64,000 nucleotides of DNA, from positions 62,001 through 126,000 of the forward strand of contig NZ_QYAD01000002.1 in NCBI RefSeq assembly GCF_016758255.1. The letters run 5' to 3'. The notes under the pieces are model-generated. The model was given only the letters and a program-made list of their open reading frames with translations. It had not been told where the DNA came from and did no database searches. This document shows, one piece after another, positions 1-64,000 of the stretch (the stretch's first letter is position 1; every line of letters begins with the position of its first letter). The position numbers and the translations under genes were made by a program. This DNA comes from Leucobacter chromiireducens subsp. chromiireducens. GTDB taxonomy: Bacteria > Actinomycetota > Actinomycetes > Actinomycetales > Microbacteriaceae.

Positions 1-729
1 GGATCCCCACCCCCAAGCGCTGCCCTGCGAGATGCCCAGCAAGAGCGAGAGGAGCGCGATGGTGAGCAGGATGGTGCCCGGCCAGTCGGTGGGGGTGGCG
101 ACCCCGCGCTGCGATGCGGGCACCCACGCGACGAGGAGCGCGATCGAGAGGAGTCCCATGAGCGCGCCCGTGAGGAACAGCCACTGCCAGGACAGGCCTT
201 CGACGATCACGCCGCCGACCACGAGTGCGGCGCCGGCGCCGAGTCCCATCGTGCCGCTCAGGAGGCCGATCGCGCTCCGTTGCGTGCTGCCGTCGGTGTG
301 CCGCCGCACGATGGCAAGCGCGAGCGGGAAGGCGGCCATGCTGGCGCCCTGCAGCACGCGGCCGACGAGCAGGACGGGGAGGGAACCCGCGGTGGCGGCA
401 AGAACAGCGCCCGCGACGAAGAGTGAGAAGGAGACAAGCAGGATCTTGCGGTGCCCATGACGGTCGCCGAGTGAGCCGAGGATCGGGGCGGCGACCGCGC
501 CGCACAGGAGGTAGCTCGTGAGGATCCATCCGGCCACCGAGGGCTCGAGCGCGAACACACGGATGAAGGTCGGGAGCGCGGGGACGAGCAGGGTTTGCAT
601 CATCGAGAAGGTGAGCACCGCGATCGCGAGCGCGAACACGAGGCGACCGGAGTGTGCGGCGGGGCGCGCTGCCTGGGTCGTGGGCAGGGGGACTGGTGCG
701 GTGCTCGGCTGAGATGCGGGGGAGGTCAT
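1..729 (-). CDS. DHA2-type MFS drug efflux transporter, C-terminus cut by window edge
   Basis: An ATG at 729 (minus) opens a frame that runs without a stop to base 1, giving 243 codons, so the C-terminal half lies outside the window. After about 28 Ala/Pro-rich residues come hydrophobic segments typical of the major facilitator superfamily. The loop 2-3 motif GDRHGHRK (about residues 88-95) is the MFS motif A. The segment around GLLSGTMGLGAGAALVVGG matches the antiporter-type fifth helix, which supports proton-driven efflux of a toxic compound. It is divergent from a TetR gene, with a perfect palindrome between them, so it is probably repressed by that TetR. The substrate cannot be told. Confidence 0.85.
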   Translation of the reverse strand, partial: MTSPASQPSTAPVPLPTTQAARPAAHSGRLVFALAIAVLTFSMMQTLLVPALPTFIRVFALEPSVAGWILTSYLLCGAVAAPILGSLGDRHGHRKILLVSFSLFVAGAVLAATAGSLPVLLVGRVLQGASMAAFPLALAIVRRHTDGSTQRSAIGLLSGTMGLGAGAALVVGGVIVEGLSWQWLFLTGALMGLLSIALLVAWVPASQRGVATPTDWPGTILLTIALLSLLLGISQGSAWGWGS

Positions 730-760
730 GCGGCTCGAATCTGTGTGAGGTCAAATCTAT

Positions 761-784
761 TCGGAACGGAATGGTTCGTTCCGA
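761..784. promoter_or_regulatory. Palindromic TetR-type operator
   Basis: Perfect 8-base arms TCGGAACG and CGTTCCGA are separated by 8 bases. The site sits between the divergent MFS gene (start 729) and TetR gene (start 812), in the only AT-richer stretch of that gap. The size and position fit a TetR dimer site that controls both promoters. No binding data are visible. Confidence 0.65.
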
Positions 785-811
785 TAGAAGTGTAAGCGAA
801 GTCCGGGTACC

Positions 812-1561
812 GTGGGAAGGGTGAATCTTCCTGAGTCTGATCCTGCGGAGGCTGGCCCGCTCCGCGGTCGCGCCCGCGAGGCTCGGTCCAACGACGAGTC
901 GATCCTCCGCGCCGCCCGCGAGGTCTTCAGTGAGTGGGGGTGGGGGGCGCCCATGTCGGAGATCGCCGCGCGAGCGGGCGCGGGCGTGGCGAGCATCTAT
1001 CGCCGCTACCCCAGCAAGGTGGAGCTCGTCAACGCGATCCGGGTGCTCTCGCTCGAGGAAATCTGCGCTCTCGCGGAGGCGAGCGCTCAGCTCGGCGGTG
1101 CCGACCCGGCCGCCGCATCACCGGACGTGTCCGCCCGCCCCTCGGTGGTGGGTGTCTTCCTGCGTCGTCAGGTCATTGAGGCGCCCGGCTCGCGCATGCC
1201 CACCTTCGGGCAGCACGTGGGCACGACGCCGGAGATTGATCGGCTCTCGGATCGGCTCCACGCCGCGCTTTCGGAGCTCGTGCGGATTGATCGGGATCGC
1301 GGAGTGATCCCCGCCGACTTTGGCCCCGCCGATGTGATGCTCACCATCACGCACTTGCGGCCGGTGTACGCCGTGCCGCGGGAGCGCGCGAACGAGCTGC
1401 ACCTCCGCCACCTCGATTTCGTGCTCGCCGGCCTGCGCGCGCGTGCCGCCGGGCAGCGTGTGCCGGGTGCCGCTGATCCCGCCGAGCTCGGTGCGCCGAC
1501 CAGCTGGGCTGAGTGGCTGCGGCTGAACAATGACGACGATCGCGAGCAGCCGCGCGGCTAG
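812..1561 (+). CDS. TetR-family regulator of the divergent MFS pump
   Basis: This 249-residue protein has an N-terminal helix-turn-helix at about residues 47-69 (MSEIAARAGAGVASIYRRYP), the typical TetR recognition helix with the SIYRRYPSK ending. The larger C-terminal part would be the ligand and dimer domain. The start used is GTG 812; a second GTG at 821 is in frame, and neither has a well-spaced ribosome site, so the exact start is uncertain. It is divergent from an efflux pump with a shared palindrome, the standard arrangement for a ligand-released repressor. Its stop overlaps the stop region of the convergent zinc-finger gene by four bases. Confidence 0.85.
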   Translation: MGRVNLPESDPAEAGPLRGRAREARSNDESILRAAREVFSEWGWGAPMSEIAARAGAGVASIYRRYPSKVELVNAIRVLSLEEICALAEASAQLGGADPAAASPDVSARPSVVGVFLRRQVIEAPGSRMPTFGQHVGTTPEIDRLSDRLHAALSELVRIDRDRGVIPADFGPADVMLTITHLRPVYAVPRERANELHLRHLDFVLAGLRARAAGQRVPGAADPAELGAPTSWAEWLRLNNDDDREQPRG

Positions 1562-2136
1562 TGCGTGTGCGCGCCGCCCGGTGACCGTCGTTCGGCGCGG
1601 TGCGCGGCGACGCGCGTGCGCGTGGCGCAGCTCGGGGAGCAGAAGCGCTGGGGTGCGCGCCGACCCTCGTCGATGAAGGCGCGCTCGCAGCCCGGGGCCG
1701 CGCACAGGCCCCAGGCGCCGCGCCCGCGCTCGGCGAACCACTGGGCGAGCGAGGCCGCAGCGAGGGATCGGACGAAATCAGCTGCGCTTGACTCGATTGG
1801 GATCGCGGGCCGAGTCGCCCAGCGTCCGTCCGGGAGCTGGGTGAGTTCGGTGGGCGCACCGTGCGCGCGGAGGGCGGCGTTGAGGCTTGCGGCCACCCGC
1901 GCCGGATCGTGCTCCGCATAGATTGCGCGCAGCTCTGCCGTGGCCTCGGCAAGGCGCTCCGCGTGGGCGGCGCGTGCGCCAAGTGCCGCATCGCCGTGGG
2001 CAGCACTCAGCGCCGCCCAGCGAGTCTGCGCCGCGGCTGCGTCGAGCTCGGCCCACGGCTCGTTCACCACAGCCGTGATGAAGCGGAGGCCGAGTGGCCG
2101 GTCGTCGGGTGCGGGGGTTGCGCGGGGAGCTGGCAT
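1558..2136 (-). CDS. ABATE/CGNR zinc-finger protein, putative transcription regulator
   Basis: This 192-residue protein starts near the N-terminus with the ABATE-type pattern (GLRFITAVVNEPW). It ends in a treble-cysteine finger with C145, C150, C166 and C170, in the context CSPSCATRTRVAAHR. That is the CGNR zinc-finger layout, with CATR in place of CGNR. Proteins of this kind are thought to be stress or catabolic regulators that bind DNA through the finger. It is divergent from a flavin monooxygenase with an 8-base-arm palindrome in the gap, so it may control that gene. The ligand is unknown. Confidence 0.8.
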   Translation of the reverse strand: MPAPRATPAPDDRPLGLRFITAVVNEPWAELDAAAAQTRWAALSAAHGDAALGARAAHAERLAEATAELRAIYAEHDPARVAASLNAALRAHGAPTELTQLPDGRWATRPAIPIESSAADFVRSLAAASLAQWFAERGRGAWGLCAAPGCERAFIDEGRRAPQRFCSPSCATRTRVAAHRAERRSPGGAHTH

Positions 2137-2145
2137 GCCCCTAGT

Positions 2146-2174
2146 GTAACGCTATAACAAAGTTTAAGCGTTAC
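2146..2174. promoter_or_regulatory. Palindromic operator between CGNR regulator and flavin monooxygenase
   Basis: Perfect arms GTAACGCT and AGCGTTAC flank a 13-base AT-rich core (2154-2166). The site fills most of the 52-base gap between the two divergent starts and probably overlaps both promoters. Its position makes it the likely binding site of the adjacent CGNR protein or of another regulator. Confidence 0.6.
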
Positions 2175-2188
2175 GAAAGGAGGGTGTG

Positions 2189-3763
2189 ATGACGAAGCCC
2201 TCACCCGAGCGGCCCACGGGCGGCACACTGCACAGCGAGGTACACCGTAACGACGACCTGCACAGCGACGTCCTGATCGTCGGCGGCGGCCCGATCGGTC
2301 TCACCCTTGCCGTGCTGCTTCGCGCGCACGGCGTCACCGTGACCGTCGTCGAGGCGCACACCGCGCTCTCCACTCACCCGAAAGCCCGAGGCATCTCGGC
2401 TCGCTCGATGGAGACCTACCGTTCAGTCGGGCTTGAGCCGGCAATCCGCCAGGCAGCCCTGCCACGCGATGAAATCCGTTTCTTCCGTGGAGACACGCTT
2501 GTCGACCCGCAGTTCAGCCGTTCCGATCCGCCGGCCACGCACGGGAGCGACGCGACCCCGGCGCCCGGTGTGCTCTGCTCGCAGGATGCACTCGAGCCGG
2601 TTCTCCTTGCGGCTGCGCGTGATGCGGGAGCCGACGTGCGATTCGGGCAGCGAGTCACCGATCTGTCGCAGGACCAGGTGGGCGTGAGCGCCGTCGTCGA
2701 GACCGGCGATGGGCAGCGTACGCTGCGCGCGCGAGCACTCATCGGCTGCGATGGCGCAGGGAGCACGGTGCGGCGGGCCGCGGGAATCCCACTTCAGGGA
2801 GAGCGCGGCCTCGCGAGGTTCCTGTCGATTCGCGTCGTCGCTGACCTCACCGAGGTGGTGCGTGATCGGGCAGCGGCCTCCTACTTCCTCACCGGCGGCA
2901 AGGGTGGCTTTCTCGCGGTCGACAACCGCACCAACTGGGTCTACCAATACCCGCTCCCCGAGGGGAACGACGGCACACAGCTCGCGGACGATCCCGCTGC
3001 GCTTGTCCGGCTCGTGCGCGACGCCGCGGGGATCCCGGATCTTGCCGTCGAGGTGCGCGACACGATGGTGTGGCGCATGGACGCGCGCATTGCCGACACG
3101 TACCGCGCGGGCCGCGTGTTTCTTGCGGGCGACGCCGCGCACCAGACCCCGCCCACCGGTGGTCACGGAATGAACGTCGGCATCGGCGATGCCGACACGC
3201 TCGCGTGGCAGCTCGCGGCAGTGCTGCAGGGGGAAGCGGGCGAGGAGCTCCTCGACGCGTACTCGGCCGAGCGTCGCCCAGTGGGCGAGACGATCATCGC
3301 GATCTCGCGCGGCAACTTCGCGGGACAGTATGGGATCGACGACGAGCTGCTGTTGGGCACCCACTACGGCGCTGCCGAGCCGATCGCCGCGGGGGCGTAC
3401 GCGCCGTCCGGCGCCGTCGGCCGCCGCCTGCCGCACGCGAGGATCACCGGAGAGCCGCGCGGGGCTTCAACGCTCGACCTCGTCGCGCGCGACTGGCTGG
3501 TGGTGCTCGCGGACTCACGTGCGAACGGCGCCGCCTGGGCCACAGCGGCTGAGCGCGCCGCGGTCGGATTCACCGCGCTCGCGCAGCCGGAGCAATTCGC
3601 CGAACGCGCCGGACTCGCGGGGCACGCAATGGATGACGCGGTTGGGCTGCTCGTGCGCCCCGATGGACACATCGCCGCTCGTCTGGTGCAACCCGACGAG
3701 ATCACAGCCGCGCTCGCCGCAGCTATGCGGGGCGCACCGACTGGGGCTCCGGCGCGTCCTTGA
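2189..3763 (+). CDS. FAD-dependent aromatic monooxygenase (PheA/TfdB/MhpA type)
   Basis: This is a class A flavoprotein hydroxylase of 524 residues from ATG 2189, which follows the ribosome site AAAGGAGGG. A GTG at 2186 is too close to that site. The Rossmann motif GGGPIG lies at about residues 32-37, the NAD(P)H/FAD-interacting GCDGAGS motif near 186, and the second FAD motif GRVFLAGDAAHQTPPTGG near 305. The length suits the PheA/TfdB family with its thioredoxin-like C-terminal domain. Such enzymes hydroxylate phenols, hydroxyphenylpropionate or polyketides using NAD(P)H and O2. The substrate is not evident. Lying next to the paa operon suggests an aromatic catabolic substrate, but this is inference. 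Confidence 0.85.
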   Translation: MTKPSPERPTGGTLHSEVHRNDDLHSDVLIVGGGPIGLTLAVLLRAHGVTVTVVEAHTALSTHPKARGISARSMETYRSVGLEPAIRQAALPRDEIRFFRGDTLVDPQFSRSDPPATHGSDATPAPGVLCSQDALEPVLLAAARDAGADVRFGQRVTDLSQDQVGVSAVVETGDGQRTLRARALIGCDGAGSTVRRAAGIPLQGERGLARFLSIRVVADLTEVVRDRAAASYFLTGGKGGFLAVDNRTNWVYQYPLPEGNDGTQLADDPAALVRLVRDAAGIPDLAVEVRDTMVWRMDARIADTYRAGRVFLAGDAAHQTPPTGGHGMNVGIGDADTLAWQLAAVLQGEAGEELLDAYSAERRPVGETIIAISRGNFAGQYGIDDELLLGTHYGAAEPIAAGAYAPSGAVGRRLPHARITGEPRGASTLDLVARDWLVVLADSRANGAAWATAAERAAVGFTALAQPEQFAERAGLAGHAMDDAVGLLVRPDGHIAARLVQPDEITAALAAAMRGAPTGAPARP

Positions 3764-4175
3764 TGAGGTTCGTGATGCGAATCGTGCAGCAGCGCCGACC
3801 CTGCTCATCGCTCACGACAATCTCGTGCACGGCGAGCGTGCGGCCGAGGTGCACGGGCGTGCACACTCCGGTCACGTAGCCCTCGGTCGCCGAGCGCGTG
3901 TGCGTCGCATTGATGTCGATGCCCACCGCGAGGCGGCCAGGGCCGGCGTGCAGATTCGCCGCCATTGAGCCGAGTGACTCACCAAGCACCACGTAGGCGC
4001 CGCCGTGGAGAAAGCCGACCGTCTGGCGGTTGCCGCGCACCGGCATGCGTCCAACGGTCCGCTCGACCGTGAATTCCGTGAACTCGATCCCCATCGCCTC
4101 CGCCAGCTCGCCCGAACCATTCGCGGCCACCCAGTTTTCCGCGCCGGGGAGCGCGGTGCCCACGGGCGCGCTCAT
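3723..4175 (-). CDS. Hotdog-fold acyl-CoA thioesterase (PaaI/MenI-like), last gene of paa operon
   Basis: This 150-residue hotdog protein carries the thioesterase signature VGFLHGGAYVVLGESLGS, in which the active-site region contains HGG and a downstream Glu. That pattern resembles the MenI/YdiI/ComA2 branch rather than canonical PaaI. It is the last gene of the minus-strand paaABCDEG unit and overlaps paaG by ATGA. A housekeeping role, releasing CoA from stalled aromatic CoA thioesters, fits the context. Its 3' end overlaps the convergent monooxygenase gene by 41 bases. Confidence 0.8.
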   Translation of the reverse strand: MSAPVGTALPGAENWVAANGSGELAEAMGIEFTEFTVERTVGRMPVRGNRQTVGFLHGGAYVVLGESLGSMAANLHAGPGRLAVGIDINATHTRSATEGYVTGVCTPVHLGRTLAVHEIVVSDEQGRRCCTIRITNLIKDAPEPQSVRPA

Positions 4176-5011
4176 GCGCCGACCCCGTTGCCTGATGCGG
4201 CTGCGTTTCCCGATGCAGGCACGCCGTGGAACACGGGGCGGCGCTTCTCCTGGAACGCGGCGAAGCCCTCGCGGTAGTCATCCGTGTCGCAGAGCGCCGC
4301 CTGCGCGCGGTTCTCCGCAGACATCGACTCCCAGAGGCCGACGCGCTCATCGCGCAGCTGTCGCACGAGCTGCTTCGAAGCGCGGAACGCCTCGGTGGCG
4401 CCCGTCGCCGCGGTCGCCGCGACGGCGCGGGTGCGCTCGAGCACCTCATCGTCGGGGAACGACTGCGAGAAGAGTCCGGCCGCCACCGCCTCAGCGCCGC
4501 TCATGAGTCGACCCGTGAAGATCAGGTCGAGCGTGCGGTGCGCGCCGAGCCGCTCAACAAACAGTGCGTGGCCGCCAGAGTCGAGCGTTGCGCCGAGGTT
4601 TGCGAACGGGCTGCCGATCTTGGCGCTCTCCGCGACGTAGACGACATCGCTCGCAATGAGCAGGCCGAGCCCCACGCCGAGGCAGGCGCCGTGCGCCACC
4701 GCAAATGTGGGAGCGGGGAACTCGCTCATCCGCTGGAGGAGTGGCTGCACCCGGCCCTCCAGGTAACCGATCACATCGTCATTTCGCGGATCGACCCCCG
4801 AGATGTCGCGGCCCGCGCTGAACGCGCGCCCCTCGCCTCGCAGCACGAGCGCGCGAACGCCCGCCTGCTCAGCCTGCGCGTACGCCGCCGACAACTCGTC
4901 AAGCATCGCCGGGCTCAGCGCATTGAGACGCTCGGGTGCGCTCAGGGTGATCTCCGCGACGCCATCGGCGATCGCGAGGGTGACTTCAGGGGGAGCTGTT
5001 TCGCTCGTCAT
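4172..5011 (-). CDS. paaG: 2-(1,2-epoxy-1,2-dihydrophenyl)acetyl-CoA isomerase (enoyl-CoA hydratase family)
   Basis: This is a crotonase-fold protein of 279 residues. The oxyanion-hole segment HGACLGVGLGLL is followed by GATLDSGGHAL. The Asp of DSGG (about D144) is the catalytic aspartate seen in PaaG isomerases, where hydratases use Glu. PaaG turns the ring epoxide of phenylacetyl-CoA into an oxepin-CoA. The gene follows paaE by 27 bases, has a good ribosome site (GGAAGG) and overlaps the thioesterase gene downstream, so it is cotranscribed with the epoxidase genes. The C-terminal tail is Ala/Gly/Asn rich and poorly conserved. Confidence 0.8.
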   Translation of the reverse strand: MTSETAPPEVTLAIADGVAEITLSAPERLNALSPAMLDELSAAYAQAEQAGVRALVLRGEGRAFSAGRDISGVDPRNDDVIGYLEGRVQPLLQRMSEFPAPTFAVAHGACLGVGLGLLIASDVVYVAESAKIGSPFANLGATLDSGGHALFVERLGAHRTLDLIFTGRLMSGAEAVAAGLFSQSFPDDEVLERTRAVAATAATGATEAFRASKQLVRQLRDERVGLWESMSAENRAQAALCDTDDYREGFAAFQEKRRPVFHGVPASGNAAASGNGVGA

Positions 5012-5038
5012 CGGAATCCTTCCGGGCTCGGCGTGCGG

Positions 5039-6148
5039 TTAGGCGTCGTAGTCGACGACGAGGCGTTCGGACTGCGGATGAGACTGACAGGTGAGCACGT
5101 AGCCGCGCTCTATTTCGTCGGCCTCGAGCGCGTAGTTCTCGGTCATGGAGACCGAGCCCTCGATCACGCGTGCACGGCATGTCCCGCACACACCGCCGGC
5201 GCAGGCGAACGGCACGTCTGGGCGCACACGCAGCGCTGCGTTCAGCACGGTCTCGTTCGCCGCGACCGGGCTCTCGACGGAGGCCGAAGTGCCATCGAGC
5301 GTGAAGTCGATCACCACGGTCTTCTCACCGCTCCGCACCTCAACCGGACGCGCGCGTGGCACCTGGGCGCCCGGCTCGCCGGTAGTGAAGAGTTCGAAGC
5401 GCACATGCGAGCTCGGCACCTCATGCTCGGCGAGCAGATCACGGCAGAGCTGCACCAGATCGAACGGGCCGCACAGCACCCACTCGTCGGCGCGACCCAC
5501 AGGAATCACTTCGCGCAGAATCGTGCGGAGGCGCTCCTCATCGAGGCGGCCCGAGAGGATGGGGGCCGAGCGCTGCTCGCGCGACAGCACATGGTGCAGC
5601 GCGAATCGTTGCGGGTAGCGATCCTTCAAGTCTGCGAGCTCCTCGACAAACATGACGTCGACGGTCGAGCGGTTGGTGAAGAGCAGGTCGAAGCGCGAGG
5701 TGTCGCTCTGCGCGAGCACGCGGTGCGCCATCGTGATGATGGGCGTGATTCCCGACCCCGCAGCAATGCCGACAACGTGTCGGCCGGCAAGCTCATCAAG
5801 GTTCGACGTAAACGCACCCTGCGGCGTCATTACCTGGAGGGTGTCACCCGCCCGCAGCTCATCATTCACCCAGGTGGAGAAGACTCCGCCAAAGTCGCGC
5901 TTCACCGCGACGGAGATCTTCCCGTCGGCGGGCGGGCGGCAGATCGAGTACGAGCGGCGCAGATCCTCGCCGTCGATGGTGGTGCGCAGTGCGAGGTGCT
6001 GCCCCGCGAGGTAGCGGTAGTCTTCCGCGAGCTCCTGCGGCACCTCGAAGGTCACCTCCACGCTGTTCTCGGTGAGGGGGCGAACCTCGGAAACCCGGAG
6101 GTCGTGGAACGTCGCGCGCTTCTTTGCGCCGAGGTTGATGGCGGCCAT
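5039..6148 (-). CDS. paaE: Phenylacetyl-CoA epoxidase reductase subunit PaaE
   Basis: This 369-residue reductase has an N-terminal FAD-binding barrel (RRSYSICRPP is the flavin motif) and a middle NAD(P)H-binding domain (GSGITPIITMAH; VLCGPFDL). At the C-terminus is a plant-type [2Fe-2S] ferredoxin with cysteines at about 316, 321, 324 and 354 (CAGGVCGTC then C). It passes electrons from NADPH to the diiron PaaA. The frame stays open upstream to 6445 through paaD, but ATG 6148, preceded by GAAGGGA, starts the recognisable domain and gives the family length of 350-370 residues. Confidence 0.9.
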   Translation of the reverse strand: MAAINLGAKKRATFHDLRVSEVRPLTENSVEVTFEVPQELAEDYRYLAGQHLALRTTIDGEDLRRSYSICRPPADGKISVAVKRDFGGVFSTWVNDELRAGDTLQVMTPQGAFTSNLDELAGRHVVGIAAGSGITPIITMAHRVLAQSDTSRFDLLFTNRSTVDVMFVEELADLKDRYPQRFALHHVLSREQRSAPILSGRLDEERLRTILREVIPVGRADEWVLCGPFDLVQLCRDLLAEHEVPSSHVRFELFTTGEPGAQVPRARPVEVRSGEKTVVIDFTLDGTSASVESPVAANETVLNAALRVRPDVPFACAGGVCGTCRARVIEGSVSMTENYALEADEIERGYVLTCQSHPQSERLVVDYDA

Positions 6149-6204
6149 GATGGTCCCTTCGTTGGCCGCAGCGCGGAGCGCCGCTGCCGATGAGTCTGGT
6201 GAGC

Positions 6205-6714
6205 CTAGTGGGCTTTGAAGTAGTCGAACGGTTCGAGGCAGGCCTGGCACTCGTACAGCGCCTTGCACGCGGTGGAGCCGAAGCGTGCCACTTCGCGGGT
6301 GCGCGTGGAATGGCAGCGCGGGCACTTCACGGCAAGCTGCAGGCGCACGGGGCCCTCGCCGAGCGCGGAGCGCACGTGCGGGGGAGCGATCCCGTACTCT
6401 TCGAGCTTGCGCTTGCCGGCCTCGCTCATCCAGTCCGTCGTCCACGCCGGTGACAGCGTCGTCGAGACGTCGACCTGCGCGTAGCCCGCCTCACGGAGGC
6501 GGGCGGTCACGTCGTCGCGCATCTGATCGATCGCGGGACACCCCGAGTACGTCGGGGTGAGCACCACCTCGGCGCCCGAGTCGGTGACACGCGCCGCCCG
6601 CAGTACGCCGAGATCTTCGATCGTCAGCACCGGTACCTCTGGGTCCGGTACCTGCGCGGCGATATCCCAGACGCGGGCTGCCGCGGGATCGGCGGGACGC
6701 AGCTCGGTTACCAT
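6205..6714 (-). CDS. paaD: Phenylacetyl-CoA epoxidase assembly protein PaaD (MIP18 family)
   Basis: This 169-residue protein begins with a MIP18/DUF59 domain (PDPEVPVLTIEDLGVLR; TYSGCPAID). It ends in a cysteine cluster (CPRCHS, STACK, ECQAC) characteristic of PaaD. PaaD is required for the epoxidase, probably for Fe-S or diiron-site assembly. The chosen start is ATG 6714, which overlaps the paaC stop; an in-frame GTG at 6744 would add ten residues inside paaC. The very short intergenic distances show it is part of the paaABCDE transcript. Confidence 0.88.
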   Translation of the reverse strand: MVTELRPADPAAARVWDIAAQVPDPEVPVLTIEDLGVLRAARVTDSGAEVVLTPTYSGCPAIDQMRDDVTARLREAGYAQVDVSTTLSPAWTTDWMSEAGKRKLEEYGIAPPHVRSALGEGPVRLQLAVKCPRCHSTRTREVARFGSTACKALYECQACLEPFDYFKAH

Positions 6715-7535
6715 GATGCGCCCGGGTGCCGCCGCGCGAGCCACTGCATCTCCGCGAGAATGTAGCCCATGCGCGTGCTGTGGACGCCTGAGCGGCCGCG
6801 TGCCCGTGCTGGCTTCACATCGGGAACCGCGAGGCCCGCCTCGTCGAACACGGTCTCGACCGCGTGGTCGAATCCGGCGCGCAGCGACGACGGGCGAGGT
6901 GCGATGCCCTCAAGTCGGTCGTTGAGCGGCTCGTCGGTGAAGAGCTCGGTGACGTGCGGCCACACGCGTTCGATCCCGACCACCATGCGTTCGCGCGACA
7001 GCTCCGTGCCGCCCGCGAGGCGCAGCACCCACTGGGCGGCGTGATCGAGATGGTACGCGACCTCGCGCTCGGCCTTCCCCGCAATCGCGCGCAGCGTCGC
7101 ATCGGGGCTGTCGAGCAGCGCGCGGTAGACCTGAATCTGGTAGGCGGAGAACACGAAGAGTCGCGCGATCGTGTCGCCGAAACCACCGTTCGGCTGCTGC
7201 ACGAGCCAGCTCGCGCGGAACTCGGGCTCGTCGCGCCAGTAGGCGAGGTCGTCCTCGGAGCGCTCGCTCGCGGTGCCCGCATAGTGCAGCAGGGCGCGCG
7301 CGTGGCCGAGCAGGTCGAGCGCCACGTTCGCGAGCGCCATGTCTTCCTCGAGCTCGGGTGCGCGGCTGATCCACCACGTGAGCTGCTGTGAGTGGATGAG
7401 TGCGTCGTCGCCGAGCCAGAGCGCGTACTCCGCGACATCGGGCGATGCGGTCGAGCCGTCGCCGGGAAGCTCGTCGGCGAGCCGCAGCTCGTCGACGCTG
7501 ACCGTGCCGTGCTGGGTGTCGAGATCCTGGCTCAC
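6708..7535 (-). CDS. paaC: Phenylacetyl-CoA epoxidase structural subunit PaaC
   Basis: This 275-residue protein has a ferritin-like helical fold with the PaaC signatures YALWLGDDALIHSQQL, ALDLLGHARALL and EREVAYHLDHAAQW. PaaC pairs with PaaA in the hydroxylase core. It keeps the fold but is the non-catalytic partner. It starts with GTG 7535, which overlaps the paaB stop (GTGA), and it overlaps paaD at the other end, a sign of translational coupling. Confidence 0.92.
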   Translation of the reverse strand: MSQDLDTQHGTVSVDELRLADELPGDGSTASPDVAEYALWLGDDALIHSQQLTWWISRAPELEEDMALANVALDLLGHARALLHYAGTASERSEDDLAYWRDEPEFRASWLVQQPNGGFGDTIARLFVFSAYQIQVYRALLDSPDATLRAIAGKAEREVAYHLDHAAQWVLRLAGGTELSRERMVVGIERVWPHVTELFTDEPLNDRLEGIAPRPSSLRAGFDHAVETVFDEAGLAVPDVKPARARGRSGVHSTRMGYILAEMQWLARRHPGASW

Positions 7536-7837
7536 AGGTGCTTCACCCCCTCGGCCACCGTGTAGTAGATGGCGTGGCGGTAGTTCTTGCCGGCGGGCGA
7601 CTCGAAGTACACGCCCTTCGAATCAGGGTCGCTCGTGGTGATCGCCGCGGCCGGCACCACCCAGATCGACACGCCCTCGTTGCGGCGGGTATACAGATCA
7701 CGCGCGTTCCGCAGGGCCATGGCCTCGTCGGGGGCGTGCAAGGATCCGGCGTGCACGTGGCTCAGGCCGCGGTTCGCGCGGATGAACACCTCCCACAGTG
7801 GCCAGGCCTCGGTTCCCATTTCTCCGGGTGTCGACAT
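7532..7837 (-). CDS. paaB: Phenylacetyl-CoA epoxidase subunit PaaB
   Basis: This small 101-residue subunit has the conserved WPLWEVFIRANRGLSHVHAGS block and DLYTRRNEGVSIWVV, the PaaB family hallmark. PaaB bridges PaaA-PaaC heterodimers in the epoxidase complex. ATG 7837 is preceded by AAGGAGA and gives the expected length. An upstream extension to 7951 would read back into paaA and is rejected. Confidence 0.92.
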   Translation of the reverse strand: MSTPGEMGTEAWPLWEVFIRANRGLSHVHAGSLHAPDEAMALRNARDLYTRRNEGVSIWVVPAAAITTSDPDSKGVYFESPAGKNYRHAIYYTVAEGVKHL

Positions 7838-7884
7838 CTTCGTCTCCTTGTCGTGCTGCGTACAGCTGTTGTGCTGCGGAAGAA

Positions 7885-8862
7885 CTATGCGGCGAAGCGT
7901 GCGCGCTCGCGCTGCTTGCGGGCGTACTCGACCGCGGCCTCGCGCACCCACTCGCCCTCCTCGTGGGCGGTGCGGCGGTGGTCGAGGCGCTCGGCGTTGG
8001 CCGGGCCTCGGCCGTCGAGCACAGCCATGAACTCATCCCAGTCGATGGTGCCCGAGATCCACTGCCCGGTCTCCTCGTCGAAGCGCAGATCGGGATCGGG
8101 GCACTCAAGGCCGAGCGCCTCGAACTGCGGAACGCACATGCCCACGAAGCGCTGGCGCAGCTCGTCGTTCGAGAAGCGCTTGATCTTCCACGCCATCGAC
8201 TGCGCCGAGTTGGGAGAAGCGTCGTCACTCGGGCCGAACATCATAAGCGCCGGCCAGTACCAGCGGTTCACCGCGTCCTGGGCCATCTGCTTCTGCTCGG
8301 GGGTGCCGTGCGAGAGCTCGTAGAGGATCTCGAAGCCCTGGCGCTGGTGGAACGACTCTTCCTTGCAGATGCGCACCATGGCGCGACCATACGGGCCGTA
8401 GGATGCGCGGCAGAGCGGCACCTGGTTGCAGATTGCTGCGCCGTCGACGAGCCAGCCGATGGCGCCCATATCGGCCCAGGTGGGCGAGTGGTAGTTGAAG
8501 ATCGAGGAGTAGCGGGCCTTCCCGTCGATGAGCTTCTGCGTCATCTCCTCGCGGCTCACCCCGAGAGTCTGCGCCGCAGAGTAGAGGTAGAGGCCGTGCC
8601 CCGCCTCGTCCTGCACCTTTGCGATGAGGATGGCCTTGCGCTTCAGGCTCGGGGCGCGGCTGATCCAGTTCGCCTCGGGCTGCATACCGATGATCTCCGA
8701 GTGCGCGTGCTGCGAGATCTGGCGCACGAGCGTCGCGCGGTACTTCTCGGGCATCCAGTCACGCGGCTCGATGCGCTGGTCCGCCTCAATGATGGCGTCG
8801 AAGCGTGCCTGCTCCTCGAGCTCTGCCGGGCTCTGGGTCTCGGGTGTTGCCGTGTGTGCCAT
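7885..8862 (-). CDS. paaA: Phenylacetyl-CoA epoxidase catalytic subunit PaaA
   Basis: This is the 325-residue diiron oxygenase subunit. The iron-ligand motifs DEAGH (85-89) and EESFH (168-172) are both present, as is the conserved [17 protein letters not shown] block. It epoxidises the aromatic ring of phenylacetyl-CoA with O2 and electrons from PaaE. It is the first gene of the minus-strand operon. ATG 8862 has AAGGAGG upstream, and the promoter gap on its other side contains a PaaR-like operator at 8961-8982. Confidence 0.95.
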
Positions 8863-8960
8863 CTGCTGCCTCCTTGCGTCAGGGCTCTTCCGGTCTGCTC
8901 GCGCTGACGCCGGGGTGTCCCGGTCCAGCGCAAGGTGGTAGAGTTGCGGCCAGTTGAATT

Positions 8961-8982
8961 ACTTACCGAACATTCAGTGAGT
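8961..8982. promoter_or_regulatory. PaaR-type operator in the divergent paaA/paaI promoter
   Basis: This imperfect palindrome has arms ACTTACCGAA and TTCAGTGAGT with a 2-base spacer. As I recall it, the PaaR consensus reported for Corynebacterium glutamicum is ACTNACCG, N2, CG, N2, CGGTNAGT. This site differs at two of sixteen fixed positions. It sits in the 206-base gap between the divergent paaA and paaI genes, where a TetR-type repressor would control both operons. Confidence 0.7.
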
Positions 8983-9068
8983 ATAGTCTTCCTTGAGTAC
9001 GATCGCAACGGAGCACCGCCCCAGGGGTTCCCGCGCCGATCACGGATCCCCAACGCAATGGAGCGCAC

Positions 9069-9566
9069 ATGAGTTCACTGCCGAACCCGTCCACGGTCAC
9101 TGCCACGCAAGCGCCGCCGCGCGCGGAGTTGACCACAGCCGAGATCCCGCTCGATGCGAGCTGGTCTGCCACTGCGATGCTGCGCACCGATACGGCGAAG
9201 GAAGCGTTCGGTATTCGTGTACTCGAGCTTGAGCGCGGCCGAGCAGTGCTCGACATGCTGATTCGCGAGGACATGACGAACGGCTTCGGGATCGCGCACG
9301 GCGGCATGGTGTTCACCCTCGCCGATACCGCGTTCGCATACGCCTGCAATGAGGGCGAGAACGCCGTGGTGGCCTCGGGCGCCGACATTGCTTTCACCCG
9401 CGCAACGCACGCTGGCGACCTGCTCACGGCAGTGGCGGAGCGGCGCTGGCTCGCCGGCCGCAACGGACTGTACGACATCACCGTCACCGATCAGCACGGC
9501 GACACCGTTGCCGAGTTCCGCGGACGCTCGTTCGCGACCAACCGCGCACTCCCCGTCTCCGGCTGA
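9069..9566 (+). CDS. paaI: Hydroxyphenylacetyl-CoA thioesterase PaaI
   Basis: This 165-residue hotdog thioesterase has the canonical PaaI active-site block NGFGIAHGG (71-79) followed by the catalytic Asp in TLADTAFAYACN (about D86). PaaI hydrolyses ring-hydroxylated phenylacetyl-CoA dead-end products and so frees trapped CoA. ATG 9069 has GGAGCGC just upstream. It opens the plus-strand paaI-paaK-paaR unit, which is divergent from paaA. Confidence 0.9.
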   Translation: MSSLPNPSTVTATQAPPRAELTTAEIPLDASWSATAMLRTDTAKEAFGIRVLELERGRAVLDMLIREDMTNGFGIAHGGMVFTLADTAFAYACNEGENAVVASGADIAFTRATHAGDLLTAVAERRWLAGRNGLYDITVTDQHGDTVAEFRGRSFATNRALPVSG

Positions 9567-9654
9567 GCGCTCGGGCGCCCCCGCGCCCCGCCCCGCGAGC
9601 GCACACCGCTCACCCCACCCACGTGTCCACCGCCGCACACCTGAAAGAGGACCC

Positions 9655-10959
9655 ATGTCGACCACCTCACGCACGCTCGCCGAGATCGGACTGCACCCGG
9701 AGGAGCGCCTCGCGCGCCCCGAGCTGGAGCGCCTGCAGCTGCAGCGCCTGCAGTGGACCGTGCGCCACGCATATGAGAACGTGCCGTTCTACCAGCGTCG
9801 CTTCGACGAGGTCGGGGTGAGCCCCGAGGATATCCGCGAGCTGCGCGACGTTGAACGGCTTCCGTTCACCACGAAGAGCGACCTGCGCGACAACTACCCC
9901 TTCGGTCTGTTCGCCGTGCCGATGGATCAGGTGCGTCGCGTGCACGCGTCCTCGGGCACTACGGGCAAGCTCACCGTTGTCGGGTACACCGACCAAGATC
10001 TGGAGAACTGGGCGGACCTCATCGCCCGCTCGCTGTACGCCTCGGGCGTGCGTCCGGGGTGGAAGGTGCACAACGCCTACGGCTACGGGCTGTTCACCGG
10101 CGGCCTGGGGGCACACGCCGGGATCGAACGGCTCGGGTGCACGGTGATCCCGATGTCTGGCGGGCAGACGGAGAAGCAAGTGCAGCTGATCAACGACTTC
10201 CAGCCCGAGGCGATCATGTGCACGCCGAGCTACCTGCTGACGATCGCGGACGCGTTCGAGCGTGCCGGCCTCGACCCGCGCAAGTCGAGCCTGAAGGTGG
10301 CGATTCTCGGGGCGGAGCCCTGGACCGACTCGATGCGACAGGAGCTGGAGGCACGGCTCGACATCAAAGCCGTCGACATTTACGGGCTGTCCGAGATCAT
10401 GGGGCCGGGCGTCGGCAATGAGTGCGTCGAGACGCAGGATGGGCCGCACATCTGGGAGGACCACTTCCTGCCCGAGATTATCGATGAGGATCTCCGGCAG
10501 GTACCCGATGGGCAGCAGGGCGAGCTTGTCTTCACGACGCTCACGAAGGAAGCCTTCCCGATGATTCGGTACCGGACTCGGGATCTGACCTCGCTCGGCG
10601 CCGGCACCGCGCGGCCCGGTCACCGCCGCATCGCAAAGATCACGGGGCGCAATGACGACATGATCATCCTGCGCGGCGTGAACCTCTTCCCGACGCAGAT
10701 TGAGGAGATCGCGTGCGAGATCCCCGCGCTCACGCCGCACTTCATTCTTGAGCTGTCGCGCCGCGGCACGATGGACCACCTCGTCGTCAAGATCGAGCCG
10801 TCGATCGACGCTGGCCCGGCCGAGGCGGAGTCGGCCCTGCGTCTTCTGCAGAAGCGCATCAAAGATCGGGTGGGAACCTCCCTCGGCACCGAGCTTGTGG
10901 CGTGCGGCAGTCTGCCCCGCTCCGAAGGAAAGCTGAAGCGTTTGTACGACCTGAGGTAG
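9655..10959 (+). CDS. paaK: Phenylacetate-CoA ligase
   Basis: This 434-residue AMP-forming ligase activates phenylacetate with ATP and CoA, the first step of the pathway. Visible motifs are the P-loop-like SSGTTGKLTVVGYT, the adenylate-binding YGLSEIMGPG, the hinge TGRNDDMIILRGVNLFPTQ, and the C-terminal catalytic-lysine segment SEGKLKRL. The frame is open further upstream (to 9349, inside paaI), but ATG 9655 with GAAAGAGG gives the family length and start MSTTSRTLAEIGL. It lies 88 bases after paaI. Confidence 0.95.
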   Translation: MSTTSRTLAEIGLHPEERLARPELERLQLQRLQWTVRHAYENVPFYQRRFDEVGVSPEDIRELRDVERLPFTTKSDLRDNYPFGLFAVPMDQVRRVHASSGTTGKLTVVGYTDQDLENWADLIARSLYASGVRPGWKVHNAYGYGLFTGGLGAHAGIERLGCTVIPMSGGQTEKQVQLINDFQPEAIMCTPSYLLTIADAFERAGLDPRKSSLKVAILGAEPWTDSMRQELEARLDIKAVDIYGLSEIMGPGVGNECVETQDGPHIWEDHFLPEIIDEDLRQVPDGQQGELVFTTLTKEAFPMIRYRTRDLTSLGAGTARPGHRRIAKITGRNDDMIILRGVNLFPTQIEEIACEIPALTPHFILELSRRGTMDHLVVKIEPSIDAGPAEAESALRLLQKRIKDRVGTSLGTELVACGSLPRSEGKLKRLYDLR

Positions 10960-11036
10960 CTTGGGTGGGTGCGGGCTTCTTGTCCGCACCCAAGCGCTGG
11001 GCGCCTGCGGAGGCGCGGGCCGGGAAGGAGTGGCCG

Positions 11037-11663
11037 ATGGGGGCTTCCGAGGTGGCGACAGCAAGCCGACGTGGTCGGCCGGGCTACGACCAGAACAGCA
11101 TGCTCGAGATCATCGTCGAGCTCTTTATGGACCGCGGGTATGACGCGTCGTCTCTCGACATGATCGCGAAGCGGCTGGGGCTCTCGAAGTCGGCCGTGTA
11201 CCACCACTTCTCGTCCAAGGCGGAGATGCTGGAGATCGCGCTGGATCGCGTGCTCGGCGAGCTTGAGCGTGTGTTCGATGACGCCGAATCCGAAGAGACC
11301 GATGCCGTGCTCAAGATTCGCCGTATCGTGCGGGGGGCGGTGACCGTCGCCTGCGAGCGGCGGCAATACCTCACGCTGCTGCTGCGGCTACACGGAAACT
11401 CCGATGTCGAGTTGCGAGCGCTTGCGCGGCGGCGGGAACTCACCGCGCGGCTGAGCCGAGTGTTCGAGCAGGCCCGCGCTGAGGGCAGTGTGCGTGACGA
11501 TGTGGCGCCGCCGGTCGCGGCCCGCCTTACCTTCGGCCTCGTGAACTCGCTCGTCGAGTGGTACCGCCCCGATGGTCCGGAGACCCCCGAGCAGCTCGCC
11601 GACACCGTGCTGAAGTATGTGCGCACGGGCCTGCGCGTGAACGAAGAGCGCGACTTCCGTTAG
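11037..11663 (+). CDS. paaR: TetR-family repressor of the paa genes
   Basis: This 208-residue TetR regulator has an N-terminal HTH (SLDMIAKRLGLSKSAVYHHF). GGGAAGGAG precedes ATG 11037 with good spacing; the frame extends upstream to 10902 inside paaK but that part is not needed. It lies 77 bases behind paaK in the same direction. In Gram-positive bacteria PaaR is a TetR repressor released by phenylacetyl-CoA. The two PaaR-like palindromes in this window (8961 and 25050) make that role likely, though the ligand is inferred. Confidence 0.82.
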   Translation: MGASEVATASRRGRPGYDQNSMLEIIVELFMDRGYDASSLDMIAKRLGLSKSAVYHHFSSKAEMLEIALDRVLGELERVFDDAESEETDAVLKIRRIVRGAVTVACERRQYLTLLLRLHGNSDVELRALARRRELTARLSRVFEQARAEGSVRDDVAPPVAARLTFGLVNSLVEWYRPDGPETPEQLADTVLKYVRTGLRVNEERDFR

Positions 11664-11721
11664 CCCCGCTGCGCGCGGGAGCCTACCCGCCCGCAGTCAG
11701 GCCACCCGGCGGGGCGTTGGC

Positions 11722-12297
11722 TCAGAGTGAGGCTGGGGCGGGGTGCAGGGGCTCGGGGCGCAGGAGCTCGGGTTGCGGCTGATCCGCGTCGAGCATGCCC
11801 TCCAAGAACTTGATGACGGTTGCTCGTTCCTCGGGCTCGAGCGCCGCGGCCACCGCGAATCGGCGCGCGTGCTGCCGACCAATCGTGTTGCTCGCCGTGC
11901 GTCGCGTCGACTCGGTCACCTCGATGCACACCGTGCGGCGATCGCTCGGGTGGGGGGATCGGGTGAGGTGACCCGCGGCGATCAGGCGATCCACCAGCTT
12001 TGTGGTGGAAGCGCTCGAGATATCGACCGCGCGAGCGATGTCCTTGGGGGTGACGACCTCACCGCGCTGCTGTGCGGCCATGATCATGCGGATGGCGCGC
12101 ATGTCGGTCTCGTTGAGTCGCATGTAATCCGCGGAGAGCCTTGCGAGTGCTCGGCCGGCCTCCTGCCACGCGCCCAAGGCCTCCATGACCGCGAACGCCT
12201 GGGTGGTGTCTTCGGCGCTGAGCTCGTGGGCATCGAGCGTGCTTGGCGCGATGGATCGCTGGCGGATCGATGCGCGCTCCTCGCTGCTGTGGACCAT
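11722..12297 (-). CDS. MarR-family regulator, divergent from ferrochelatase
   Basis: This 191-residue winged-helix protein has a recognition region VTPKDIARAVDISSASTTKLVDRLIAAGHL and wing HPSDRRTVCIEVT, the MarR hallmark. ATG 12297 follows GGAGG with almost no spacing, so the start may be re-evaluated. It is divergent from hemH with a near-perfect palindrome (12331-12349) in the gap. It may therefore tune heme synthesis, perhaps in response to heme or oxidants. The ligand is unknown. Confidence 0.82.
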   Translation of the reverse strand: MVHSSEERASIRQRSIAPSTLDAHELSAEDTTQAFAVMEALGAWQEAGRALARLSADYMRLNETDMRAIRMIMAAQQRGEVVTPKDIARAVDISSASTTKLVDRLIAAGHLTRSPHPSDRRTVCIEVTESTRRTASNTIGRQHARRFAVAAALEPEERATVIKFLEGMLDADQPQPELLRPEPLHPAPASL

Positions 12298-12330
12298 CCT
12301 CCAAGTATACGATTTCTCGCCAAACTAATC

Positions 12331-12349
12331 TTTCGCTAAGCTAACGAAA
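12331..12349. promoter_or_regulatory. Palindromic site in the marR/hemH gap
   Basis: Arms TTTCGCTA and TAACGAAA (one mismatch) flank a 3-base centre. The surrounding 12300-12350 stretch is clearly AT-richer than its neighbours and should hold both promoters. The position fits autoregulation by the MarR protein together with control of hemH. Confidence 0.55.
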
Positions 12350-12443
12350 TGTGGTGTCGTGCAAGTCGGCAGAGCGTTCCGTCACATGTTCGCGGGCTGG
12401 CGCGACACCACAGCCATCTACCCCGGCTGAGTTGGAGAGCGCA

Positions 12444-13697
12444 ATGAATGACACGTCCCCACAGGAGATCTCGAATTCCACAACTTCGCGGCGGGAGGAG
12501 AAGCCGCCTCAGGCCACGCGCGTGCACGTTGCTCCCGGAGCCCATGTGGCGTCGGCCACCCCGGCTGCGCAGGGTGGTGAGGCTCATATTGAGCGACCCG
12601 GAAGCTACGACGCCGTGCTGCTCTCGGGGTTCGGGGGACCGGAGGCCCAAGAAGACGTGCTGCCGTTCCTGCGCAACGTCACGCGCGGTCGCGGGATCCC
12701 GGACGAGCGGCTCGAGGAGGTCGCCCATCACTACCGGGCATTCGGGGGAGTGAGTCCCATCAACGACCACAACCGGGAGCTCCAGGCCGCGCTCGCCGCA
12801 GCGCTCGAAGCCGCCGGGATCGACCTGCCCGTGTACTGGGGCAACCGCAACTGGGCGCCGTACCTCGATGACGTGCTGGCGCAGGCCGTGAGTGATGGTG
12901 TGCGTCGGCTGCTGGCCATTCCCACGAGTGCGTACTCGTCGTACTCCTCGTGCCGACAGTATCGCGAGGACTGGGCCGACGCGTTGGAATCTGCTGGGCT
13001 GCAGGAGCAGCTACAGATCGACAAGGTGCGGCAGTTCTTCTCGCACCCCGGTTTCGTGCAGCCGTTTGTCGCGGGGGTGGCCGCCGCAGTAGCGGAGGCG
13101 GAGGCAGCGGGTTACGCGCGCGCTCAGATCGAAGTGTTGTTCTCGACGCACAGCATTCCGAGCGCCGACGCCGAGAACTCGGGGGCCGGCCTCTTTGCCG
13201 AGGTCGACGGTGGCGGCTATGCGGCGCAGCACCTCGCGGTCGCTGAACGGATCATGGAGGAGGCTGCGCCTGAAGTGGCCTGGCAGCTGGTGTACCAGTC
13301 GCGCTCGGGTGCCCCGACAACGCCCTGGCTTGAGCCAGACATCAACGATGCGATTGCGGAGCTCGAGTCGCGCAGCGCGGTGATCATCGTGCCGGTCGGG
13401 TTCGTGAGCGACCACCTTGAAGTGCTCTGGGATCTGGACCGCGAGGCGCGTGAGACCGCCGAAGAGCACGGGCTGTGGGTCCGCCGCGTGGCAACCCCTG
13501 GCGTGGATCCCGCGTTCGTTGACGGCCTGGTCGATCTTGTCCGGGAACGGGTGATCGGCCGTCCCGTCGGTCAGCGGGCGAACACCACGCGCATCGGCCC
13601 CTGGTTTGACGTCTGCCGCCCGGGCTGCTGCGCGAAGGGAGGCGCCGCCCCGCGCCCGGCAATCGCGGAGCTGATCCCGAGCGAGAGCGGGGAGTGA
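12444..13697 (+). CDS. hemH: Ferrochelatase (coproporphyrin type)
   Basis: This 417-residue chelatase inserts iron into the porphyrin near the end of heme synthesis; in actinobacteria the substrate is coproporphyrin III. Family motifs are LLSGFGGPEAQEDVLPFL, YWGNRNWAPY, IPTSAYSSYSSCRQYRED, and the active-site FSTHSIP with its invariant His. Cys residues in SSCRQY and in the C-terminal CRPGCC could ligate the [2Fe-2S] cluster known in actinobacterial enzymes. ATG 12444 has GGAGAG upstream, while an extension to 12351 has no such support. The first 70 residues are low-complexity. No other heme gene is adjacent. Confidence 0.92.
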   Translation: MNDTSPQEISNSTTSRREEKPPQATRVHVAPGAHVASATPAAQGGEAHIERPGSYDAVLLSGFGGPEAQEDVLPFLRNVTRGRGIPDERLEEVAHHYRAFGGVSPINDHNRELQAALAAALEAAGIDLPVYWGNRNWAPYLDDVLAQAVSDGVRRLLAIPTSAYSSYSSCRQYREDWADALESAGLQEQLQIDKVRQFFSHPGFVQPFVAGVAAAVAEAEAAGYARAQIEVLFSTHSIPSADAENSGAGLFAEVDGGGYAAQHLAVAERIMEEAAPEVAWQLVYQSRSGAPTTPWLEPDINDAIAELESRSAVIIVPVGFVSDHLEVLWDLDREARETAEEHGLWVRRVATPGVDPAFVDGLVDLVRERVIGRPVGQRANTTRIGPWFDVCRPGCCAKGGAAPRPAIAELIPSESGE

Positions 13698-13756
13698 GGC
13701 GGGAGTCGGTACGCCGTGGAGTAGCTGCGCTGGGGAGTACCTACGCCGTGGGGCAA

Positions 13757-15886
13757 CTACGCCGCGCGCCGGATCAGCCACACGAAGTATGGTGCGCCGA
13801 TCAACGCGATCATGAGCCCCGCGGGGAGCTGCGACGGGGCGATCAGCGTGCGGCCGAGCGTGTCTGCGACAAGCACCAGTAGCGACCCAATGAGCATCGC
13901 GGCCGGCATGATCCGCGCGTGGCGCGCCCCCACCAGCGTGCGGGCAAGGTGTGGAGCGACGAGGCCAACAAAACCCACGGTGCCGACCGCCACCACCGCA
14001 ACTGCGGCGAGCAGCGCGGCGAGTGCGAGCAGCCCGATCCGCGTGCGCTGCGGCTGGAGGCCCAGAATGCGCGGCGTGTCCTCGTCGATCGCGAGCAGGT
14101 CCAGCCGTCGGTGCATCGCGAAGAGCAGCGGCGCAACAACGATCAGCACGAGCGCAACCGGGATCACGTCGCCGAGCGACCTGCCATACGTCGTGCCGGA
14201 GAGCCACGTCAGAATACGCGGCGTCTCCCACGGTTCTGAGCGCAGCAGCAGGAAGGCCGTGACGGCGCTCAGTGCGTAGCTCGCGCCGATTCCCACCAAC
14301 ACATACCTGTCGGGGAGGAGCCCGCCGCGCATCGCAAGCAACGTGATGATGCAGAAGGTCGCGAGGCCAGCAAAGACGGCCATCGCGATGAGCATCGGGC
14401 GGCCCCCACCACCGATCCCGGTGGTCACGACGATCACGGCGCCGAGGCCGGCGCCCGCGGTGATACCGAGCAAGCTGGGTTCGGCAAGCGGGTTGCGCAC
14501 CGTCCCCTGCACCACCACGCCCGAGAGCGCGAGTGCGGCGCCCGCGAGGGTGGCCGCGGCGACGCGCGGTCCACGCTCGTCAAAGGCTCGGGCCACAAGA
14601 TCAGGGGCACTCTGGTTCACCCACAGTGCGATATCGCCAAGCTTGAGCCACATGCTGCCCGCGAGCATGCCGATGAGCAGCATGCCGATGAGCAGCGCGC
14701 CGGCGATAGCGACGACCACGAGAAAGTGCTTCCGCGTGCGCAGTGCCGAGCGCACGGTCTCCGCGATCCGCGCCGTGCCCGCATCGCGCATGCGAAGCGC
14801 GAGCAAGATGATGACGATGCCGCCGAGCAGCGCGGTGGGGATCCCGGTCGGGATCGCGGTCGCGCCTTCCGCGCCGAGCAGCGCCCGCAATGCCACGTCG
14901 GCGAGCAAGATGAGGAGGGCCCCGGCGAGCGCCGACGCCGGGATGAGCAGAGTGTGGCGGTAGAGCGCGGGGACCCGGTGTGCAACCAGGCGGACCAGCA
15001 CCGGGGCGCCGAGACCCACGAAAGCGATCGGCCCCGCGACGGTCACCGAGATGCTCGTCAGGAGGACCGCGCAGAGCACCGCGACGGTCCGTGTGGAGCG
15101 GACGGGGACGCCGACCGCGGCGGCAGCATCCTCGCCCAGCCGCAGCACGTCCAGGCGGCGCGCGATGAGCAGCGCGACGATGATGGCGGCGACGATGATG
15201 GGGGTCGCGCGCAGGGATGCATCGATGTTCAGCTGCGCGAGCGAGCCGCTGCCCCAAGCGAAGAGCCCGGTGGTGTTCTCCTTGAACAAGATGAGCAGCA
15301 TGGCCGTCGCCGCATCAAGCGCCATGGCGACGGCGGAGCCCGCAAGGATGAGCCGCGTCGTCATCGTGCCGGCCCCGCGGCCCGTCACCCCGAGGACAAC
15401 CGCCGCCGCCAGCAGGCCCCCGACGAACGCGACACCGCTCGACGCCCAGAACGGCACGCTCAGGCCGAAGGCCGCGACCGCGGCAAGCGCGAAGTACGCG
15501 CCGGCACTGACCGCAAGCGTGTCCGGAGAGGAGAGTGGATTGCGGGTGACCGACTGGAGGAGCGCGCCCGCGGCGCCCAGCGCACAGCCGACCGCGATCC
15601 CCGCGCAGAGCCGTGGCAGGCGGGAACCCATGAACACGTCGTGCACGGACACGCCACCCACGTGCAGTTCCGCGCCGAACAGCCCACGGACGAGCTCTCC
15701 CGGCGTGAGCCCCGAACTGCCTTGGGTGAGGTGCCAGACCCCCACGGCGAGCACCGCGACGAGGAGGACGAGGATGACCCCGATCCCGCTCGCAGAATTG
15801 CTTGAGGGCACGCGGGAAACCCGGCGACGCGCCACCCCCGACTCGGGGCGGCGCGTCGCCGGGTTCGGCGCGGGAGCTGTGATCAC
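13757..15886 (-). CDS. Siderophore ABC permease, two FecCD domains fused (FhuB-like)
   Basis: This 709-residue membrane protein contains two copies of the FecCD/BtuC permease. Each copy has the family signatures: LPRLCAGIAVGCALGAAGALLQ with NPLSSPDTLAVSAGAY in the first half, and GPRVAAATLAGAALALSG with NPLAEPSLLGITAGAG in the second. The EAA-like FVGLGAPVLVRLV and FVGLVAPHLARTLVG cytoplasmic loops end each half. GTG 15886 overlaps the stop of the upstream lipoprotein gene (GTGA), which supports this start over one 23 codons earlier. It forms the channel for ferric siderophore uptake. Confidence 0.9.
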   Translation of the reverse strand: MITAPAPNPATRRPESGVARRRVSRVPSSNSASGIGVILVLLVAVLAVGVWHLTQGSSGLTPGELVRGLFGAELHVGGVSVHDVFMGSRLPRLCAGIAVGCALGAAGALLQSVTRNPLSSPDTLAVSAGAYFALAAVAAFGLSVPFWASSGVAFVGGLLAAAVVLGVTGRGAGTMTTRLILAGSAVAMALDAATAMLLILFKENTTGLFAWGSGSLAQLNIDASLRATPIIVAAIIVALLIARRLDVLRLGEDAAAAVGVPVRSTRTVAVLCAVLLTSISVTVAGPIAFVGLGAPVLVRLVAHRVPALYRHTLLIPASALAGALLILLADVALRALLGAEGATAIPTGIPTALLGGIVIILLALRMRDAGTARIAETVRSALRTRKHFLVVVAIAGALLIGMLLIGMLAGSMWLKLGDIALWVNQSAPDLVARAFDERGPRVAAATLAGAALALSGVVVQGTVRNPLAEPSLLGITAGAGLGAVIVVTTGIGGGGRPMLIAMAVFAGLATFCIITLLAMRGGLLPDRYVLVGIGASYALSAVTAFLLLRSEPWETPRILTWLSGTTYGRSLGDVIPVALVLIVVAPLLFAMHRRLDLLAIDEDTPRILGLQPQRTRIGLLALAALLAAVAVVAVGTVGFVGLVAPHLARTLVGARHARIMPAAMLIGSLLVLVADTLGRTLIAPSQLPAGLMIALIGAPYFVWLIRRAA

Positions 15887-16941
15887 TTCCCGGTGATGAC
15901 GGCGACGAACGCGTCGATGGCCTGCTCGCCCGATCGGGGGCCGCCCGCGCCCCACACGCCGGACGGGAACTCGAACGCGCGTCCCTCCTTGACCGCGGGA
16001 AGCGCCGTCCAGATCGGGCTCTTCTCAAGGTTCGTCACGTAGTTGTCGGCGGTGCCATCGTTCGCGTAGATGAGGTTTGCCTCGCCCACAGCGATGAGCC
16101 CCTCGATGTCGGTCTGTGCGAGGCCATACGCGGGATCGACGCCGCCGCTGCCGTGCGCCTTGTTCACCTCGTCGCTCCATGCGCCGGTCAGCCCCAGCTC
16201 TTCGCCCAGCTCGGTGAAGAGGGCGCCCTCGCCGTAGGGGCGCACAACGACGTTGCCGCTCTCCATCCAGCCATCGAAGAACACGAAGTCGGTGGTCGTG
16301 AGCTCGACGTCAGCGACCTGTGCCTGTGCCTCGGCCAGGTGCGCATCAAACTCGGCGAGCACTTCCTGAGCGCGCGCCTCTCGGCCGGTTGCCTCGGCGA
16401 TCTGGGTGAATACGTGCTTCATGTTGTCGATCTGGCCGTTGCCGTCGGCGCCCACCGTTGCGAGCACGGGCACCTCCTGCGCCTCGAGCTTCTTGAGGAG
16501 CTCGTTGTCCGCGCTGTTCGCCTCCATGACGATCAGATCAGGGTTCGTCGCGAAGAGCGCATCCAGGTCGGGCTCGCCGCGTTCGCCCACGTTCGCCACG
16601 CCCTCGGGCAGGGTCTCCGCGCTGACATAGGTCGCGTAGCCGTCGATCGACGCAGCCCCCACGGGGGTGACGCAGAGTGAGAGGAGATCCTCGGTCTGCT
16701 GCCACTCGAGCACCACCACGCGCTCAGCCGGCTTCTCGAGCTTCACCGTGCGGCCGAGGCTGTCGGTCACCGAGACGGGACCGGTGCTCGTCTCGGTGGT
16801 GTCGGCGGCGCAGCTTTCGGAGATCGCCGAGCCCTTCGGGTCTGCATCGGCTGAGGGGACGGTGGTCGTGCCGCAGCTGCTCAGGGCGAGCGCCGCGAGG
16901 GACGCGGCTGCGACAGAGGCGATTTTCAATGCGCGGGGCAT
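15883..16941 (-). CDS. Siderophore-binding lipoprotein of iron ABC importer
   Basis: This 352-residue protein is made with a lipoprotein signal peptide ending LALSSC (lipidated C23). It is a class III periplasmic-binding fold: VSVTDSLGRTVKLEKPAERVVVLEW is the opening block of ferric-siderophore binding proteins, and the long central helix and C-terminal lobe follow (WTALPAVKEGRAFEF). It captures ferric siderophore outside the cell membrane and delivers it to the fused permease. It is the second gene of the operon, 50 bases after the ATPase, and has AAAGGA as ribosome site. Confidence 0.9.
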   Translation of the reverse strand: MPRALKIASVAAASLAALALSSCGTTTVPSADADPKGSAISESCAADTTETSTGPVSVTDSLGRTVKLEKPAERVVVLEWQQTEDLLSLCVTPVGAASIDGYATYVSAETLPEGVANVGERGEPDLDALFATNPDLIVMEANSADNELLKKLEAQEVPVLATVGADGNGQIDNMKHVFTQIAEATGREARAQEVLAEFDAHLAEAQAQVADVELTTTDFVFFDGWMESGNVVVRPYGEGALFTELGEELGLTGAWSDEVNKAHGSGGVDPAYGLAQTDIEGLIAVGEANLIYANDGTADNYVTNLEKSPIWTALPAVKEGRAFEFPSGVWGAGGPRSGEQAIDAFVAVITGK

Positions 16942-16991
16942 GGAGGTGTCCTTTCAGGAACCGGTGATGGGGAGAACGAGAGATTGGCTGG

Positions 16992-17915
16992 TCACGCTGC
17001 GGGGATGCGAAGGCGCTCGCGACGCGGGCGTGGGATCGGATCGATGCGCAGACGCCCGCTCGTCGGATCGCGGTGCACCTCGACCTCCACTTCGTACGCG
17101 GCGGCTATGTGCGCCGCAGTGAGCACGGCATCCGGGGTACCCGTGGCGAGGATGCACCCTGAACGCATGAGCAGGAGGGTGTCGGCAATGCTTGCCGCGT
17201 GACCGAGGTCGTGGAGCACCACACCGACCGCGGCGCCGTGCTCAGCAGCGAGATCCTGAATCAGGTCGAGTGTCTCGACCTGATACCGGAGATCGAGGTG
17301 GTTCGTGGGTTCGTCGAGCAATACGACGCCGGTGTTCTGCGCGAGGCACGCGGCGAGCCACACCCGCTGCAGCTCGCCCCCGGAGAGCTCGCCGGCCGCG
17401 CGTTCGCCCATGTCGTAGATGCCTGTTGCGCGGAGCGCCGCATCGACGGCCGACTGATCCTCCGAACTCATGCCCGCAAAGCGACGCCGGTAGGGGTGTC
17501 GTCCGAACGCCACGACCTCGCGCACGCTCAGGCCCTGCGGCGCGGTGTGCGATTGCGTGAACAGGGTGACCTGCTGGGCGAACTCGCGGGCGGTGAGCGC
17601 GGCGGCGCTGCGTCGCTCCGGCCCGAGTGAAACCTCGCCGCTCTCTGCGCGGTGCAGTCGTGCGAGGCCACGCAGCAGCGTGGATTTGCCCGAGCCGTTC
17701 GGGCCGACAAGTGCGGTGACCTGTCCCGGACGCAGCTCGACGGAGACGCCATCGACCACTCGCCGCTGTCCGAAACCGAGCACCAACTCAGAGCCCTGCA
17801 GCTGAGGCTCGCGCCGCGAACCAGTCGTGTTCGCCGGGACGGTGGCGCCCGCGGCCGGTGCGGCGGAGGCCGGTGAAGCAGAGGCCGGTGAAGCGGAGTG
17901 GAGAAGAGCTGCCAT
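16992..17915 (-). CDS. ATP-binding protein of siderophore ABC importer (FecE/FhuC type)
   Basis: This 307-residue ATPase has Walker A GPNGSGKS (71-78), signature LSGGELQRVWLAACLAQ, Walker B VVLLDEPTNHLD and the H-loop VLHDLGHA. The block VVAFGRHPYRRRF is typical of siderophore and cobalamin importers. The first 30 residues are a Ser/Ala/Pro repeat with no family match, so the true start could be later. It is the first gene of the operon ATPase-lipoprotein-permease. A DtxR-like site lies 84 bases upstream, so iron repression is likely. Confidence 0.9.
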   Translation of the reverse strand: MAALLHSASPASASPASAAPAAGATVPANTTGSRREPQLQGSELVLGFGQRRVVDGVSVELRPGQVTALVGPNGSGKSTLLRGLARLHRAESGEVSLGPERRSAAALTAREFAQQVTLFTQSHTAPQGLSVREVVAFGRHPYRRRFAGMSSEDQSAVDAALRATGIYDMGERAAGELSGGELQRVWLAACLAQNTGVVLLDEPTNHLDLRYQVETLDLIQDLAAEHGAAVGVVLHDLGHAASIADTLLLMRSGCILATGTPDAVLTAAHIAAAYEVEVEVHRDPTSGRLRIDPIPRPRRERLRIPAA

Positions 17916-17998
17916 GCGGTGGGTGTCCTGCGGTCGGGAGTCGGAAACGCAGGGATCCCGATGGCGATTCGCGCCCGTTCGAAAAGAGCTGATGATGC

Positions 17999-18017
17999 TT
18001 AGGGTTACCTTGCCTGA
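17999..18017. promoter_or_regulatory. Possible DtxR/IdeR iron box
   Basis: The 19 bases match the iron-box consensus (TTAGGTTAG, C, TWACCTAA type) at about 12 positions, including TTAGG at one end. They lie just upstream of the siderophore importer operon, where an iron repressor would act. The match is moderate, so this is a candidate only. Confidence 0.4.
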
Positions 18018-18118
18018 TCAGCCTAGGGAGAATAGATGCGGTCCGCAATCAAGCCATTCCGCCAGCGAATACGGCGTTTCGGACATCGGCGGGTGAGATT
18101 GGGATCGCGGCGCGGCTA

Positions 18119-18187
18119 CTCCGCTGTGTTCGTTTGCTCCGCTGTGTTCGTTTGCTCCGCTGTGTCCGTCTACTCCGCTGTGTCGCG
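18119..18187. repeat. 18-base tandem repeat overlapping the 3' end of the AraC gene
   Basis: Units begin CTCCGCTGTGT at 18119, 18137, 18155 and 18173. The first two are identical, the third has three changes and the fourth is partial. On the minus strand the unit encodes T-(N/D)-T-A-E-Q. The AraC stop codon falls exactly where other copies have the Gln codon, so two more coding-like copies lie beyond the stop. Confidence 0.85.
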
Positions 18188-19006
18188 CTGGCGGGCCTGG
18201 TACACGCCCGGGGTGATCCCCATCACGCGCTTGAACGAGGCAATGAACGTGCTGGGTTGCGCATATCCCAGTTGCAGCGACACCTCGTTCACCGCGTGGC
18301 CGTCCGCGATGAGCGAGAGCGAGTGGTGCACCCGCAGCACCTGACGCCACTGTAGGAAGGACAGCCCGGTGTGTGCGCGAAACATGCGGGTGATCGTGCG
18401 CTCGCTGATCCCAAGCAGCTGGGCCCACTCGCCGAGGGAGCGACCGTCGGTTGGGTCTTCGAGCAGCGCCGCCACGATGGGATCGACGCGATCTGCGTGA
18501 GGCGTTTGCAGCGCGAACTGCTGTTCCGCTGCGGCGAGCACGTCGAACACGACCGCTTCCGCGCGGAGCCGCTGCGGCGTTTCAAGTTCGCCGCGCTCCA
18601 GGTGCGTCAGCAGCGAGCCGAGCACCGGCGTGACCTCCACCACGGTCGCCGACTCAAACGCCGCCGCAGATCTTGCCGGTTCGAAGTACGCGTCGCACAG
18701 CTGGGTGCGAGTGGTCGTGCGCCCGGAGTGCACCGCGCCGGCGGGGATCCACACCCCGTAGCCGTCCGGCACCGTGACTACGCGATCCTCCAGCTGCACC
18801 GTCATCGTGCCGCCGCGCACCCACACCAGCTCGTGCTGCGGATGCGTGTGCGGTTCGATCTCCAGCGGCGTTGTGGTGCAGAGGCTCTGCGCGATGATGG
18901 CGAACGGCTCGGGCACGCTCTGCGGCGAGTTGGCTACCCGACGCACGAGCGTGCTCGGTTCGCGCCGCCACGCGCCTCGTGCGGCGGTGGCGGAGGTGTC
19001 CTGCAT
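18170..19006 (-). CDS. AraC-family regulator with cupin sensor domain
   Basis: This 278-residue protein has an N-terminal cupin-like ligand domain (PHTHPQHELVWVRGGTMTVQLED; the His pair is typical) and two C-terminal HTH motifs (SLGEWAQLLGISERTITRMF and VNEVSLQLGYAQPSTFIASF). The start ATG 19006 follows a G-rich stretch, and an upstream extension is unsupported. It lies between the iron importer operon and a divergent serine hydrolase. Actinobacterial AraC proteins beside siderophore importers often act as activators of iron genes, but the target here is inferred. Its C-terminus lies in an 18-base tandem repeat. Confidence 0.85.
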   Translation of the reverse strand: MQDTSATAARGAWRREPSTLVRRVANSPQSVPEPFAIIAQSLCTTTPLEIEPHTHPQHELVWVRGGTMTVQLEDRVVTVPDGYGVWIPAGAVHSGRTTTRTQLCDAYFEPARSAAAFESATVVEVTPVLGSLLTHLERGELETPQRLRAEAVVFDVLAAAEQQFALQTPHADRVDPIVAALLEDPTDGRSLGEWAQLLGISERTITRMFRAHTGLSFLQWRQVLRVHHSLSLIADGHAVNEVSLQLGYAQPSTFIASFKRVMGITPGVYQARQRDTAE

Positions 19007-19049
19007 GCCCCCAGCATAGATATCGTTCTGGGGATGTCGCAGGGAGCGC

Positions 19050-19964
19050 GTGCACAATGGGCAGGTGAATACTTCAGCGCCGTGGGTGTGCGAGCAGATT
19101 GTCCGCGAGATAGACCGCATTGGGTTCGGAGCGCACGGCCTGCATGTACGCGTGGGTGGACCGGCCGGCGACACCGAGGCGGCGCATCGCTGGCAGCCGG
19201 ATGTGCGCGAGGAGATTCACTCCGTGTCGAAAGCAGTGTGCGTGCTGGCGGCGGCCCTCGCGGAGGCCGAAGGGAAGGTGTCGCTCGATGCGCCGCTCGC
19301 GAGCTATGTCGACGGCGTCGCGTTCGGTGCCGGCGTGGGGGATCGCACGCTGCGTCACCTCCTCACCATGTCGAGCGGGATCGATCTGCCGTGGTCCGAA
19401 ACCATGATGACGGATTGGCCCGACCTCGCCCACGAGTTCCTGGGCCGGGATGCGGCGGGGCACACATTCCAGTACTCGAACGCGAGCAGCTACGCGGCGA
19501 TGTGGGTGCTGGCTGGCTGCGTTGGCGACGTCCTGGAGTATGCGCAAACCCGGTTGTTCGATCCGATCGGGATCCCTGACGTGACCTGGGCGCGTTGCCC
19601 CAACGGGCGTGTGCTTGCCGGTGAGGGGATCGCGCTGCGCACGGAGGAGATGGCTCGGCTCGGGCGGCTGATTCGGGATCGCGGGGTGTGGGGCGGGCGA
19701 CAGCTGGTGCCCGCCGCGGCGGTCGACGCGATGCACAGCGATTGGCGTGCTGCTGGCGACTCGCCGGGGTACGAGCGCTATGCGATGGCTGGCTGGGACG
19801 GTCCGGGGGACGCCTGGCGGCTGCACGGCGCGTACGGGCAGTTGGTCATTCTGCGCGGCGACGCGGTCGTGACCGTGAGCGCGCACGACCACTTCGGCGC
19901 TGACGGCGCGGCCGCCGCGATCGTGGAGGTGCTGGCGCGGCGAGACGAGCGGCCCTCGCGCTGA
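19050..19964 (+). CDS. Serine hydrolase of the beta-lactamase/penicillin-binding fold
   Basis: This 304-residue protein has the nucleophile motif S-V-S-K (58-61) and the second motif Y-S-N (142-144) of class C beta-lactamases and esterases. The third KTG-like motif is replaced by HGAYGQ near residue 267. No signal peptide is visible, so a cytosolic esterase or amidase is likely. Divergent from an AraC regulator in an iron-uptake neighbourhood, it could hydrolyse an imported siderophore, but this is inference. The start is GTG 19050 with AGGGAG upstream; GTG 19065 is an alternative. Confidence 0.78.
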   Translation: MHNGQVNTSAPWVCEQIVREIDRIGFGAHGLHVRVGGPAGDTEAAHRWQPDVREEIHSVSKAVCVLAAALAEAEGKVSLDAPLASYVDGVAFGAGVGDRTLRHLLTMSSGIDLPWSETMMTDWPDLAHEFLGRDAAGHTFQYSNASSYAAMWVLAGCVGDVLEYAQTRLFDPIGIPDVTWARCPNGRVLAGEGIALRTEEMARLGRLIRDRGVWGGRQLVPAAAVDAMHSDWRAAGDSPGYERYAMAGWDGPGDAWRLHGAYGQLVILRGDAVVTVSAHDHFGADGAAAAIVEVLARRDERPSR

Positions 19965-19972
19965 CCGCCCGT

Positions 19973-19998
19973 CCGCGCAGGGTAGCTTCCCTGCGCGG
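19973..19998. terminator. Hairpin after the serine hydrolase gene
   Basis: Arms CCGCGCAGGG and CCCTGCGCGG are perfect over 10 bases with a 6-base loop. It lies 8 bases past the serine hydrolase stop, between two convergent genes. There is no T-run, as is common in high-GC actinobacteria. Confidence 0.65.
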
Positions 19999-20030
19999 GG
20001 GCAGGCTGCAGTGCGTGGCAAGCTACCCCC

Positions 20031-20052
20031 GTGCAGGGAATCTACCCTGCAC
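20031..20052. terminator. Hairpin after paaZ, inverted copy of the neighbouring hairpin
   Basis: Arms GTGCAGGG and CCCTGCAC enclose a 6-base loop AATCTA. It ends 4 bases from the paaZ stop (20057) and probably terminates the paa transcript. The central 18 bases are the reverse complement of the hairpin core at 19973-19998 except for one base. Confidence 0.65.
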
Positions 20053-20056
20053 CGGG

Positions 20057-22117
20057 CTACGCGGCGGCCGGCTCCGGCGTCTTCGAGACCAGGGTGAGTA
20101 CGTCGTAGGTCGCTACGATTTCGTCGTTCTGGTTGGTGAGCACCGCGTCCCAGTGCACCTCGCCGTACTCGTCGGTCTCGCGCGGCACGATCTGCTTCGC
20201 GGTGAGCGCCACGCGCACCCGATCGCCGGGGGAGACCGGCGTGATGAAACGCAGGCTCTCGAGCCCGTAGTTTGCGAGCACGGGCCCGGGCTCCGGCGAG
20301 ACGAACAGCCCGGCCGCAAACGACAGCAGCAGGTAGCCGTGCGCCACGCGGCCGGGGAAGAATGGGTTCGCGGCCGCGGCCTCCTCGTCCATGTGCGCGT
20401 AGAACGTGTCGCCCGTGAACTCGGCGAAGTGCGAGATGTCATCGAGGGTGACCTCGCGCGGCTCGGAGATTACCTGGTCGCCGATGCGCAGATCCTGCAG
20501 CGACTTGCGGAACGGGTGCACATCGTCGCGCGTTGCGGCGCCCGCGTGCCACACACCCGTGATTGCGGTGAGCATCTCAGGGCTCCCCTGGATCGCGGTG
20601 CGCTGCATGTAGTGGAACACCGAGCGCACGCCGCCCAGCTCCTCGCCGCCACCGGCGCGGCCGGGGCCGCCGTGTACGAGGTTGGGCAGCGGGGAGCCGT
20701 GACCCGTCGACGCGCGCGCGCTCGTGCGGTCGAGCGTGAGCACGCGGCCATTGCCCGAGGCGATGCGGCGGGTCAGCTGTGCGACAAACTCGGGGTCCGC
20801 CGACGCCACACTCGTGACGAGCGAACCGCCGCCGCGGGCGACGAGCTCGGCGGCCTGGGCGGGTGAACCGTACGTGATCACCGACGACACCGGACCAAAC
20901 GCCTCGGTATCGTGCACGCGTGCCGCGGTCGCGTCAGCAAAGCGGAGCAGGATCGGGTCGAGGAATGCCCCGCCCGCGCCGCCGTCGCCGGCTTCCTGCC
21001 CGCCGCCCAACACGATGCGCCCGCCGCCGTCGACGAGCGCCTGCACCTGTCGGAGCACCTCGGCACGCTGCTCAGCGGAGGCGAGTGCGCCCATCGTGAC
21101 CCCCTCGGTGCGCGGATCGCCGACAACAACCTTCGCAGCGATGCGCTCGGCGACGGCCGCCTCGACGGCGTCGGCGAGCTCGGCGGGCACAATCGCGCGC
21201 CGGATCGCGGTGCACTTCTGCCCGGCCTTCGTGGTCATCTCGGCGACAAGCTGGCGCACATAGCCGTCGAACTCCGGCGTGCCGGGAGCCGCGTCCGGGC
21301 CGAGCACGGAGGCGTTGATCGAGTCGGTCTCCGCGCCGAAGATCACACCGCCCGTCTGCACTGCGGGGTGCAGGCGCAGGCTCTCGGCGGTGGATGCGGA
21401 GCCCGTAAACGACACTACGTCGCCGAGCTGCGCGTGCTCAAACACATCGCGGATCGAACCGGTGACGAGCTGCACGGCGCCCTCGGGCAGCAGACCCGAC
21501 TCCACCATGATGCGCACCATTTGCTCGGTGAGGTACGCGCCCGGCGTTGCCGGCTTGATGATCGTGGGCATGCCGGCGAGGAAGGCGGGCGCGAGCTTTT
21601 CGAGCGCGCCCCACACCGGGAAGTTGAACGCATTGATCTGCACGGCGACACCCGGCAGCGTCGTGCGGATATGGCGGCCGATGAACGAGCCATCCTTCGA
21701 CAGCGGCTCGACCGGACCGTCCAACTGCACGCGGGCATTCGGCAACTCGCGGCGGCCCTTGCCCGAGTACGTGAACAGCACGCCGATGCCGCCGTCGATG
21801 TCGACCCACGAGTCGGTCTTCGTTGCGCCCGTGCGCGTGGACAGCTCGTACAGTTCGGCCTTGCGTTCGGTCAGCGCCAGCGCGAGCTGCTTGAGAATGA
21901 CTGCGCGCTGGTGGAAGGTGAGCGCGCCGAGGCTCGCCTGCCCGGTTTCGCGCGCGTAGGCCATCGCCCCCGCGAGGTCGAGGCCGGCGCTCGAGACGAG
22001 GGCGACGGCCTCACCCGTCACCGCATCGCGCACCTCGGCGGCGGGCGTGGCGGCGAGGTCCGCAGCGGCGGGCTGCCACCAGGCGCCCTGGACGTAGCTC
22101 TGCAGCGTGCGTGTCAT
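20057..22117 (-). CDS. paaZ: Bifunctional oxepin-CoA hydrolase / semialdehyde dehydrogenase PaaZ
   Basis: This 686-residue two-domain enzyme opens the oxepin-CoA ring and oxidises the resulting aldehyde with NADP+. Residues 1 to about 520 are an aldehyde dehydrogenase: FTGSAST is the cofactor turn and the nucleophilic Cys is in KAGQKCTAIRR. Residues from about 545 form a MaoC hotdog hydratase with the Asp/His motif FTGDTFYAHMD and FFPGRVAHGYLL. The order and length match full-length PaaZ, not the split hydratase-only form. It is the last gene of paaJ-paaF-paaH-paaZ and overlaps paaH by four bases. Confidence 0.93.
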   Translation of the reverse strand: MTRTLQSYVQGAWWQPAAADLAATPAAEVRDAVTGEAVALVSSAGLDLAGAMAYARETGQASLGALTFHQRAVILKQLALALTERKAELYELSTRTGATKTDSWVDIDGGIGVLFTYSGKGRRELPNARVQLDGPVEPLSKDGSFIGRHIRTTLPGVAVQINAFNFPVWGALEKLAPAFLAGMPTIIKPATPGAYLTEQMVRIMVESGLLPEGAVQLVTGSIRDVFEHAQLGDVVSFTGSASTAESLRLHPAVQTGGVIFGAETDSINASVLGPDAAPGTPEFDGYVRQLVAEMTTKAGQKCTAIRRAIVPAELADAVEAAVAERIAAKVVVGDPRTEGVTMGALASAEQRAEVLRQVQALVDGGGRIVLGGGQEAGDGGAGGAFLDPILLRFADATAARVHDTEAFGPVSSVITYGSPAQAAELVARGGGSLVTSVASADPEFVAQLTRRIASGNGRVLTLDRTSARASTGHGSPLPNLVHGGPGRAGGGEELGGVRSVFHYMQRTAIQGSPEMLTAITGVWHAGAATRDDVHPFRKSLQDLRIGDQVISEPREVTLDDISHFAEFTGDTFYAHMDEEAAAANPFFPGRVAHGYLLLSFAAGLFVSPEPGPVLANYGLESLRFITPVSPGDRVRVALTAKQIVPRETDEYGEVHWDAVLTNQNDEIVATYDVLTLVSKTPEPAAA

Positions 22118-23028
22118 GGGGTGCTCCGTTCGGAAGGGGTGTCGGGCCAGTCGTAGAAGCCGGCGCCGGTCTTGCGGCCGAGCTTGCCCGCGGCGACCAT
22201 GTCGCGCAGCAGCTGCGGCGGGGTGAAGTTCGGCCCGAGATCCCGCTCGAGCTGCTCGGCGATACCGAGCCGCACGTCGAGGCCGACGATGTCGGTGGTG
22301 CGGAGCGGGCCGGTGGGGTGGCGGTACCCCAGTTCCATCGCCAGATCGATGTCTGCGGCGGAGGCCACGCCCTGCTCCACCATGCGGATCGCCTCGAGCG
22401 CGAGCGCGACGCCCAGGCGGCTCGACGCGAAGCCGGGGGCATCGGCGACCGTGATGGGGGTCTTGCCGAGCGCGCGCACCCAGGAGCGTGCCCGCTCGGG
22501 CAGCGCCTCGTCGGTGGTGTCACACACGACCACTTCGATGAGTGAGGACGCGGGGACGGGGTTGAAGAAGTGCAGGCCAATGAAGCGGGCGGGATCGGCG
22601 AGGGCGCCGGAGAGCTGCGAGAGTGGGATCGACGAGGTGTTCGACGCGATCACCGCGGTAGGGTCCACCTGCGCCTCGATGCCGCTCAGCGCGGAGAGCT
22701 TGAGCTCGAGCAACTCGGGCACGGCCTCGACGACGAGCTCGGTACCCGCAAATGCTGCCGAGTTGGTCGCGACGGTGAGCGCGGCGCGAAGCGCTCGTGC
22801 GTCACCAGCGAAGCCGCGAGCGATCGACGCGTCGATGCTGCGCTCGATGCGCTCGCGCGCAGCCGATGCGGCGGCGTCGTCACGCTCGACGACGGTGACA
22901 GCGGCGCCGGCGAGCAGGAACGCGTGCGCAATGCCGCCGCCCATCCGGCCGCCGCCGAGCACCCCGACGCGTGCCGGTACGGTGTCGAGGCGGGCGCTCG
23001 AATCCTGCGCGTCAGTCTGCGCGGCCAT
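22114..23028 (-). CDS. paaH: 3-hydroxyadipyl-CoA dehydrogenase
   Basis: This NAD-dependent 3-hydroxyacyl-CoA dehydrogenase of about 304 residues has the Rossmann motif VGVLGGGRMGGGIAHAFL. The catalytic His lies in FIGLHFFNPVP, with the ASNTSSIP block before it. The C-terminal helical domain carries PGFASSRLGVAL and GYRHPTGPLRTTDIVGLD. In this operon it would oxidise 3-hydroxyadipyl-CoA to 3-oxoadipyl-CoA. ATG 23028 lies two bases past the paaF stop; a GTG at 23034 overlapping that stop is an alternative start. Confidence 0.88.
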   Translation of the reverse strand: MAAQTDAQDSSARLDTVPARVGVLGGGRMGGGIAHAFLLAGAAVTVVERDDAAASAARERIERSIDASIARGFAGDARALRAALTVATNSAAFAGTELVVEAVPELLELKLSALSGIEAQVDPTAVIASNTSSIPLSQLSGALADPARFIGLHFFNPVPASSLIEVVVCDTTDEALPERARSWVRALGKTPITVADAPGFASSRLGVALALEAIRMVEQGVASAADIDLAMELGYRHPTGPLRTTDIVGLDVRLGIAEQLERDLGPNFTPPQLLRDMVAAGKLGRKTGAGFYDWPDTPSERSTP

Positions 23029-23030
23029 CG

Positions 23031-23789
23031 TCACTTCTTCTTCCGGTCGAGAAACTCGGTCATGCGGCGCATCTTCTCGGGGCTGTCAAACAGGGTGGCC
23101 TGCTCGGCGAGATCGATCGCGGGGTGCGCCTCGCGCGGTGACCGGAGCACGCGCTTCGTGGCGCGGGTCGCCTCGGGGTCGAGCTTTGCGATGCGCCCGG
23201 CGATCTGTTCAGCTGCCGCGAGCGCCTCATCGCCGGTGTCGTGCAGGTGTGTGATCAGGCCAGCGGCGAGCGCCTCGTCGCCGGTGAGGATGCGCCCCGC
23301 GAGCAGGATCTCCGCGGCGAGTGGTTCGCCCACGAGCTCGCGGAGTCGCCAGGTGGCGCCGGCCGCGGCGATGATGCCGAGCCCCGTCTCTGGGTTGCCA
23401 ATGCGCAGCGCGGGGGTGCCGACGCGGATGTCTGCCGCGTACGCGAGCTCGGCGCCGCCGCCGAGCGCGTAGCCGTCGAGTGCCGCGATCACGGGCATGG
23501 GGAGCGCTGCGATCCGCATGAATGCGCGCGTGTTGATGCCCGCCCGGGCGTCCGCCGCGCGGCGCTCACGCAGCTGCGCGATATCGGCGCCCGCCGCGAA
23601 GCTGCCGCCGGCGCCGTGGAGCACGAGCGTGCGGGGATCCCGCTCGAGACCCGCGCACAGCTCGTGCAGCGCGTCGATGAGATCTTGATCGATCGCGTTC
23701 CGCTTCTCGGGGCGATCGAGCGTGGCGAGGATATGGCTGCCACGATCCTCGATGCGCAGCGCGCCGGACGCGGGTGCTGCCGCGCTCAT
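23031..23789 (-). CDS. paaF: 2,3-dehydroadipyl-CoA hydratase (enoyl-CoA hydratase)
   Basis: This crotonase-fold hydratase of 252 residues has the oxyanion-hole motifs GSFAAGADIAQL and ALDGYALGGGAELAYAADIR. A Glu lies in GNPETGLGI, the position of a hydratase catalytic acid. Unlike the paaG product, it lacks the DSGG aspartate motif, so a hydratase role (PaaF) fits better. ATG 23789 overlaps the thiolase stop (ATGA), so upstream extension to 23996 is rejected. It is the second gene of the paaJFHZ operon. Confidence 0.87.
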   Translation of the reverse strand: MSAAAPASGALRIEDRGSHILATLDRPEKRNAIDQDLIDALHELCAGLERDPRTLVLHGAGGSFAAGADIAQLRERRAADARAGINTRAFMRIAALPMPVIAALDGYALGGGAELAYAADIRVGTPALRIGNPETGLGIIAAAGATWRLRELVGEPLAAEILLAGRILTGDEALAAGLITHLHDTGDEALAAAEQIAGRIAKLDPEATRATKRVLRSPREAHPAIDLAEQATLFDSPEKMRRMTEFLDRKKK

Positions 23790-25003
23790 GCGTCGACCCG
23801 CTCGATGATCGTGGCGGTGCCCTGGCCTACGCCCACGCACATGGTGGCGAGGCCGTACCGAGAACCCTCGCGCTCCATTCGTCCGAGGAGGGTCACCAGG
23901 AGGCGTGAGCCCGAGGAGCCCAGCGGGTGCCCAAGCGCAATCGCGCCACCGTCGGCGTTGACCCGCGCGGGATCGAGGCCGAGCCGCCGAATGCACGCGA
24001 GCGACTGCGAGGCGAAGGCCTCGTTGAGCTCGACCGAGCCGATGTCTGCGGCGGAGAGGCCGGCGCGGGCGAGCGCCTTCTCGGTGGCCGGTACGGGGCC
24101 GAGCCCCATGACCTCGGGGGCGAGTGCGGCCGACACGCTCGTGACGATGCGTGCGCGGGGAGTGAGCCCGTAGCGCTCGATGGCCGCGCCGCTCGCAACC
24201 AGGAGTGCGGAAGCGCCGTCGTTCAGGGAGGACGCATTGCCCGCGGTGACGACTTCGCCGCCGCGCACCACGGGGCGCAATCCCGCGAGCACCTCGGCGG
24301 TGGTGTCGGGGCGGGGGCCCTCGTCGGTGTCGACGAGCCGGGTCGCGCGGCCGTGCGGGGCCTCGACGGGCACGATCTCGTCGCGGAAGTGCCCGGCGGC
24401 GATGGCGGCGACCGCGCGGCGGTGGCTTTCCACGGCGAACGCGTCGGCGTCCGCGCGGCTGATGCCGTCAACGCGGGCGACCTCCTCGGCTGTCTCCGGC
24501 ATGGTGAAGGTTGCCTTCTCGCGCGCGGCGAGCTCGGGGTTCGTGAAGCGCCAGCCGATGGAGGTGTCGAACTGCTCGCCGGGCTTCGCCCAGGCGCGAC
24601 CCGGCTTCTCCTGCACCCAGGGCGCGCGTGTCATGGATTCGACGCCGCCCGCAACGATGAGATCGGCGTCGCCCGCGCGGATGGCCTGCGAGGCGTTCGC
24701 CACCGCGGTCATGCCTGAGGCGCACAGCCGGTTGACTGTGTACCCGGGCAGCTCGTCAGGCAGTCCGGCGAGCAGCACAGCCATGCGTGCCACGTTGCGG
24801 TTGTCCTCGCCTGCCTGGTTGGCAGCACCAAAGATCACCTCGTCGAGCGCGCCAGCGGCGATCGCCTCGGCGCTCAGCCCGGACCGCTCGACCGCCGCGC
24901 GCAGCACGGTGGCCGCGAGATCGTCGGGGCGAACGCCCGCGAGTGCGCCGCCGTAGCGGCCAACCGGGGTGCGAACCCCTCCTACGAGATATGCCTCTGG
25001 CAT
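23786..25003 (-). CDS. paaJ: 3-oxoadipyl-CoA thiolase
   Basis: This 405-residue thiolase has nucleophile Cys in VNRLCASGMTAV, His in NADGGAIALGHPLGSSG, and second Cys in MCVGVGQGTA. NEAFASQSLA completes the degradative thiolase set. It cleaves 3-oxoadipyl-CoA (and the 5,6-dehydro form) to acetyl-CoA and succinyl-CoA or an intermediate for another round. ATG 25003 has AGGAGGT upstream. It opens the second paa operon, and a PaaR-like palindrome lies 47-68 bases upstream of the start. Confidence 0.9.
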   Translation of the reverse strand: MPEAYLVGGVRTPVGRYGGALAGVRPDDLAATVLRAAVERSGLSAEAIAAGALDEVIFGAANQAGEDNRNVARMAVLLAGLPDELPGYTVNRLCASGMTAVANASQAIRAGDADLIVAGGVESMTRAPWVQEKPGRAWAKPGEQFDTSIGWRFTNPELAAREKATFTMPETAEEVARVDGISRADADAFAVESHRRAVAAIAAGHFRDEIVPVEAPHGRATRLVDTDEGPRPDTTAEVLAGLRPVVRGGEVVTAGNASSLNDGASALLVASGAAIERYGLTPRARIVTSVSAALAPEVMGLGPVPATEKALARAGLSAADIGSVELNEAFASQSLACIRRLGLDPARVNADGGAIALGHPLGSSGSRLLVTLLGRMEREGSRYGLATMCVGVGQGTATIIERVDA

Positions 25004-25049
25004 GGGCGGTGACCTCCTCGTCGTGCCCCGAACGCCCGTCACTCGAATT

Positions 25050-25071
25050 AGTGACTGATCGGTCGGTAATG
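25050..25071. promoter_or_regulatory. PaaR-type operator in front of paaJFHZ
   Basis: The 22 bases fit the recalled PaaR pattern (ACTNACCG, N2, CG, N2, CGGTNAGT) at twelve of sixteen fixed positions; CG and CGGT are intact. On the opposite strand it shares TTACCGA and CAGT with the site at 8961-8982. Its place upstream of paaJ suggests both catabolic operons answer to the same TetR repressor. Confidence 0.6.
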
Positions 25072-25180
25072 AATTCAACAATAGGGTGCCGCGCGGGGTT
25101 TTCGCAAACACCGCGCGGCACGCGTCCGGGCCGGTGAAACGGCCGGGGGCGCGGCGGCCTGAGCCCCCGCGCCCCCGCGC

Positions 25181-26602
25181 TCACACCCGGGGATAGGCGG
25201 CGAGCGGGTGCTCCAGCATGTCGACCACGGCCCGCAGGAAACCGGCTGCGTAGCCGCCATCACACACGCGATGGTCAAACACCAGCGACAGCTGCGCGAT
25301 GCGCCGTGGCACGATCTCGCCCTCGACCACCCAGGGCCGCTCGATCACGCGGCCGATGCCGAGGATCGCCACGTTCGGGGTGTTGATGATCGCCGCGGAG
25401 CCGTCGACGCCAAAGGCGCCGTAGTTGTTCACCGTGAACGTGGAGTCGCGCATCCGCTCGGGCGGTGTGCGGCCATCCCGCGCGGTCGCCGCAAGCTCGC
25501 GCAGCGCCCCGTCGAGTCCGGCAAGGTCGAACGCATCTGCGCGCGGGATCACGGGAACCATCAGCCCCCGCTCGGTGTCGACCGCCACGCCGAGGTTCAC
25601 GCCGTCGAACAGCTCGAGCGCGTCGCCGGACTCGGTGAGCCTGCCTGCGAGCAGCGGGAAGCGCTCAAGCGCCAGCAGCACGTAGCGCGAGAAGAGCGCC
25701 GTGAATGAGGGCGCCTTCGCATCGGCCGCCGCCATCGCCGGGCGCAGCCGCCAGAGCTCGGTCACATCAACGTCGACCCACACGGTGGCCTCGGGGATCT
25801 CGCTGCGGCTGCGGCTGAGCGTGGCGCTCACGGCCTTGCGCAGCTGGGTGAAGCGCTCGGTCTGCACTACCCGCAGCGGCTCTTCGTTGGCTGCGGCGGG
25901 GGCCGAGCTTGCAGCGGCGTGTGCGAGCGTCGCCGCGGCCCGGAGCACGTCCCCGCGGGTCACCGCGCCGTCCGCGCCGCTCGGCTCGAGCGTCCGGGGA
26001 TCGACGCCGAGCTCGCGGGCGAGTCGGCGCACAATCGGCGAGCGCACGGCCACCGTGCGGCCCGGCACCGAAGCAGTCCCGGCGTGCGCGGGCAGCGTGG
26101 GGCGCGGTGGCTGCTCGGGGCGGCCGGCGGGCTCAGGCGCCGCGGGGCGCTCCGGCGGGCGGCCAGCCGCGCCGCGTCGGCGCCTGCGCCCCTTTGCGGG
26201 GCCCGCGCCCGTGCCGTAGCCGATCAGCACATTGCCGGAGCCGGCCTGCTCCTCGGCGCGGTACGCCTCGTGCTCGGCGGAGGATGCGGGCGCTGCAGCG
26301 GTGCTGGGCGCAGCACCACCGGCAGCGCTGTCGTCGGCGGTGGGCGCAGCGGAAGCCGCTACGCCGTCCTCGATCTCGATTACGGGTGCACCCGTGAGGA
26401 TCGTGCCGCCCTCATCGCCGTGCCGCGCGAGCACGGTCCCGGCAAACGGCGACGGGAGGTCGACGATGCTCTTCGCGGTCTCGACCTCGGCGATCACCTG
26501 GTCGATACCGATCGTGTCGCCCACCGCCACGGTCCAGCGCACCAGCACGGCCTCGGTGAGGCCCTCGCCGAGGTCGGGCAGCATGAAGGTCTGCACACTC
26601 AT
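25181..26602 (-). CDS. bkdC: E2 acyltransferase of a branched-chain 2-oxo acid dehydrogenase
   Basis: This 473-residue dihydrolipoamide acyltransferase has an N-terminal lipoyl domain with the lipoylated Lys in EVETAKSIVDLPS. A long Ala/Pro/Arg-rich linker follows, then a peripheral-subunit-binding domain (SPIVRRLARELGVDPRTL) at about 190-225. The catalytic domain ends in SLVFDHRVCDGGYAAGF, which carries the active-site His. A single lipoyl domain and the tandem E1alpha/E1beta genes indicate a branched-chain type complex. It is the last gene of the operon; no E3 gene follows in this window. Confidence 0.88.
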   Translation of the reverse strand: MSVQTFMLPDLGEGLTEAVLVRWTVAVGDTIGIDQVIAEVETAKSIVDLPSPFAGTVLARHGDEGGTILTGAPVIEIEDGVAASAAPTADDSAAGGAAPSTAAAPASSAEHEAYRAEEQAGSGNVLIGYGTGAGPAKGRRRRRGAAGRPPERPAAPEPAGRPEQPPRPTLPAHAGTASVPGRTVAVRSPIVRRLARELGVDPRTLEPSGADGAVTRGDVLRAAATLAHAAASSAPAAANEEPLRVVQTERFTQLRKAVSATLSRSRSEIPEATVWVDVDVTELWRLRPAMAAADAKAPSFTALFSRYVLLALERFPLLAGRLTESGDALELFDGVNLGVAVDTERGLMVPVIPRADAFDLAGLDGALRELAATARDGRTPPERMRDSTFTVNNYGAFGVDGSAAIINTPNVAILGIGRVIERPWVVEGEIVPRRIAQLSLVFDHRVCDGGYAAGFLRAVVDMLEHPLAAYPRV

Positions 26603-27690
26603 CGCTCATCCTCCTCGAAGTGCAGGGAATCGATCGCGTCGAGCACGCGGTCGACGTCGGGCAGGTTCCAGTGCTCGAACTTGGGGGAGGGAAACGGCAC
26701 GTCGAAGCCGGCCACGCGGCGCACGGGCGCCTCGAGGTGCTCGAAGCACTGCTCGAAGACGCGCGCCTGGATCTCGGAGGCGACGCTTGCGAAGCCCGGC
26801 GCCTCGGCGATGACCACCGCGCGTCCCGTGCCCCGCACCGCGGCCATCACGGTCTCGTCGTCGAAGGGAGTGAGCGTGCGGACATCGACCACCTGCACGC
26901 TGCGCCCGTCTGCTGCCGCCGCTTCGGCTGCCGCCAGTGCGACGGGCACGGACGGGCCGTAACTGATGAGCGTCACATCGGTGCCCTCGCGCACCACGCG
27001 TGCCTCGCGCAGCTCCGCGACGATCGAGGTGTCCACGGGGCCCTTCGACCAGTAGAGCTTCTTCGGCTCCATGAACACGACAGGATCGGGCGAAGCGATT
27101 GCCGCGCGCAGCAGCGAGTACGCCTCCTGCGGGGAGGACGGAGAGACCACGGTAAGGCCGGGGGTGTGCGCGTAGTAGGCCTCCGACGAATCGCAGTGGT
27201 GCTCAACGCCGCCGATGCCGCCGCCGAAGGGGATGCGAATAACGATCGGCATGCGGCTGGCGCCACGGGTGCGGTTGCCGAGTTTTGCGACGTGGCTCAC
27301 CACCTGCTCGAACGCGGGCAGCGCGAACGCGTCGAACTGCATCTCCACAACCGGGATCAGGCCGTTCATGGCCATGCCGACCGCGGTGCCCATGATGCCG
27401 GACTCGGCGAGCGGGGTGTCGAAGCAGCGATCCTCGCCGAAGCGCGCGGTGAGCCCGTCCGTGATGCGGAACACACCTCCGAGCGCGCCCACGTCTTCAC
27501 CGAAGATGAGCACGCGCTCGTCCTCGGTGAGTGCATCGGCGAGCGCGCGGTTGAGCGCTGCGGCCATCGTCATCGTTTCGACGGCGGGCGCGTGCTCGAC
27601 GGTTCCGCCGCTCTGCGGGGTGCGGTGTGCGGTCTCGGGTGCGCCCGGCGCCGGTGCGGCGGGGCGCTGGGGGAGGGTTGCGGTGCTCAT
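26599..27690 (-). CDS. bkdB: E1 beta subunit of branched-chain 2-oxo acid dehydrogenase
   Basis: This 363-residue transketolase-type protein has the beta-subunit signatures RVLIFGEDVGALGGVFRIT, DTPLAESGIMGTAVGMA and PIVIRIPFGGGIGGVEHH. It forms the E1 heterotetramer with the upstream alpha subunit and decarboxylates 2-oxo acids derived from Val, Leu and Ile. ATG 27690 overlaps the alpha-subunit stop (ATGA), and its own stop overlaps the E2 start in the same way. About 40 low-complexity residues precede the folded domain. Confidence 0.9.
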   Translation of the reverse strand: MSTATLPQRPAAPAPGAPETAHRTPQSGGTVEHAPAVETMTMAAALNRALADALTEDERVLIFGEDVGALGGVFRITDGLTARFGEDRCFDTPLAESGIMGTAVGMAMNGLIPVVEMQFDAFALPAFEQVVSHVAKLGNRTRGASRMPIVIRIPFGGGIGGVEHHCDSSEAYYAHTPGLTVVSPSSPQEAYSLLRAAIASPDPVVFMEPKKLYWSKGPVDTSIVAELREARVVREGTDVTLISYGPSVPVALAAAEAAAADGRSVQVVDVRTLTPFDDETVMAAVRGTGRAVVIAEAPGFASVASEIQARVFEQCFEHLEAPVRRVAGFDVPFPSPKFEHWNLPDVDRVLDAIDSLHFEEDER

Positions 27691-28781
27691 GCGGGAGCCT
27701 CCGTTCGTGCGATCTCGTCCTGCAGCAGCTGCCACTGGGCGGTGAGCGTTGCCGGGCGCTCGGCGTAGACATGGGTGAAGAGGTCTTCGGGGTCGACCTG
27801 GGGTTCGGCGTTCATGGCGTCGCGCAGCTCGGATGCGGTCTGCTCGGCCGCGGCCGTGAAGCGCGCCTCAGTCTCGTCGCTCAGGAGACCCGAGGAGCGG
27901 AGGTGCTCGCGCACCCGAGTGAGCGGGTCGCGTTCGATCCAGGCCTGCACCTCTTCGTGTTCGCGGTAGCGCGTATCGTCGTCCGCGTTTGTGTGCGCGA
28001 GCATGCGGTAGGTGTGCGCCTCGACGAGGCTCGGGCCGTCACCGCGGCGCGCACGGTCGACCGCGGCGCCGAGTACGGACATGAGCGCCGCAACATCGTT
28101 CCCGTCGACGCGCTCGCCCGGCATGCCGTAGCCGATGGCCTTGTGCGCGAGCGACGGGGCCGCGGTCTGGCGTGACAGCGGTACCGAGATCGCAAACTCG
28201 TTATTCTGCACGAAGAACACGACCGCCAGCCCGAACACAGCGGCGAAGTTCATGGCCTCGTGAAAGTCGCCCTCGCTCGTCGCGCCGTCGCCGCACATCG
28301 CGAGCACGACGGTGTCTTCGCCACGCAGCTTCGCCGCGTGCGCAAAGCCCACTGCGTGCAGTAGCTGGGTGGCGAGCGGCGTTGCCTGCGGGGCCACGCG
28401 GTGCTCGTTCGGGTCGTAGCCCGAGTGCCAGTCCCCGCGCAAGAGCACCATCGCCTGCTCGGGCTCAACGCCGCGCGCGATGACGGCGACGGAATCGCGG
28501 TAGGTGGGGAACAGCCAATCGGTGTCGCGGAGCACGCGTGCCGCGGCGATCTGGCAGGCCTCCTGGCCGTTGGACGACGGGTAGACTGCGAGTCGTCCCT
28601 GGCGCACGAGTGCGTTGCACTGATCGTTGATGCGGCGCCCCGCAACGAGGTCGCCGTATGCGGCGACGAGTTCATCGCCCGCGGGCGCGCTGAACTGCGA
28701 ATCGGGAACCGGGGTGCCCGTTGGATCGATGAGCTGGACCGGGGTCTCTCTGGGCAGCAGCGAATGCGCTGAACTGGACAC
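27687..28781 (-). CDS. bkdA: E1 alpha subunit of branched-chain 2-oxo acid dehydrogenase
   Basis: This 364-residue subunit carries the thiamine diphosphate motif, starting GDGATSEGDFHEAMNF and ending VVFFVQNN. QEACQIAAARVL and YRDSVAVIARG are further alpha-subunit blocks. GTG 28781 has AAGGAGGAG just upstream and opens the domain; the frame continues to 28910 without support. It is the first gene of the bkdABC operon. The operon is divergent from an Lrp-type regulator that probably controls it. Confidence 0.9.
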   Translation of the reverse strand: MSSSAHSLLPRETPVQLIDPTGTPVPDSQFSAPAGDELVAAYGDLVAGRRINDQCNALVRQGRLAVYPSSNGQEACQIAAARVLRDTDWLFPTYRDSVAVIARGVEPEQAMVLLRGDWHSGYDPNEHRVAPQATPLATQLLHAVGFAHAAKLRGEDTVVLAMCGDGATSEGDFHEAMNFAAVFGLAVVFFVQNNEFAISVPLSRQTAAPSLAHKAIGYGMPGERVDGNDVAALMSVLGAAVDRARRGDGPSLVEAHTYRMLAHTNADDDTRYREHEEVQAWIERDPLTRVREHLRSSGLLSDETEARFTAAAEQTASELRDAMNAEPQVDPEDLFTHVYAERPATLTAQWQLLQDEIARTEAPA

Positions 28782-28937
28782 GGCTCCTCCTTGAGCTGAC
28801 AAGAGTTCACGTTCTGTGTCCCTCAGCGTAGTGATCGTCCGTTTTTCTGGCGGTGTACCTGGACGAACCGCACGAAAGCTGCGACTATTGCGTACAAATG
28901 CACCTCGCAACGCGGCGTGGTGCGGAGAGGGCCCGCA

Positions 28938-29381
28938 ATGGAGCTGGACGAGACGGACCGCGCGATTATCGAGGTGCTGCGGAAGGACGCACGCGCCTCA
29001 ATGACGGCGATCGCTGAGGCGGTGCACATCTCACGTGCCGGCGCCCACGCGCGGCTCGGACGGCTGCGCGAGGCTGGCGTGATTACCGGCTTCACGATCC
29101 GCACGGACCCGGTGCGCTCGGGGCTCCACTCCTCTGCCTATGTGACGCTGTCCGTTGAGCAGCCTGCCTGGCAGGAGGTGCGCGAGCGGCTGATGCGCAT
29201 TCCCGAAATTGAGCACATTGCGCTCGTGGGTGGCGAGTTTGACGTGCTGCTGCTCGTGCGCGCCCGCGACAACCGCGACCTCCGGCGGGTGGTGCTCGAG
29301 GAGGTGCAGGCGATCCCCTCGGTGCGTACCTCGCGCACCCTGTTGATCTTCGAGGACTTCCCCAACACGAACGATCGCTAG
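28938..29381 (+). CDS. Lrp/AsnC-family regulator (BkdR-like)
   Basis: This 147-residue protein begins with an N-terminal HTH (ELDETDRAIIEVLRKDARASM, then AIAEAVHISRAGAHARLGRL) and ends in a C-terminal RAM ligand domain (IEHIALVGGEFDVLLLVRARD). ATG 28938 follows GGAGAGG. It is divergent from the branched-chain dehydrogenase operon, the arrangement of BkdR, which responds to branched-chain amino acids. That ligand is inferred from context. Confidence 0.88.
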   Translation: MELDETDRAIIEVLRKDARASMTAIAEAVHISRAGAHARLGRLREAGVITGFTIRTDPVRSGLHSSAYVTLSVEQPAWQEVRERLMRIPEIEHIALVGGEFDVLLLVRARDNRDLRRVVLEEVQAIPSVRTSRTLLIFEDFPNTNDR

Positions 29382-29452
29382 CTCCACTTGTCCGAGTGAC
29401 CGCGCCCAGCCCCGGGTCGCGGCCGCTCAGGCGTGTGTGTACACTCGATGGC

Positions 29453-29475
29453 TATCCGACCGTTCGGTCAGGATA
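29453..29475. promoter_or_regulatory. Palindrome upstream of the MHS transporter
   Basis: A perfect 12-base palindrome GACCGTTCGGTC (29458-29469) is flanked by TATCC on one side and, after one extra base, GGATA on the other. It lies 34-56 bases before the transporter start, in the promoter zone. The form fits a TetR or GntR dimer site. The spacing of its ACCG/CGGT halves differs from the PaaR sites in this window. Confidence 0.55.
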
Positions 29476-29508
29476 TCCAGCAGCAGCGGACGAACAATGG
29501 AGTTCTCA

Positions 29509-30876
29509 ATGACAGACACTGCAATAGCCGGAAGCGACGCCGCGCAGGCGGCGGCCCGACGTATCGAAGAGCGTAAGGTGCTCGCGGGCACGGTCGTTGG
29601 CACCACGATCGAGTGGTACGACTTCTTCATCTACGCGCAGGCGGCCGGCGCGGTCTTTGCGACGCTCTACTTTGCCCCGGCGGGCGAGACGGTCGGCCAG
29701 ATCGTCTCCTGGGCCTCGCTCGGCATCTCATTCCTCTTCCGGCCGCTTGGCGCGATTGTGGCAGGCCACCTCGGCGACCGCCTCGGGCGCAAGCGCATGC
29801 TCGTGCTCACCCTCATCATGATGGGGCTCGCCACCGCGCTCATCGGGGTGCTCCCCACCTATGCACAGATTGGGATCGCGGCTCCCGTGCTGCTCATCCT
29901 CCTCCGCGTGTTGCAGGGCTTCTCGGCCGGCGGTGAGTGGGGCGGCGCCGCACTCATGTCGGTCGAGCACGCGCCCAAGCACCGCCGCGGCTTCTTCGGG
30001 GCCTACCCGCAGATTGGCGTGCCGCTCGGCATGATCCTCGCGACCGCAACGATGTGGGTCATCACCACGACACTCACGGAGGAGCAGTTCCTCACGTGGG
30101 GCTGGCGGATCCCATTCCTCTTCTCCATCGTGCTCATCGTGGTCGGCTACTTCATTCGCAAGACGGTGGAGGAGTCGCCCGTCTTCAAGCAGTTGCAGGA
30201 GCGTAAGGGTGAGTCGGCCACGCCGCTCAAGACACTGTTCTCGAAGCACGCGCGTGAGGTCATCCTTGCCGCGCTCATCTTCATCGCGAACAACGCGGCC
30301 GGCTACCTGCTCATCGCATTCTTCTCGACGTACGCCACGCGCCCCGTGGCAGACGGCGGCCTAGGGCTCGAGCGCCCACCGGTGCTGCTCGCAACCACGC
30401 TCGCCTCGTTCGGCTGGCTGTTCTTCACGCTGTACGGCGGCATCCTGTCAGACCGGATCGGCCGCGTGCGCACCTTCCAGATCGGCTACGTGCTGCTCGG
30501 CATCTGGGCGATCCCGATGTGGTTCCTCATCGATACCGGCAACCTGTGGCTCTACTTCCTCGCGCTGTTCCTGATGACCGTGGGTCTCGGTCTCTCCTAC
30601 GGTCCGCAGGCCTCGCTGTACGCCGAGATGTTCCCCGCAGACGTGCGCTACTCCGGTGTCTCCATCGGCTACGCGATCGGCGCGATCTTCGGTGGCGCAT
30701 TCGCTCCCATGATCGCCGACCTGGTGTTCGGGGCGACGGGCGCCTCGTGGACGATCGGCCTCTACATCCTCGGTGTCACGATCATTTCGCTGATCGCGGT
30801 GTCGCTCGTGAAAGAGCCGAAGGGCGTCAACCTGCACACGCGTTCGAACGAGGTGGTCGTGCCTGAGGAGGCGTGA
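29509..30876 (+). CDS. MHS-family MFS symporter for an organic acid
   Basis: This 455-residue 12-helix transporter of the metabolite:H+ symporter family has the motifs GTTIEWYDFFIY in helix 1, GHLGDRLGRKRML in loop 2-3, QGFSAGGEWGGAALM in helix 4-5, and YGPQASLYAEMFP in the C-half. Relatives carry shikimate, alpha-ketoglutarate, proline/betaine or aromatic acids. ATG 29509 has GGAG at proper spacing, with ATG 29497 as an alternative. It stands alone behind the Lrp gene. Import of phenylacetate or of a branched-chain-derived acid is possible, but not shown by sequence. Confidence 0.87.
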   Translation: MTDTAIAGSDAAQAAARRIEERKVLAGTVVGTTIEWYDFFIYAQAAGAVFATLYFAPAGETVGQIVSWASLGISFLFRPLGAIVAGHLGDRLGRKRMLVLTLIMMGLATALIGVLPTYAQIGIAAPVLLILLRVLQGFSAGGEWGGAALMSVEHAPKHRRGFFGAYPQIGVPLGMILATATMWVITTTLTEEQFLTWGWRIPFLFSIVLIVVGYFIRKTVEESPVFKQLQERKGESATPLKTLFSKHAREVILAALIFIANNAAGYLLIAFFSTYATRPVADGGLGLERPPVLLATTLASFGWLFFTLYGGILSDRIGRVRTFQIGYVLLGIWAIPMWFLIDTGNLWLYFLALFLMTVGLGLSYGPQASLYAEMFPADVRYSGVSIGYAIGAIFGGAFAPMIADLVFGATGASWTIGLYILGVTIISLIAVSLVKEPKGVNLHTRSNEVVVPEEA

Positions 30877-30892
30877 TCCCGCTCGAAGCGTG

Positions 30893-30935
30893 ACGCCGCG
30901 GGGCGGTCGGGGAATCCCCGGCCGCCCCGCGGCGT
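30893..30935. terminator. Strong hairpin terminator after the MHS transporter
   Basis: Arms of about 20 bases (ACGCCGCGGGGCGG, mismatch, CGGGG) pair around a 3-base loop with a single internal mismatch. It begins 17 bases past the transporter stop. The base after the stem is T but there is no long T-run. Confidence 0.75.
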
Positions 30936-30969
30936 TGTGTCGGGGGTACGCCGCACCGAGGGAGATCCA

Positions 30970-31434
30970 ATGACCGAACACCCAGAGCTTGCCCGCGCGG
31001 CCGCCGACGCCGCCGAGCGCGGCCTGTCCGTCGAGTTTGTGGCGCGCACGGGTGAGGGGCCACCCGCCGATGGAATGCTGAGCGGTGTACCGATCGCGAA
31101 GACGATCGTGGTGCAGCGGCGCGAGGAGTTCGTCTTCGTCATCGCGCCGCTGGCCGCCCAGTTCTCCTGGCCGAAGCTGCGCGCGCTGCTCGGCGTAAAC
31201 AAGCTGTCATTGCCCGATGCCGACGGTGCGTTCGACGCGACCGGCTACCCGCGCGGCGCGATCACACCGTTGGGCGCGCACACGCCGTGGCCCGTGATCC
31301 TCGACGCGAGCCTCGCCGGGCAGCGCATTGCGCTGGGCACCGGCGCGCACGGCTTTGGCGCCATCGTTGACGCCGATGCGCTCGCGCGCGCCTACGACGC
31401 GGAGTTCGCGGAGCTTTCTGCGACGGCTAAGTAG
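30970..31434 (+). CDS. YbaK/ProX-type aminoacyl-tRNA editing domain protein
   Basis: This stand-alone deacylase-like domain of 154 residues has the YbaK fold signatures GVPIAKTIVVQ with its Lys, FVFVIAPLAAQFSWPKLRALLG, and GYPRGAITPLG. Members hydrolyse misacylated tRNAs (Cys-tRNAPro and similar). The start is ATG 30970 with GGGAGAT upstream. Its 3' end overlaps the convergent carbonic anhydrase gene by 43 bases, so the two transcripts are antisense over their tails. Confidence 0.83.
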   Translation: MTEHPELARAAADAAERGLSVEFVARTGEGPPADGMLSGVPIAKTIVVQRREEFVFVIAPLAAQFSWPKLRALLGVNKLSLPDADGAFDATGYPRGAITPLGAHTPWPVILDASLAGQRIALGTGAHGFGAIVDADALARAYDAEFAELSATAK

Positions 31435-32321
31435 CCGGCCGCGGCCTCCTGCAGGATCTCCTGCAGGCCAGCGTCATCGCTCGCGGCCATGCGCAGCCCG
31501 GACTCCCAGCCGCCCGCGCGCATCGCTCCCACGGTGCGCTGCGCGAGGTCGTACACCCCGTATGCGGCGTCGCGACCGAGGTTCTGCGCGACCACGTTCG
31601 CGCTCAGCGCTGCGTTCGCGAGCGCGCTCAGGCCGATGAGTGCTTCGCGCAGCTGCGGGGAGTCCGCGGCGGCGAGGAAGGTCGCAGTGCCGGTGACGCG
31701 CTGCAGCGCGGCGGCCGCGAGTCGCACACTGCCAAACAGTGAGTCGACGATCTCGCGTAACGGGGCGAGACGCGCAACCTCAGGGTAGGTCTCGGGGTAG
31801 AGGAGCGCGTCGACCGCGGCGGTGACCGCGCCGCACTGCGAGTGGCCGATCACGGTGAAGAGCTGCACACGGGGCAGGTGCGCTGAGGCGTAGTGGAGGC
31901 TTCCCAGGCACTCGGCGCCCGGCACGTTTCCCGCGATCCGCACCACAAACAGGTCGTTCGCGCCGCGCCCCAGCGCCAGCTCGATCGGCACGCGGGCGTC
32001 CGAGCAGCTCAGTACTGCGGCGAAGGGCTCCTGGTTGAGGATGCCGTCGTCGTCCGAGCCGTTTACAAAACCGAGGGCCTCAGGGTCGAGCCGCATCTCG
32101 ACGTCACCGCCCGTGCTGCCGAGTGAGCCAAAGCGACGGCTGCCCGCGGAAAGGAGCTCGAGGGCTTCCGCGGGGGAGTGCGCCTCAATCGGGGCGGGCC
32201 GGTCGGACTGCGCCACCCATCGGATCTGCAAGAGCCGATCCCGATCCGCGGTGTGTGCTGCGGGCCCCGCTTCGTCGCCGTGACCGCCCGTGTTCGATTC
32301 CGTTGTCCCCATGCGCAGCAT
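31392..32321 (-). CDS. Beta-class carbonic anhydrase
   Basis: This 309-residue enzyme interconverts CO2 and bicarbonate. The zinc ligands are in SCSDARVP (Cys, with the Asp-Arg dyad) and in TVIGHSQCGAV (His and Cys). An extension of about 90 residues precedes the core. The start chosen is ATG 32321 with GGAG eight bases upstream; ATG 32312 is close behind. The frame is open further to 32942 but that would read through the divergent acyl-CoA dehydrogenase gene. Its tail overlaps the YbaK gene on the other strand. Confidence 0.88.
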   Translation of the reverse strand: MLRMGTTESNTGGHGDEAGPAAHTADRDRLLQIRWVAQSDRPAPIEAHSPAEALELLSAGSRRFGSLGSTGGDVEMRLDPEALGFVNGSDDDGILNQEPFAAVLSCSDARVPIELALGRGANDLFVVRIAGNVPGAECLGSLHYASAHLPRVQLFTVIGHSQCGAVTAAVDALLYPETYPEVARLAPLREIVDSLFGSVRLAAAALQRVTGTATFLAAADSPQLREALIGLSALANAALSANVVAQNLGRDAAYGVYDLAQRTVGAMRAGGWESGLRMAASDDAGLQEILQEAAAGYLAVAESSANSAS

Positions 32322-32432
32322 CGTAGGCGCTCCGCCGCGAGCACGCACCGGGAATTCTCCGCGCAAGCTCCATGCGCGCGTAGGGTGGGATCCGGGGCAC
32401 ACGCGCCCCGCGAGTGAGAAGGAGCAGGCGAC

Positions 32433-33608
32433 TTGGCTGATCGGGAGACACGGCACGCAGAGCTGGCAGAGCGATTCCTGCCAACGGAGCTCATGGAGCG
32501 GATCCGGGGCCGCGCGGCGCAGACTGATCGGGCGAACGAGTTCTTCACTGAGGACCTCGCCGAGCTGCGAGAGCAGGGGTACCTCACCGTGCTCGTGCCC
32601 GAGGAGTTCGGCGGACCGGGCCTCACCCTGCACGAGGTGTCGCGCTTGCAGCGGCGTCTCGCCGGTGCCGCCCCGGCCACCGCGCTCGCGGTCAACATGC
32701 ACCTGATGTGTACAGGGGTGGCGCGTGCGCTGCGTGAGCGCGGAGACCACTCGCTCGACGGCGTGTTCGCCGAGGCGATGGCGGGCGAGATCTTCGCGTT
32801 TGGCATCAGCGAGCCCGGCAACGATTTCGTGCTGAGCGACTCGACCACCGCCGCAGTGCCGCAGGCTGATGGCGGGTACCGGCTCACGGGCACCAAGATC
32901 TTTACCTCGCTCTCGCCCGTCTGGACGAGGCTGATGACTCATGGCGTCGACGAGAGTGACCCCGATGTGCGCACGCTCGTCTACGGCTTTGTGACACGCG
33001 ATACCCCGGGAATCACCGTGTCCGATCGTTGGGACGTGCTCGGCATGCGTGCCTCGCAGAGCCGGGCGACGAGGCTCGACGACGTTGAGCTGGCCGCGGA
33101 CCGCGTGGTGCGCCGCTTGTCGGTCGGCCCCGATCCCGATCTCCTCACCTTCGCGATCGCCGCGAACTTCCAGCTGCTCATCGCCTCGGTGTACGCGGGA
33201 GTCGCTCGGCGTGCCCTCGACGTCGCGGCCGAGGGACTGCGCGCGCGTCGCTCAGCGAAGGCGGGCACGACGCTCGCCGAGGTGCCGGAGCACCGTGTGC
33301 GCCTCGCCGATGCGCACCTCGAGTTCCTCGCGGTGCCCGCCCTGCTCGACTCGACCACGCGCGACTTCGACGAGCTGGTGAATCACGGGGCCGGCTGGTC
33401 GCCGCGGCTCGTGGGCACGCGCCTGCACGCGACGACCGCCGCGCGGCGCATGGCCGAGGTCGCGTTGCTGTGCGCCGGGGGCTCCGGCTTCGACTCGGGG
33501 CACGAGGCAAGCCGCCTGTACCGCGACGCGGCGGCGGGGATGTTTCATCCGCCCGCAGCCGATGCCGCGCGCCCGCTCTTTGCCGCGGCGTTGTTGGACG
33601 AACAGTAG
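32433..33608 (+). CDS. Acyl-CoA dehydrogenase-fold flavoprotein, catalytic Glu apparently missing
   Basis: This 391-residue protein has the acyl-CoA dehydrogenase N-terminal helical domain (VLVPEEFGGPGLTL), the middle FAD-contacting block (FGISEPGNDFV; YRLTGTKIFTSLSP) and the C-terminal helices. At the usual place of the catalytic base, after YRDA, the EGT motif is replaced by HPP. This suggests an atypical dehydrogenase or a flavin monooxygenase of the same fold. The start is TTG 32433 with AGAAGGAG upstream. It is divergent from carbonic anhydrase and stands alone, so the substrate is unknown. Confidence 0.82.
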   Translation: MADRETRHAELAERFLPTELMERIRGRAAQTDRANEFFTEDLAELREQGYLTVLVPEEFGGPGLTLHEVSRLQRRLAGAAPATALAVNMHLMCTGVARALRERGDHSLDGVFAEAMAGEIFAFGISEPGNDFVLSDSTTAAVPQADGGYRLTGTKIFTSLSPVWTRLMTHGVDESDPDVRTLVYGFVTRDTPGITVSDRWDVLGMRASQSRATRLDDVELAADRVVRRLSVGPDPDLLTFAIAANFQLLIASVYAGVARRALDVAAEGLRARRSAKAGTTLAEVPEHRVRLADAHLEFLAVPALLDSTTRDFDELVNHGAGWSPRLVGTRLHATTAARRMAEVALLCAGGSGFDSGHEASRLYRDAAAGMFHPPAADAARPLFAAALLDEQ

Positions 33609-33723
33609 CGACATGCGGGTGCGCGCAGACCGCCACAGGGCACTACTGAGTCGACCGCGTGTCGCACCGAGATCGGCGGGATTCCGCGCTCGATCCGGGC
33701 GGTGCACCCCACTGTTCACTTTT

Positions 33724-33746
33724 GGCCCTACTCATGAGTAGCGGCC
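33724..33746. promoter_or_regulatory. Palindrome upstream of the M23 peptidase gene
   Basis: A perfect 14-base palindrome CTACTCATGAGTAG (33728-33741) is framed by GGCC on both sides with a one-base offset. It lies about 55 bases before the peptidase start in an otherwise empty 190-base gap, so it may be an operator. Nothing else stands out in that gap. Confidence 0.5.
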
Positions 33747-33798
33747 GAGTGCTAGCGTAAAAGCGGATTATTCTGCCGAGATTTGGATGCGAGGCGAC

Positions 33799-35190
33799 AT
33801 GCAGAAGCGAAAGACCAGCTGGCCGAAGCGCGCGATTGGGGTGCTCTGCGCAGGTGCCTTCGCGGGAGGCCTGCTCGTTGGCGGCTCGCTCACCACCGCC
33901 CCCGCCCCGGCTCAGGCGCTTGACCTCCCCACCTGGGACGACGTGCAGGCGGCGAAGGGCAATGAGGCCGCAGCGGCGAAGAAGGTCACCGAGATCGAGG
34001 GCCTCATCAAGGAGGGCGAGAAGGAACTTGACCGGCTGCGCAACCTGCACGCCACGAAGCTCGAAGAGCTGAACGTCGCAGACGCGAATGCTCGCGAGGC
34101 CGCCGACCGCGCGCAGCAACTGCGGGCGCAGGCCGAGCAGAGCCAGAAGGAGGCCGAGGAGGCCGCCGATCGTGCGGGCGTGCTCGTCGCGCAGATGTAC
34201 CGCTCTGGCGGCGTCGATCGCAGCATGGAGCTCTTCCTGGACGCCGACGAGAAGACCGCTGACGCGCTGCTCGAGCGCATGGCGTCGATGTCGAAGGCGA
34301 CCGAGCGCAACACGCAGCTCTCGGAGGAAGCGCAGCAGGCAGCGAACACGGCAGACACGCTCGGCAAGCAAGCGAAGGCCGCCGAGAAGGAGCGCGAGGA
34401 GCTGCGCGAGCGCGCCGCCGTGCTCGAGGCCGAGGCCGCGACCGCCGCCGCGACGCAGGGCGAGAAAGTTGCCGAGCAGGAGGGCAAGCAGCGCGTGCTC
34501 GAGACCCAGCTCGCTGCGCTCAAGGACACGACAAGCAAGACTGTCGACGGCTACGAGGAACGCCTGCGCATCGAAGAGGAGCAGCGCCGTAAGGAGGCCG
34601 AGCGCCTCGCCCGCATCGCGGAGGAGTACCGCAAGCAGCAGGAAGAGCTCGCGCGCCAGCAGCGGGAGCAGGCGAACAACGGCGGTGGCAACACCGGTGG
34701 TGGGAACACGGGTGGTGGCAACACTGGCGGTGGGAACACGGGTGGTGGCAACACTGGCGGTGGCAACACTGGCGGTGGCAACGGCGGCATCTCGAACGGC
34801 TGGGTGATCCCCACTAGCAATTACTACATCTCTGACTACTTCGCACCCCCCGGGCGTCCGAACCACACCGGCATCGACCTCGCGACGGCGTGCTACACGC
34901 CCATCGTGGCCGCCGCGAGCGGCACGGTCGGCATGGCGTACTGGGATCCGTATGGTGGCGGCAACATGGTGACGGTGAATCACTCGACCGGCTGGCAGAC
35001 GCGCTACGCGCATATGGCACAGTGGGCCCTTGTCGGGCAAGGGCAGCAGGTTTCTGCTGGCCAGGTCATCGGCTACGTCGGCACCACGGGGTCGGCGAGC
35101 ACGGGCTGCCACCTCCACTTCGAGATGCGACTGAACCAGGACGAAGGCTGGTACGGCTTCGTGAACCCGGCGTTCTACATCAACTTCTAG
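33799..35190 (+). CDS. Secreted coiled-coil M23 murein peptidase
   Basis: This 463-residue exported protein has a signal peptide that ends about APAPAQALD. It is followed by a long charged coiled coil (about 55-300), a flexible linker of GGGNT repeats, and a C-terminal M23/LytM domain. Zinc motifs are HTGIDLA (H-x3-D) and the final GCHLHFEMRL (H-x-H). The layout is like EnvC/RipA-class cell-wall hydrolases that cut peptidoglycan crosslinks during division. ATG 33799 has GAGG upstream; ATG 33787 is an alternative start. A large hairpin terminator follows. Confidence 0.9.
   Translation: MQKRKTSWPKRAIGVLCAGAFAGGLLVGGSLTTAPAPAQALDLPTWDDVQAAKGNEAAAAKKVTEIEGLIKEGEKELDRLRNLHATKLEELNVADANAREAADRAQQLRAQAEQSQKEAEEAADRAGVLVAQMYRSGGVDRSMELFLDADEKTADALLERMASMSKATERNTQLSEEAQQAANTADTLGKQAKAAEKEREELRERAAVLEAEAATAAATQGEKVAEQEGKQRVLETQLAALKDTTSKTVDGYEERLRIEEEQRRKEAERLARIAEEYRKQQEELARQQREQANNGGGNTGGGNTGGGNTGGGNTGGGNTGGGNTGGGNGGISNGWVIPTSNYYISDYFAPPGRPNHTGIDLATACYTPIVAAASGTVGMAYWDPYGGGNMVTVNHSTGWQTRYAHMAQWALVGQGQQVSAGQVIGYVGTTGSASTGCHLHFEMRLNQDEGWYGFVNPAFYINF
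34681..34782 (+). repeat. 15-base tandem repeat encoding GGGNT
   Basis: Six full units and one partial unit encode Gly-Gly-Gly-Asn-Thr within the linker of the M23 peptidase. The codons alternate (GGG AAC ACG against GGC AAC ACT), giving a partly 30-base period. This hints at growth by duplication of two-unit blocks. Copy number is likely to vary between strains. Confidence 0.9.
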
Positions 35191-35221
35191 GAACGATGTG
35201 CGTCGCCCGCGGGCGACCCAC

Positions 35222-35271
35222 CCACGACGAAGGGCCCGGAATCCTCACGGATTCCGGGCCCTTCGTCGTGG
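35222..35271. terminator. Bidirectional hairpin terminator between M23 peptidase and ppa
   Basis: Arms of 23 bases pair perfectly around the 4-base loop TCAC (35245-35248). The hairpin lies between two convergent genes, 31 bases past one stop and 18 past the other, so it should stop both transcripts. Confidence 0.9.
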
Positions 35272-35289
35272 CCCTGAGGGGCCGAGAAC

Positions 35290-35784
35290 TTAGTGTCCCT
35301 GCGCTGCGAGACGCTCCTGCGCCTCGACGATCAGCTGCTCTGCGTCAGCCGCCGAGCCCCACGCGTCCACCTTGACCCACTTGTTCGGCTCGAGATCCTT
35401 GTAGTGCTCGAAGAAGTGCTCGATCTCCTTGCGGGTGTACTCCGGGATGTCAGCGACATCCTGGATGTGCGCCCAACGGGGATCCTTCGCCTGCACCGCG
35501 ATGACCTTGTCGTCGCCGCCAGCCTCATCGCTCATCTTCAGCACGCCGACCGGGCGAACCTTGATGCCGACCCCGGGGAAGACCGGGTAGTCGAGCAGCA
35601 CGAGCACGTCGAGCGGATCGCCATCCTCGCCGAGCGTCTCCTCGAAGAAGCCGTAGTCGGTCGGGTAGACAAAGCCGGTGTAGAGCACGCGATCGAGGTA
35701 CACCCGACCGGTCTCGTGATCGACCTCGTACTTGTTGCGGCTCCCCTTGGGGATCTCGATGACAGCGTCGAATGTGGCGGTCAT
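35290..35784 (-). CDS. ppa: Inorganic pyrophosphatase
   Basis: This family I soluble pyrophosphatase of 164 residues hydrolyses PPi made in biosynthesis. The metal-binding signature [10 protein letters not shown] and the active-site blocks GSRNKYEVD and YPTDYGFF are intact. ATG 35784 has GAAGGAG upstream and gives the normal bacterial length. The frame stays open to 36054 but overlaps the divergent tilS promoter and start. Confidence 0.95.
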
Positions 35785-35900
35785 GCGCGCTCCTTCAATC
35801 TTGTGGTGGGTGGGCATGATGCCGGCCCCAGCGAATAGTGCCGGGACCAGGCTACCCGAAGCCCGCTGCGCGGCGGCTGCCGGGCGGGTAGCCTGAGAGC

Positions 35901-36980
35901 ATGTCCGATCGGCCGCTGCTCGACACCCGGCGCGCGGTCCGCCGCGCGCTCGCCAGTCTGCGCGCGCGCTCGGGGCCCGAGCCGCTCGTGCTGGTCGCGC
36001 TTTCCGGCGGGGCCGACTCGCTCGCGCTCGCCGCGGCCACCGCGGTCGAGGCACCGAAGCTTGGCGTGCGCGCGGGTGCGCTGCTCATCGACCACGGACT
36101 GCAAGCCGGGTCGGAGGAGGTTGCCGAGCGTGCGGGGGAGCAAGCGAGCGCACTCGGACTCGGCCCCGTGCTCGTACGCCGGGTGCGGGTTGCGGCGGGC
36201 GCCTCAGGTGGGCCGGAGGCCGCCGCGCGAGATGCCCGCTACACGGAGTTCCGATCGGTGGCCGCCGAGGCGGGTGCGAGCGCGATCCTCACGGGGCACA
36301 CCCGCAGCGATCAGGCGGAGCAGGTGCTGCTCGGGATCGCTCGTGGATCAGGCAGCCGGACGCTTGCTGGCATCCCCGAACGCCGCCCGCTCGGCACCGA
36401 GTGCGAGCTGCTGCGCCCATTCCTGGGGGCGGATCCCGAGATTACCCGTGAGGTCACCCGCGCCGCGTGCGAGCGGGCCGAACTTGTACCGTGGGACGAC
36501 CCGCACAACGACGACGACCGTTTCGCGCGGGTGCGCGTGCGCAGGCGCGTACTGCCCGTGCTCGCTGAAGAACTCGGTGGGGGGATCACAGCAGCGCTTG
36601 CGCGCACCGCCGATCTCGCCCGCGAAGACGCAGACGCGCTCGACGCTTTTGCCGCCGAGGCCCTCGCGGGGCTGCGACGCGCGGAGCAGCAGGACGCCGT
36701 GCACGCGCCCGGGGCGCCGGGCGCCGCCGACCACGAGGTGCTCCTTCCCGCGGCCGGCATCGCGGGGCTGCCCGCTGCGATCCGCAATCGGGTGATTCGA
36801 CTCGCAGGGGTGGAGTTCGGTGCGCACCTCAGTCGGGAGCACACGCTCGCGCTTGCCGCGCTCGCCACGGACTGGCGCGGGCAGGGGCCCGTGTTCGTGC
36901 CCGGGATCCGCGGGACGCGCGCGGCGGGGCTGCTTCGCCTCACCCGACAAACGGGATCACCGCGCGAGAAGCGCGACTGA
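35901..36980 (+). CDS. tilS: tRNA(Ile)-lysidine synthetase
   Basis: This 359-residue N-type PP-loop enzyme modifies the wobble C of the Ile CAU anticodon to lysidine using ATP and lysine. The PP-loop SGGADS is at about 35-40, and the conserved block [16 protein letters not shown] follows. The length suits the shorter actinobacterial form. The gene order tilS-hpt-ftsH-fol genes is typical of actinobacteria. ATG 35901 is preceded by GAGAG. Confidence 0.92.
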
Positions 36981-37040
36981 GCGCCGCCGCAGACGCGCCG
37001 CGGTGCGGAACCCCTCAGCGGTGGGCACTAACATAGCCGC

Positions 37041-37601
37041 ATGGATTCCACACACCTGGGGGATGACCTCTCCGTTGTACTGCACACCGAGGCTGAGCTG
37101 CTTGCGCGGCTCGGCGAGCTTGCCCGCGAGATCGAGGCGGACTACACCGAGGAGCCGCCGCTTCTCGTCGGCGTGCTGAAGGGCGCCGTGATGGTCATGG
37201 CGGATCTGGCTCGCGAGCTGCGCTTCCACGCGCAAATGGACTGGATGGCCGTGTCGTCGTACGGCGCTGGCACAAAGTCGAGTGGCGTCGTGAAGATCCT
37301 CAAGGATCTCGACGCCGACATCACCGGCCGCGACGTGCTGATCGTCGAGGACATCATCGACTCCGGCCTGACGCTTGCGTGGTTGAAGGAGAACCTCGAG
37401 AGCCGCGGCGCGAAGTCGGTGCGCATTTGCACGATGCTGCGCAAGCCCAAGGCGCTCAAGGTCGAGGTGGATGTCGCCTACGTCGGCTTTGACATCCCCG
37501 TCGAGTTCGTGGTCGGCTACGGCCTCGACTACGCGGAGAACTACCGCAACCTCCGCGACGTGGCGATCCTCGCGCCTCACGTCTACGGCGGAGAAGAGTA
37601 G
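37041..37601 (+). CDS. hpt: Hypoxanthine phosphoribosyltransferase
   Basis: This 186-residue purine salvage enzyme converts hypoxanthine or guanine plus PRPP to the nucleotide. The PRPP-binding motif VLIVEDIIDSGLTL and the loop VLKGAVMVMADLAREL are intact. A TAACAT element ends about ten bases before ATG 37041, so the mRNA may have a very short leader. A hairpin follows 7 bases after the stop. Confidence 0.95.
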   Translation: MDSTHLGDDLSVVLHTEAELLARLGELAREIEADYTEEPPLLVGVLKGAVMVMADLARELRFHAQMDWMAVSSYGAGTKSSGVVKILKDLDADITGRDVLIVEDIIDSGLTLAWLKENLESRGAKSVRICTMLRKPKALKVEVDVAYVGFDIPVEFVVGYGLDYAENYRNLRDVAILAPHVYGGEE

Positions 37602-37607
37602 TCAGGA

Positions 37608-37656
37608 CACCCCGGGCGCAGCGTCGTATTCCACACGACTGAGTGCGCCCGGGGTG
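37608..37656. terminator. Hairpin between hpt and ftsH
   Basis: Arms CACCCCGGGCGCA and TGCGCCCGGGGTG (13 bases, perfect) enclose a 23-base loop that holds a second small stem (GTCGT/ACGAC). It lies just after hpt and about 105 bases before ftsH. It is probably a terminator, or an attenuator if transcripts read through into ftsH. Confidence 0.7.
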
Positions 37657-37760
37657 CGCCCTGAGCGGACACGCGGATTCCCACAGTGGGCGGCCAGTGG
37701 AATTGGTTACGCTTGCAAGGGCTGGAATACTCCGGCACGGCACCCCCGAAAGGCCCTGAC

Positions 37761-39920
37761 TTGGCAGAGAATTCTCCGAAGAGCTCGACGAAGAGCAAGA
37801 AGCTGTTCCGCGGCCCGCTCCTCTACCTGATCCTCGCCCCGCTGATCGTTCTGATCGGTTGGTCGTTGCTCTCGGGTGGAAGTACACGCGAGGTGCCCAC
37901 GAAGCAGGGTCTTGAATTCATCGCCGAGGGCAAGGCCAAGCAGGCCGAGATCATTGACGGCGATCAGCGCGTCAATCTCACCCTGACGAAGGCCGACAAG
38001 AAGCTCGGCACCGATCAGGTGTACTTCTACTACGTGTCGCAGCGCGGCGAGGCCGTCGTTGACGCGGTCACCGACGCGAAGCTGAAGGACGGCTTCACCG
38101 ACAAGGTGCCGCAGCCGAACCCGCTGTGGTCGCTGCTCGGCTTCCTGCTCCCGCTGCTACTCATCGGCGCGCTGCTGTGGTGGATGCTCTCCTCCATGCA
38201 GGGCGGCGGCCGCGGCGTGATGCAGTTCGGCAAGTCGCGCGCGAAGCTGGTCTCGAAGGAGACCCCGCAGGTGACGTTCGCCGACGTTGCGGGCGCAGAT
38301 GAGGCCGTGGAAGAGCTCCACGAGATTAAGGACTTCCTGCAGGACGCGACCCGCTTCCAAGCGGTGGGCGCCCGCATCCCGAAGGGTGTGCTGCTGTACG
38401 GCCCTCCCGGAACCGGCAAGACTCTGCTCGCGCGTGCCGTCGCGGGGGAGGCCGGCGTGCCGTTCTACACGATCTCGGGTTCCGACTTCGTTGAGATGTT
38501 CGTGGGTGTCGGCGCGAGCCGAGTGCGCGACCTCTTCAAGGAGGCCAAGGCCAACGCCCCGGCGATCATCTTCATTGATGAGATCGACGCGGTCGGTCAG
38601 CGTCGCGGCCAGGGCATGGGCGGCGGCCACGACGAGCGCGAGCAGACGCTCAACCAGCTGCTCGTCGAGATGGACGGCTTCGATCCGAAGACGAACGTCA
38701 TCATGATCGCGGCGACAAACCGCCCCGACATGCTGGACCCCGCGCTGCTGCGCCCGGGCCGCTTCGACCGCCAGATTGGTGTCGACGCGCCGGACATGCC
38801 CGGCCGACTCAAGATTCTGCAGGTGCACTCGAAGGGCAAGCCGCTCTCGAAGAACGTTGACCTCGAGGTCGTCGCTCGGAAGACCCCCGGGTTCTCGGGC
38901 GCCGACCTCGCGAACGTGCTGAACGAGGCCGCGCTGCTCACCGCGCGCTCGAACGCGCAGCTGATCGACAACCGCGCACTCGACGAGGCGATCGACCGCG
39001 TTATCGCCGGCCCGCAGCGCCGTACTCGCGTGATGAAGGACCAGGAGAAGCTCATCACCGCGTACCACGAGGGCGGCCACGCACTCGTCGCGGCAGCACT
39101 GAACCACACCGACCCGGTGACGAAGATCACGATTCTCCCGCGTGGACGTGCGCTCGGATACACGATGGTGATCCCGCTCGAGGATAAGTACTCGGTGACG
39201 CGCAACGAGCTGCAGGATCAGCTCGCGTACGCTCTCGGCGGGCGCGTGGCGGAGGAGCTTGTCTTCCACGACCCCACGACGGGTGCGGGTAACGACATCG
39301 AGAAGGCAACCGGCACCGCGCGCAAGATGGTGACCGAGTACGGCATGTCCGCCTCGATCGGGCCCGTGAAGCTCGGTCAGGCCCAGCCGGGTGCATTCCT
39401 CGGCGAGTTCGGCCAGAACCGCGACTACTCGGAGGGCGTCGCCGTCTCGGTCGACACCGAGGTGCGCGCGCTGCTCGAGCAGGCGCACAACGAGGCGTAC
39501 GAGGCGCTCGTGCAGAACCGCGACGTGCTCGATCGTCTCGCGGCTGAGCTGCTCGAGAAGGAGACGCTCGATCACAACCAGATCGCAGCGATCTTCCACG
39601 ACGTGCAGAAGCTGCCCGAGCGCGCCATCTGGCTCTCGCACTCGGATCGCCCGGTGTCGGATCGCCCGCCGATCGAGGTGCCCGCGGTCGTGCGCACCGA
39701 TGGTGACCTCGCTGACGCCGGCGCGAACGCGGAGCAGCAGGCTGCCCCCGCGGACACGGCAGGCGAGGGAGCGAGTGCTGTCGAGCAGCTCACCCCTGCG
39801 GAGCCCGCTGTGGCATCGGAGCCGGTCGCCCTGGCCGAGCCCGCCGAGCCCGCACGCCCGGCCGAGCCGCCGCGCAATCTCGGGGCTCCCCCCGCGACTG
39901 ACGCTGACGACGCCCGGTAG
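37761..39920 (+). CDS. ftsH: ATP-dependent zinc metalloprotease FtsH
   Basis: This 719-residue membrane AAA+ protease degrades faulty membrane and regulatory proteins. Two N-terminal membrane segments flank an extracytoplasmic domain. Walker A GPPGTGKT is at 214-221, followed by [11 protein letters not shown] (Walker B) and [14 protein letters not shown] (second region of homology). The zinc site HEGGH is at about 436-440. A tail of about 80 Ala/Pro/Glu-rich residues closes the protein. The start is TTG 37761 with GAAAGG upstream; reading back to 37686 adds no conserved residues. folE follows after 5 bases. Confidence 0.95.
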
Positions 39921-39925
39921 CGCCG

Positions 39926-40531
39926 ATGAACGAGACCGTGGATCGCGAGCGCATCGCTGCGGCGGTGCGCGAGATGCTGAGCGCAATCGGCTCGGATCCG
40001 GATAGCCCCGAGCTGGCGAGCACGCCATTTCGGGTGGCCGACGCGTACGCGGAGTTCTTCGCGGGCGTCGGTACGGACCCGGCCGGTTTTCTCAGCGACG
40101 CGGTTCCGGTCGGCGCAGACACGGGTGAGCTCGTGCTTGTGCGTGACATCGCGCTGCGTTCGATGTGTGAACACCACCTCCTGCCGTTCCGCGGACGCGC
40201 CCACGTCGCGTACCGGCCCGGCAGCCGGGTGGTCGGACTCAGCGCGATTCCGCGCGTGATCGACACGCTCGCCGCGCGCCCGCAGGTGCAGGAACGACTG
40301 GGCGAGCAGATCGCACAGACCCTCGAAGACGGGCTTGCTCCCGCGGGGGTACTCGTGGTGCTCGAGGCGAGCCACGGGTGCGTGTCTGATCGCGGCGTGC
40401 GCCAGGCCGACGCGGTGACCATGACGGTGGCATCCCGCGGCGTACTCGCCGATCCCGCGGAGCAGGCGGCCATCTTCGCGCTGCTCGGCTGCGGCTCGGG
40501 AGCAGTAGCCACGGCCGAGGCCGACCGATGA
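39926..40531 (+). CDS. folE: GTP cyclohydrolase I
   Basis: This 201-residue enzyme carries out the first step of folate synthesis, GTP to dihydroneopterin triphosphate. The zinc site is formed by Cys and His in SMCEHHLLPF and Cys in SHGCVSDRGVRQ. It lies 5 bases after ftsH and overlaps the next gene by ATGA, so ftsH-folE-folPB-folK look cotranscribed. The C-terminal 20 residues are less conserved. Confidence 0.95.
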   Translation: MNETVDRERIAAAVREMLSAIGSDPDSPELASTPFRVADAYAEFFAGVGTDPAGFLSDAVPVGADTGELVLVRDIALRSMCEHHLLPFRGRAHVAYRPGSRVVGLSAIPRVIDTLAARPQVQERLGEQIAQTLEDGLAPAGVLVVLEASHGCVSDRGVRQADAVTMTVASRGVLADPAEQAAIFALLGCGSGAVATAEADR

Positions 40532-41805
40532 CGCGCGCGCCCCGAACCGAGGTGATGGGGGTGCTGAACGTCACCCCAGACTCCTTCAGCGACGGCGGCC
40601 GCTTCGTGAGCCCAGACGCCGCTGTGGCGCAGGCGCGCGAGCTGATCGCACAGGGCGCCACGATCATCGACGTCGGCGGCGAGTCCACGCGGCCGGGAGC
40701 GACCCCGGTGGCGCCAGCCGAGGAGCTGCGTCGTGTACTGCCGGTCATCGCGCGGCTCGTGGCAGACGGCATCACGGTGTCGATCGACACGATCCACGCG
40801 GAGACCGCCGCCGCCGCGGTGGCGGCCGGCGCGCGGTACATCAACGATGTCTCGGGTGGACTCGCCGACGCCGACATGCTTTCGGTGGCGGCCACGGCGA
40901 GCCGCGAGCACGACGCGCGCTTCATCATCGGGCACTGGCGGGGCATCCCCGATCCCGCGCACGAGCGCTCGGAGTACCGCGACGTGGTGGCCGAGGTGCG
41001 CACCGCGCTCCAAGGGCTCGCCGACGCGGCAGTCACCGCAGGGGTGTCCCCGAGCCACGTGGTGCTCGATCCGGGGCTCGGCTTCGACAAGACCGGTGCG
41101 GACGGTTGGCGCCTGCTTGCAGCGCTCGACTCTCTGCGCGCTCTGGGGTACCCCGTGCTCGTTGGTGCGTCGCGCAAGCGGATGCTCGCAGAAGTGCTCG
41201 AGACGGTTCCCGAAGCCGCCCGCGCGGCCGCGGCCCCGGGCGGGCACGAGCGTGACCTCGCGACTGCCGTGGTGAGCGCGCTCGCTGCGCGCGCCGATGC
41301 GTGGGGCGTGCGTGTGCATGACGTCGCGGGCACCGTGCAAGCTCTCGCAGTTGCAGACGCCTGGGGCGCCGCGCTCCCGCTGCCCACCGCGCCTCGACCG
41401 GCGCCGGGCGACGTCCTCGCAGCGATCCCGCAGGATCGCATCACCCTCACCGGGCTTGAGGTGTTCGCACACCACGGCGTCTTCGACTTCGAGCGCGAGA
41501 CCGGCCAGAAGTTTGTGATCGATGCTGAGGTCGCGGTCGACCTGAGTGCCGCCGCGGCCGGCGACGCGCTGGCGGCAACCGTGCACTACGGCGAGCTCGC
41601 CGAGGCGATCGTGGCCGCCGTTGAGCGCGACCCGGTCGACCTGATCGAGACTGTGGCGGAGCGCGTTGCGAGCGTTGCGCTCGGCTTCGCGGGAGTGCGC
41701 GAGGCGCGCATCACCGTGCACAAGCCGGACGCCCCGATTCCCGCGACTTTCGCCGATGTCTCGGTGTCGGTGGTGCGCCGCGCCGCAGGGGAGGCCGCCC
41801 GATGA
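40528..41805 (+). CDS. folP-folB: Fused dihydropteroate synthase / dihydroneopterin aldolase
   Basis: This single frame of 425 residues joins two folate enzymes. Residues 1 to about 285 are dihydropteroate synthase (NVTPDSFSDGG, DVGGESTRPGA, LVGASRKRML), the sulfonamide target. Residues from about 310 are dihydroneopterin aldolase (ITLTGLEVFAHHGVFDFE; YGELAEAIV; VHKPDAPIPATFADVSV). No stop or start is needed at the junction (APRPAPGDVLAAIPQDR). In many actinobacteria these are separate neighbouring genes. It overlaps folE and folK by four bases each. Confidence 0.92.
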   Translation: MTRAPRTEVMGVLNVTPDSFSDGGRFVSPDAAVAQARELIAQGATIIDVGGESTRPGATPVAPAEELRRVLPVIARLVADGITVSIDTIHAETAAAAVAAGARYINDVSGGLADADMLSVAATASREHDARFIIGHWRGIPDPAHERSEYRDVVAEVRTALQGLADAAVTAGVSPSHVVLDPGLGFDKTGADGWRLLAALDSLRALGYPVLVGASRKRMLAEVLETVPEAARAAAAPGGHERDLATAVVSALAARADAWGVRVHDVAGTVQALAVADAWGAALPLPTAPRPAPGDVLAAIPQDRITLTGLEVFAHHGVFDFERETGQKFVIDAEVAVDLSAAAAGDALAATVHYGELAEAIVAAVERDPVDLIETVAERVASVALGFAGVREARITVHKPDAPIPATFADVSVSVVRRAAGEAAR

Positions 41806-42392
41806 TCGCGCAGCTCGTTCCCGTGCTCCTCGCGTTCGGAGCGAACCTCGGCGACCGCGGCGAGACCATTCGCGCCGCGCAGGCCGAGATCGCGGCCGCG
41901 GCAGGCATCAGCGAGTTTGTGGCGTCGCCGCTGCGCGAGACGATCGCGCTCACGCCGGATGGCCCCGACCCCGATGCGCCCCGCTACTTGAACGGCGTCG
42001 CGACGGCGCAGACCACGCTGTCCCCGCACGAGCTGCTCGACCTCACGCAGCGGGTCGAGTCAGCGCACGGTCGCACCCGCGAGGTGCGGTGGGGGGCGCG
42101 GACGCTCGACATTGATGTGATCCTCTTCGGTGGCCGCGTGGTGCAGGACGAGCGCCTCACCGTGCCGCACCCGCGGGCGCATGAGCGGGACTTCGTGCTC
42201 TCACCCTGGCTCGCGCTGGATCCGAACGCGGTGCTCATGGGGCACGGCCGGGTTGCCGAGCTGCTCGCGCGGGTGGGGGACACGACGCAGCCGTTCGATC
42301 CCGAGCTGGGCGATCCCGATCTGGGTGATCCCGATCTGCATGGTCGTGAGCCGCGCGAACCAGCGCAGGGGAGCAACCGTGCGCGGGGATGA
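41802..42392 (+). CDS. folK: 6-hydroxymethyl-7,8-dihydropterin pyrophosphokinase
   Basis: This 196-residue HPPK activates the pterin before coupling to p-aminobenzoate. Motifs are FGANLGDR at the start, RWGARTLDIDVILFG in the catalytic core and PHPRAHERDFVLSPW. The tail has a duplicated GDPDL segment from a 15-base direct repeat near 42307-42338. It overlaps the upstream fusion gene by four bases and the next gene by fourteen. Confidence 0.93.
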   Translation: MIAQLVPVLLAFGANLGDRGETIRAAQAEIAAAAGISEFVASPLRETIALTPDGPDPDAPRYLNGVATAQTTLSPHELLDLTQRVESAHGRTREVRWGARTLDIDVILFGGRVVQDERLTVPHPRAHERDFVLSPWLALDPNAVLMGHGRVAELLARVGDTTQPFDPELGDPDLGDPDLHGREPREPAQGSNRARG

Positions 42393-42891
42393 GCGCACCG
42401 GCCCGCTCGCCGTCGCCGCGGCCGGAGCCATGGGCATCGCGCTCGGCCTGGTGCTGCAATTCGCACTGTCGGGGCGGGGCGCGCCGCCGTTCGTGCCGCC
42501 GCTCTCGCTCGCACTGATGCTCGCGCTGATCGCCGGGGCGCTCTTGACGCTCGGGATCCGGCTGCGCCGCACCGTGCTGAAGCGCGCGGGCGATGTGAAC
42601 CCGTTCCACGCGGTGCGGCTCCTCGCCACCGCGCGGGCCGGCATGCTCGTCGGCGCGCTGCTCGGCGGCTTCGGCGGCGGGCTTGCGCTCTCGCTGCTCG
42701 GCCGCAGCGTGCCCGCACCCAGTGAAAGCTGGCTGCCCATGGTGCTCGTGTTCGCGGGCGGTGCGGTGCTCGTCACCTGCGCGGCGATTACCGAGCACCT
42801 GTGCAAGATTCCGCCCGGGGACGGCGATGCGCCGGATCAGAGCGACCCCGATCCCGATCCCGCGGGACAAACCGCGTACCGCAAACCCTGA
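42379..42891 (+). CDS. DUF3180-type membrane protein
   Basis: This 170-residue protein with four predicted membrane helices matches the small membrane protein that commonly follows folK in actinobacteria (DUF3180). Its function is unknown. A segment HAVRLLATARAGMLVGALLGGFGGGL between helices 2 and 3 is the family-like core. GTG 42379 has AGGGGAG upstream and overlaps folK; a longer reading to 42130 lies inside folK and is rejected. The C-terminal tail is acidic (PDQSDPDPDP). Confidence 0.82.
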   Translation: MRGDERTGPLAVAAAGAMGIALGLVLQFALSGRGAPPFVPPLSLALMLALIAGALLTLGIRLRRTVLKRAGDVNPFHAVRLLATARAGMLVGALLGGFGGGLALSLLGRSVPAPSESWLPMVLVFAGGAVLVTCAAITEHLCKIPPGDGDAPDQSDPDPDPAGQTAYRKP

Positions 42892-42944
42892 CGAGCGGGG
42901 GCTTCACGCGGTCACTCAGCGCCGGGCTGGCCTAGGCTACAGGG

Positions 42945-43550
42945 GTGACCTATGAACCACTGCCGCAGGATCAGCCCAGCTCCACGCCGCCGCTTCCCGC
43001 CCACGCCGCCCCCGCAGCCGATAGCGCGAGTGGCGCCGTGACGAACGCCGCCCCCGCAGACGCGAACTGGCCGCACCGCGATGCCGAGTGGCAGCGCGTC
43101 TCGCCCTCGTACGCGTGGGCCGATTTGATCGTCAACCTCGTGCTCGTGCTCGTGGTCGGCGCCGTGGTGGGCTTCATCGTGTTCGTGAACGCCGGGGACC
43201 AGCGTGTGCTGCCGCTGATCGGTCTCGGCGCGGTGGTCGTCGCGCTGCTGGTGAACGCACTGTTCGCATTCCGCCGCGTGCGCGCGATCGGCTACATCCT
43301 GCGCGAGGATGACCTGCTCTTCCGCCGCGGCATCATGTTCGAGCGCGTCGTCGCGGTGCCGTACGGGCGCCTGCAGCTCGTCGACGTGACCCGAGGCCCG
43401 CTGCTGCGCGCGCTCGGCCTCGCCACCCTGAAGTTCGTCACGGCATCGGCGGCCACCGGCGTGCAGCTGCCCGGGCTGAAGCTCGACGACGCAGAGGCGC
43501 TGCGTGACCGACTCGTCGCGTTGGCCGAGACCCGGCGGTCTGGGCTGTGA
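42945..43550 (+). CDS. Membrane protein with bacterial PH domain (YdbS-like)
   Basis: This 201-residue protein has about 50 Pro/Ala-rich residues, then two membrane helices, then a PH-like domain (DDLLFRRGIMFERVVAVPYGRLQLVDVTRGPLL). Such YdbS/YdbT pairs occur together. In Bacillus they are linked to resistance to antimicrobial peptides, but their molecular role is unclear. GTG 42945 is the start. The next gene starts on its stop codon (GTGA), so the two are coupled. Confidence 0.83.
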   Translation: MTYEPLPQDQPSSTPPLPAHAAPAADSASGAVTNAAPADANWPHRDAEWQRVSPSYAWADLIVNLVLVLVVGAVVGFIVFVNAGDQRVLPLIGLGAVVVALLVNALFAFRRVRAIGYILREDDLLFRRGIMFERVVAVPYGRLQLVDVTRGPLLRALGLATLKFVTASAATGVQLPGLKLDDAEALRDRLVALAETRRSGL

Positions 43551-45241
43551 GCGAGCTCCCGCACCCCACGACCCCGGCGGAGGAGTCGGGCCGCGGCCCC
43601 CTGCCCGCCGCGGCGAAACTGCCCGGTACCGCGGACGCCGAGGGCTGGCGCCGCATGCATCCGCTGTCCCCGCTGCTGCGCGGTGGGCTGGCGCTGCTCG
43701 TCATCGGCGGCATCATCATCGCCAACTTTCGCGACCGGCTGGTCGAGTTCTTCTTTGCGCGCGAGGCGCTGAAAAACGACGACCTCGCGGGGGTGTTCGA
43801 TGAGCAGGATATCTTTGGCTACATCGTTGAGCAGGGCCTCCTGCTGCTCGTGCTGGGCGGCGCCCTCGGCGTCATCCTGCTCATTGTGCTGTTCTCCTGG
43901 CTCGCGTGGCGGTTCTCGAGCTACCGGGTGACGGCTGAGGCGGTCGAGACGCGCAGCGGCATTCTGTTCCGCAACCACCGCCGCGCGCCGCTTGAGCGCA
44001 TCCAGTCGGTCAACCTGCAGCGCCCCATGCTGGCGCGCGCGCTCGGCCTCACAAAAATCGAGGTGGTCACCGCCGGTCAAGACGGCAAGGTGGAACTCGC
44101 GTACCTCGGGCACGCTGATGCGAAGACCGTGCGCGAGCAGATCATGCAGATCGCCGCGCAGAAGCGGCGTGGCGATGCTGTGGGAGCCGTGCCGCTCGAC
44201 GAGATCCACGGTGCCGCCGCGGTCGCGTTCGACGGGTCGGTCTACGCGACCGATACGGCGGGCCTCGCTGGTCGCGCGCAGGACTTCGTGGACAGCGACG
44301 TTGATCCCGATGCGATCGCGGGCGGTGCGCTCGTGCGCGTGCCGGTAGGCCGACTGCTCGGCAGCATCGCCCTCAGCTGGGAGGCGATCATCCTCGTACT
44401 CGTGGTGGTTGCCGTGGTCGTCGGCGGGGCCATCTTCGAGCCCTTCATGATCCTCGGCATCCTGCCCCTCATCGTCGTGATGGCCGGCGTCATGTTCGGC
44501 CAGTTCAATCGCGGCTTCAACTTCACGCTCTCGCGCGGTCGCGACACCGTGCGCACGGGCGCGGGGCTCACCTCGACGCTCACCGAGTCGATCCCGTTCG
44601 GCCGCATCCATGCGATTGAGGCTCGCCAGCCGCTGTTCTGGCGCCCGCTGGGGTGGTGGAAGGTGCGCATCACCACGGCGGGTCACTCCGTGGCGCAGGG
44701 CGGCCAGAATGCGTCCCAGAACGTGGTGCTCCCCGTCGGCCTCGAGGCAGACGTGCTGCGGGTGATCGACACGCTGCTGCCCGGTGTGGGCGACGACGAG
44801 GCCGAGATCGCCGCACTCCGCAACGGACTGAGCGGCCCCGGCACGGGGTACCGCGGCCCGGGGCAGCGCGCCGGCTGGGTGCTGTGGTGGGGCAAGCCTC
44901 GTGCGGGCATCGCGCTCGAGGGCCTCGGCAGCGAGGACGCCACGCTGCGGATTCGCCGCGGCGTGCTCACGCGCTCGCTCTCGATCATGCCGATCGTCCG
45001 TGCACAGTCGGTGCAGCTGCGCCGCCCGCTCGTGCACCGGATGCTCGGGCTCGCCTCGGTGCAAGCGCACACGGTGCTCGGCCCGGTGCGCATGGAAATG
45101 CGGGGCATGGAGCTTGGGATCGGCCAGCGCGTGTTCGACGAGCTCGCCACCGCGGTGCTGCGCATTCAGGGCGCTGAAGCTCAGCGCCTCGCAGCCGCGC
45201 GCAGTCCGCGGGCGATGCAGACGCCAGTCGAGGAGGCGTAG
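43547..45241 (+). CDS. Membrane protein with repeated bacterial PH domains (YdbT-like)
   Basis: This 564-residue protein has paired membrane helices near residues 50-70 and 95-125 and again near 275-320. It carries two or three PH-like domains, for example VTAEAVETRSGILFRNHRRAP and LRIRRGVLTRSLSIMPIVRAQ. It partners the preceding YdbS-like protein. GTG 43547 overlaps that gene, and its stop touches the start of the next gene. A long internal linker (about 200-260) is unconserved. Confidence 0.83.
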   Translation: MSELPHPTTPAEESGRGPLPAAAKLPGTADAEGWRRMHPLSPLLRGGLALLVIGGIIIANFRDRLVEFFFAREALKNDDLAGVFDEQDIFGYIVEQGLLLLVLGGALGVILLIVLFSWLAWRFSSYRVTAEAVETRSGILFRNHRRAPLERIQSVNLQRPMLARALGLTKIEVVTAGQDGKVELAYLGHADAKTVREQIMQIAAQKRRGDAVGAVPLDEIHGAAAVAFDGSVYATDTAGLAGRAQDFVDSDVDPDAIAGGALVRVPVGRLLGSIALSWEAIILVLVVVAVVVGGAIFEPFMILGILPLIVVMAGVMFGQFNRGFNFTLSRGRDTVRTGAGLTSTLTESIPFGRIHAIEARQPLFWRPLGWWKVRITTAGHSVAQGGQNASQNVVLPVGLEADVLRVIDTLLPGVGDDEAEIAALRNGLSGPGTGYRGPGQRAGWVLWWGKPRAGIALEGLGSEDATLRIRRGVLTRSLSIMPIVRAQSVQLRRPLVHRMLGLASVQAHTVLGPVRMEMRGMELGIGQRVFDELATAVLRIQGAEAQRLAAARSPRAMQTPVEEA

Positions 45242-45969
45242 TGCACCCGAGCGCGCAGGAGTCACGCCTCGGCGTTGGGGTGATCGGGGCGGGTCGCGTC
45301 GGCCCCGTGCTCGCTCGCGCCCTCGCGGGGGTGGGGCACGCGATCACCGGCATCTCGGCCGTGAGCGAGGAGAGCCGAGAGCGCGCCGCTGCGATGCTCC
45401 CAGGCGTTCCCGTGCTTGAGGTGCCCGAGGTGGTGCGTCGATCCGAGCTCGTCCTGCTCGCCGTGCCAGGTGACGAGCTGCCCGGGCTCATCGCGGGTCT
45501 CGCCGCAACGGGCGCGTGGCAGCCCGGCCAGCTCGCGATCCACACCGCGCCCGAGCACGGCACTGCGGTGTTCGGGCCGGCGCTCGCCGTGGGGGTGATC
45601 CCGCTCGCGCTGCATCCGGCGATTGTGTTCACGGGAACGAGCCTCGATCTGGGGCGCCTTGCTGGCGCGACGATCGCGGTCACCGCGCCCGCGCCGGTGC
45701 TGCCCATCGGGCAGGCGCTCGCCGTGGAGATGGGCGGCGAGCCCGTGATTGTGCGCGAGCAGGATCGGGCGGCGTACGCCGACGCGCTCACCGCGGCGGC
45801 CGAGCTTTCGCGTGCCGTCGTGCGGCAGACGACCGACGCGCTGCGCGAAATCGGCGTCGAGCGCCCCGACCGGCTCGCCGGCGGTGTGGTGCGCGCAGCG
45901 GTCGAGGAGGAGCTGCGCGAGGCGGCCGGCCGCGACGGGGGCGTCACCCCGCCCGACGAGCTGGCCTAG
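45241..45969 (+). CDS. Rossmann-fold protein with DUF2520 domain
   Basis: This 242-residue protein has an N-terminal nucleotide-binding motif [19 protein letters not shown] and a C-terminal DUF2520-like helical part ([29 protein letters not shown]). Its layout is like a ketopantoate- or pyrroline-carboxylate-reductase fold. In many actinobacteria it sits next to panC; here lysS follows instead. GTG 45241 overlaps the previous stop. The substrate is unknown. Confidence 0.82.
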
Positions 45970-46030
45970 GATGGAACGGACCGTCGGATCATTGCGACGG
46001 ACGTCACATCACGGAGGACACGCCCCCACT

Positions 46031-47596
46031 ATGAGCGATCAGAGCGCAGCCCACGCAGCCGAGCCGGCCACCACGGACGCCACCCCGGCCGTCAGTGCCG
46101 AGGAGGTCTTCGAACAGAAGCGCGTGCGACTGGAGAAGCGCGACAAACTGAACGCCGGAGCGAGCCTCGAGGGCGGCGCGTACCCGGTCGCGGTTCCGGT
46201 GACGAGCACCATCCCCGCCGTGCGCGCGGAGTGGGGTCACCTTGAGGAGACGCCCGACACCGCCTCGGGTGCCATCGTCGGCGTCGCCGGCCGTGTCGTG
46301 TTCCAGCGCAATACAGGAAAGCTGTGCTTTGCCTCGCTGCAGGCCGGCGACGGCACGCGGATTCAGGCCATGGTGAGCCTGGCAGAGGTGGGCGAGGAAT
46401 CGCTTGCCGCATACAAGGAGCTCGTCGACCTTGGCGACCACCTGTTCGTGCGCGGCGAGGTCGCCTCGAGCCGTCGCGGTGAGCTCTCGATCATGGTCAC
46501 GGAGTGGCAGATCGCGGCGAAGGCGATCGCGCCGCTGCCCAACATGCACACCGAGCTGAATGAGGAGACGCGGGTGCGCCAGCGCTACCTCGATCTCATC
46601 CAGCGCGATCAGGCACGCCGCAATGTTGTGACCCGCGCGCGCACGATGGCGAGCCTGCGTCACACCTTCGCCGAGCGCGACTTCATCGAGGCCGAGACCC
46701 CGATGCTGCAGACGATGCACGGCGGCGCCTCGGCGCGCCCGTTCGTGACGCACTCGAACGCGTTCGACACCGAGCTCTTCCTGCGCATCGCGCCCGAGCT
46801 TTTCCTGAAGCGCGCGGTCGTCGGTGGCCTCGAGCGCGTCTTCGAGATCAACCGCAACTTCCGCAACGAGGGCGCCGACTCGACGCACAGCCCCGAGTTC
46901 GCCATGCTCGAGGCATACCAGGCATACACCGACTACAACGGCATTGCTGACCTCACGCAGGATCTCGTACAGAACGCCGCGCTTGCCGCAAATGTAGGCA
47001 CGGAGCGCGAGGGAACGCACGTGGTCGAGTGGGCTGACGGCACGCTCTTCGATCTCGGCGGCAACTGGGATCGCATCTCCATGTACGGCACGCTCTCAGA
47101 GGCCGCGGGCCGTGAGATCACGCCCGAGACCTCGGTTGCCGAGCTGCAGGCGATCGCCGATGCCGAGGGCGTCGAGGTGAAGCTGCCGAACCACGGCAAG
47201 CTGGTCGAGGAGCTGTGGGAGCACTTCGTGAAGGACGGGCTGACCAGCCCCACCTTCGTGATGGACTTCCCGGTCGAGACGAGCCCGCTCACCCGTCACC
47301 ACCGATCCATCCCCGGTGTGGTTGAGAAGTGGGACCTGTACGTGCGTGGCTTCGAGCTGGCCACGGGCTACTCCGAGCTCATCGACCCGGTCGTGCAGCG
47401 CGAGCGCTTCACCCAGCAGGCGGCGGAGGCTGCACGCGGCGACGATGAGGCCATGGGCGTGGACGAGGAGTTCTTGCGCGCGCTCGAGCACGGCATGCCG
47501 CCGTCGGGTGGCATGGGCATGGGCATGGACCGCCTGCTCATGGCGCTCACGGGTCTCGGCATTCGCGAGACCATCCTCTTCCCGCTTGTGAAGTAG
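46031..47596 (+). CDS. lysS: Lysyl-tRNA synthetase, class II
   Basis: This 521-residue enzyme charges tRNA-Lys. It has an N-terminal OB-fold ([21 protein letters not shown]) and a class II core: motif 1 near [19 protein letters not shown], motif 2 [11 protein letters not shown], motif 3 [16 protein letters not shown] 46031 opens the usual short N-terminal tail; GGAGG is 13 bases upstream, slightly far. The frame is open to 45749, but that overlaps the DUF2520 gene. A strong terminator follows. Confidence 0.95.
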
Positions 47597-47617
47597 CGCG
47601 GGATCCCGCACGCATGA

Positions 47618-47653
47618 CTGAACGCCCACCCGCCAGCGCGGGTGGGCGTTCAG
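47618..47653. terminator. Hairpin terminator after lysS
   Basis: Arms of 16 bases (CTGAACGCCCACCCGC and its complement) are perfect around a 4-base loop. It starts 21 bases past the lysS stop and ends before the promoter of the small membrane protein gene. Confidence 0.85.
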
Positions 47654-47687
47654 CTATCCCCGGTATCCACCCGGTACACTGGCGAGC

Positions 47688-47867
47688 ATGGACAGCTGGT
47701 GGACGAACGCGGTTTGGTCGCTTACGCCGACCGTGCTCATCGGGATCTTTTTCTGGATGGTGATCCGCCTCATTCTGCGCGCGGATCGCACGGAGCGTCG
47801 GGTCTACCGGCAGATCGAGGACGAGGAGCGCGCGAAGGCCGGCCTCCCCGCCCGCGAAGAGTCCTAA
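47688..47867 (+). CDS. Small 59-residue membrane protein
   Basis: This short gene encodes 59 residues from ATG 47688 to TAA 47867. A single membrane helix lies at about 13-31 (TPTVLIGIFFWMVIRLIL), followed by a charged cytoplasmic tail (RADRTERRVYRQIEDEERAK). A TACACT element about 15 bases upstream could be its -10 box. It lies between the lysS terminator and cardiolipin synthase. I do not recognise a named family. Codon use is normal for the genome, supporting a real gene. Confidence 0.72.
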   Translation: MDSWWTNAVWSLTPTVLIGIFFWMVIRLILRADRTERRVYRQIEDEERAKAGLPAREES

Positions 47868-48018
47868 CGCGCACTTCCCCCCGCGCCGCATGCGTGCGTG
47901 ACCCGCGGCGCCCGCTACAGTACTTGCAGGGGTGATACCCGGCTGCTCGACGACGGATCTTTGTCGAGCCCGTTGTGCCGGTGTCACCGTGTGCTGTGGC
48001 GACTGAGGAGATGCGTCG

Positions 48019-49503
48019 ATGGAGGACCTGAACTGGTTCGGAGTGAACTGGCCGTTCGCGTGGACCCTGACGTTCCTCATTGTCGACAATGTGATCCGCA
48101 TCATCGCCCTGTTCGTCGTCCCCCGCAACCGTCGTCCGACCTCGGGCATGGCCTGGCTGATGGCTATTTTCCTGCTGCCCGTGCCCGGCCTCCTGCTCTT
48201 CCTGATCATCGGAAGTAAGCGGCTGCCGCGTGCGCGTGAGCAGAAGCAGGAGGCGATCAACCTCTTTGTCTCGCAGATCGCGGAGCGCGAGGACCAGGGC
48301 ATGGTCACGCCGACCTCGGAGCTACAGCCCGGTCTGGATAGCGCGGTGCGGCTCGGTCGCTCGCTCGGCGCCCAGCCGATGCTGAGCGGCAACGCGGCGA
48401 CCATGTGCATCGACTACGAGGAGTCGCTCGCGCAGATGGCCGCGGCGATCCGCACGGCAACGGAGTACGTGCACATTGAGTTCTACATCCTTGTGCACGA
48501 CGAGGCTACCGACGACATCTTTACGGCGATGGGCGAGGCAGTCGAGCGCGGGGTACAGGTGCGCGTGCTGCTCGACCACATTTCCGCGGTGCGCAACCCG
48601 GGCACGCGTCGCACGGCGCAGAGCCTCGACGACCTGGGGGTGCAGTGGGCGTACATGCTGCCCGTGCGTCCCTGGCGCGGCGAGTACCAGCGGCCCGACC
48701 TCCGCAACCACCGCAAGCTCATCGTGGTCGACGGCCGCATCGGCTTCATGGGTTCACAGAACCTCGTCGACTCGAGCTACAACAAGCCCTCGAACCAGCG
48801 GCGCGGCTTGCACTGGAAGGACCTTATGGTGCGGGTCGAGGGCCCCATCGTGCTGGGACTCGAAGCGGTGTTCCAGGGCGACTGGTACCTCGAGACGGGG
48901 CAGTACCTCACGCATCTCGCGGAGTCGCCGATCGAGGTGGTTCGCCCGGGCGAACTCGACTGCCAGATCGTGCCGAGCGGCCCGGGCTACGAGGCGGAGA
49001 ACAATCTGCAGGTGTTCGTTGCGCTGCTCTACACCGCGAAGCGCCGCATCAGCATCACGAGCCCGTACTTCGTGCCCGACGGGTCGATCATGAACGCGCT
49101 GCGTGCCGCAACTGCGCGCGGCGTCGCGGTCGAGCTCTTTGTTTCCGAAACGGGTGACCAGGCCGTGGTCTACCACGCGCAGCGCTCGTACTATGAGGAG
49201 CTGCTCCGAGCCGGTGTGCGCATTTGGATGTATCGCCCGCCCTACATCCTCCACTCGAAGCACTTCACCGTGGACGATGCGGTTGCGGTGGTGGGCTCCT
49301 CAAACATGGACCAGCGGTCCTTCGGTCTCAACATGGAGATCTCGATGGTGGTGCACGGCGAGAGCTTCGTGCGCGATCTCGACGAGGTGAGCGATTTCTA
49401 CCGCGAGAACTCGCGCGAGCTGACGCTCGAGGAGTGGTTGCAGCAGCCGCTGCGCTCGCAGCTGCTCGACGGCCTGGCTCGCCTGACTTCGGCACTGCAG
49501 TAA
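48019..49503 (+). CDS. cls: Cardiolipin synthase (phospholipase D family)
   Basis: This 494-residue membrane enzyme joins phosphatidylglycerol units to cardiolipin. Two N-terminal membrane helices (about 15-35 and 42-65) are followed by two HKD motifs, HRKLIVVDG near 231 and HSKHFTVDD near 412, each with a following GSQN or GSSN. ATG 48019 has GAGGAG upstream. The 150-base gap before it contains a TACAGT promoter-like element and a small stem (GCTCGAC/GTCGAGC, 47945-47969). Confidence 0.92.
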   Translation: MEDLNWFGVNWPFAWTLTFLIVDNVIRIIALFVVPRNRRPTSGMAWLMAIFLLPVPGLLLFLIIGSKRLPRAREQKQEAINLFVSQIAEREDQGMVTPTSELQPGLDSAVRLGRSLGAQPMLSGNAATMCIDYEESLAQMAAAIRTATEYVHIEFYILVHDEATDDIFTAMGEAVERGVQVRVLLDHISAVRNPGTRRTAQSLDDLGVQWAYMLPVRPWRGEYQRPDLRNHRKLIVVDGRIGFMGSQNLVDSSYNKPSNQRRGLHWKDLMVRVEGPIVLGLEAVFQGDWYLETGQYLTHLAESPIEVVRPGELDCQIVPSGPGYEAENNLQVFVALLYTAKRRISITSPYFVPDGSIMNALRAATARGVAVELFVSETGDQAVVYHAQRSYYEELLRAGVRIWMYRPPYILHSKHFTVDDAVAVVGSSNMDQRSFGLNMEISMVVHGESFVRDLDEVSDFYRENSRELTLEEWLQQPLRSQLLDGLARLTSALQ

Positions 49504-49544
49504 CGGCCTTGGCGCTGCCGTAGCGGCCTGCCGGCCAGCCCCGG

Positions 49545-50135
49545 CTAGAGCGCGTGCTGCATTGCTGGGGTTCCCAGCCGACGTACCGCAGGTCCAGATA
49601 TCCCGGGTACTGCGGAAAGCAGCCAGGCCTCACCGTTCAGAATGCGGGGTGCAGGCTCGCCACTCAACTCGGAGAGTGCCGCGCGGATGAGTGCGCCGTG
49701 CGCGATGACGATGCTTCCCGGCGCCTCTCGGAGCTGGCGAGTGAAGGCCGCCGCTCCACGCTGGGCGAGCGGGACGAGACCCTCTGCCTCTGGAATATCG
49801 AGTCCCGGCCAGCGGGCGGTGACCTCACTGACCTGCAGGCCTTCCGCCGGTCCGAAGTCGCGCTCCGTGACAGCGTCGTCAATTTCTGGAGTAGCGAGCC
49901 CAAGCCGCTCCGCGATGATCTGGCCGGTGGCGACGGCGCGTCCAAGCGGGGACACCACGACCCGAGACCAGCGACCTGAGACCGCGAGAAGATCGGCGAT
50001 CTCGCCGGCCTGCGCCCGCCCCCGCTCATTGAGCGGGATGTCGGTGCGGCCCTGGATGCGGCGGCCGATATTCCAGTCCGTCTCGCCGTGGCGCACGATG
50101 ACGATGGACGCAGCGGGGGGCGACGAGGTACTCAT
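49545..50135 (-). CDS. Histidine phosphatase (phosphoglycerate-mutase fold)
   Basis: This 196-residue phosphatase has the catalytic RHG motif at 15-17 (IVIVRHGETDWN) and the second His in IVIAHGALIRAAL. Its small size fits broad-specificity phosphatases such as CobC/PhoE rather than glycolytic mutase. ATG 50135 overlaps the stop of the ABC ATPase gene (ATGA). It is therefore the last gene of the importer operon and probably acts on the imported or a derived phosphate ester. Confidence 0.88.
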   Translation of the reverse strand: MSTSSPPAASIVIVRHGETDWNIGRRIQGRTDIPLNERGRAQAGEIADLLAVSGRWSRVVVSPLGRAVATGQIIAERLGLATPEIDDAVTERDFGPAEGLQVSEVTARWPGLDIPEAEGLVPLAQRGAAAFTRQLREAPGSIVIAHGALIRAALSELSGEPAPRILNGEAWLLSAVPGISGPAVRRLGTPAMQHAL

Positions 50136-51259
50136 GCCCCCACGCTAGTCGGTTCTGCCTGCGAGCTCGCGTGGGCGGCGCGCTGCGCCAGATCAGGCCC
50201 GAACACGAGGGCTTGATCAATGTGAACGCGCACCCGCTCGCCAGCGGCGCAACGAGCGCCACTTTCCCTGGACCGAAACTGCAACTCACCCCAGCGTACG
50301 ACGAGCTCATCGCCGCTTCGACCGAACAGCGAGGACTCCACGACGGCGGGTCCTGCGGGATCGGGTACGACGCGCACGTGCTCCGGCAGGACCGCGATCT
50401 CCACTGCACGGTCTCCAGCAGTGTCTCCCCGGTTCGTGAGGTCTCTCTCAGTGGAGAGCTGCTCCGCCGAGAGCTCGATCGGGAAGCCGCTCGCTCGGAA
50501 GCCGCCTGCTGCGAGTGTGCCGGGCAGCACAGCTGCATCTGAGATAAAGCGCGCCACGAAGGGAGAAGCTGGCCGATCGACGAGCTCGCTCGGCGTGCCG
50601 ATCTGCTGCACCCTGCCTGCGTCGAGCACGACGACGCGGTCGGCGAGGGCGAGCGCCTCGCTACGGTCGTGCGTAACATGGATCACGGTGAGCCCGAGGC
50701 TGCGGGTGAGCGCACGGAGCTCCAAACGGAGCCGATCGCGCAGGGGCTCGTCGAGGGCTGAGAGCGCCTCGTCGAGGAGCAGCACCCGGGGTCGACCCAC
50801 GATCGCTCGGGCGATAGCGACGCGTTGGCGCTGACCACCCGAGAGCGTCGCGGGATCGCGGCGTTCGGCGCCTCCGAGTCCCACCAGCTCGAGCGCCTCG
50901 GCCACCCGACGAGCACGCTCCGCCCGGCCGACACCCGCCCGACGGAGCGGATACTCGATGTTGCGGCCCACATTCCAGTGGGGCCACACCGCGTGCTGCT
51001 GAAACACCATGCCGAGGCCTCTCCGCTCTGGCTCAACGTCGCGCCCCGCCCCTGCGACCTCGGTTTCGCCGATCCGCACGCTGCCCGCCGTGGGCGAGAT
51101 GAAGCCAGCGACCGTGCGCAGCAGTGTCGTCTTCCCCGAGCCGGAGGGGCCAACGAGGGCGACGAACTCGCCATCGCCGATGTCGAGATCGACGTCGGCG
51201 AGCCCGAGGTGCCCACCAGGGTAGGCGAGGCTGACGGAGGTGAGGGAGACGGATGACAC
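50132..51259 (-). CDS. ATP-binding protein of an AfuC/FbpC/PotA-type importer
   Basis: This 375-residue ATPase has Walker A GPSGSGKT, signature LSGGQRQRVAIARAI, Walker B RVLLLDEALSALDEP and the H-loop IHVTHDRSEALALADR. The C-terminal 110 residues form a TOBE-like regulatory domain (VAVLPEHVRVVPDP-type sequence). GTG 51259 lies 8 bases past the permease stop and has AGGA upstream; the open frame to 51511 lies within the permease gene. It powers the fused permease of this operon. Confidence 0.9.
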   Translation of the reverse strand: MSSVSLTSVSLAYPGGHLGLADVDLDIGDGEFVALVGPSGSGKTTLLRTVAGFISPTAGSVRIGETEVAGAGRDVEPERRGLGMVFQQHAVWPHWNVGRNIEYPLRRAGVGRAERARRVAEALELVGLGGAERRDPATLSGGQRQRVAIARAIVGRPRVLLLDEALSALDEPLRDRLRLELRALTRSLGLTVIHVTHDRSEALALADRVVVLDAGRVQQIGTPSELVDRPASPFVARFISDAAVLPGTLAAGGFRASGFPIELSAEQLSTERDLTNRGDTAGDRAVEIAVLPEHVRVVPDPAGPAVVESSLFGRSGDELVVRWGELQFRSRESGARCAAGERVRVHIDQALVFGPDLAQRAAHASSQAEPTSVGA

Positions 51260-51267
51260 GATCGGTC

Positions 51268-52962
51268 CTAACGCTGGGTACGTGCGGTGAAGCTGAGGCC
51301 GACGAGGCCGACCACGGCGACGATGAGGGAGAGCGCCGACGAGGCGTTGTACGCGCCCGCCTGTTGCAGGTTGAAGATGACGACGCCGAGGGTCTGCGAG
51401 CCGGGGGAGAGGAGCAGCACTGACAGGGTCAGCTCGCGCACCGCGGTCAGCGCGACGAGCACGGCGCCCGAGATCGCGGCGGGCACCGCCATCCGGCAGG
51501 AGATGTCCCACAGCGCACGGAGCCGGGAGGCACCGGAGAGCCGGGCCGCCTCCTCGGCGGTCGTGGGGATCCCCGAGAGTGGCGCGTGGACTGATTGCAC
51601 CACGAGGGCGAGGAAGGAAGTGAGATATGCGCAGAGGATCAGCCAGGGGGTGTTGTACAGGCCAATCCGCGGCGCGATCAGCAGCCAGGCGACGGCGATG
51701 ACGAGTCCCGGGATCGCCTGCGGCAGGAGCGAGATGCCGAGGAGTGCCGCGTTGCCGCGGAGACGCGTGCGTGTGACGATCGTACCGATCCCGAGGCCGA
51801 GTACCCCACAGCCGAGCGCGGCGAGCGTGGCCAGCATGAGCGAGTTGCCGATGCCCTGGAGCGTGCCCGAAGCGGCGAGCGCACGCTCGAAGCTCGCGAG
51901 TGTGATTGTCTCCGGTGTGAGCGGCACACCGGGGGCGGGGAGGAGCGCCTGGATTGCGAGCGTGATGAGGGGGAGCACGGTGACCGCGAGAACAATCACG
52001 ACGGTGATCACCGCGATCGGGCCGCGGGCTCGCCCAAGCGGGAGCAATGCCGGCGCGCCGGCCTGAGCGTCGAGTTCGACGCGTGTACGCGAGCGCAGCA
52101 GATCGACGATGACGCCGAGGAGCGCGATCATGAGCAGAACGAAGCCGATCGCGGCGACCACAGCGAGGGGATCCTCGACGGTGCCGGACTGGAGATAGCG
52201 GTATACGAGCGTGGAGAGCGTCACGTAACGCTCGGGCAGTCCGATGATCGAGGGGATGCCGAAGTCAGCAAGGTTTGAGACTGCGATGAGTGTGAACGCT
52301 GAGAGCATCGCGGGGCGAAGGAGCGGAGTGGTTACCTCCCAGAGTGCGCGCGGTGCGGAGGAGCCCGCGATTCGTGCAGCTTGCTCGAGGTCAGCGGGAA
52401 TCCGGCGGAGCGCGGCGGTGACGATCATCATCGCGATGGGGAAGCTGTGCAGCGTAAGCAGGAAGACGACGCCGTCGCCGCCATAGAGGTTCCAGAGCGG
52501 GGTCCCGAAGCGGGCCGTCCAGAACGTGTTCACCGCCGAGGCAGGGCCGAGCAGGCTGAGCCAGGCGATTGCGCCGACGAACGGGGGCATGAGCATGGGG
52601 CTCAGCGCAAGGAGCCTGAGCGCGCGCCGCCCAGGGAGGTCAGTGCGCTCCAGGAGGAGCGCGAGCAGGGTGCCGATGACTACCGCGAGGATGCCCGAGG
52701 CGGTCGCAGACACGAGCGAGTTGGCTGCGGCAGTGAGCACATCGGGATCGGCGAGTGCCGTCCAGCCACCGCCGCTCGCTGCGAGCAGGACGACCGCACC
52801 AATCGGCACGAGGACGAGCGCGCTGACTGCGCACCACAGCACGAGACGGGTGACGTCAAAGCCATCGAAGCGCCGCCCCGCGCCGGTGCGCGGCCTGCGG
52901 GCCCGGTCGGTGATGACCGGGCCCGCAGGGATGCGCTCCTGCGTGCTACTGGAAGAGACCAT
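51268..52962 (-). CDS. Fused two-domain ABC permease (AfuB/FbpB-like)
   Basis: This 564-residue protein has twelve or so membrane helices in two homologous halves. Each half ends in an EAA loop that meets the ATPase: DLEQAARIAGSSAPRALWEV, and TAEEAARLSGASRLRALWDI. The fused form is typical of ferric-iron, 2-aminoethylphosphonate and hexose-phosphate (AfuABC) importers. ATG 52962 overlaps the lipoprotein gene by 17 bases; longer readings run inside that gene. Confidence 0.9.
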   Translation of the reverse strand: MVSSSSTQERIPAGPVITDRARRPRTGAGRRFDGFDVTRLVLWCAVSALVLVPIGAVVLLAASGGGWTALADPDVLTAAANSLVSATASGILAVVIGTLLALLLERTDLPGRRALRLLALSPMLMPPFVGAIAWLSLLGPASAVNTFWTARFGTPLWNLYGGDGVVFLLTLHSFPIAMMIVTAALRRIPADLEQAARIAGSSAPRALWEVTTPLLRPAMLSAFTLIAVSNLADFGIPSIIGLPERYVTLSTLVYRYLQSGTVEDPLAVVAAIGFVLLMIALLGVIVDLLRSRTRVELDAQAGAPALLPLGRARGPIAVITVVIVLAVTVLPLITLAIQALLPAPGVPLTPETITLASFERALAASGTLQGIGNSLMLATLAALGCGVLGLGIGTIVTRTRLRGNAALLGISLLPQAIPGLVIAVAWLLIAPRIGLYNTPWLILCAYLTSFLALVVQSVHAPLSGIPTTAEEAARLSGASRLRALWDISCRMAVPAAISGAVLVALTAVRELTLSVLLLSPGSQTLGVVIFNLQQAGAYNASSALSLIVAVVGLVGLSFTARTQR

Positions 52963-53986
52963 TGAACGTCTGCACGGCGTCAGCCTGCGTGGCGCGGATC
53001 TGCTCAAGTTCGGGGGTGAGGAACTCGATATCGGAGATTGCCGGTGCGCCCTCTGGGCTCGCGACGTCCTCGCGGATCGGAAGGTACGACTGAGAAGCCG
53101 CGATTTCCTGGCCCTCTGCACTGATGAGGAAGTCGACGAAGAGCTTCGCTGCCTCGGGCTGCTCGGTGTCCGCAAAGATTCCGACGGGCTGTGAGACGAA
53201 CGGCACGCCCTCACTCGGGTAGACCGCTGCGATGGGGGAACCGGCGGCTGCGAGATCCCGCACGAGCGAGTCCACGACGATCCCGACCGGGCTGCTGCCA
53301 TCGGCGACCGCCTGCGAGACGGGGCCGTTGCTCTCCGCGATCAAGGGCGTGTTCTTGGCGAGGCCCTCGAGCCAGCTCAGACCGAGAGCCGGGGTATCGA
53401 GCCACACCGCGGCGTTGTAGGCCGCGGCGCCCGAGACATCGGGGTTCGGCATCGCGATCTTGCCCGCGTACTGGGCATCGGTGAGATCGGCCCACGACTT
53501 GGGGGCGTCGGTAATCACGTTGGTATTCACGGCGATCACCGTCGGGATCAGGCGTGTGCCCACGTAGAAGTGCTCGGCGTCGATGAGGTCCTGGCGGATC
53601 TCCTTCGCCTCGGGCGACGCGTACTCGAGCAGCAGGTCGCGTTCGGCGTAGTCTTCGAAAGTGCCGGCATCGGCAGCGAGCAGCAGGTCCGCACCGATTT
53701 CGCCAGCCTTCTCCTCGGTTGCGATGCGCGCCGTGAGATCGCCCGTGCCCGCGCGGAACACGTCGACCGTGATCTCGGGGTGGTGCACGTTGAACGCGGC
53801 GATGACCGCGTCGATCTTCTCCTGGGGCTCCGACGTGTAGAGCGTAATGGTGGAAGACTCAGCTGCGGCGCCGGACTCTGCCGGGGCCTGGGAACCTGCG
53901 GCATCGGGTGCAGAGGAGCACCCGGTGAGGGCGAACGCCCCGAGGACGAATGCGGCGAGGACGCCGGTGGTGCGATTACGAGACAT
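52946..53986 (-). CDS. AfuA/FbpA-like solute-binding lipoprotein
   Basis: This 346-residue lipoprotein has lipobox ALTGC (C23) and the class II binding fold (TITLYTSEPQEKIDAVIAAF; NPDVSGAAAYNAAVWL; FLISAEGQEIAASQSYLPIR). Ferric-binding FbpA proteins ligate iron through an adjacent Tyr-Tyr pair. No Tyr-Tyr pair occurs anywhere in this protein, so a non-iron ligand such as a phosphate ester is more likely. It overlaps the metallophosphoesterase gene upstream by 11 bases and the permease gene downstream by 17. Confidence 0.88.
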   Translation of the reverse strand: MSRNRTTGVLAAFVLGAFALTGCSSAPDAAGSQAPAESGAAAESSTITLYTSEPQEKIDAVIAAFNVHHPEITVDVFRAGTGDLTARIATEEKAGEIGADLLLAADAGTFEDYAERDLLLEYASPEAKEIRQDLIDAEHFYVGTRLIPTVIAVNTNVITDAPKSWADLTDAQYAGKIAMPNPDVSGAAAYNAAVWLDTPALGLSWLEGLAKNTPLIAESNGPVSQAVADGSSPVGIVVDSLVRDLAAAGSPIAAVYPSEGVPFVSQPVGIFADTEQPEAAKLFVDFLISAEGQEIAASQSYLPIREDVASPEGAPAISDIEFLTPELEQIRATQADAVQTFNGLFQ

Positions 53987-54791
53987 GAGTCGCTTTCTGT
54001 GCGGGTCTGGAGATGGGTTGGGTGAACAGGGGATCGGGGGAGTGCAGCGCGATCGCCGAGGCGCTCACTCCGTCGCTCGTGATCTGCACGAGCGAAAACA
54101 TGGGGGAGTCGTGCCCGGCCACGGCATCGGGCCCCGCGTCCATGACCTGGTGATAGGCGAGCGAGGGGCCCACGAAGACGGGGATCCCCTGCACCGACGC
54201 CGACAGGCTGTGGTGGTAGTGCCCGGCGAGGATCGCCCGCACGTCGGAGCCGCGCAGCAGTTCGAGTAGGGCGTCTGCGTTCGCAAGTCCCTGCCTGCGC
54301 AGAGTCGGCAGCGGGGATGCGAGCGGTGCATGGTGCAGCGCGATCACGGTGCCGCGCTCGGCGGGCCGCGCCAGTTCTCCGGCGAGCCAGTCGAGCTGCG
54401 CGGAATCAAGTGCTCCCGTGTGTGAATCGAGCCGGATCACCCGGGTGCCGTCAATGTTGTGCGCGGCGAAGTGTCCCGTGGCGTGGTGATCGAGTGCGCG
54501 TGCCGCGACTGGGTCATCGTGGTTGCCGAGCACCGTGAGTACAGGGGAGCCGAGCCGCTCCTCGAGCCCCCGGCATGCCGCGGCCACTGCCGCGTAGGCG
54601 CCGGGATTGCCGCGCTCGATCAGATCGCCCGTGATGAGTACCAGTTCCGGGGTGACCCCCGCGGTCAACGCATAGTCGCCCACCCGCTCGATGCGGCCCG
54701 CGCCGTCCACCGAGCCGTAGAGCAGGCCGGTCTCCGTTGCGTGCACATCGCTGAGATGCAGCACCGTGAAGCGCCCTGTGTCGCGACTCAC
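53976..54791 (-). CDS. Calcineurin-like metallophosphoesterase
   Basis: This 271-residue phosphoesterase has the full dimetal set: D15 and H17 in LSDVH, D56 in ITGDLIERG, GNHD at 89-92, His in IALHHAPL, and GHYHH near 190. It resembles CpdA/GpdQ-type enzymes that act on cyclic nucleotides or glycerophosphodiesters. No signal peptide is seen, so it is cytosolic. It overlaps its neighbours on both sides, so it is translated with the importer. Confidence 0.9.
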   Translation of the reverse strand: MSRDTGRFTVLHLSDVHATETGLLYGSVDGAGRIERVGDYALTAGVTPELVLITGDLIERGNPGAYAAVAAACRGLEERLGSPVLTVLGNHDDPVAARALDHHATGHFAAHNIDGTRVIRLDSHTGALDSAQLDWLAGELARPAERGTVIALHHAPLASPLPTLRRQGLANADALLELLRGSDVRAILAGHYHHSLSASVQGIPVFVGPSLAYHQVMDAGPDAVAGHDSPMFSLVQITSDGVSASAIALHSPDPLFTQPISRPAQKATHVS

Positions 54792-55486
54792 GCGGTGGTC
54801 CCCGCTCCAAGCAGGCGGGCTGCACGCGCGCGAAGTGACCGGAACTGCTCATCCGTTGCTCCATGCGTCCTGAGATACGTCTCTGGCCCTCCGAATGTGT
54901 CGATCAGCTCGAGTGCACTTTCGAGCGCCTCGGCGGGACTGTCGAGGTGGAGCCGCTCGGCGGCGGCTCGCTCGGCGCCGCTCAGCGCGAGCGCATCAAG
55001 CTGCGCGGTTGCGATGCCCGACCGTGCCGGCCGCACTGTGCGGCCCGAGTGTGCGTAGTCGGCCACGATCGCCTCGCGATCATCGCCGGCCACCAGGCGC
55101 GCAAGCGCTACGACGAGCCCCGTGCGGTCTTTCCCCGCGGTGCAGTGCACCGCGACGACTCCGGGGTGTTCCGCGATTGCCCCGACTGCGGCCGCGATCC
55201 GGGATCCGCGATCTCGGACGAGGCCCGTGTACACACCCTCGAGCGAGCCCGCGGCAGGCGGGGCCTCGCCGTACAGGGGTGTGGAGCGGACCGGAAGCCC
55301 GTGAGTGCGCGGACCGTGCTCCTCGGGCTCACGGAGGTCGATCACGAGGTCAACCCCGAGCGTGCGGAGGGTGCGCTCGCCGCCGGCGCTGAGCCCGTCG
55401 AGCGACGCGGTGCGCACGAGCCATGGAGTCTTCTCCGAGCCCACGCTCCGTGCGTTGTAGCTGCCCTCGAGTGGAATGACGTGCAC
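54788..55486 (-). CDS. Tyrosine-phosphatase-like CX5R phosphatase
   Basis: This 232-residue phosphatase carries the P-loop HCTAGKDRTG with nucleophile C115 and R121. It also has the N-terminal block YNARSVGSEK and IDLREPEEHG typical of the bacterial PtpB-like family, which acts on phosphotyrosine, phosphoinositides or sugar phosphates. It is the first gene of the importer operon, 199 bases downstream of the RpiR gene, and overlaps the metallophosphoesterase start by ATGA. Confidence 0.88.
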   Translation of the reverse strand: MHVIPLEGSYNARSVGSEKTPWLVRTASLDGLSAGGERTLRTLGVDLVIDLREPEEHGPRTHGLPVRSTPLYGEAPPAAGSLEGVYTGLVRDRGSRIAAAVGAIAEHPGVVAVHCTAGKDRTGLVVALARLVAGDDREAIVADYAHSGRTVRPARSGIATAQLDALALSGAERAAAERLHLDSPAEALESALELIDTFGGPETYLRTHGATDEQFRSLRARAARLLGAGTTA

Positions 55487-55527
55487 TGCTCAGAACTCCT
55501 ACCGGTTGCTGCTCGTTACATCGAGCG

Positions 55528-55542
55528 TGAAATTTGATTACA
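55528..55542. promoter_or_regulatory. Possible RpiR operator upstream of the phosphatase-importer operon
   Basis: TGAAAT, 3 bases, ATTACA is a palindrome with one mismatch, close to the TGAAA/TTTCA form common for MurR/RpiR sites. It lies 42-56 bases before the first operon gene, in the only AT-rich part of the 199-base gap. Confidence 0.4.
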
Positions 55543-55685
55543 TGAGCAGCTTCCCGGGCCGAGGTGTCGCCTCGGTGAACTCCGTGAGGCGGCCGCGTGG
55601 ACGTTCGCGGAAGGGCGCGCAACGCGGGCGGAGAACGGGCACGACGGAGGCTTCGTGCTCGCGTCGTCGAGCTGTGTGATGCCGC

Positions 55686-56540
55686 CTAAGCGCGGGGCTC
55701 TGCGAGAGCGTCTGCGACGACCTCGCGCATGTCGAGCGTGTCGCTTGGTGTGACGAGCGCGGATACTTCGGCGATGAGTGCTTGCAGGAGGACCGAGTGT
55801 CCGAGCCGGCTGAAGAACGGGTCGACCGTGTGCTGCGCACCGATCATCCCGGTCGAGAGCGTCACGTCAGCCAGATCACCGAGCGGCGAGCGGGCGTAGC
55901 TACTGAGCGCGATGATTCGCGCCCCACGTTTGCGGGCGGCGCGCACCGTCGCGAGGGTGTGAGCGTTCGCGCCCGAGTGGCTGAGGGCAAGGCAAACGTC
56001 GTGAGGACCGGTGCTATGCGCGGCGAACTGTTGCGCGAGAATGTCGAGCGGCGCTTCGACGGGACGACCGATGGTAGCGAAGCGCATGGCCGCATCCTGC
56101 AGAGGAGGAGCGGAGAAGCCGTTCGCCGAGCAGACCACGCGGGAAGCGCCGACGAGGATCGTCGCGGCCTCGGAGAGCGCAACGCGATCGATGGCCTGCT
56201 GCCCCACAAGCAGCGCCGTGCGCGCGTGCGCGAACACCGCGTCAACGGCGTCACCCGTCACTGGAATTTCCACGGGCGTCGCGGCATTCTCACGTGCGAG
56301 TTCAAGCCGGAGGTGCTGGAATCCGCGGAATCCGAGTCTCTGGCATGCACGGATGACCGTGGCGGTCGATGTTCCGGCTGCGGAGGCGAGCTCCTGCGTC
56401 GACCACTGCGGGATCTCACCCGGCCGGTCGAGAATCACCCGGGCCACCGCCCCCTCACTCTGGCCGAGGCCACCGGCAACAGCGCGGATCAGCGCGAGGG
56501 CCGAACCGTCAGGGTGCGCGTGGGTGAGGGGGGCTGGCAT
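55686..56540 (-). CDS. MurR/RpiR-family regulator with SIS domain
   Basis: This 284-residue regulator has an N-terminal HTH_6 domain (WSTQELASAAGTSTATVIRA) and a C-terminal SIS domain (about 115-260; LALSHSGANAHTLATVRAARKRGARIIALS). SIS domains bind phosphorylated sugars, so RpiR proteins usually sense a sugar phosphate. It lies upstream of and in the same direction as the phosphatase/ABC importer operon. It is the likely regulator of that operon. Confidence 0.9.
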   Translation of the reverse strand: MPAPLTHAHPDGSALALIRAVAGGLGQSEGAVARVILDRPGEIPQWSTQELASAAGTSTATVIRACQRLGFRGFQHLRLELARENAATPVEIPVTGDAVDAVFAHARTALLVGQQAIDRVALSEAATILVGASRVVCSANGFSAPPLQDAAMRFATIGRPVEAPLDILAQQFAAHSTGPHDVCLALSHSGANAHTLATVRAARKRGARIIALSSYARSPLGDLADVTLSTGMIGAQHTVDPFFSRLGHSVLLQALIAEVSALVTPSDTLDMREVVADALAEPRA

Positions 56541-56760
56541 GCGTTCACCGTAGGGCGCCCGGGTGAACGAGAAGTGGCGGGGAGCTTGCGGACAGGCGGC
56601 GGGGTGGCGGCGCGGGTTCCCCGCTCAACTGGCGGGCACCGGATCGCGGATCCCGGCCTTGCACGCCTCTGGCGAACAACCGCCCATAGAGCCGTCAGCT
56701 CGCATACCCTGGGTACATCGACGAACTCGCGCCCCGGCGGGTTTGTCTGGGAGGTTATAG

Positions 56761-59289
<2,529 letters not shown>

Positions 59290-59324
59290 CCTCCGCTGCG
59301 CAGGCTCCGCCTCGCGCTCGCCCT

Positions 59325-59352
59325 CGGGCCCGCTGCTTCGGCAGCGGGCCCG
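59325..59352 (+). terminator. Rho-independent terminator after clpC
   Basis: Arms CGGGCCCGCTGC and GCAGCGGGCCCG enclose a TTCG loop, followed by TTTGCGTTT. The T-rich tail on the plus strand makes this the most classical terminator in the window. It lies 35 bases past the clpC stop. Confidence 0.9.
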
Positions 59353-59413
59353 TTTGCGTTTCTGGCCCCAGCGGTGTGCCGAGCGCCGGGGCCCGCCCGA
59401 GTAGACTCGGGTC

Positions 59414-59932
59414 ATGAGTGTGGCATCTGAGATTCGCATCCGCAACGCGCGCACGGGAGACGTGCTCCGCATGGTCGAGTTGATGGAACCCCTCGTCGCG
59501 CGAAGGATCCTGCTCGGCAAGGATCTGGTCGACTTGTACGCCGCGGTGCCCGAGTTCATCGTTGCCGAGGACGAGCACGGCACCCTCGTCGGGTACGGTG
59601 CGGTGCACGTAATGTGGGAGCAGCTGGGCGAGGTACGCACGCTCGGCGTCTCGGAGGAGTGGCTCGGGCACGGCGTCGGGCACCGGCTGATCACCGCGCT
59701 CGAGGAGCGCGCGCGTCAGCTCGGCCTCACGCAGCTGTTCTGCCTCACCTTTGAGACCGACTTCTTCGGCCGCCACGGCTTCGAGGAGATGGGTGAGAAC
59801 ACCGCGCTGGTCGCAGCGGATGTGTACGCCGAGCTGTTGCGCTCGAACGATGAGGGCGTCGCCGAGTTCCTGGATCTTGCCCGTGTGAAGCCCAACACCC
59901 TGGGCAACACGCGCATGTTGAAGCGTCTGTAG
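59414..59932 (+). CDS. argA: GNAT acetyltransferase, likely N-acetylglutamate synthase
   Basis: This 172-residue GNAT protein has the acetyl-CoA motif region EVRTLGVSEEWLGHGVGHRLI and a C-terminal LFCLTFETDFFGRHGFEEM. Length and sequence fit the short actinobacterial amino-acid acetyltransferase (like mycobacterial Rv2747) that makes N-acetylglutamate for arginine synthesis. The symbol is tentative. ATG 59414 gives the expected N-terminus. Confidence 0.75.
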   Translation: MSVASEIRIRNARTGDVLRMVELMEPLVARRILLGKDLVDLYAAVPEFIVAEDEHGTLVGYGAVHVMWEQLGEVRTLGVSEEWLGHGVGHRLITALEERARQLGLTQLFCLTFETDFFGRHGFEEMGENTALVAADVYAELLRSNDEGVAEFLDLARVKPNTLGNTRMLKRL

Positions 59933-59958
59933 ACCGCTTTCCGGGCTACGCTGGCGCC

Positions 59959-60591
59959 ATGTCCACCCTCCGCGATCCCGTTGGGCCGAAGGACCGCAAG
60001 GTCTACATTCGGCGGCGGCTGCTCGTGCTCGCCGGCCTCCTCGCCGTGATCGCGGTGATCGTGCTTGTGATCGTGAAACCGGGCGGGGGAGACGGGCCCA
60101 AGAACGCGGAACAGGTCGAGGTGCCCGAGGGGCTCGACACGACCGCGAGCGACAAGGATTCGGGCTCGGCGGACGCCAAGGACGAACCGGCGGCATGCCG
60201 GGCCGGGCAGTTGCGCATCACCCCAGTGACGGACCGCGGCGACTACCCGGCGGGGGAGCTCCCTGCGCTCTCGCTGTCGGCAGAGAACACCGGCGAGGAG
60301 GCCTGCACGGCCGATCTCGGTACGGCTGGCATGGAGTTTGCCATCTCGAGCGGTGACGATGAGGTGTGGCGCTCAAAGGACTGCCAGACCGGCGCCGAGT
60401 CGCTCGCGGTGATCCTTGAGCCGGGCAAGCCGCTCGAGAGCGAACCGATCACGTGGGACCGCACTCGTTCGAGTACGGAGACCTGCGACATCACGCGTGA
60501 CCCGGTGGGCGCAGACGGCGCCTCCTACCACCTGAAGGTCACCGCGGCCGGCGTGCAGGGCACGGGAACGGCCCAGTTCCTGCTCTATTAG
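59959..60591 (+). CDS. Membrane-anchored extracytoplasmic protein (DUF4232-like fold)
   Basis: This 210-residue protein has a basic N-terminus, one membrane helix at about 20-40 (LLVLAGLLAVIAVIVLVIV) and a Ser/Asp-rich spacer. A beta-rich outer domain with four cysteines follows (CRAG, EEACTA, KDCQTG, ETCDIT). This is like DUF4232-type domains of actinobacteria, though the match is tentative. Its role is unknown. It starts 26 bases after argA and may be cotranscribed. Confidence 0.75.
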   Translation: MSTLRDPVGPKDRKVYIRRRLLVLAGLLAVIAVIVLVIVKPGGGDGPKNAEQVEVPEGLDTTASDKDSGSADAKDEPAACRAGQLRITPVTDRGDYPAGELPALSLSAENTGEEACTADLGTAGMEFAISSGDDEVWRSKDCQTGAESLAVILEPGKPLESEPITWDRTRSSTETCDITRDPVGADGASYHLKVTAAGVQGTGTAQFLLY

Positions 60592-60608
60592 CAGGACCGT
60601 TGCCTCGC

Positions 60609-60938
60609 TTAGGAAGTCAGTGCCTGAGTCCGCACAGAGTCCGCAGCAGCTTTGGGGCGAGTAACAACAACCGCGCTCACAGCAGCTCGAGAGGACTCGT
60701 CTGAGTCCGGCGAGAGGTGCCCGTACGTGTCGAGCGTCGTTGTCGCTGAAGCATGGCGCAACCTCGCCTGCAACACCTTCATATCGAGCCATGATGCGAT
60801 CAGCATTTGAGCGAAATTGTGGCGAAGATCGTAAATCCTGAACCGGTCCGGGAGACCGGCAACCTTCGCGCGTGCTTCCATCCATGGGGTGTGAAGCACG
60901 TGGAGGTGACATTCAGGCCCGAATGCCCTCCTTCGAGA
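60609..60938 (-). pseudogene. C-terminal remnant of a tyrosine recombinase / phage integrase
   Basis: About 110 codons remain of the catalytic domain. YDLRHNFAQMLIASWLDMK carries the Arg and His box, RLRHASATTTLDTYGHL carries the later His and the Tyr nucleophile, and PDSDE closes the protein. The frame is stopped by TGA at 60939-60941. The arm-binding and first catalytic Arg parts are absent, so the gene is broken. No tRNA or attachment repeat is visible. It marks the left edge of a lower-GC stretch. Confidence 0.82.
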
Positions 60939-61081
60939 TCAGACGCTCACTCGTAGTTGCAGAATTCGTTCCCTGCGGTGTCCTTTGAGACGCCGCAAGG
61001 GGGTGTTCGTGTCTACGGGGGGGCTTACCCTCGGATGTCCGTGTTGTTAGGTTGGTTGGGAAGATCACGGAGGAGGGGACC

Positions 61082-61600
61082 ATGCGTAGTAGGCCCACTG
61101 CGGTGCGCCAGTTCGGAATTGGATTTCTACTTCTTGCTGTCGTTGCAGGTATCGCGCTTGCGGGGTCTTTGGCAACGATCCCGAATGCGGATGGGTGGTA
61201 TGCCTCGGTGCGAAAGGCTCCTTGGAGTCCGCCTAACTGGGCGTTTGGTCCGGCTTGGTCAGTCCTGTACGTGTTGATCGCATTGGGTGGATGGCTGCTC
61301 TGGCGAAAAGGTTGGACCCCGGGCGAGAACAATGCCGCACGACCGTCTCTCAGCCTCTACGCTGTGCAGCTCGGCCTCAACGCACTGTGGACGCCAGTCT
61401 TTTTCGCTGGCTATCCACTAGTGGGAAAGAGCGCGTGGTGGGGTGCAATGGTCATAATGATCATGCTGATTGTGTCAGTCGTTGGGCTGATCGTGTCTGG
61501 GGCCCGCTGGTCGAAGTGGGCCGCATGGCTCTTCGTCCCCTATCTGCTGTGGCTTCTCTTCGCCTCGACGCTCAACGCGGCCGTCATCGTGCTCAACTAG
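61082..61600 (+). CDS. tspO: TspO/MBR tryptophan-rich membrane protein
   Basis: This 172-residue five-helix protein has the family motifs WYASVRKAPWSPPNWAFGPAW and LQLGLNALWTPVFF-type helix 4 (here VQLGLNALWTPVFF). TspO proteins bind porphyrins and are linked to oxidative and light stress. ATG 61082 has GGAGGGGA upstream. The base composition is clearly lower in GC than the housekeeping genes. The gene stands beside an integrase remnant, so it may be part of an acquired patch. Confidence 0.92.
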   Translation: MRSRPTAVRQFGIGFLLLAVVAGIALAGSLATIPNADGWYASVRKAPWSPPNWAFGPAWSVLYVLIALGGWLLWRKGWTPGENNAARPSLSLYAVQLGLNALWTPVFFAGYPLVGKSAWWGAMVIMIMLIVSVVGLIVSGARWSKWAAWLFVPYLLWLLFASTLNAAVIVLN

Positions 61601-61688
61601 CTGCTTCGGGCATTTGATTCCCGACCTGAAAATGCTCTCGGGATTCTGGCCTATCGTTTGTGTTTCAACTTCCAAGCAAGGAGGAAAC

Positions 61689-61865
61689 ATGAGTGAATCC
61701 AAGGACCGCGATACTCCCTCTGAGGAATACCAGGATGAACCTGTCATGGACGGCGCGACCGACGAGATGGATAGTTCAGCAGACCCGCGTAAAGGGCAGT
61801 CCGACCCAGCTTTGATTCGTCACCCTAAGAAGGCTGACAAAAACACGGCTCCCTATAACCTCTAA
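61689..61865 (+). CDS. Small acidic hydrophilic protein (58 residues)
   Basis: ATG 61689 follows a strong ribosome site AAGGAGGAA, much better than the earlier in-frame start at 61614. The 58-residue product is rich in Asp, Glu, Ser and Lys, has no hydrophobic core and is probably disordered. A distinctive C-terminal block is RHPKKADKNTAPYNL. I do not recognise the family. The strong ribosome site and the stress genes nearby suggest a small stress protein. Confidence 0.65.
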   Translation: MSESKDRDTPSEEYQDEPVMDGATDEMDSSADPRKGQSDPALIRHPKKADKNTAPYNL

Positions 61866-61905
61866 GCCCCGCAGCGGGTGAGCGCTTGCTAGGCCCCCTT
61901 GATGA

Positions 61906-61972
61906 GGTCAGCTCCTGTAGTACCTTCGACACCTGACAAGGTTGGGTTGCCCAGTTACTACTGGAGCTGACC
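61906..61972. repeat. 67-base inverted repeat with 17-base arms
   Basis: Left arm 61906-61922 and right arm 61956-61972 (GGTCAGCTCC ... GGAGCTGACC ends) match with one mismatch. The 33-base interior holds only a 4-base stem. It fills the gap between two convergent small genes, ending 3 bases from the stop of the next. It could be a bidirectional terminator, but there is no T-run. It could equally be a small non-autonomous element or fused transposon ends. Confidence 0.75.
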
Positions 61973-61974
61973 GA

Positions 61975-62193
61975 TTAGTCTCCGTCGTAGTTTTCTTCAC
62001 GGTGGCGTCGTCTCGGATTCGTGGTGGCCTTCAAGAATAGGCGGACGAGCGACTGCTTCTTCTCGAAGTAGGCATGGCGCTCGATCTCGCCGGCGGCGTA
62101 CTGCTCTTCGAGCTCACGCAGCGTGTCCTCCGCCGCGCTCGCGTCGAATCGCGAGTGCTGCTCGCCGAACTCCTCACTCGATCGGATCTGCAT
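61975..62193 (-). CDS. Small SHOCT-like protein (72 residues)
   Basis: The 72-residue product contains a SHOCT-like helix pair: LRELEEQYAAGEIERHAYFEKK followed by SLVRLFL. SHOCT domains are short oligomerisation modules common at protein ends; here it stands almost alone with a basic tail (RRRHREE). A GAGAGG site precedes ATG 62193. It is convergent with the small acidic protein and downstream of hsp20 on the same strand. Its function is unknown. Confidence 0.65.
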   Translation of the reverse strand: MQIRSSEEFGEQHSRFDASAAEDTLRELEEQYAAGEIERHAYFEKKQSLVRLFLKATTNPRRRHREENYDGD

Positions 62194-62237
62194 TCCAGCG
62201 CCTCTCGTTTGTGCCTTCTGGCGGGTGGGGAAGCAGC

Positions 62238-62271
62238 GGGCCCCTCTCCCAATCCTCGAGGAGAGGGGCCC
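62238..62271. terminator. Hairpin between hsp20 and the SHOCT gene
   Basis: Arms GGGCCCCTCTCC and GGAGAGGGGCCC (12 bases, perfect) have a 10-base loop. It lies 45 bases upstream of the SHOCT gene start and 89 bases past the hsp20 stop. It is a likely hsp20 terminator. Confidence 0.65.
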
Positions 62272-62304
62272 TCTACGTTTGAACCAGTGTCACAAGGAGC
62301 ACCA

Positions 62305-62351
62305 CCTGGGCAGGTAGTAACTTTCACCCACGAGCAACCTACCCGCCCAGG
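62305..62351. terminator. Second hairpin downstream of hsp20
   Basis: Arms CCTGGGCAGGTAG and CTACCCGCCCAGG pair with one mismatch around a 21-base loop, beginning 9 bases past the hsp20 stop. With the hairpin at 62238 it makes a tandem terminator pair. Confidence 0.6.
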
Positions 62352-62359
62352 CGGAGTAT

Positions 62360-62794
62360 TTACGCGGTGATCGACTTCCCTGTCGGGTGGCTGTCAAGCG
62401 ACAGGTCAACTTCAATCTTGCGTGGCTTCGCCTTTGCATTCAGCGGGAGAATGACGCTCAGCACACCATCCTTATAGGTTGCGCTGATCGCCTCGGTATC
62501 GATCCCCTCACCAATGCTGAACTGGCGCAGGTAAGCGCCCTCACCCCGCTCCTGGTTGATCCACTTCATTCCTTCGGACTTTCCGGTGGAACGATAGGCG
62601 CGGATCGTGAGGAGCTGGCCATCGAGATCGATATCCAAGCTGCCGGGGTCAATGCCGGGAAGATCGGCTGTGACCACGTACCGGTCCTGGTCTCGGCTCA
62701 GGTCCACTGGCATTGGGCGTGGGCCGCTTCGGGCCTGACGCATACCTGCCGTGACTCGCTCGAGATCAGTGAAAGGGTCAAATGTCAGTGTCAT
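62360..62794 (-). CDS. hsp20: Hsp20 small heat-shock protein (alpha-crystallin domain)
   Basis: This 144-residue ATP-independent chaperone holds unfolding proteins. The alpha-crystallin domain spans about 25-135, with QDRYVVTADLPGIDPGSLDI at its start and the conserved DGVLSVILPL near its end. ATG 62794 has GGAAGGAG upstream. The leader contains a small stem, and a CIRCE element lies 59 bases upstream, so HrcA repression is expected. Confidence 0.92.
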   Translation of the reverse strand: MTLTFDPFTDLERVTAGMRQARSGPRPMPVDLSRDQDRYVVTADLPGIDPGSLDIDLDGQLLTIRAYRSTGKSEGMKWINQERGEGAYLRQFSIGEGIDTEAISATYKDGVLSVILPLNAKAKPRKIEVDLSLDSHPTGKSITA

Positions 62795-62820
62795 TGAAAT
62801 CAGTCTCCTTCCAATAGCTG

Positions 62821-62841
62821 CCTGAGGTTGAGTTCCTCAGG
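62821..62841 (-). promoter_or_regulatory. Stem in the hsp20 mRNA leader
   Basis: Arms CCTGAGG and CCTCAGG flank a 7-base loop, between the CIRCE element and the ribosome site of hsp20. It could stabilise the mRNA or act as a temperature-sensitive stem, though it does not cover the ribosome site. Confidence 0.4.
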
Positions 62842-62852
62842 TGGCAGATAAA

Positions 62853-62879
62853 TTAGCACTCTCGCATCGAGAGTGCCAA
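62853..62879. promoter_or_regulatory. CIRCE element (HrcA operator)
   Basis: TTAGCACTC, 9 bases, GAGTGCCAA matches the CIRCE consensus (TTAGCACTC-N9-GAGTGCTAA) at 17 of 18 positions. On the minus strand TTGGCA and TAATTT could serve as -35 and -10 boxes overlapping it. HrcA would repress hsp20 here and release it on heat stress. Confidence 0.92.
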
Positions 62880-63149
62880 ATCTGCAGCGTATTGCTGCAG
62901 GGACAAAGCACTCGCCTGATTCCGTACTCGGTACTTCTCTGGCCGGTGGGCCGGTGGGCCCTTGGGTCTCGGCTCTGGCGGGTACTGGACCCAGAACGGC
63001 GTGCCTGTGTGGCCCCACGGATGGTGTCCATGATTTCCGCGGAGCCGTCGACCGGAAGCCACGCAGTGGACGGCCAGAGACCGCGCAGACTGTCCGCTGT
63101 GCCACTGGTGTTTCACCGTGCAGCTGGGCCAATTCATACGCTCGGGAGT
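62880..63149. other. Intergenic stretch with no recognised gene
   Basis: About 270 bases lie between the CIRCE element and the glycine-rich protein gene. Open frames cross it on both strands but none has a ribosome site or a recognisable product. A direct repeat GGCCGGT/GGGCCGGT lies near 62940-62960. The promoter of the following gene should lie near its right end. Confidence 0.5.
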
Positions 63150-64000
63150 ATGAACAGAACAGCACGAGTAACGGTGGGTGTCTTCGCGAGTCTGGGCATG
63201 CTGAGCGTGGGCGTCGCTTCTCCGGCACGAGCCCTCGATACGAGTGATACGAGCGAAGTCCTTGAGTTTGGCTTTTCTGGCGCGCCGGAACACTGGACCG
63301 TGCCTGAGGGCGTGACGCACGTCGACATCACGACGCAGGGCGCTGGGGGCTACTTCGACTCGGACTCCGACGGTGGCTTCGGCGCGCGCGTGGAGGGCAC
63401 GATCCCGGTGACGCCAGGTGACGAATTCACGCTCGTCGTTGGTGGCGCAGGCGAACTCTCGGTGGGAGGTTTCAACGGTGGCGGAGACGGTGGTGAGGGG
63501 CTGCGACCTGGCGGTGGCGGAGGCGGTGCGACCAGCGTCGCAGTGAACGGCGAGCTTGTGCAGATAGCTGGGGGCGGCGGTGGGCAGAGCTACTCCGGTG
63601 GACAATTCAGCCGAAACAATGGCGCTGGAGCTGTCGCGACCCGGTACACACACCCGGGTGGTAGCGCTAGCCTCCTCGGAGAAGCTGGCGTCGACGGTGA
63701 CGGCCCGAGCTGGCTGCCGCCTGCCGCTGGTCTTGATGCGTACCCAGAGACCCTGCGCGGACGCGCTGGCGGCTCGGGCGGGGGCGGCGGCCTGGGTGGC
63801 GCTGCCGGCCAACCGGATGAGACTCACCCCACTTGGGGAGCCGGGATCGCAGGGACTTCAGGGACCGCGGCGACTGGCACGCAGGTCGGCGTAGGTGGGA
63901 ACGGGGCGGCGCTCGAGGTGGCAGGCGACACAAACATCGCAAACGCCGGTGGCGGTGGCGGTGGTGGCGCGATGGGTGGTGGCGGTGGCGGCACGGGTGC
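63150..64000 (+). CDS. Secreted glycine-rich protein, C-terminus cut by window edge
   Basis: ATG 63150 opens a frame of at least 283 codons that has no stop before base 64000. A signal peptide of about 28 residues ends in SPARALD. The next part (LEFGFSGAPEHWTVPEGVTHVDI) reads like the beta-strand start of a surface domain, followed by runs of Gly such as PGGGGGGATSV and AGGGGGGGAMGG. It resembles the bacterial glycine-rich (ALK-like) exported domain. Its function is unknown, perhaps adhesion or surface coating. Confidence 0.75.
   Translation, partial: MNRTARVTVGVFASLGMLSVGVASPARALDTSDTSEVLEFGFSGAPEHWTVPEGVTHVDITTQGAGGYFDSDSDGGFGARVEGTIPVTPGDEFTLVVGGAGELSVGGFNGGGDGGEGLRPGGGGGGATSVAVNGELVQIAGGGGGQSYSGGQFSRNNGAGAVATRYTHPGGSASLLGEAGVDGDGPSWLPPAAGLDAYPETLRGRAGGSGGGGGLGGAAGQPDETHPTWGAGIAGTSGTAATGTQVGVGGNGAALEVAGDTNIANAGGGGGGGAMGGGGGGTG

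Follow-up and report, generated by a model that had tools for sequence, protein, structure and literature searches.

The AfuABC/VcA0625 hexose-phosphate importer carries a phosphate ester into the cell intact. The UgpABCE glycerophosphodiester importer likewise performs phosphate-starvation-linked uptake of an intact phosphate ester and, according to the accessible part of one report, is linked to RegX3 in Mycobacterium tuberculosis (PMC12722247). In Phaeobacter, a predicted phosphodiesterase gene lies near a "sugar" ABC importer (MED193_11288-11308), and the available portion of the source describes both as up under phosphate stress (PMC10132767). GpxB, of the PhnT family, is described in the part of its source at hand as a glycerol-1-phosphate importer, which with UgpB sets a precedent for unrelated importers of one phosphate ester (PMC12718374). 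A further system, PhnS2/PhnU2/PhnT2, is a putative 2-aminoethylphosphonate importer.

Here, we describe an importer operon with three phosphatase genes in a 64,000-nt window (the whole stretch of DNA that was analysed). Its substrate-binding lipoprotein shares a fold group with the AfuABC/VcA0625 binding proteins, at about 21-23% identity, and AfuABC differs in that phosphatases and a PHO-box-like site are features of the window operon. The ATPase resembles UgpC, whereas the substrate-binding protein (SBP) falls outside the CUT1 type, and the operon, unlike UgpABCE, includes hydrolases and an RpiR gene. The Phaeobacter genes, compared by description only, come from another phylum, and the available text on them mentions no CX5R or histidine phosphatase (PMC10132767). 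GpxB belongs to another SBP clade, and such a phosphatase set goes unmentioned in the accessible part of its source (PMC12718374). The preliminary description knew of no described system with these three phosphatases; our search of a single open-access literature library agrees, having found no published description of the RpiR/importer/three-phosphatase gene set. We consider it probable (roughly 0.7) that the operon is a phosphate-starvation system for the uptake and mineralisation of an intact organophosphate, which would be hydrolysed in the cytoplasm.

Operon layout and predicted control sites

The operon is a six-gene minus-strand run at 55486-49545 in the list of open reading frames, with neighbours that overlap by 4-17 bases and a single 8-base gap (Table 1). 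The CX5R phosphatase and metallophosphoesterase genes overlap by 4 bases, the metallophosphoesterase and lipoprotein genes by 11, and the lipoprotein and fused permease genes by 17; the 8-base gap separates the permease gene from the ATPase gene, which overlaps the histidine phosphatase gene by 4 bases. From the regulator onward, the Pfam families above cut-off are HTH_6 and SIS; Y_phosphatase3; Metallophos; SBP_bac families; BPD_transp_1 (two stretches); ABC_tran; and His_Phos_1. Open reading frames, junctions, and Pfam matches bear out the preliminary description of an RpiR gene followed by a tight run of six genes, with one amendment: the RpiR gene stands apart, 199 bases upstream of the CX5R phosphatase gene and outside the overlapping run. 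Both predicted control sites sit in this 199-base gap. Rfam gave no match within the window.

Table 1. Positions of the operon genes, the adjoining regulator gene, and the predicted control sites in the window
Feature	Position	Strand	Evidence
RpiR-family regulator (HTH_6 + SIS)	55686..56540	-	Pfam HTH_6 59.4 bits, SIS 37.2 bits
PHO-box-like direct repeat GTTCACC-N4-CGACACC	55563..55580	-	half 1 exact, half 2 matches 4/7 positions
RpiR-type operator (predicted) GTAAY-N3-RTTYCA-N7-TGNAAC	55515..55541	-	sole exact match in whole genome
CX5R phosphatase (Y_phosphatase3, MptpB-like)	54788..55486	-	Pfam 125.5 bits
Class III (Rv0805/GpdQ-like) metallo-phosphodiesterase	53976..54791	-	Pfam Metallophos 60.7 bits
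Substrate-binding lipoprotein, type II PBP, AfuA/FbpA/PhnS2 group	52946..53986	-	profile matches, model, fold search
Fused double permease (PhnU2-like, below cut-off)	51268..52962	-	two BPD_transp_1 stretches; PhnU2 151.3 bits, cut-off 593.25
Importer ATPase (UgpC/PhnT2-like, below both cut-offs)	50132..51259	-	ABC_tran; UgpC 280.8 of 432, PhnT2 280.5 of 457.7 bits
Histidine phosphatase (branch 1)	49545..50135	-	best model alpha-ribazole phosphatase, below cut-off

Sugar phosphates are known ligands of RpiR SIS domains, and the RpiR-family protein is likely the local regulator of the operon. Its SIS motif residues S189 and G190 are at least 95% conserved in aligned relatives. With up to 2 mismatches, a slightly looser form of the operator pattern was found in 42 of 48 regions, compared with 0 of 48 reversed controls. 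A search for an RpiR regulon elsewhere in the genome yielded two further matches at 2 mismatches against 1 control match, and no clue to the ligand.

The PHO box was modeled as two 7-nt repeats (GTTCACC in Streptomyces coelicolor) with a 4-nt spacer. Against this full consensus, with the S. coelicolor half, the window site matches 11 of 14 positions; the predicted PHO-like site of the operon is imperfect. A PHO-box-like pattern, drawn up after the window site had been seen, has 4 exact matches in the genome, including the operon site and one upstream of pstS. Across the 48 regions, the mean best score was 10.6 of 14, while the opposite strand gave 8.5 and reversed sequence 8.3; scores exceeded those of shuffles in 29 regions and did not in 19. 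The fused Rhodococcus operons described below score 7-9 of 14. Searching 10 genomes for the full consensus with up to 2 mismatches proved too loose (45 in the own genome and 9 in the reversed control, among the matches listed), and the window site, at 3 mismatches, lies outside that search.

The phosphatases and their linkage to two importers

Of 80 orthologous importer loci fetched, one mislabelled row was removed and 79 were counted. Because gene order is kept across several actinobacterial families, the six-gene set is more than chance clustering; the distribution of the operon across these families is patchy. Orthologues of the SBP (at least 55% identity) occur in 17 of 199 family genomes, where the next matches reach at most 34%, and a profile of the SBP found 5 of 396 genomes across the phylum at E 1e-60. 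The phosphodiesterase adjoins the importer in 56 of the 79 loci, the RpiR gene in 50, and the histidine phosphatase in 44. In four Rhodococcus loci (L109, L112, L114, and L123), the CX5R phosphatase and the phosphodiesterase form a single protein of 490-497 amino acids, as judged from both Pfam domains in L109, one through-going match in L112, and length with both matches in L114 and L123.

The preliminary description had staked its reading on phosphatase genes that stay with the importer in relatives, and had proposed looking there for the full gene set. The reading withstands this check, though not cleanly. At least one phosphatase adjoins the importer in 58 of the 79 loci and all three are present in 43; each phosphatase is absent from some loci, and 20 importers with full context have phosphatase-free surroundings. 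These 20, 16 of which belong to Rhodococcus or Rhodococcoides, indicate that the importer can also occur on its own. Of 12 phosphatase-free-importer genomes searched, only 2 have a CX5R phosphatase gene next to a phosphodiesterase gene elsewhere, and two Cryobacterium contigs carry the CX5R phosphatase without the phosphodiesterase. The scanned neighbours of importer-only copies (MarR, MFS, copper, Usp, Hsp70, and transposase families, among others) gave no ligand clue.

Catalytic positions were at least 95% conserved in alignments that included the window proteins: H114-C115 and G118-K119-D120-R121-T122-G123 in the P-loop of the CX5R phosphatase (54 rows); D15, H17, D56, N90, H91, H154, H191, and H193 in the metallophosphoesterase (55 rows); and the catalytic R15-H16, E91, and H146 of the histidine phosphatase (44 rows). 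The eight metallophosphoesterase residues match the metal site of class III phosphodiesterases (Rv0805/GpdQ), which we take to be D-x-H, GD, GNHD, H, and GHxH. The closest solved chain to the CX5R phosphatase is PtpB of M. tuberculosis (E 2e-12). For the metallophosphoesterase, the Icc/Rv0805 chains (E about 5e-38) are followed by a chain titled "phosphohydrolase" (E 2e-8), presumably GpdQ. Its best NCBIfam model is SpdA, at 76.9 of 400 bits and thus far below cut-off; SpdA is a 2',3'-cyclic nucleotide phosphodiesterase, according to the part of the source available. No signal peptide was seen by eye on the CX5R phosphatase or the metallophosphoesterase. Outside the operon, the own genome has 2 matches to the GDPD family, and the operon may not be its sole such capacity.

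In sampled loci of other actinobacteria, the RpiR, CX5R phosphatase, and phosphodiesterase genes also adjoin an unrelated, Ugp-like importer. We built a phosphodiesterase tree from 20 standalone rows together with 30 window-type rows (of 55 aligned) and 14 second-type rows (of 15 chosen); three rows lie on long branches. The window-type rows share the same side of one branch (100/99), and second-type rows need two changes. This suggests that the phosphodiesterase may have been recruited separately to the two importers, the alternative being an ancestral link followed by losses. The predicted promoter picture for the second cassette is mixed: best PHO-like matches, scored without a shuffle control, were 12 of 14 in L236 (710-base gap), 11 in L230, and 10 in both L221 and L232, and the best RpiR-operator match had 3 mismatches (L222).

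Candidate ligands of the importer

The closest solved relatives of the lipoprotein by sequence are 8x1a (titled G6P-binding protein, VcA0625), P5PA, and AfuA. Its Cys23 is at least 95% conserved in aligned relatives, and its predicted model has a pLDDT of 88.6. The best Foldseek matches of this model were metal-citrate-binding MctA and iron-binding FutA1, and therefore the fold alone has no power to name the ligand. The UgpB model was absent among the lipoprotein's matches, and the permease is a single fused protein rather than separate UgpA and UgpE.

AfuA contacts phosphate through S37, G38, T60, S148, G149, and T150 and the sugar ring through H205, D206, and E229; loss of H205 and E229 abolishes binding. 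Residues S37, G38, S148, and G149 align with T81, G82, S185, and G186 of the lipoprotein, all four at least 95% conserved, whereas T60 and T150 are replaced by D106 and A187; the four kept positions speak for the organophosphate reading and the two replacements against it. H205 aligns with S240 (pairwise) or V238 (profile), and E229 with V264 in both alignments. The alignments disagree on D206, placed on L241 (pairwise) or on invariant D239 (profile); at most one of the three sugar-ring residues is kept. Because H205 and E229 are replaced in both alignments, a strict AfuA-type hexose-phosphate importer was rejected. A broader reading, that the importer carries phosphomonoesters such as hexose phosphates and the phosphatases just free phosphate, with no phosphodiester involved, seems improbable. 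The closest solved relatives, the sugar phosphates bound by RpiR SIS domains, and the profile placement of D206 speak for it, but it cannot draw on H205 or E229 and would leave the phosphodiesterase without a task in most loci. An enzymatic reading takes the hydrolases as signalling enzymes (a phosphotyrosine phosphatase and a cyclic-nucleotide phosphodiesterase) or the cargo as a cyclic nucleotide from RNA decay. PtpB and Rv0805, as closest solved relatives, and the SpdA model agree with it, yet linkage to two unrelated importers is hard to account for by signalling, an argument that does not touch a 2',3'-cyclic nucleotide cargo; we regard this reading as quite unlikely.

A 2-aminoethylphosphonate importer is very unlikely, even though, among NCBIfam models, the lipoprotein scores best with PhnS2 (124.4 of 392.75 bits) and the permease with PhnU2. 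Scores for PhnS2, PhnU2, and PhnT2 all fall far below cut-offs and, to our knowledge, the NCBIfam and Pfam matches of the operon place none of its genes in a family that cleaves C-P bonds; on scores and gene content, a phosphonate importer was rejected. The Fe(III) ligands of FbpA, which we take to be H9, E57, Y195, and Y196, align with P54, A105, S240, and L241, so that at most one of four is kept; position 240 is Y in most relatives and S in the window protein. On these positions, an iron importer was rejected. Import of Fe(III) or of some metal complex, as the fold group, several chain names, and the MctA and FutA1 matches might suggest, is extremely improbable: the window lipoprotein lacks adjacent tyrosines at the Y195/Y196 positions of FbpA, the protein compared, and the phosphatase linkage and PHO-like site also argue against it.

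Proposed route and its meaning

For uptake of an intact organophosphate, phosphatase linkage, the two-enzyme fusion in four loci, the PHO-box-like site, the missing Fe(III) ligands, and the cassette at a second, Ugp-like importer each lend independent support to the proposal, already made in the preliminary description, of intact import and dephosphorylation; the 20 phosphatase-free importers speak against it. The chances that the ligand is a phosphodiester appear about even, and a glycerophosphodiester in particular is a tentative suggestion. Under phosphate limitation, the promoter would be activated through the PHO-box-like repeat by a PhoP/RegX3-type response regulator and controlled at the operator by RpiR, whose SIS domain would respond to a phosphorylated compound. 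The lipoprotein would catch the organic phosphate outside the cell, and the fused permease and ATPase would carry it intact into the cytoplasm. There, a phosphodiester may be converted to a monoester by the class III metallo-phosphodiesterase, and phosphate may then be freed by the CX5R phosphatase, assisted by the histidine phosphatase. It is an even bet whether the RpiR/CX5R phosphatase/class III phosphodiesterase genes form a modular cassette joined to two unrelated actinobacterial ABC importers, with RpiR as sensor of an intermediate; under phosphate starvation, such a route would import phosphodiesters whole and cut them intracellularly, not by secreted enzymes.

Organic esters are a major phosphorus source for bacteria and are often hydrolysed outside the cell. 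If our reading is true, whole-ester import coupled to an internal phosphodiesterase and two phosphomonoesterases would keep the phosphate out of reach of neighbouring cells and would also save the organic part of the ester. MptpB-like and Rv0805-like enzymes are usually discussed in signalling or virulence; the operon would give them a nutritional role. It would also correct the "iron" and "phosphonate" names suggested for such importers by sequence similarity alone.

Operon layout and distribution

The gene positions and junctions proposed in the preliminary description, all on the minus strand, held on re-examination, and each gene name was backed by Pfam matches above the cut-offs. The overlapping run, from the CX5R phosphatase through the metallophosphoesterase, the substrate-binding lipoprotein (SBP), the fused permease and the ATPase to the histidine phosphatase, starts 199 bases downstream of the RpiR gene in a genome of 3.22 Mb. 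The closest named relative of SBP is from Leucobacter sp. PH1c (94%), which by similarity places the window in Leucobacter. Literature searches in one open-access library turned up no earlier account of this set of genes. Elsewhere in the window (32588-32685), ARAGORN called a tRNA-like sequence whose anticodon has four bases, a call that is probably spurious.

The distribution of SBP is patchy. At a threshold of at least 55% identity, orthologues were detected in 17 of 199 genomes of the family, including that of the window, and the next matches were at 34% or below. Within the genus, 20 of 54 genomes carry an orthologue, and SBP was found in 5 of 396 genomes of a phylum sample at E 1e-60. 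We then took the best 80 of 103 relatives from a scan of named genomes and counted genes on the same strand within 6,500 bases of SBP at 79 loci. The locus left out (L081), labeled Vibrio cholerae, contains RpiR, the three phosphatases and the importer in actinobacterial order, and is probably a mislabeled or contaminated assembly. RpiR was located beside the importer at 50 of the 79 loci, the CX5R phosphatase at 53, the metallophosphoesterase at 56 and the histidine phosphatase at 44, with all three phosphatases at 43 and at least one at 58; many of these loci are closely related, so the counts are not independent events. Phosphatase-bearing loci belong to the Microbacteriaceae, Micrococcaceae and Nocardiaceae, and to the Actinomycetaceae with the phosphodiesterase alone. 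No phosphatase was present within these limits at 21 of the 79 loci, one of which (L100) ends at a contig end; its removal leaves 20 importer-only loci, 16 of them from Rhodococcus or Rhodococcoides. Loci L060, L084, L096, L097 and L103 are also short, and absences there may not be losses.

Several individual loci are listed here as observations. In Microbacterium paludicola, a Mutator-family transposase gene (L075:8520-9875) lies directly upstream of the SBP gene, and the phosphatases are absent. In a single assembly of Cryobacterium melibiosiphilum, two contigs (L091 and L092) encode identical binding proteins; the CX5R phosphatase is present and the phosphodiesterase was not detected. In Candidatus Agrococcus pullicola, the ATPase gene is followed by one for a phosphate transporter of the PHO4 family (L096:13943-14896), and L133 has a gene of matching length in the same place.

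Binding protein and enzymes

The structure model of SBP, built from a 49-row alignment (pLDDT 88.6), falls in the type II PBP group. Foldseek returned the metal-citrate binder MctA and the iron binder FutA1 first, followed by the phosphate-ester binders VcA0625 and AfuA, and with matches this mixed, the ligand cannot be read from the fold. An iron or metal importer would agree with the head of that list; however, the iron ligands of FbpA are absent from SBP at the aligned positions (the comparison was with FbpA alone), and we regard this alternative as very improbable. Among solved chains, 8x1a, titled as a G6P-binding protein, is the closest in sequence.

According to PMC8427247, three helices of P5PA meet the phosphate with their N-termini, and the AfuA phosphate is surrounded by S37, G38, T60, S148, G149, T150 and G185. 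Helices of SBP start at residues 81, 186 and 220, and T81, S185, G186 and N220 are invariant. AfuA S37, G38, S148 and G149 align with SBP T81, G82, S185 and G186, and T60 and T150 align with D106 and A187. Mutation of AfuA H205, D206 and E229 abolishes binding (excerpt of PMC4546632). H205 and E229 are not conserved in SBP in either the pairwise or the profile alignment; D206 aligns with L241 in the former and with D239, an invariant residue, in the latter.

The nearest solved relative of the metallophosphoesterase is Rv0805, with a next-nearest chain that we take to be GpdQ, and that of the CX5R phosphatase is PtpB. Catalytic residues of the operon enzymes are conserved. Visual inspection of the sequences showed no signal peptides, so these enzymes should be cytoplasmic.

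Conserved sites upstream of the first phosphatase gene

Two conserved sites occupy the gap between the RpiR gene and the first phosphatase gene (see the table). The RpiR-type operator, with at most two mismatches, was found in 42 of 48 regions (the window and 47 loci, L081 included) and in 0 of 48 reversed controls; its pattern was derived from these same regions, making the count descriptive. The exact form occurs once in the genome. Upstream of SBP in 21 other copies (20 importer-only copies and L099, where RpiR and the phosphodiesterase lie further upstream), the site has at least five mismatches.

Coordinates of the conserved sites (window positions) and of complete second-cassette operons (locus positions)
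Feature	Position	Strand	Description
RpiR-type operator	55541-55515	minus	conserved site between RpiR and first phosphatase gene
PHO-box-like repeat GTTCACC-N4-CGACACC	55580-55563	minus	conserved, same gap
Second-cassette operon	L221:5539-12628		R. rhodnii
Second-cassette operon	L222:5704-12729		R. jostii
Second-cassette operon	L229:1590-9288		
Second-cassette operon	L232:3872-11818		

The PHO box is described as a pair of 7-nt repeats separated by 4 nt, GTTCACC being the best-conserved motif in Streptomyces coelicolor (excerpt of PMC4415409). The four best genomic matches to the full consensus (0-1 mismatch) lie upstream of pstS, within a gene, in the gap between a two-component system and phoU, and in the gap that separates a glutaredoxin gene from that of a PHO4-family transporter; judging by these locations, the motif is very likely the PHO box of this organism. 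The window site has three mismatches to that consensus. The pattern GTTCACC-N6-WCACC, composed after the window site had been seen, has four exact genomic matches (the window site, one upstream of pstS and two within genes), and 73 with one mismatch allowed, compared with 12 in the reversed control. Across the 48 regions, the mean best PHO-like score was 10.6/14, compared with means of 8.5 (opposite strand) and 8.3 (reversed sequence); 29 regions exceeded 100 shuffles at p < 0.05, and the remaining 19 did not. Four Rhodococcus operons with a fused enzyme scored 7-9, and the mean upstream of the 21 other importer copies was 9.5 versus 8.2. Immediately upstream of the RpiR start is an inverted repeat, GTTCACC-N12-GGTGAAC (window 56543-56568), which is perhaps a second PHO-like site. 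GTTCACC or GTTCACG also occurs at this position in 6 of 18 loci displayed (L054-L057, L059 and L061).

Fused enzyme and second importer

The CX5R phosphatase and phosphodiesterase form a single frame of 490-497 aa in four Rhodococcus loci, which group as a single clade in the SBP tree (97/90). Pfam found both domains in L109, the L112 frame gave one through-going match, and L114 and L123 were judged by length and both matches. With the fused enzyme as query, we searched the genomes behind 14 loci (12 importer-only) and 296 genomes of the class. This revealed a second cassette of RpiR, a UgpC-like ATPase, a CUT1-type binding protein, a CX5R phosphatase, an Rv0805-like phosphodiesterase and UgpA/UgpE-like permeases. 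The ATPase of R. rhodnii scored 456 bits for UgpC (cut-off 432), and the binding protein of R. jostii is weakly UgpB-like (44/411 bits). All seven genes were read at the four tabulated loci; some were not found or were cut off in L223 (Microbacterium paludicola), L230, L231, L233 and L234, and the CX5R phosphatase is missing from L235 and L236. Among the 12 importer-only genomes, the cassette is complete in R. rhodnii and partial in M. paludicola, and no adjacent CX5R phosphatase-phosphodiesterase pair was seen in the other 10.

Two unrelated importers are therefore accompanied by enzymes and a regulator of the same types; one cassette may have moved, or there may have been two separate assemblies. 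GpxB and UgpB offer a precedent for one ester served by unrelated importers (excerpt of PMC12718374). In Mycobacterium tuberculosis, overexpression of regX3 raises UgpABCE, described as a glycerophosphodiester transporter (excerpt of PMC12722247), and in Phaeobacter, phosphate stress raises both a "sugar" ABC importer and a predicted phosphodiesterase, whose locus tags are neighbors (excerpt of PMC10132767). The fused enzyme and the Ugp-like partner importer favor a phosphodiester as the putative ligand. As predicted from sequence, the operon fits a phosphate-starvation importer that would take up an intact organophosphate for hydrolysis in the cytoplasm.
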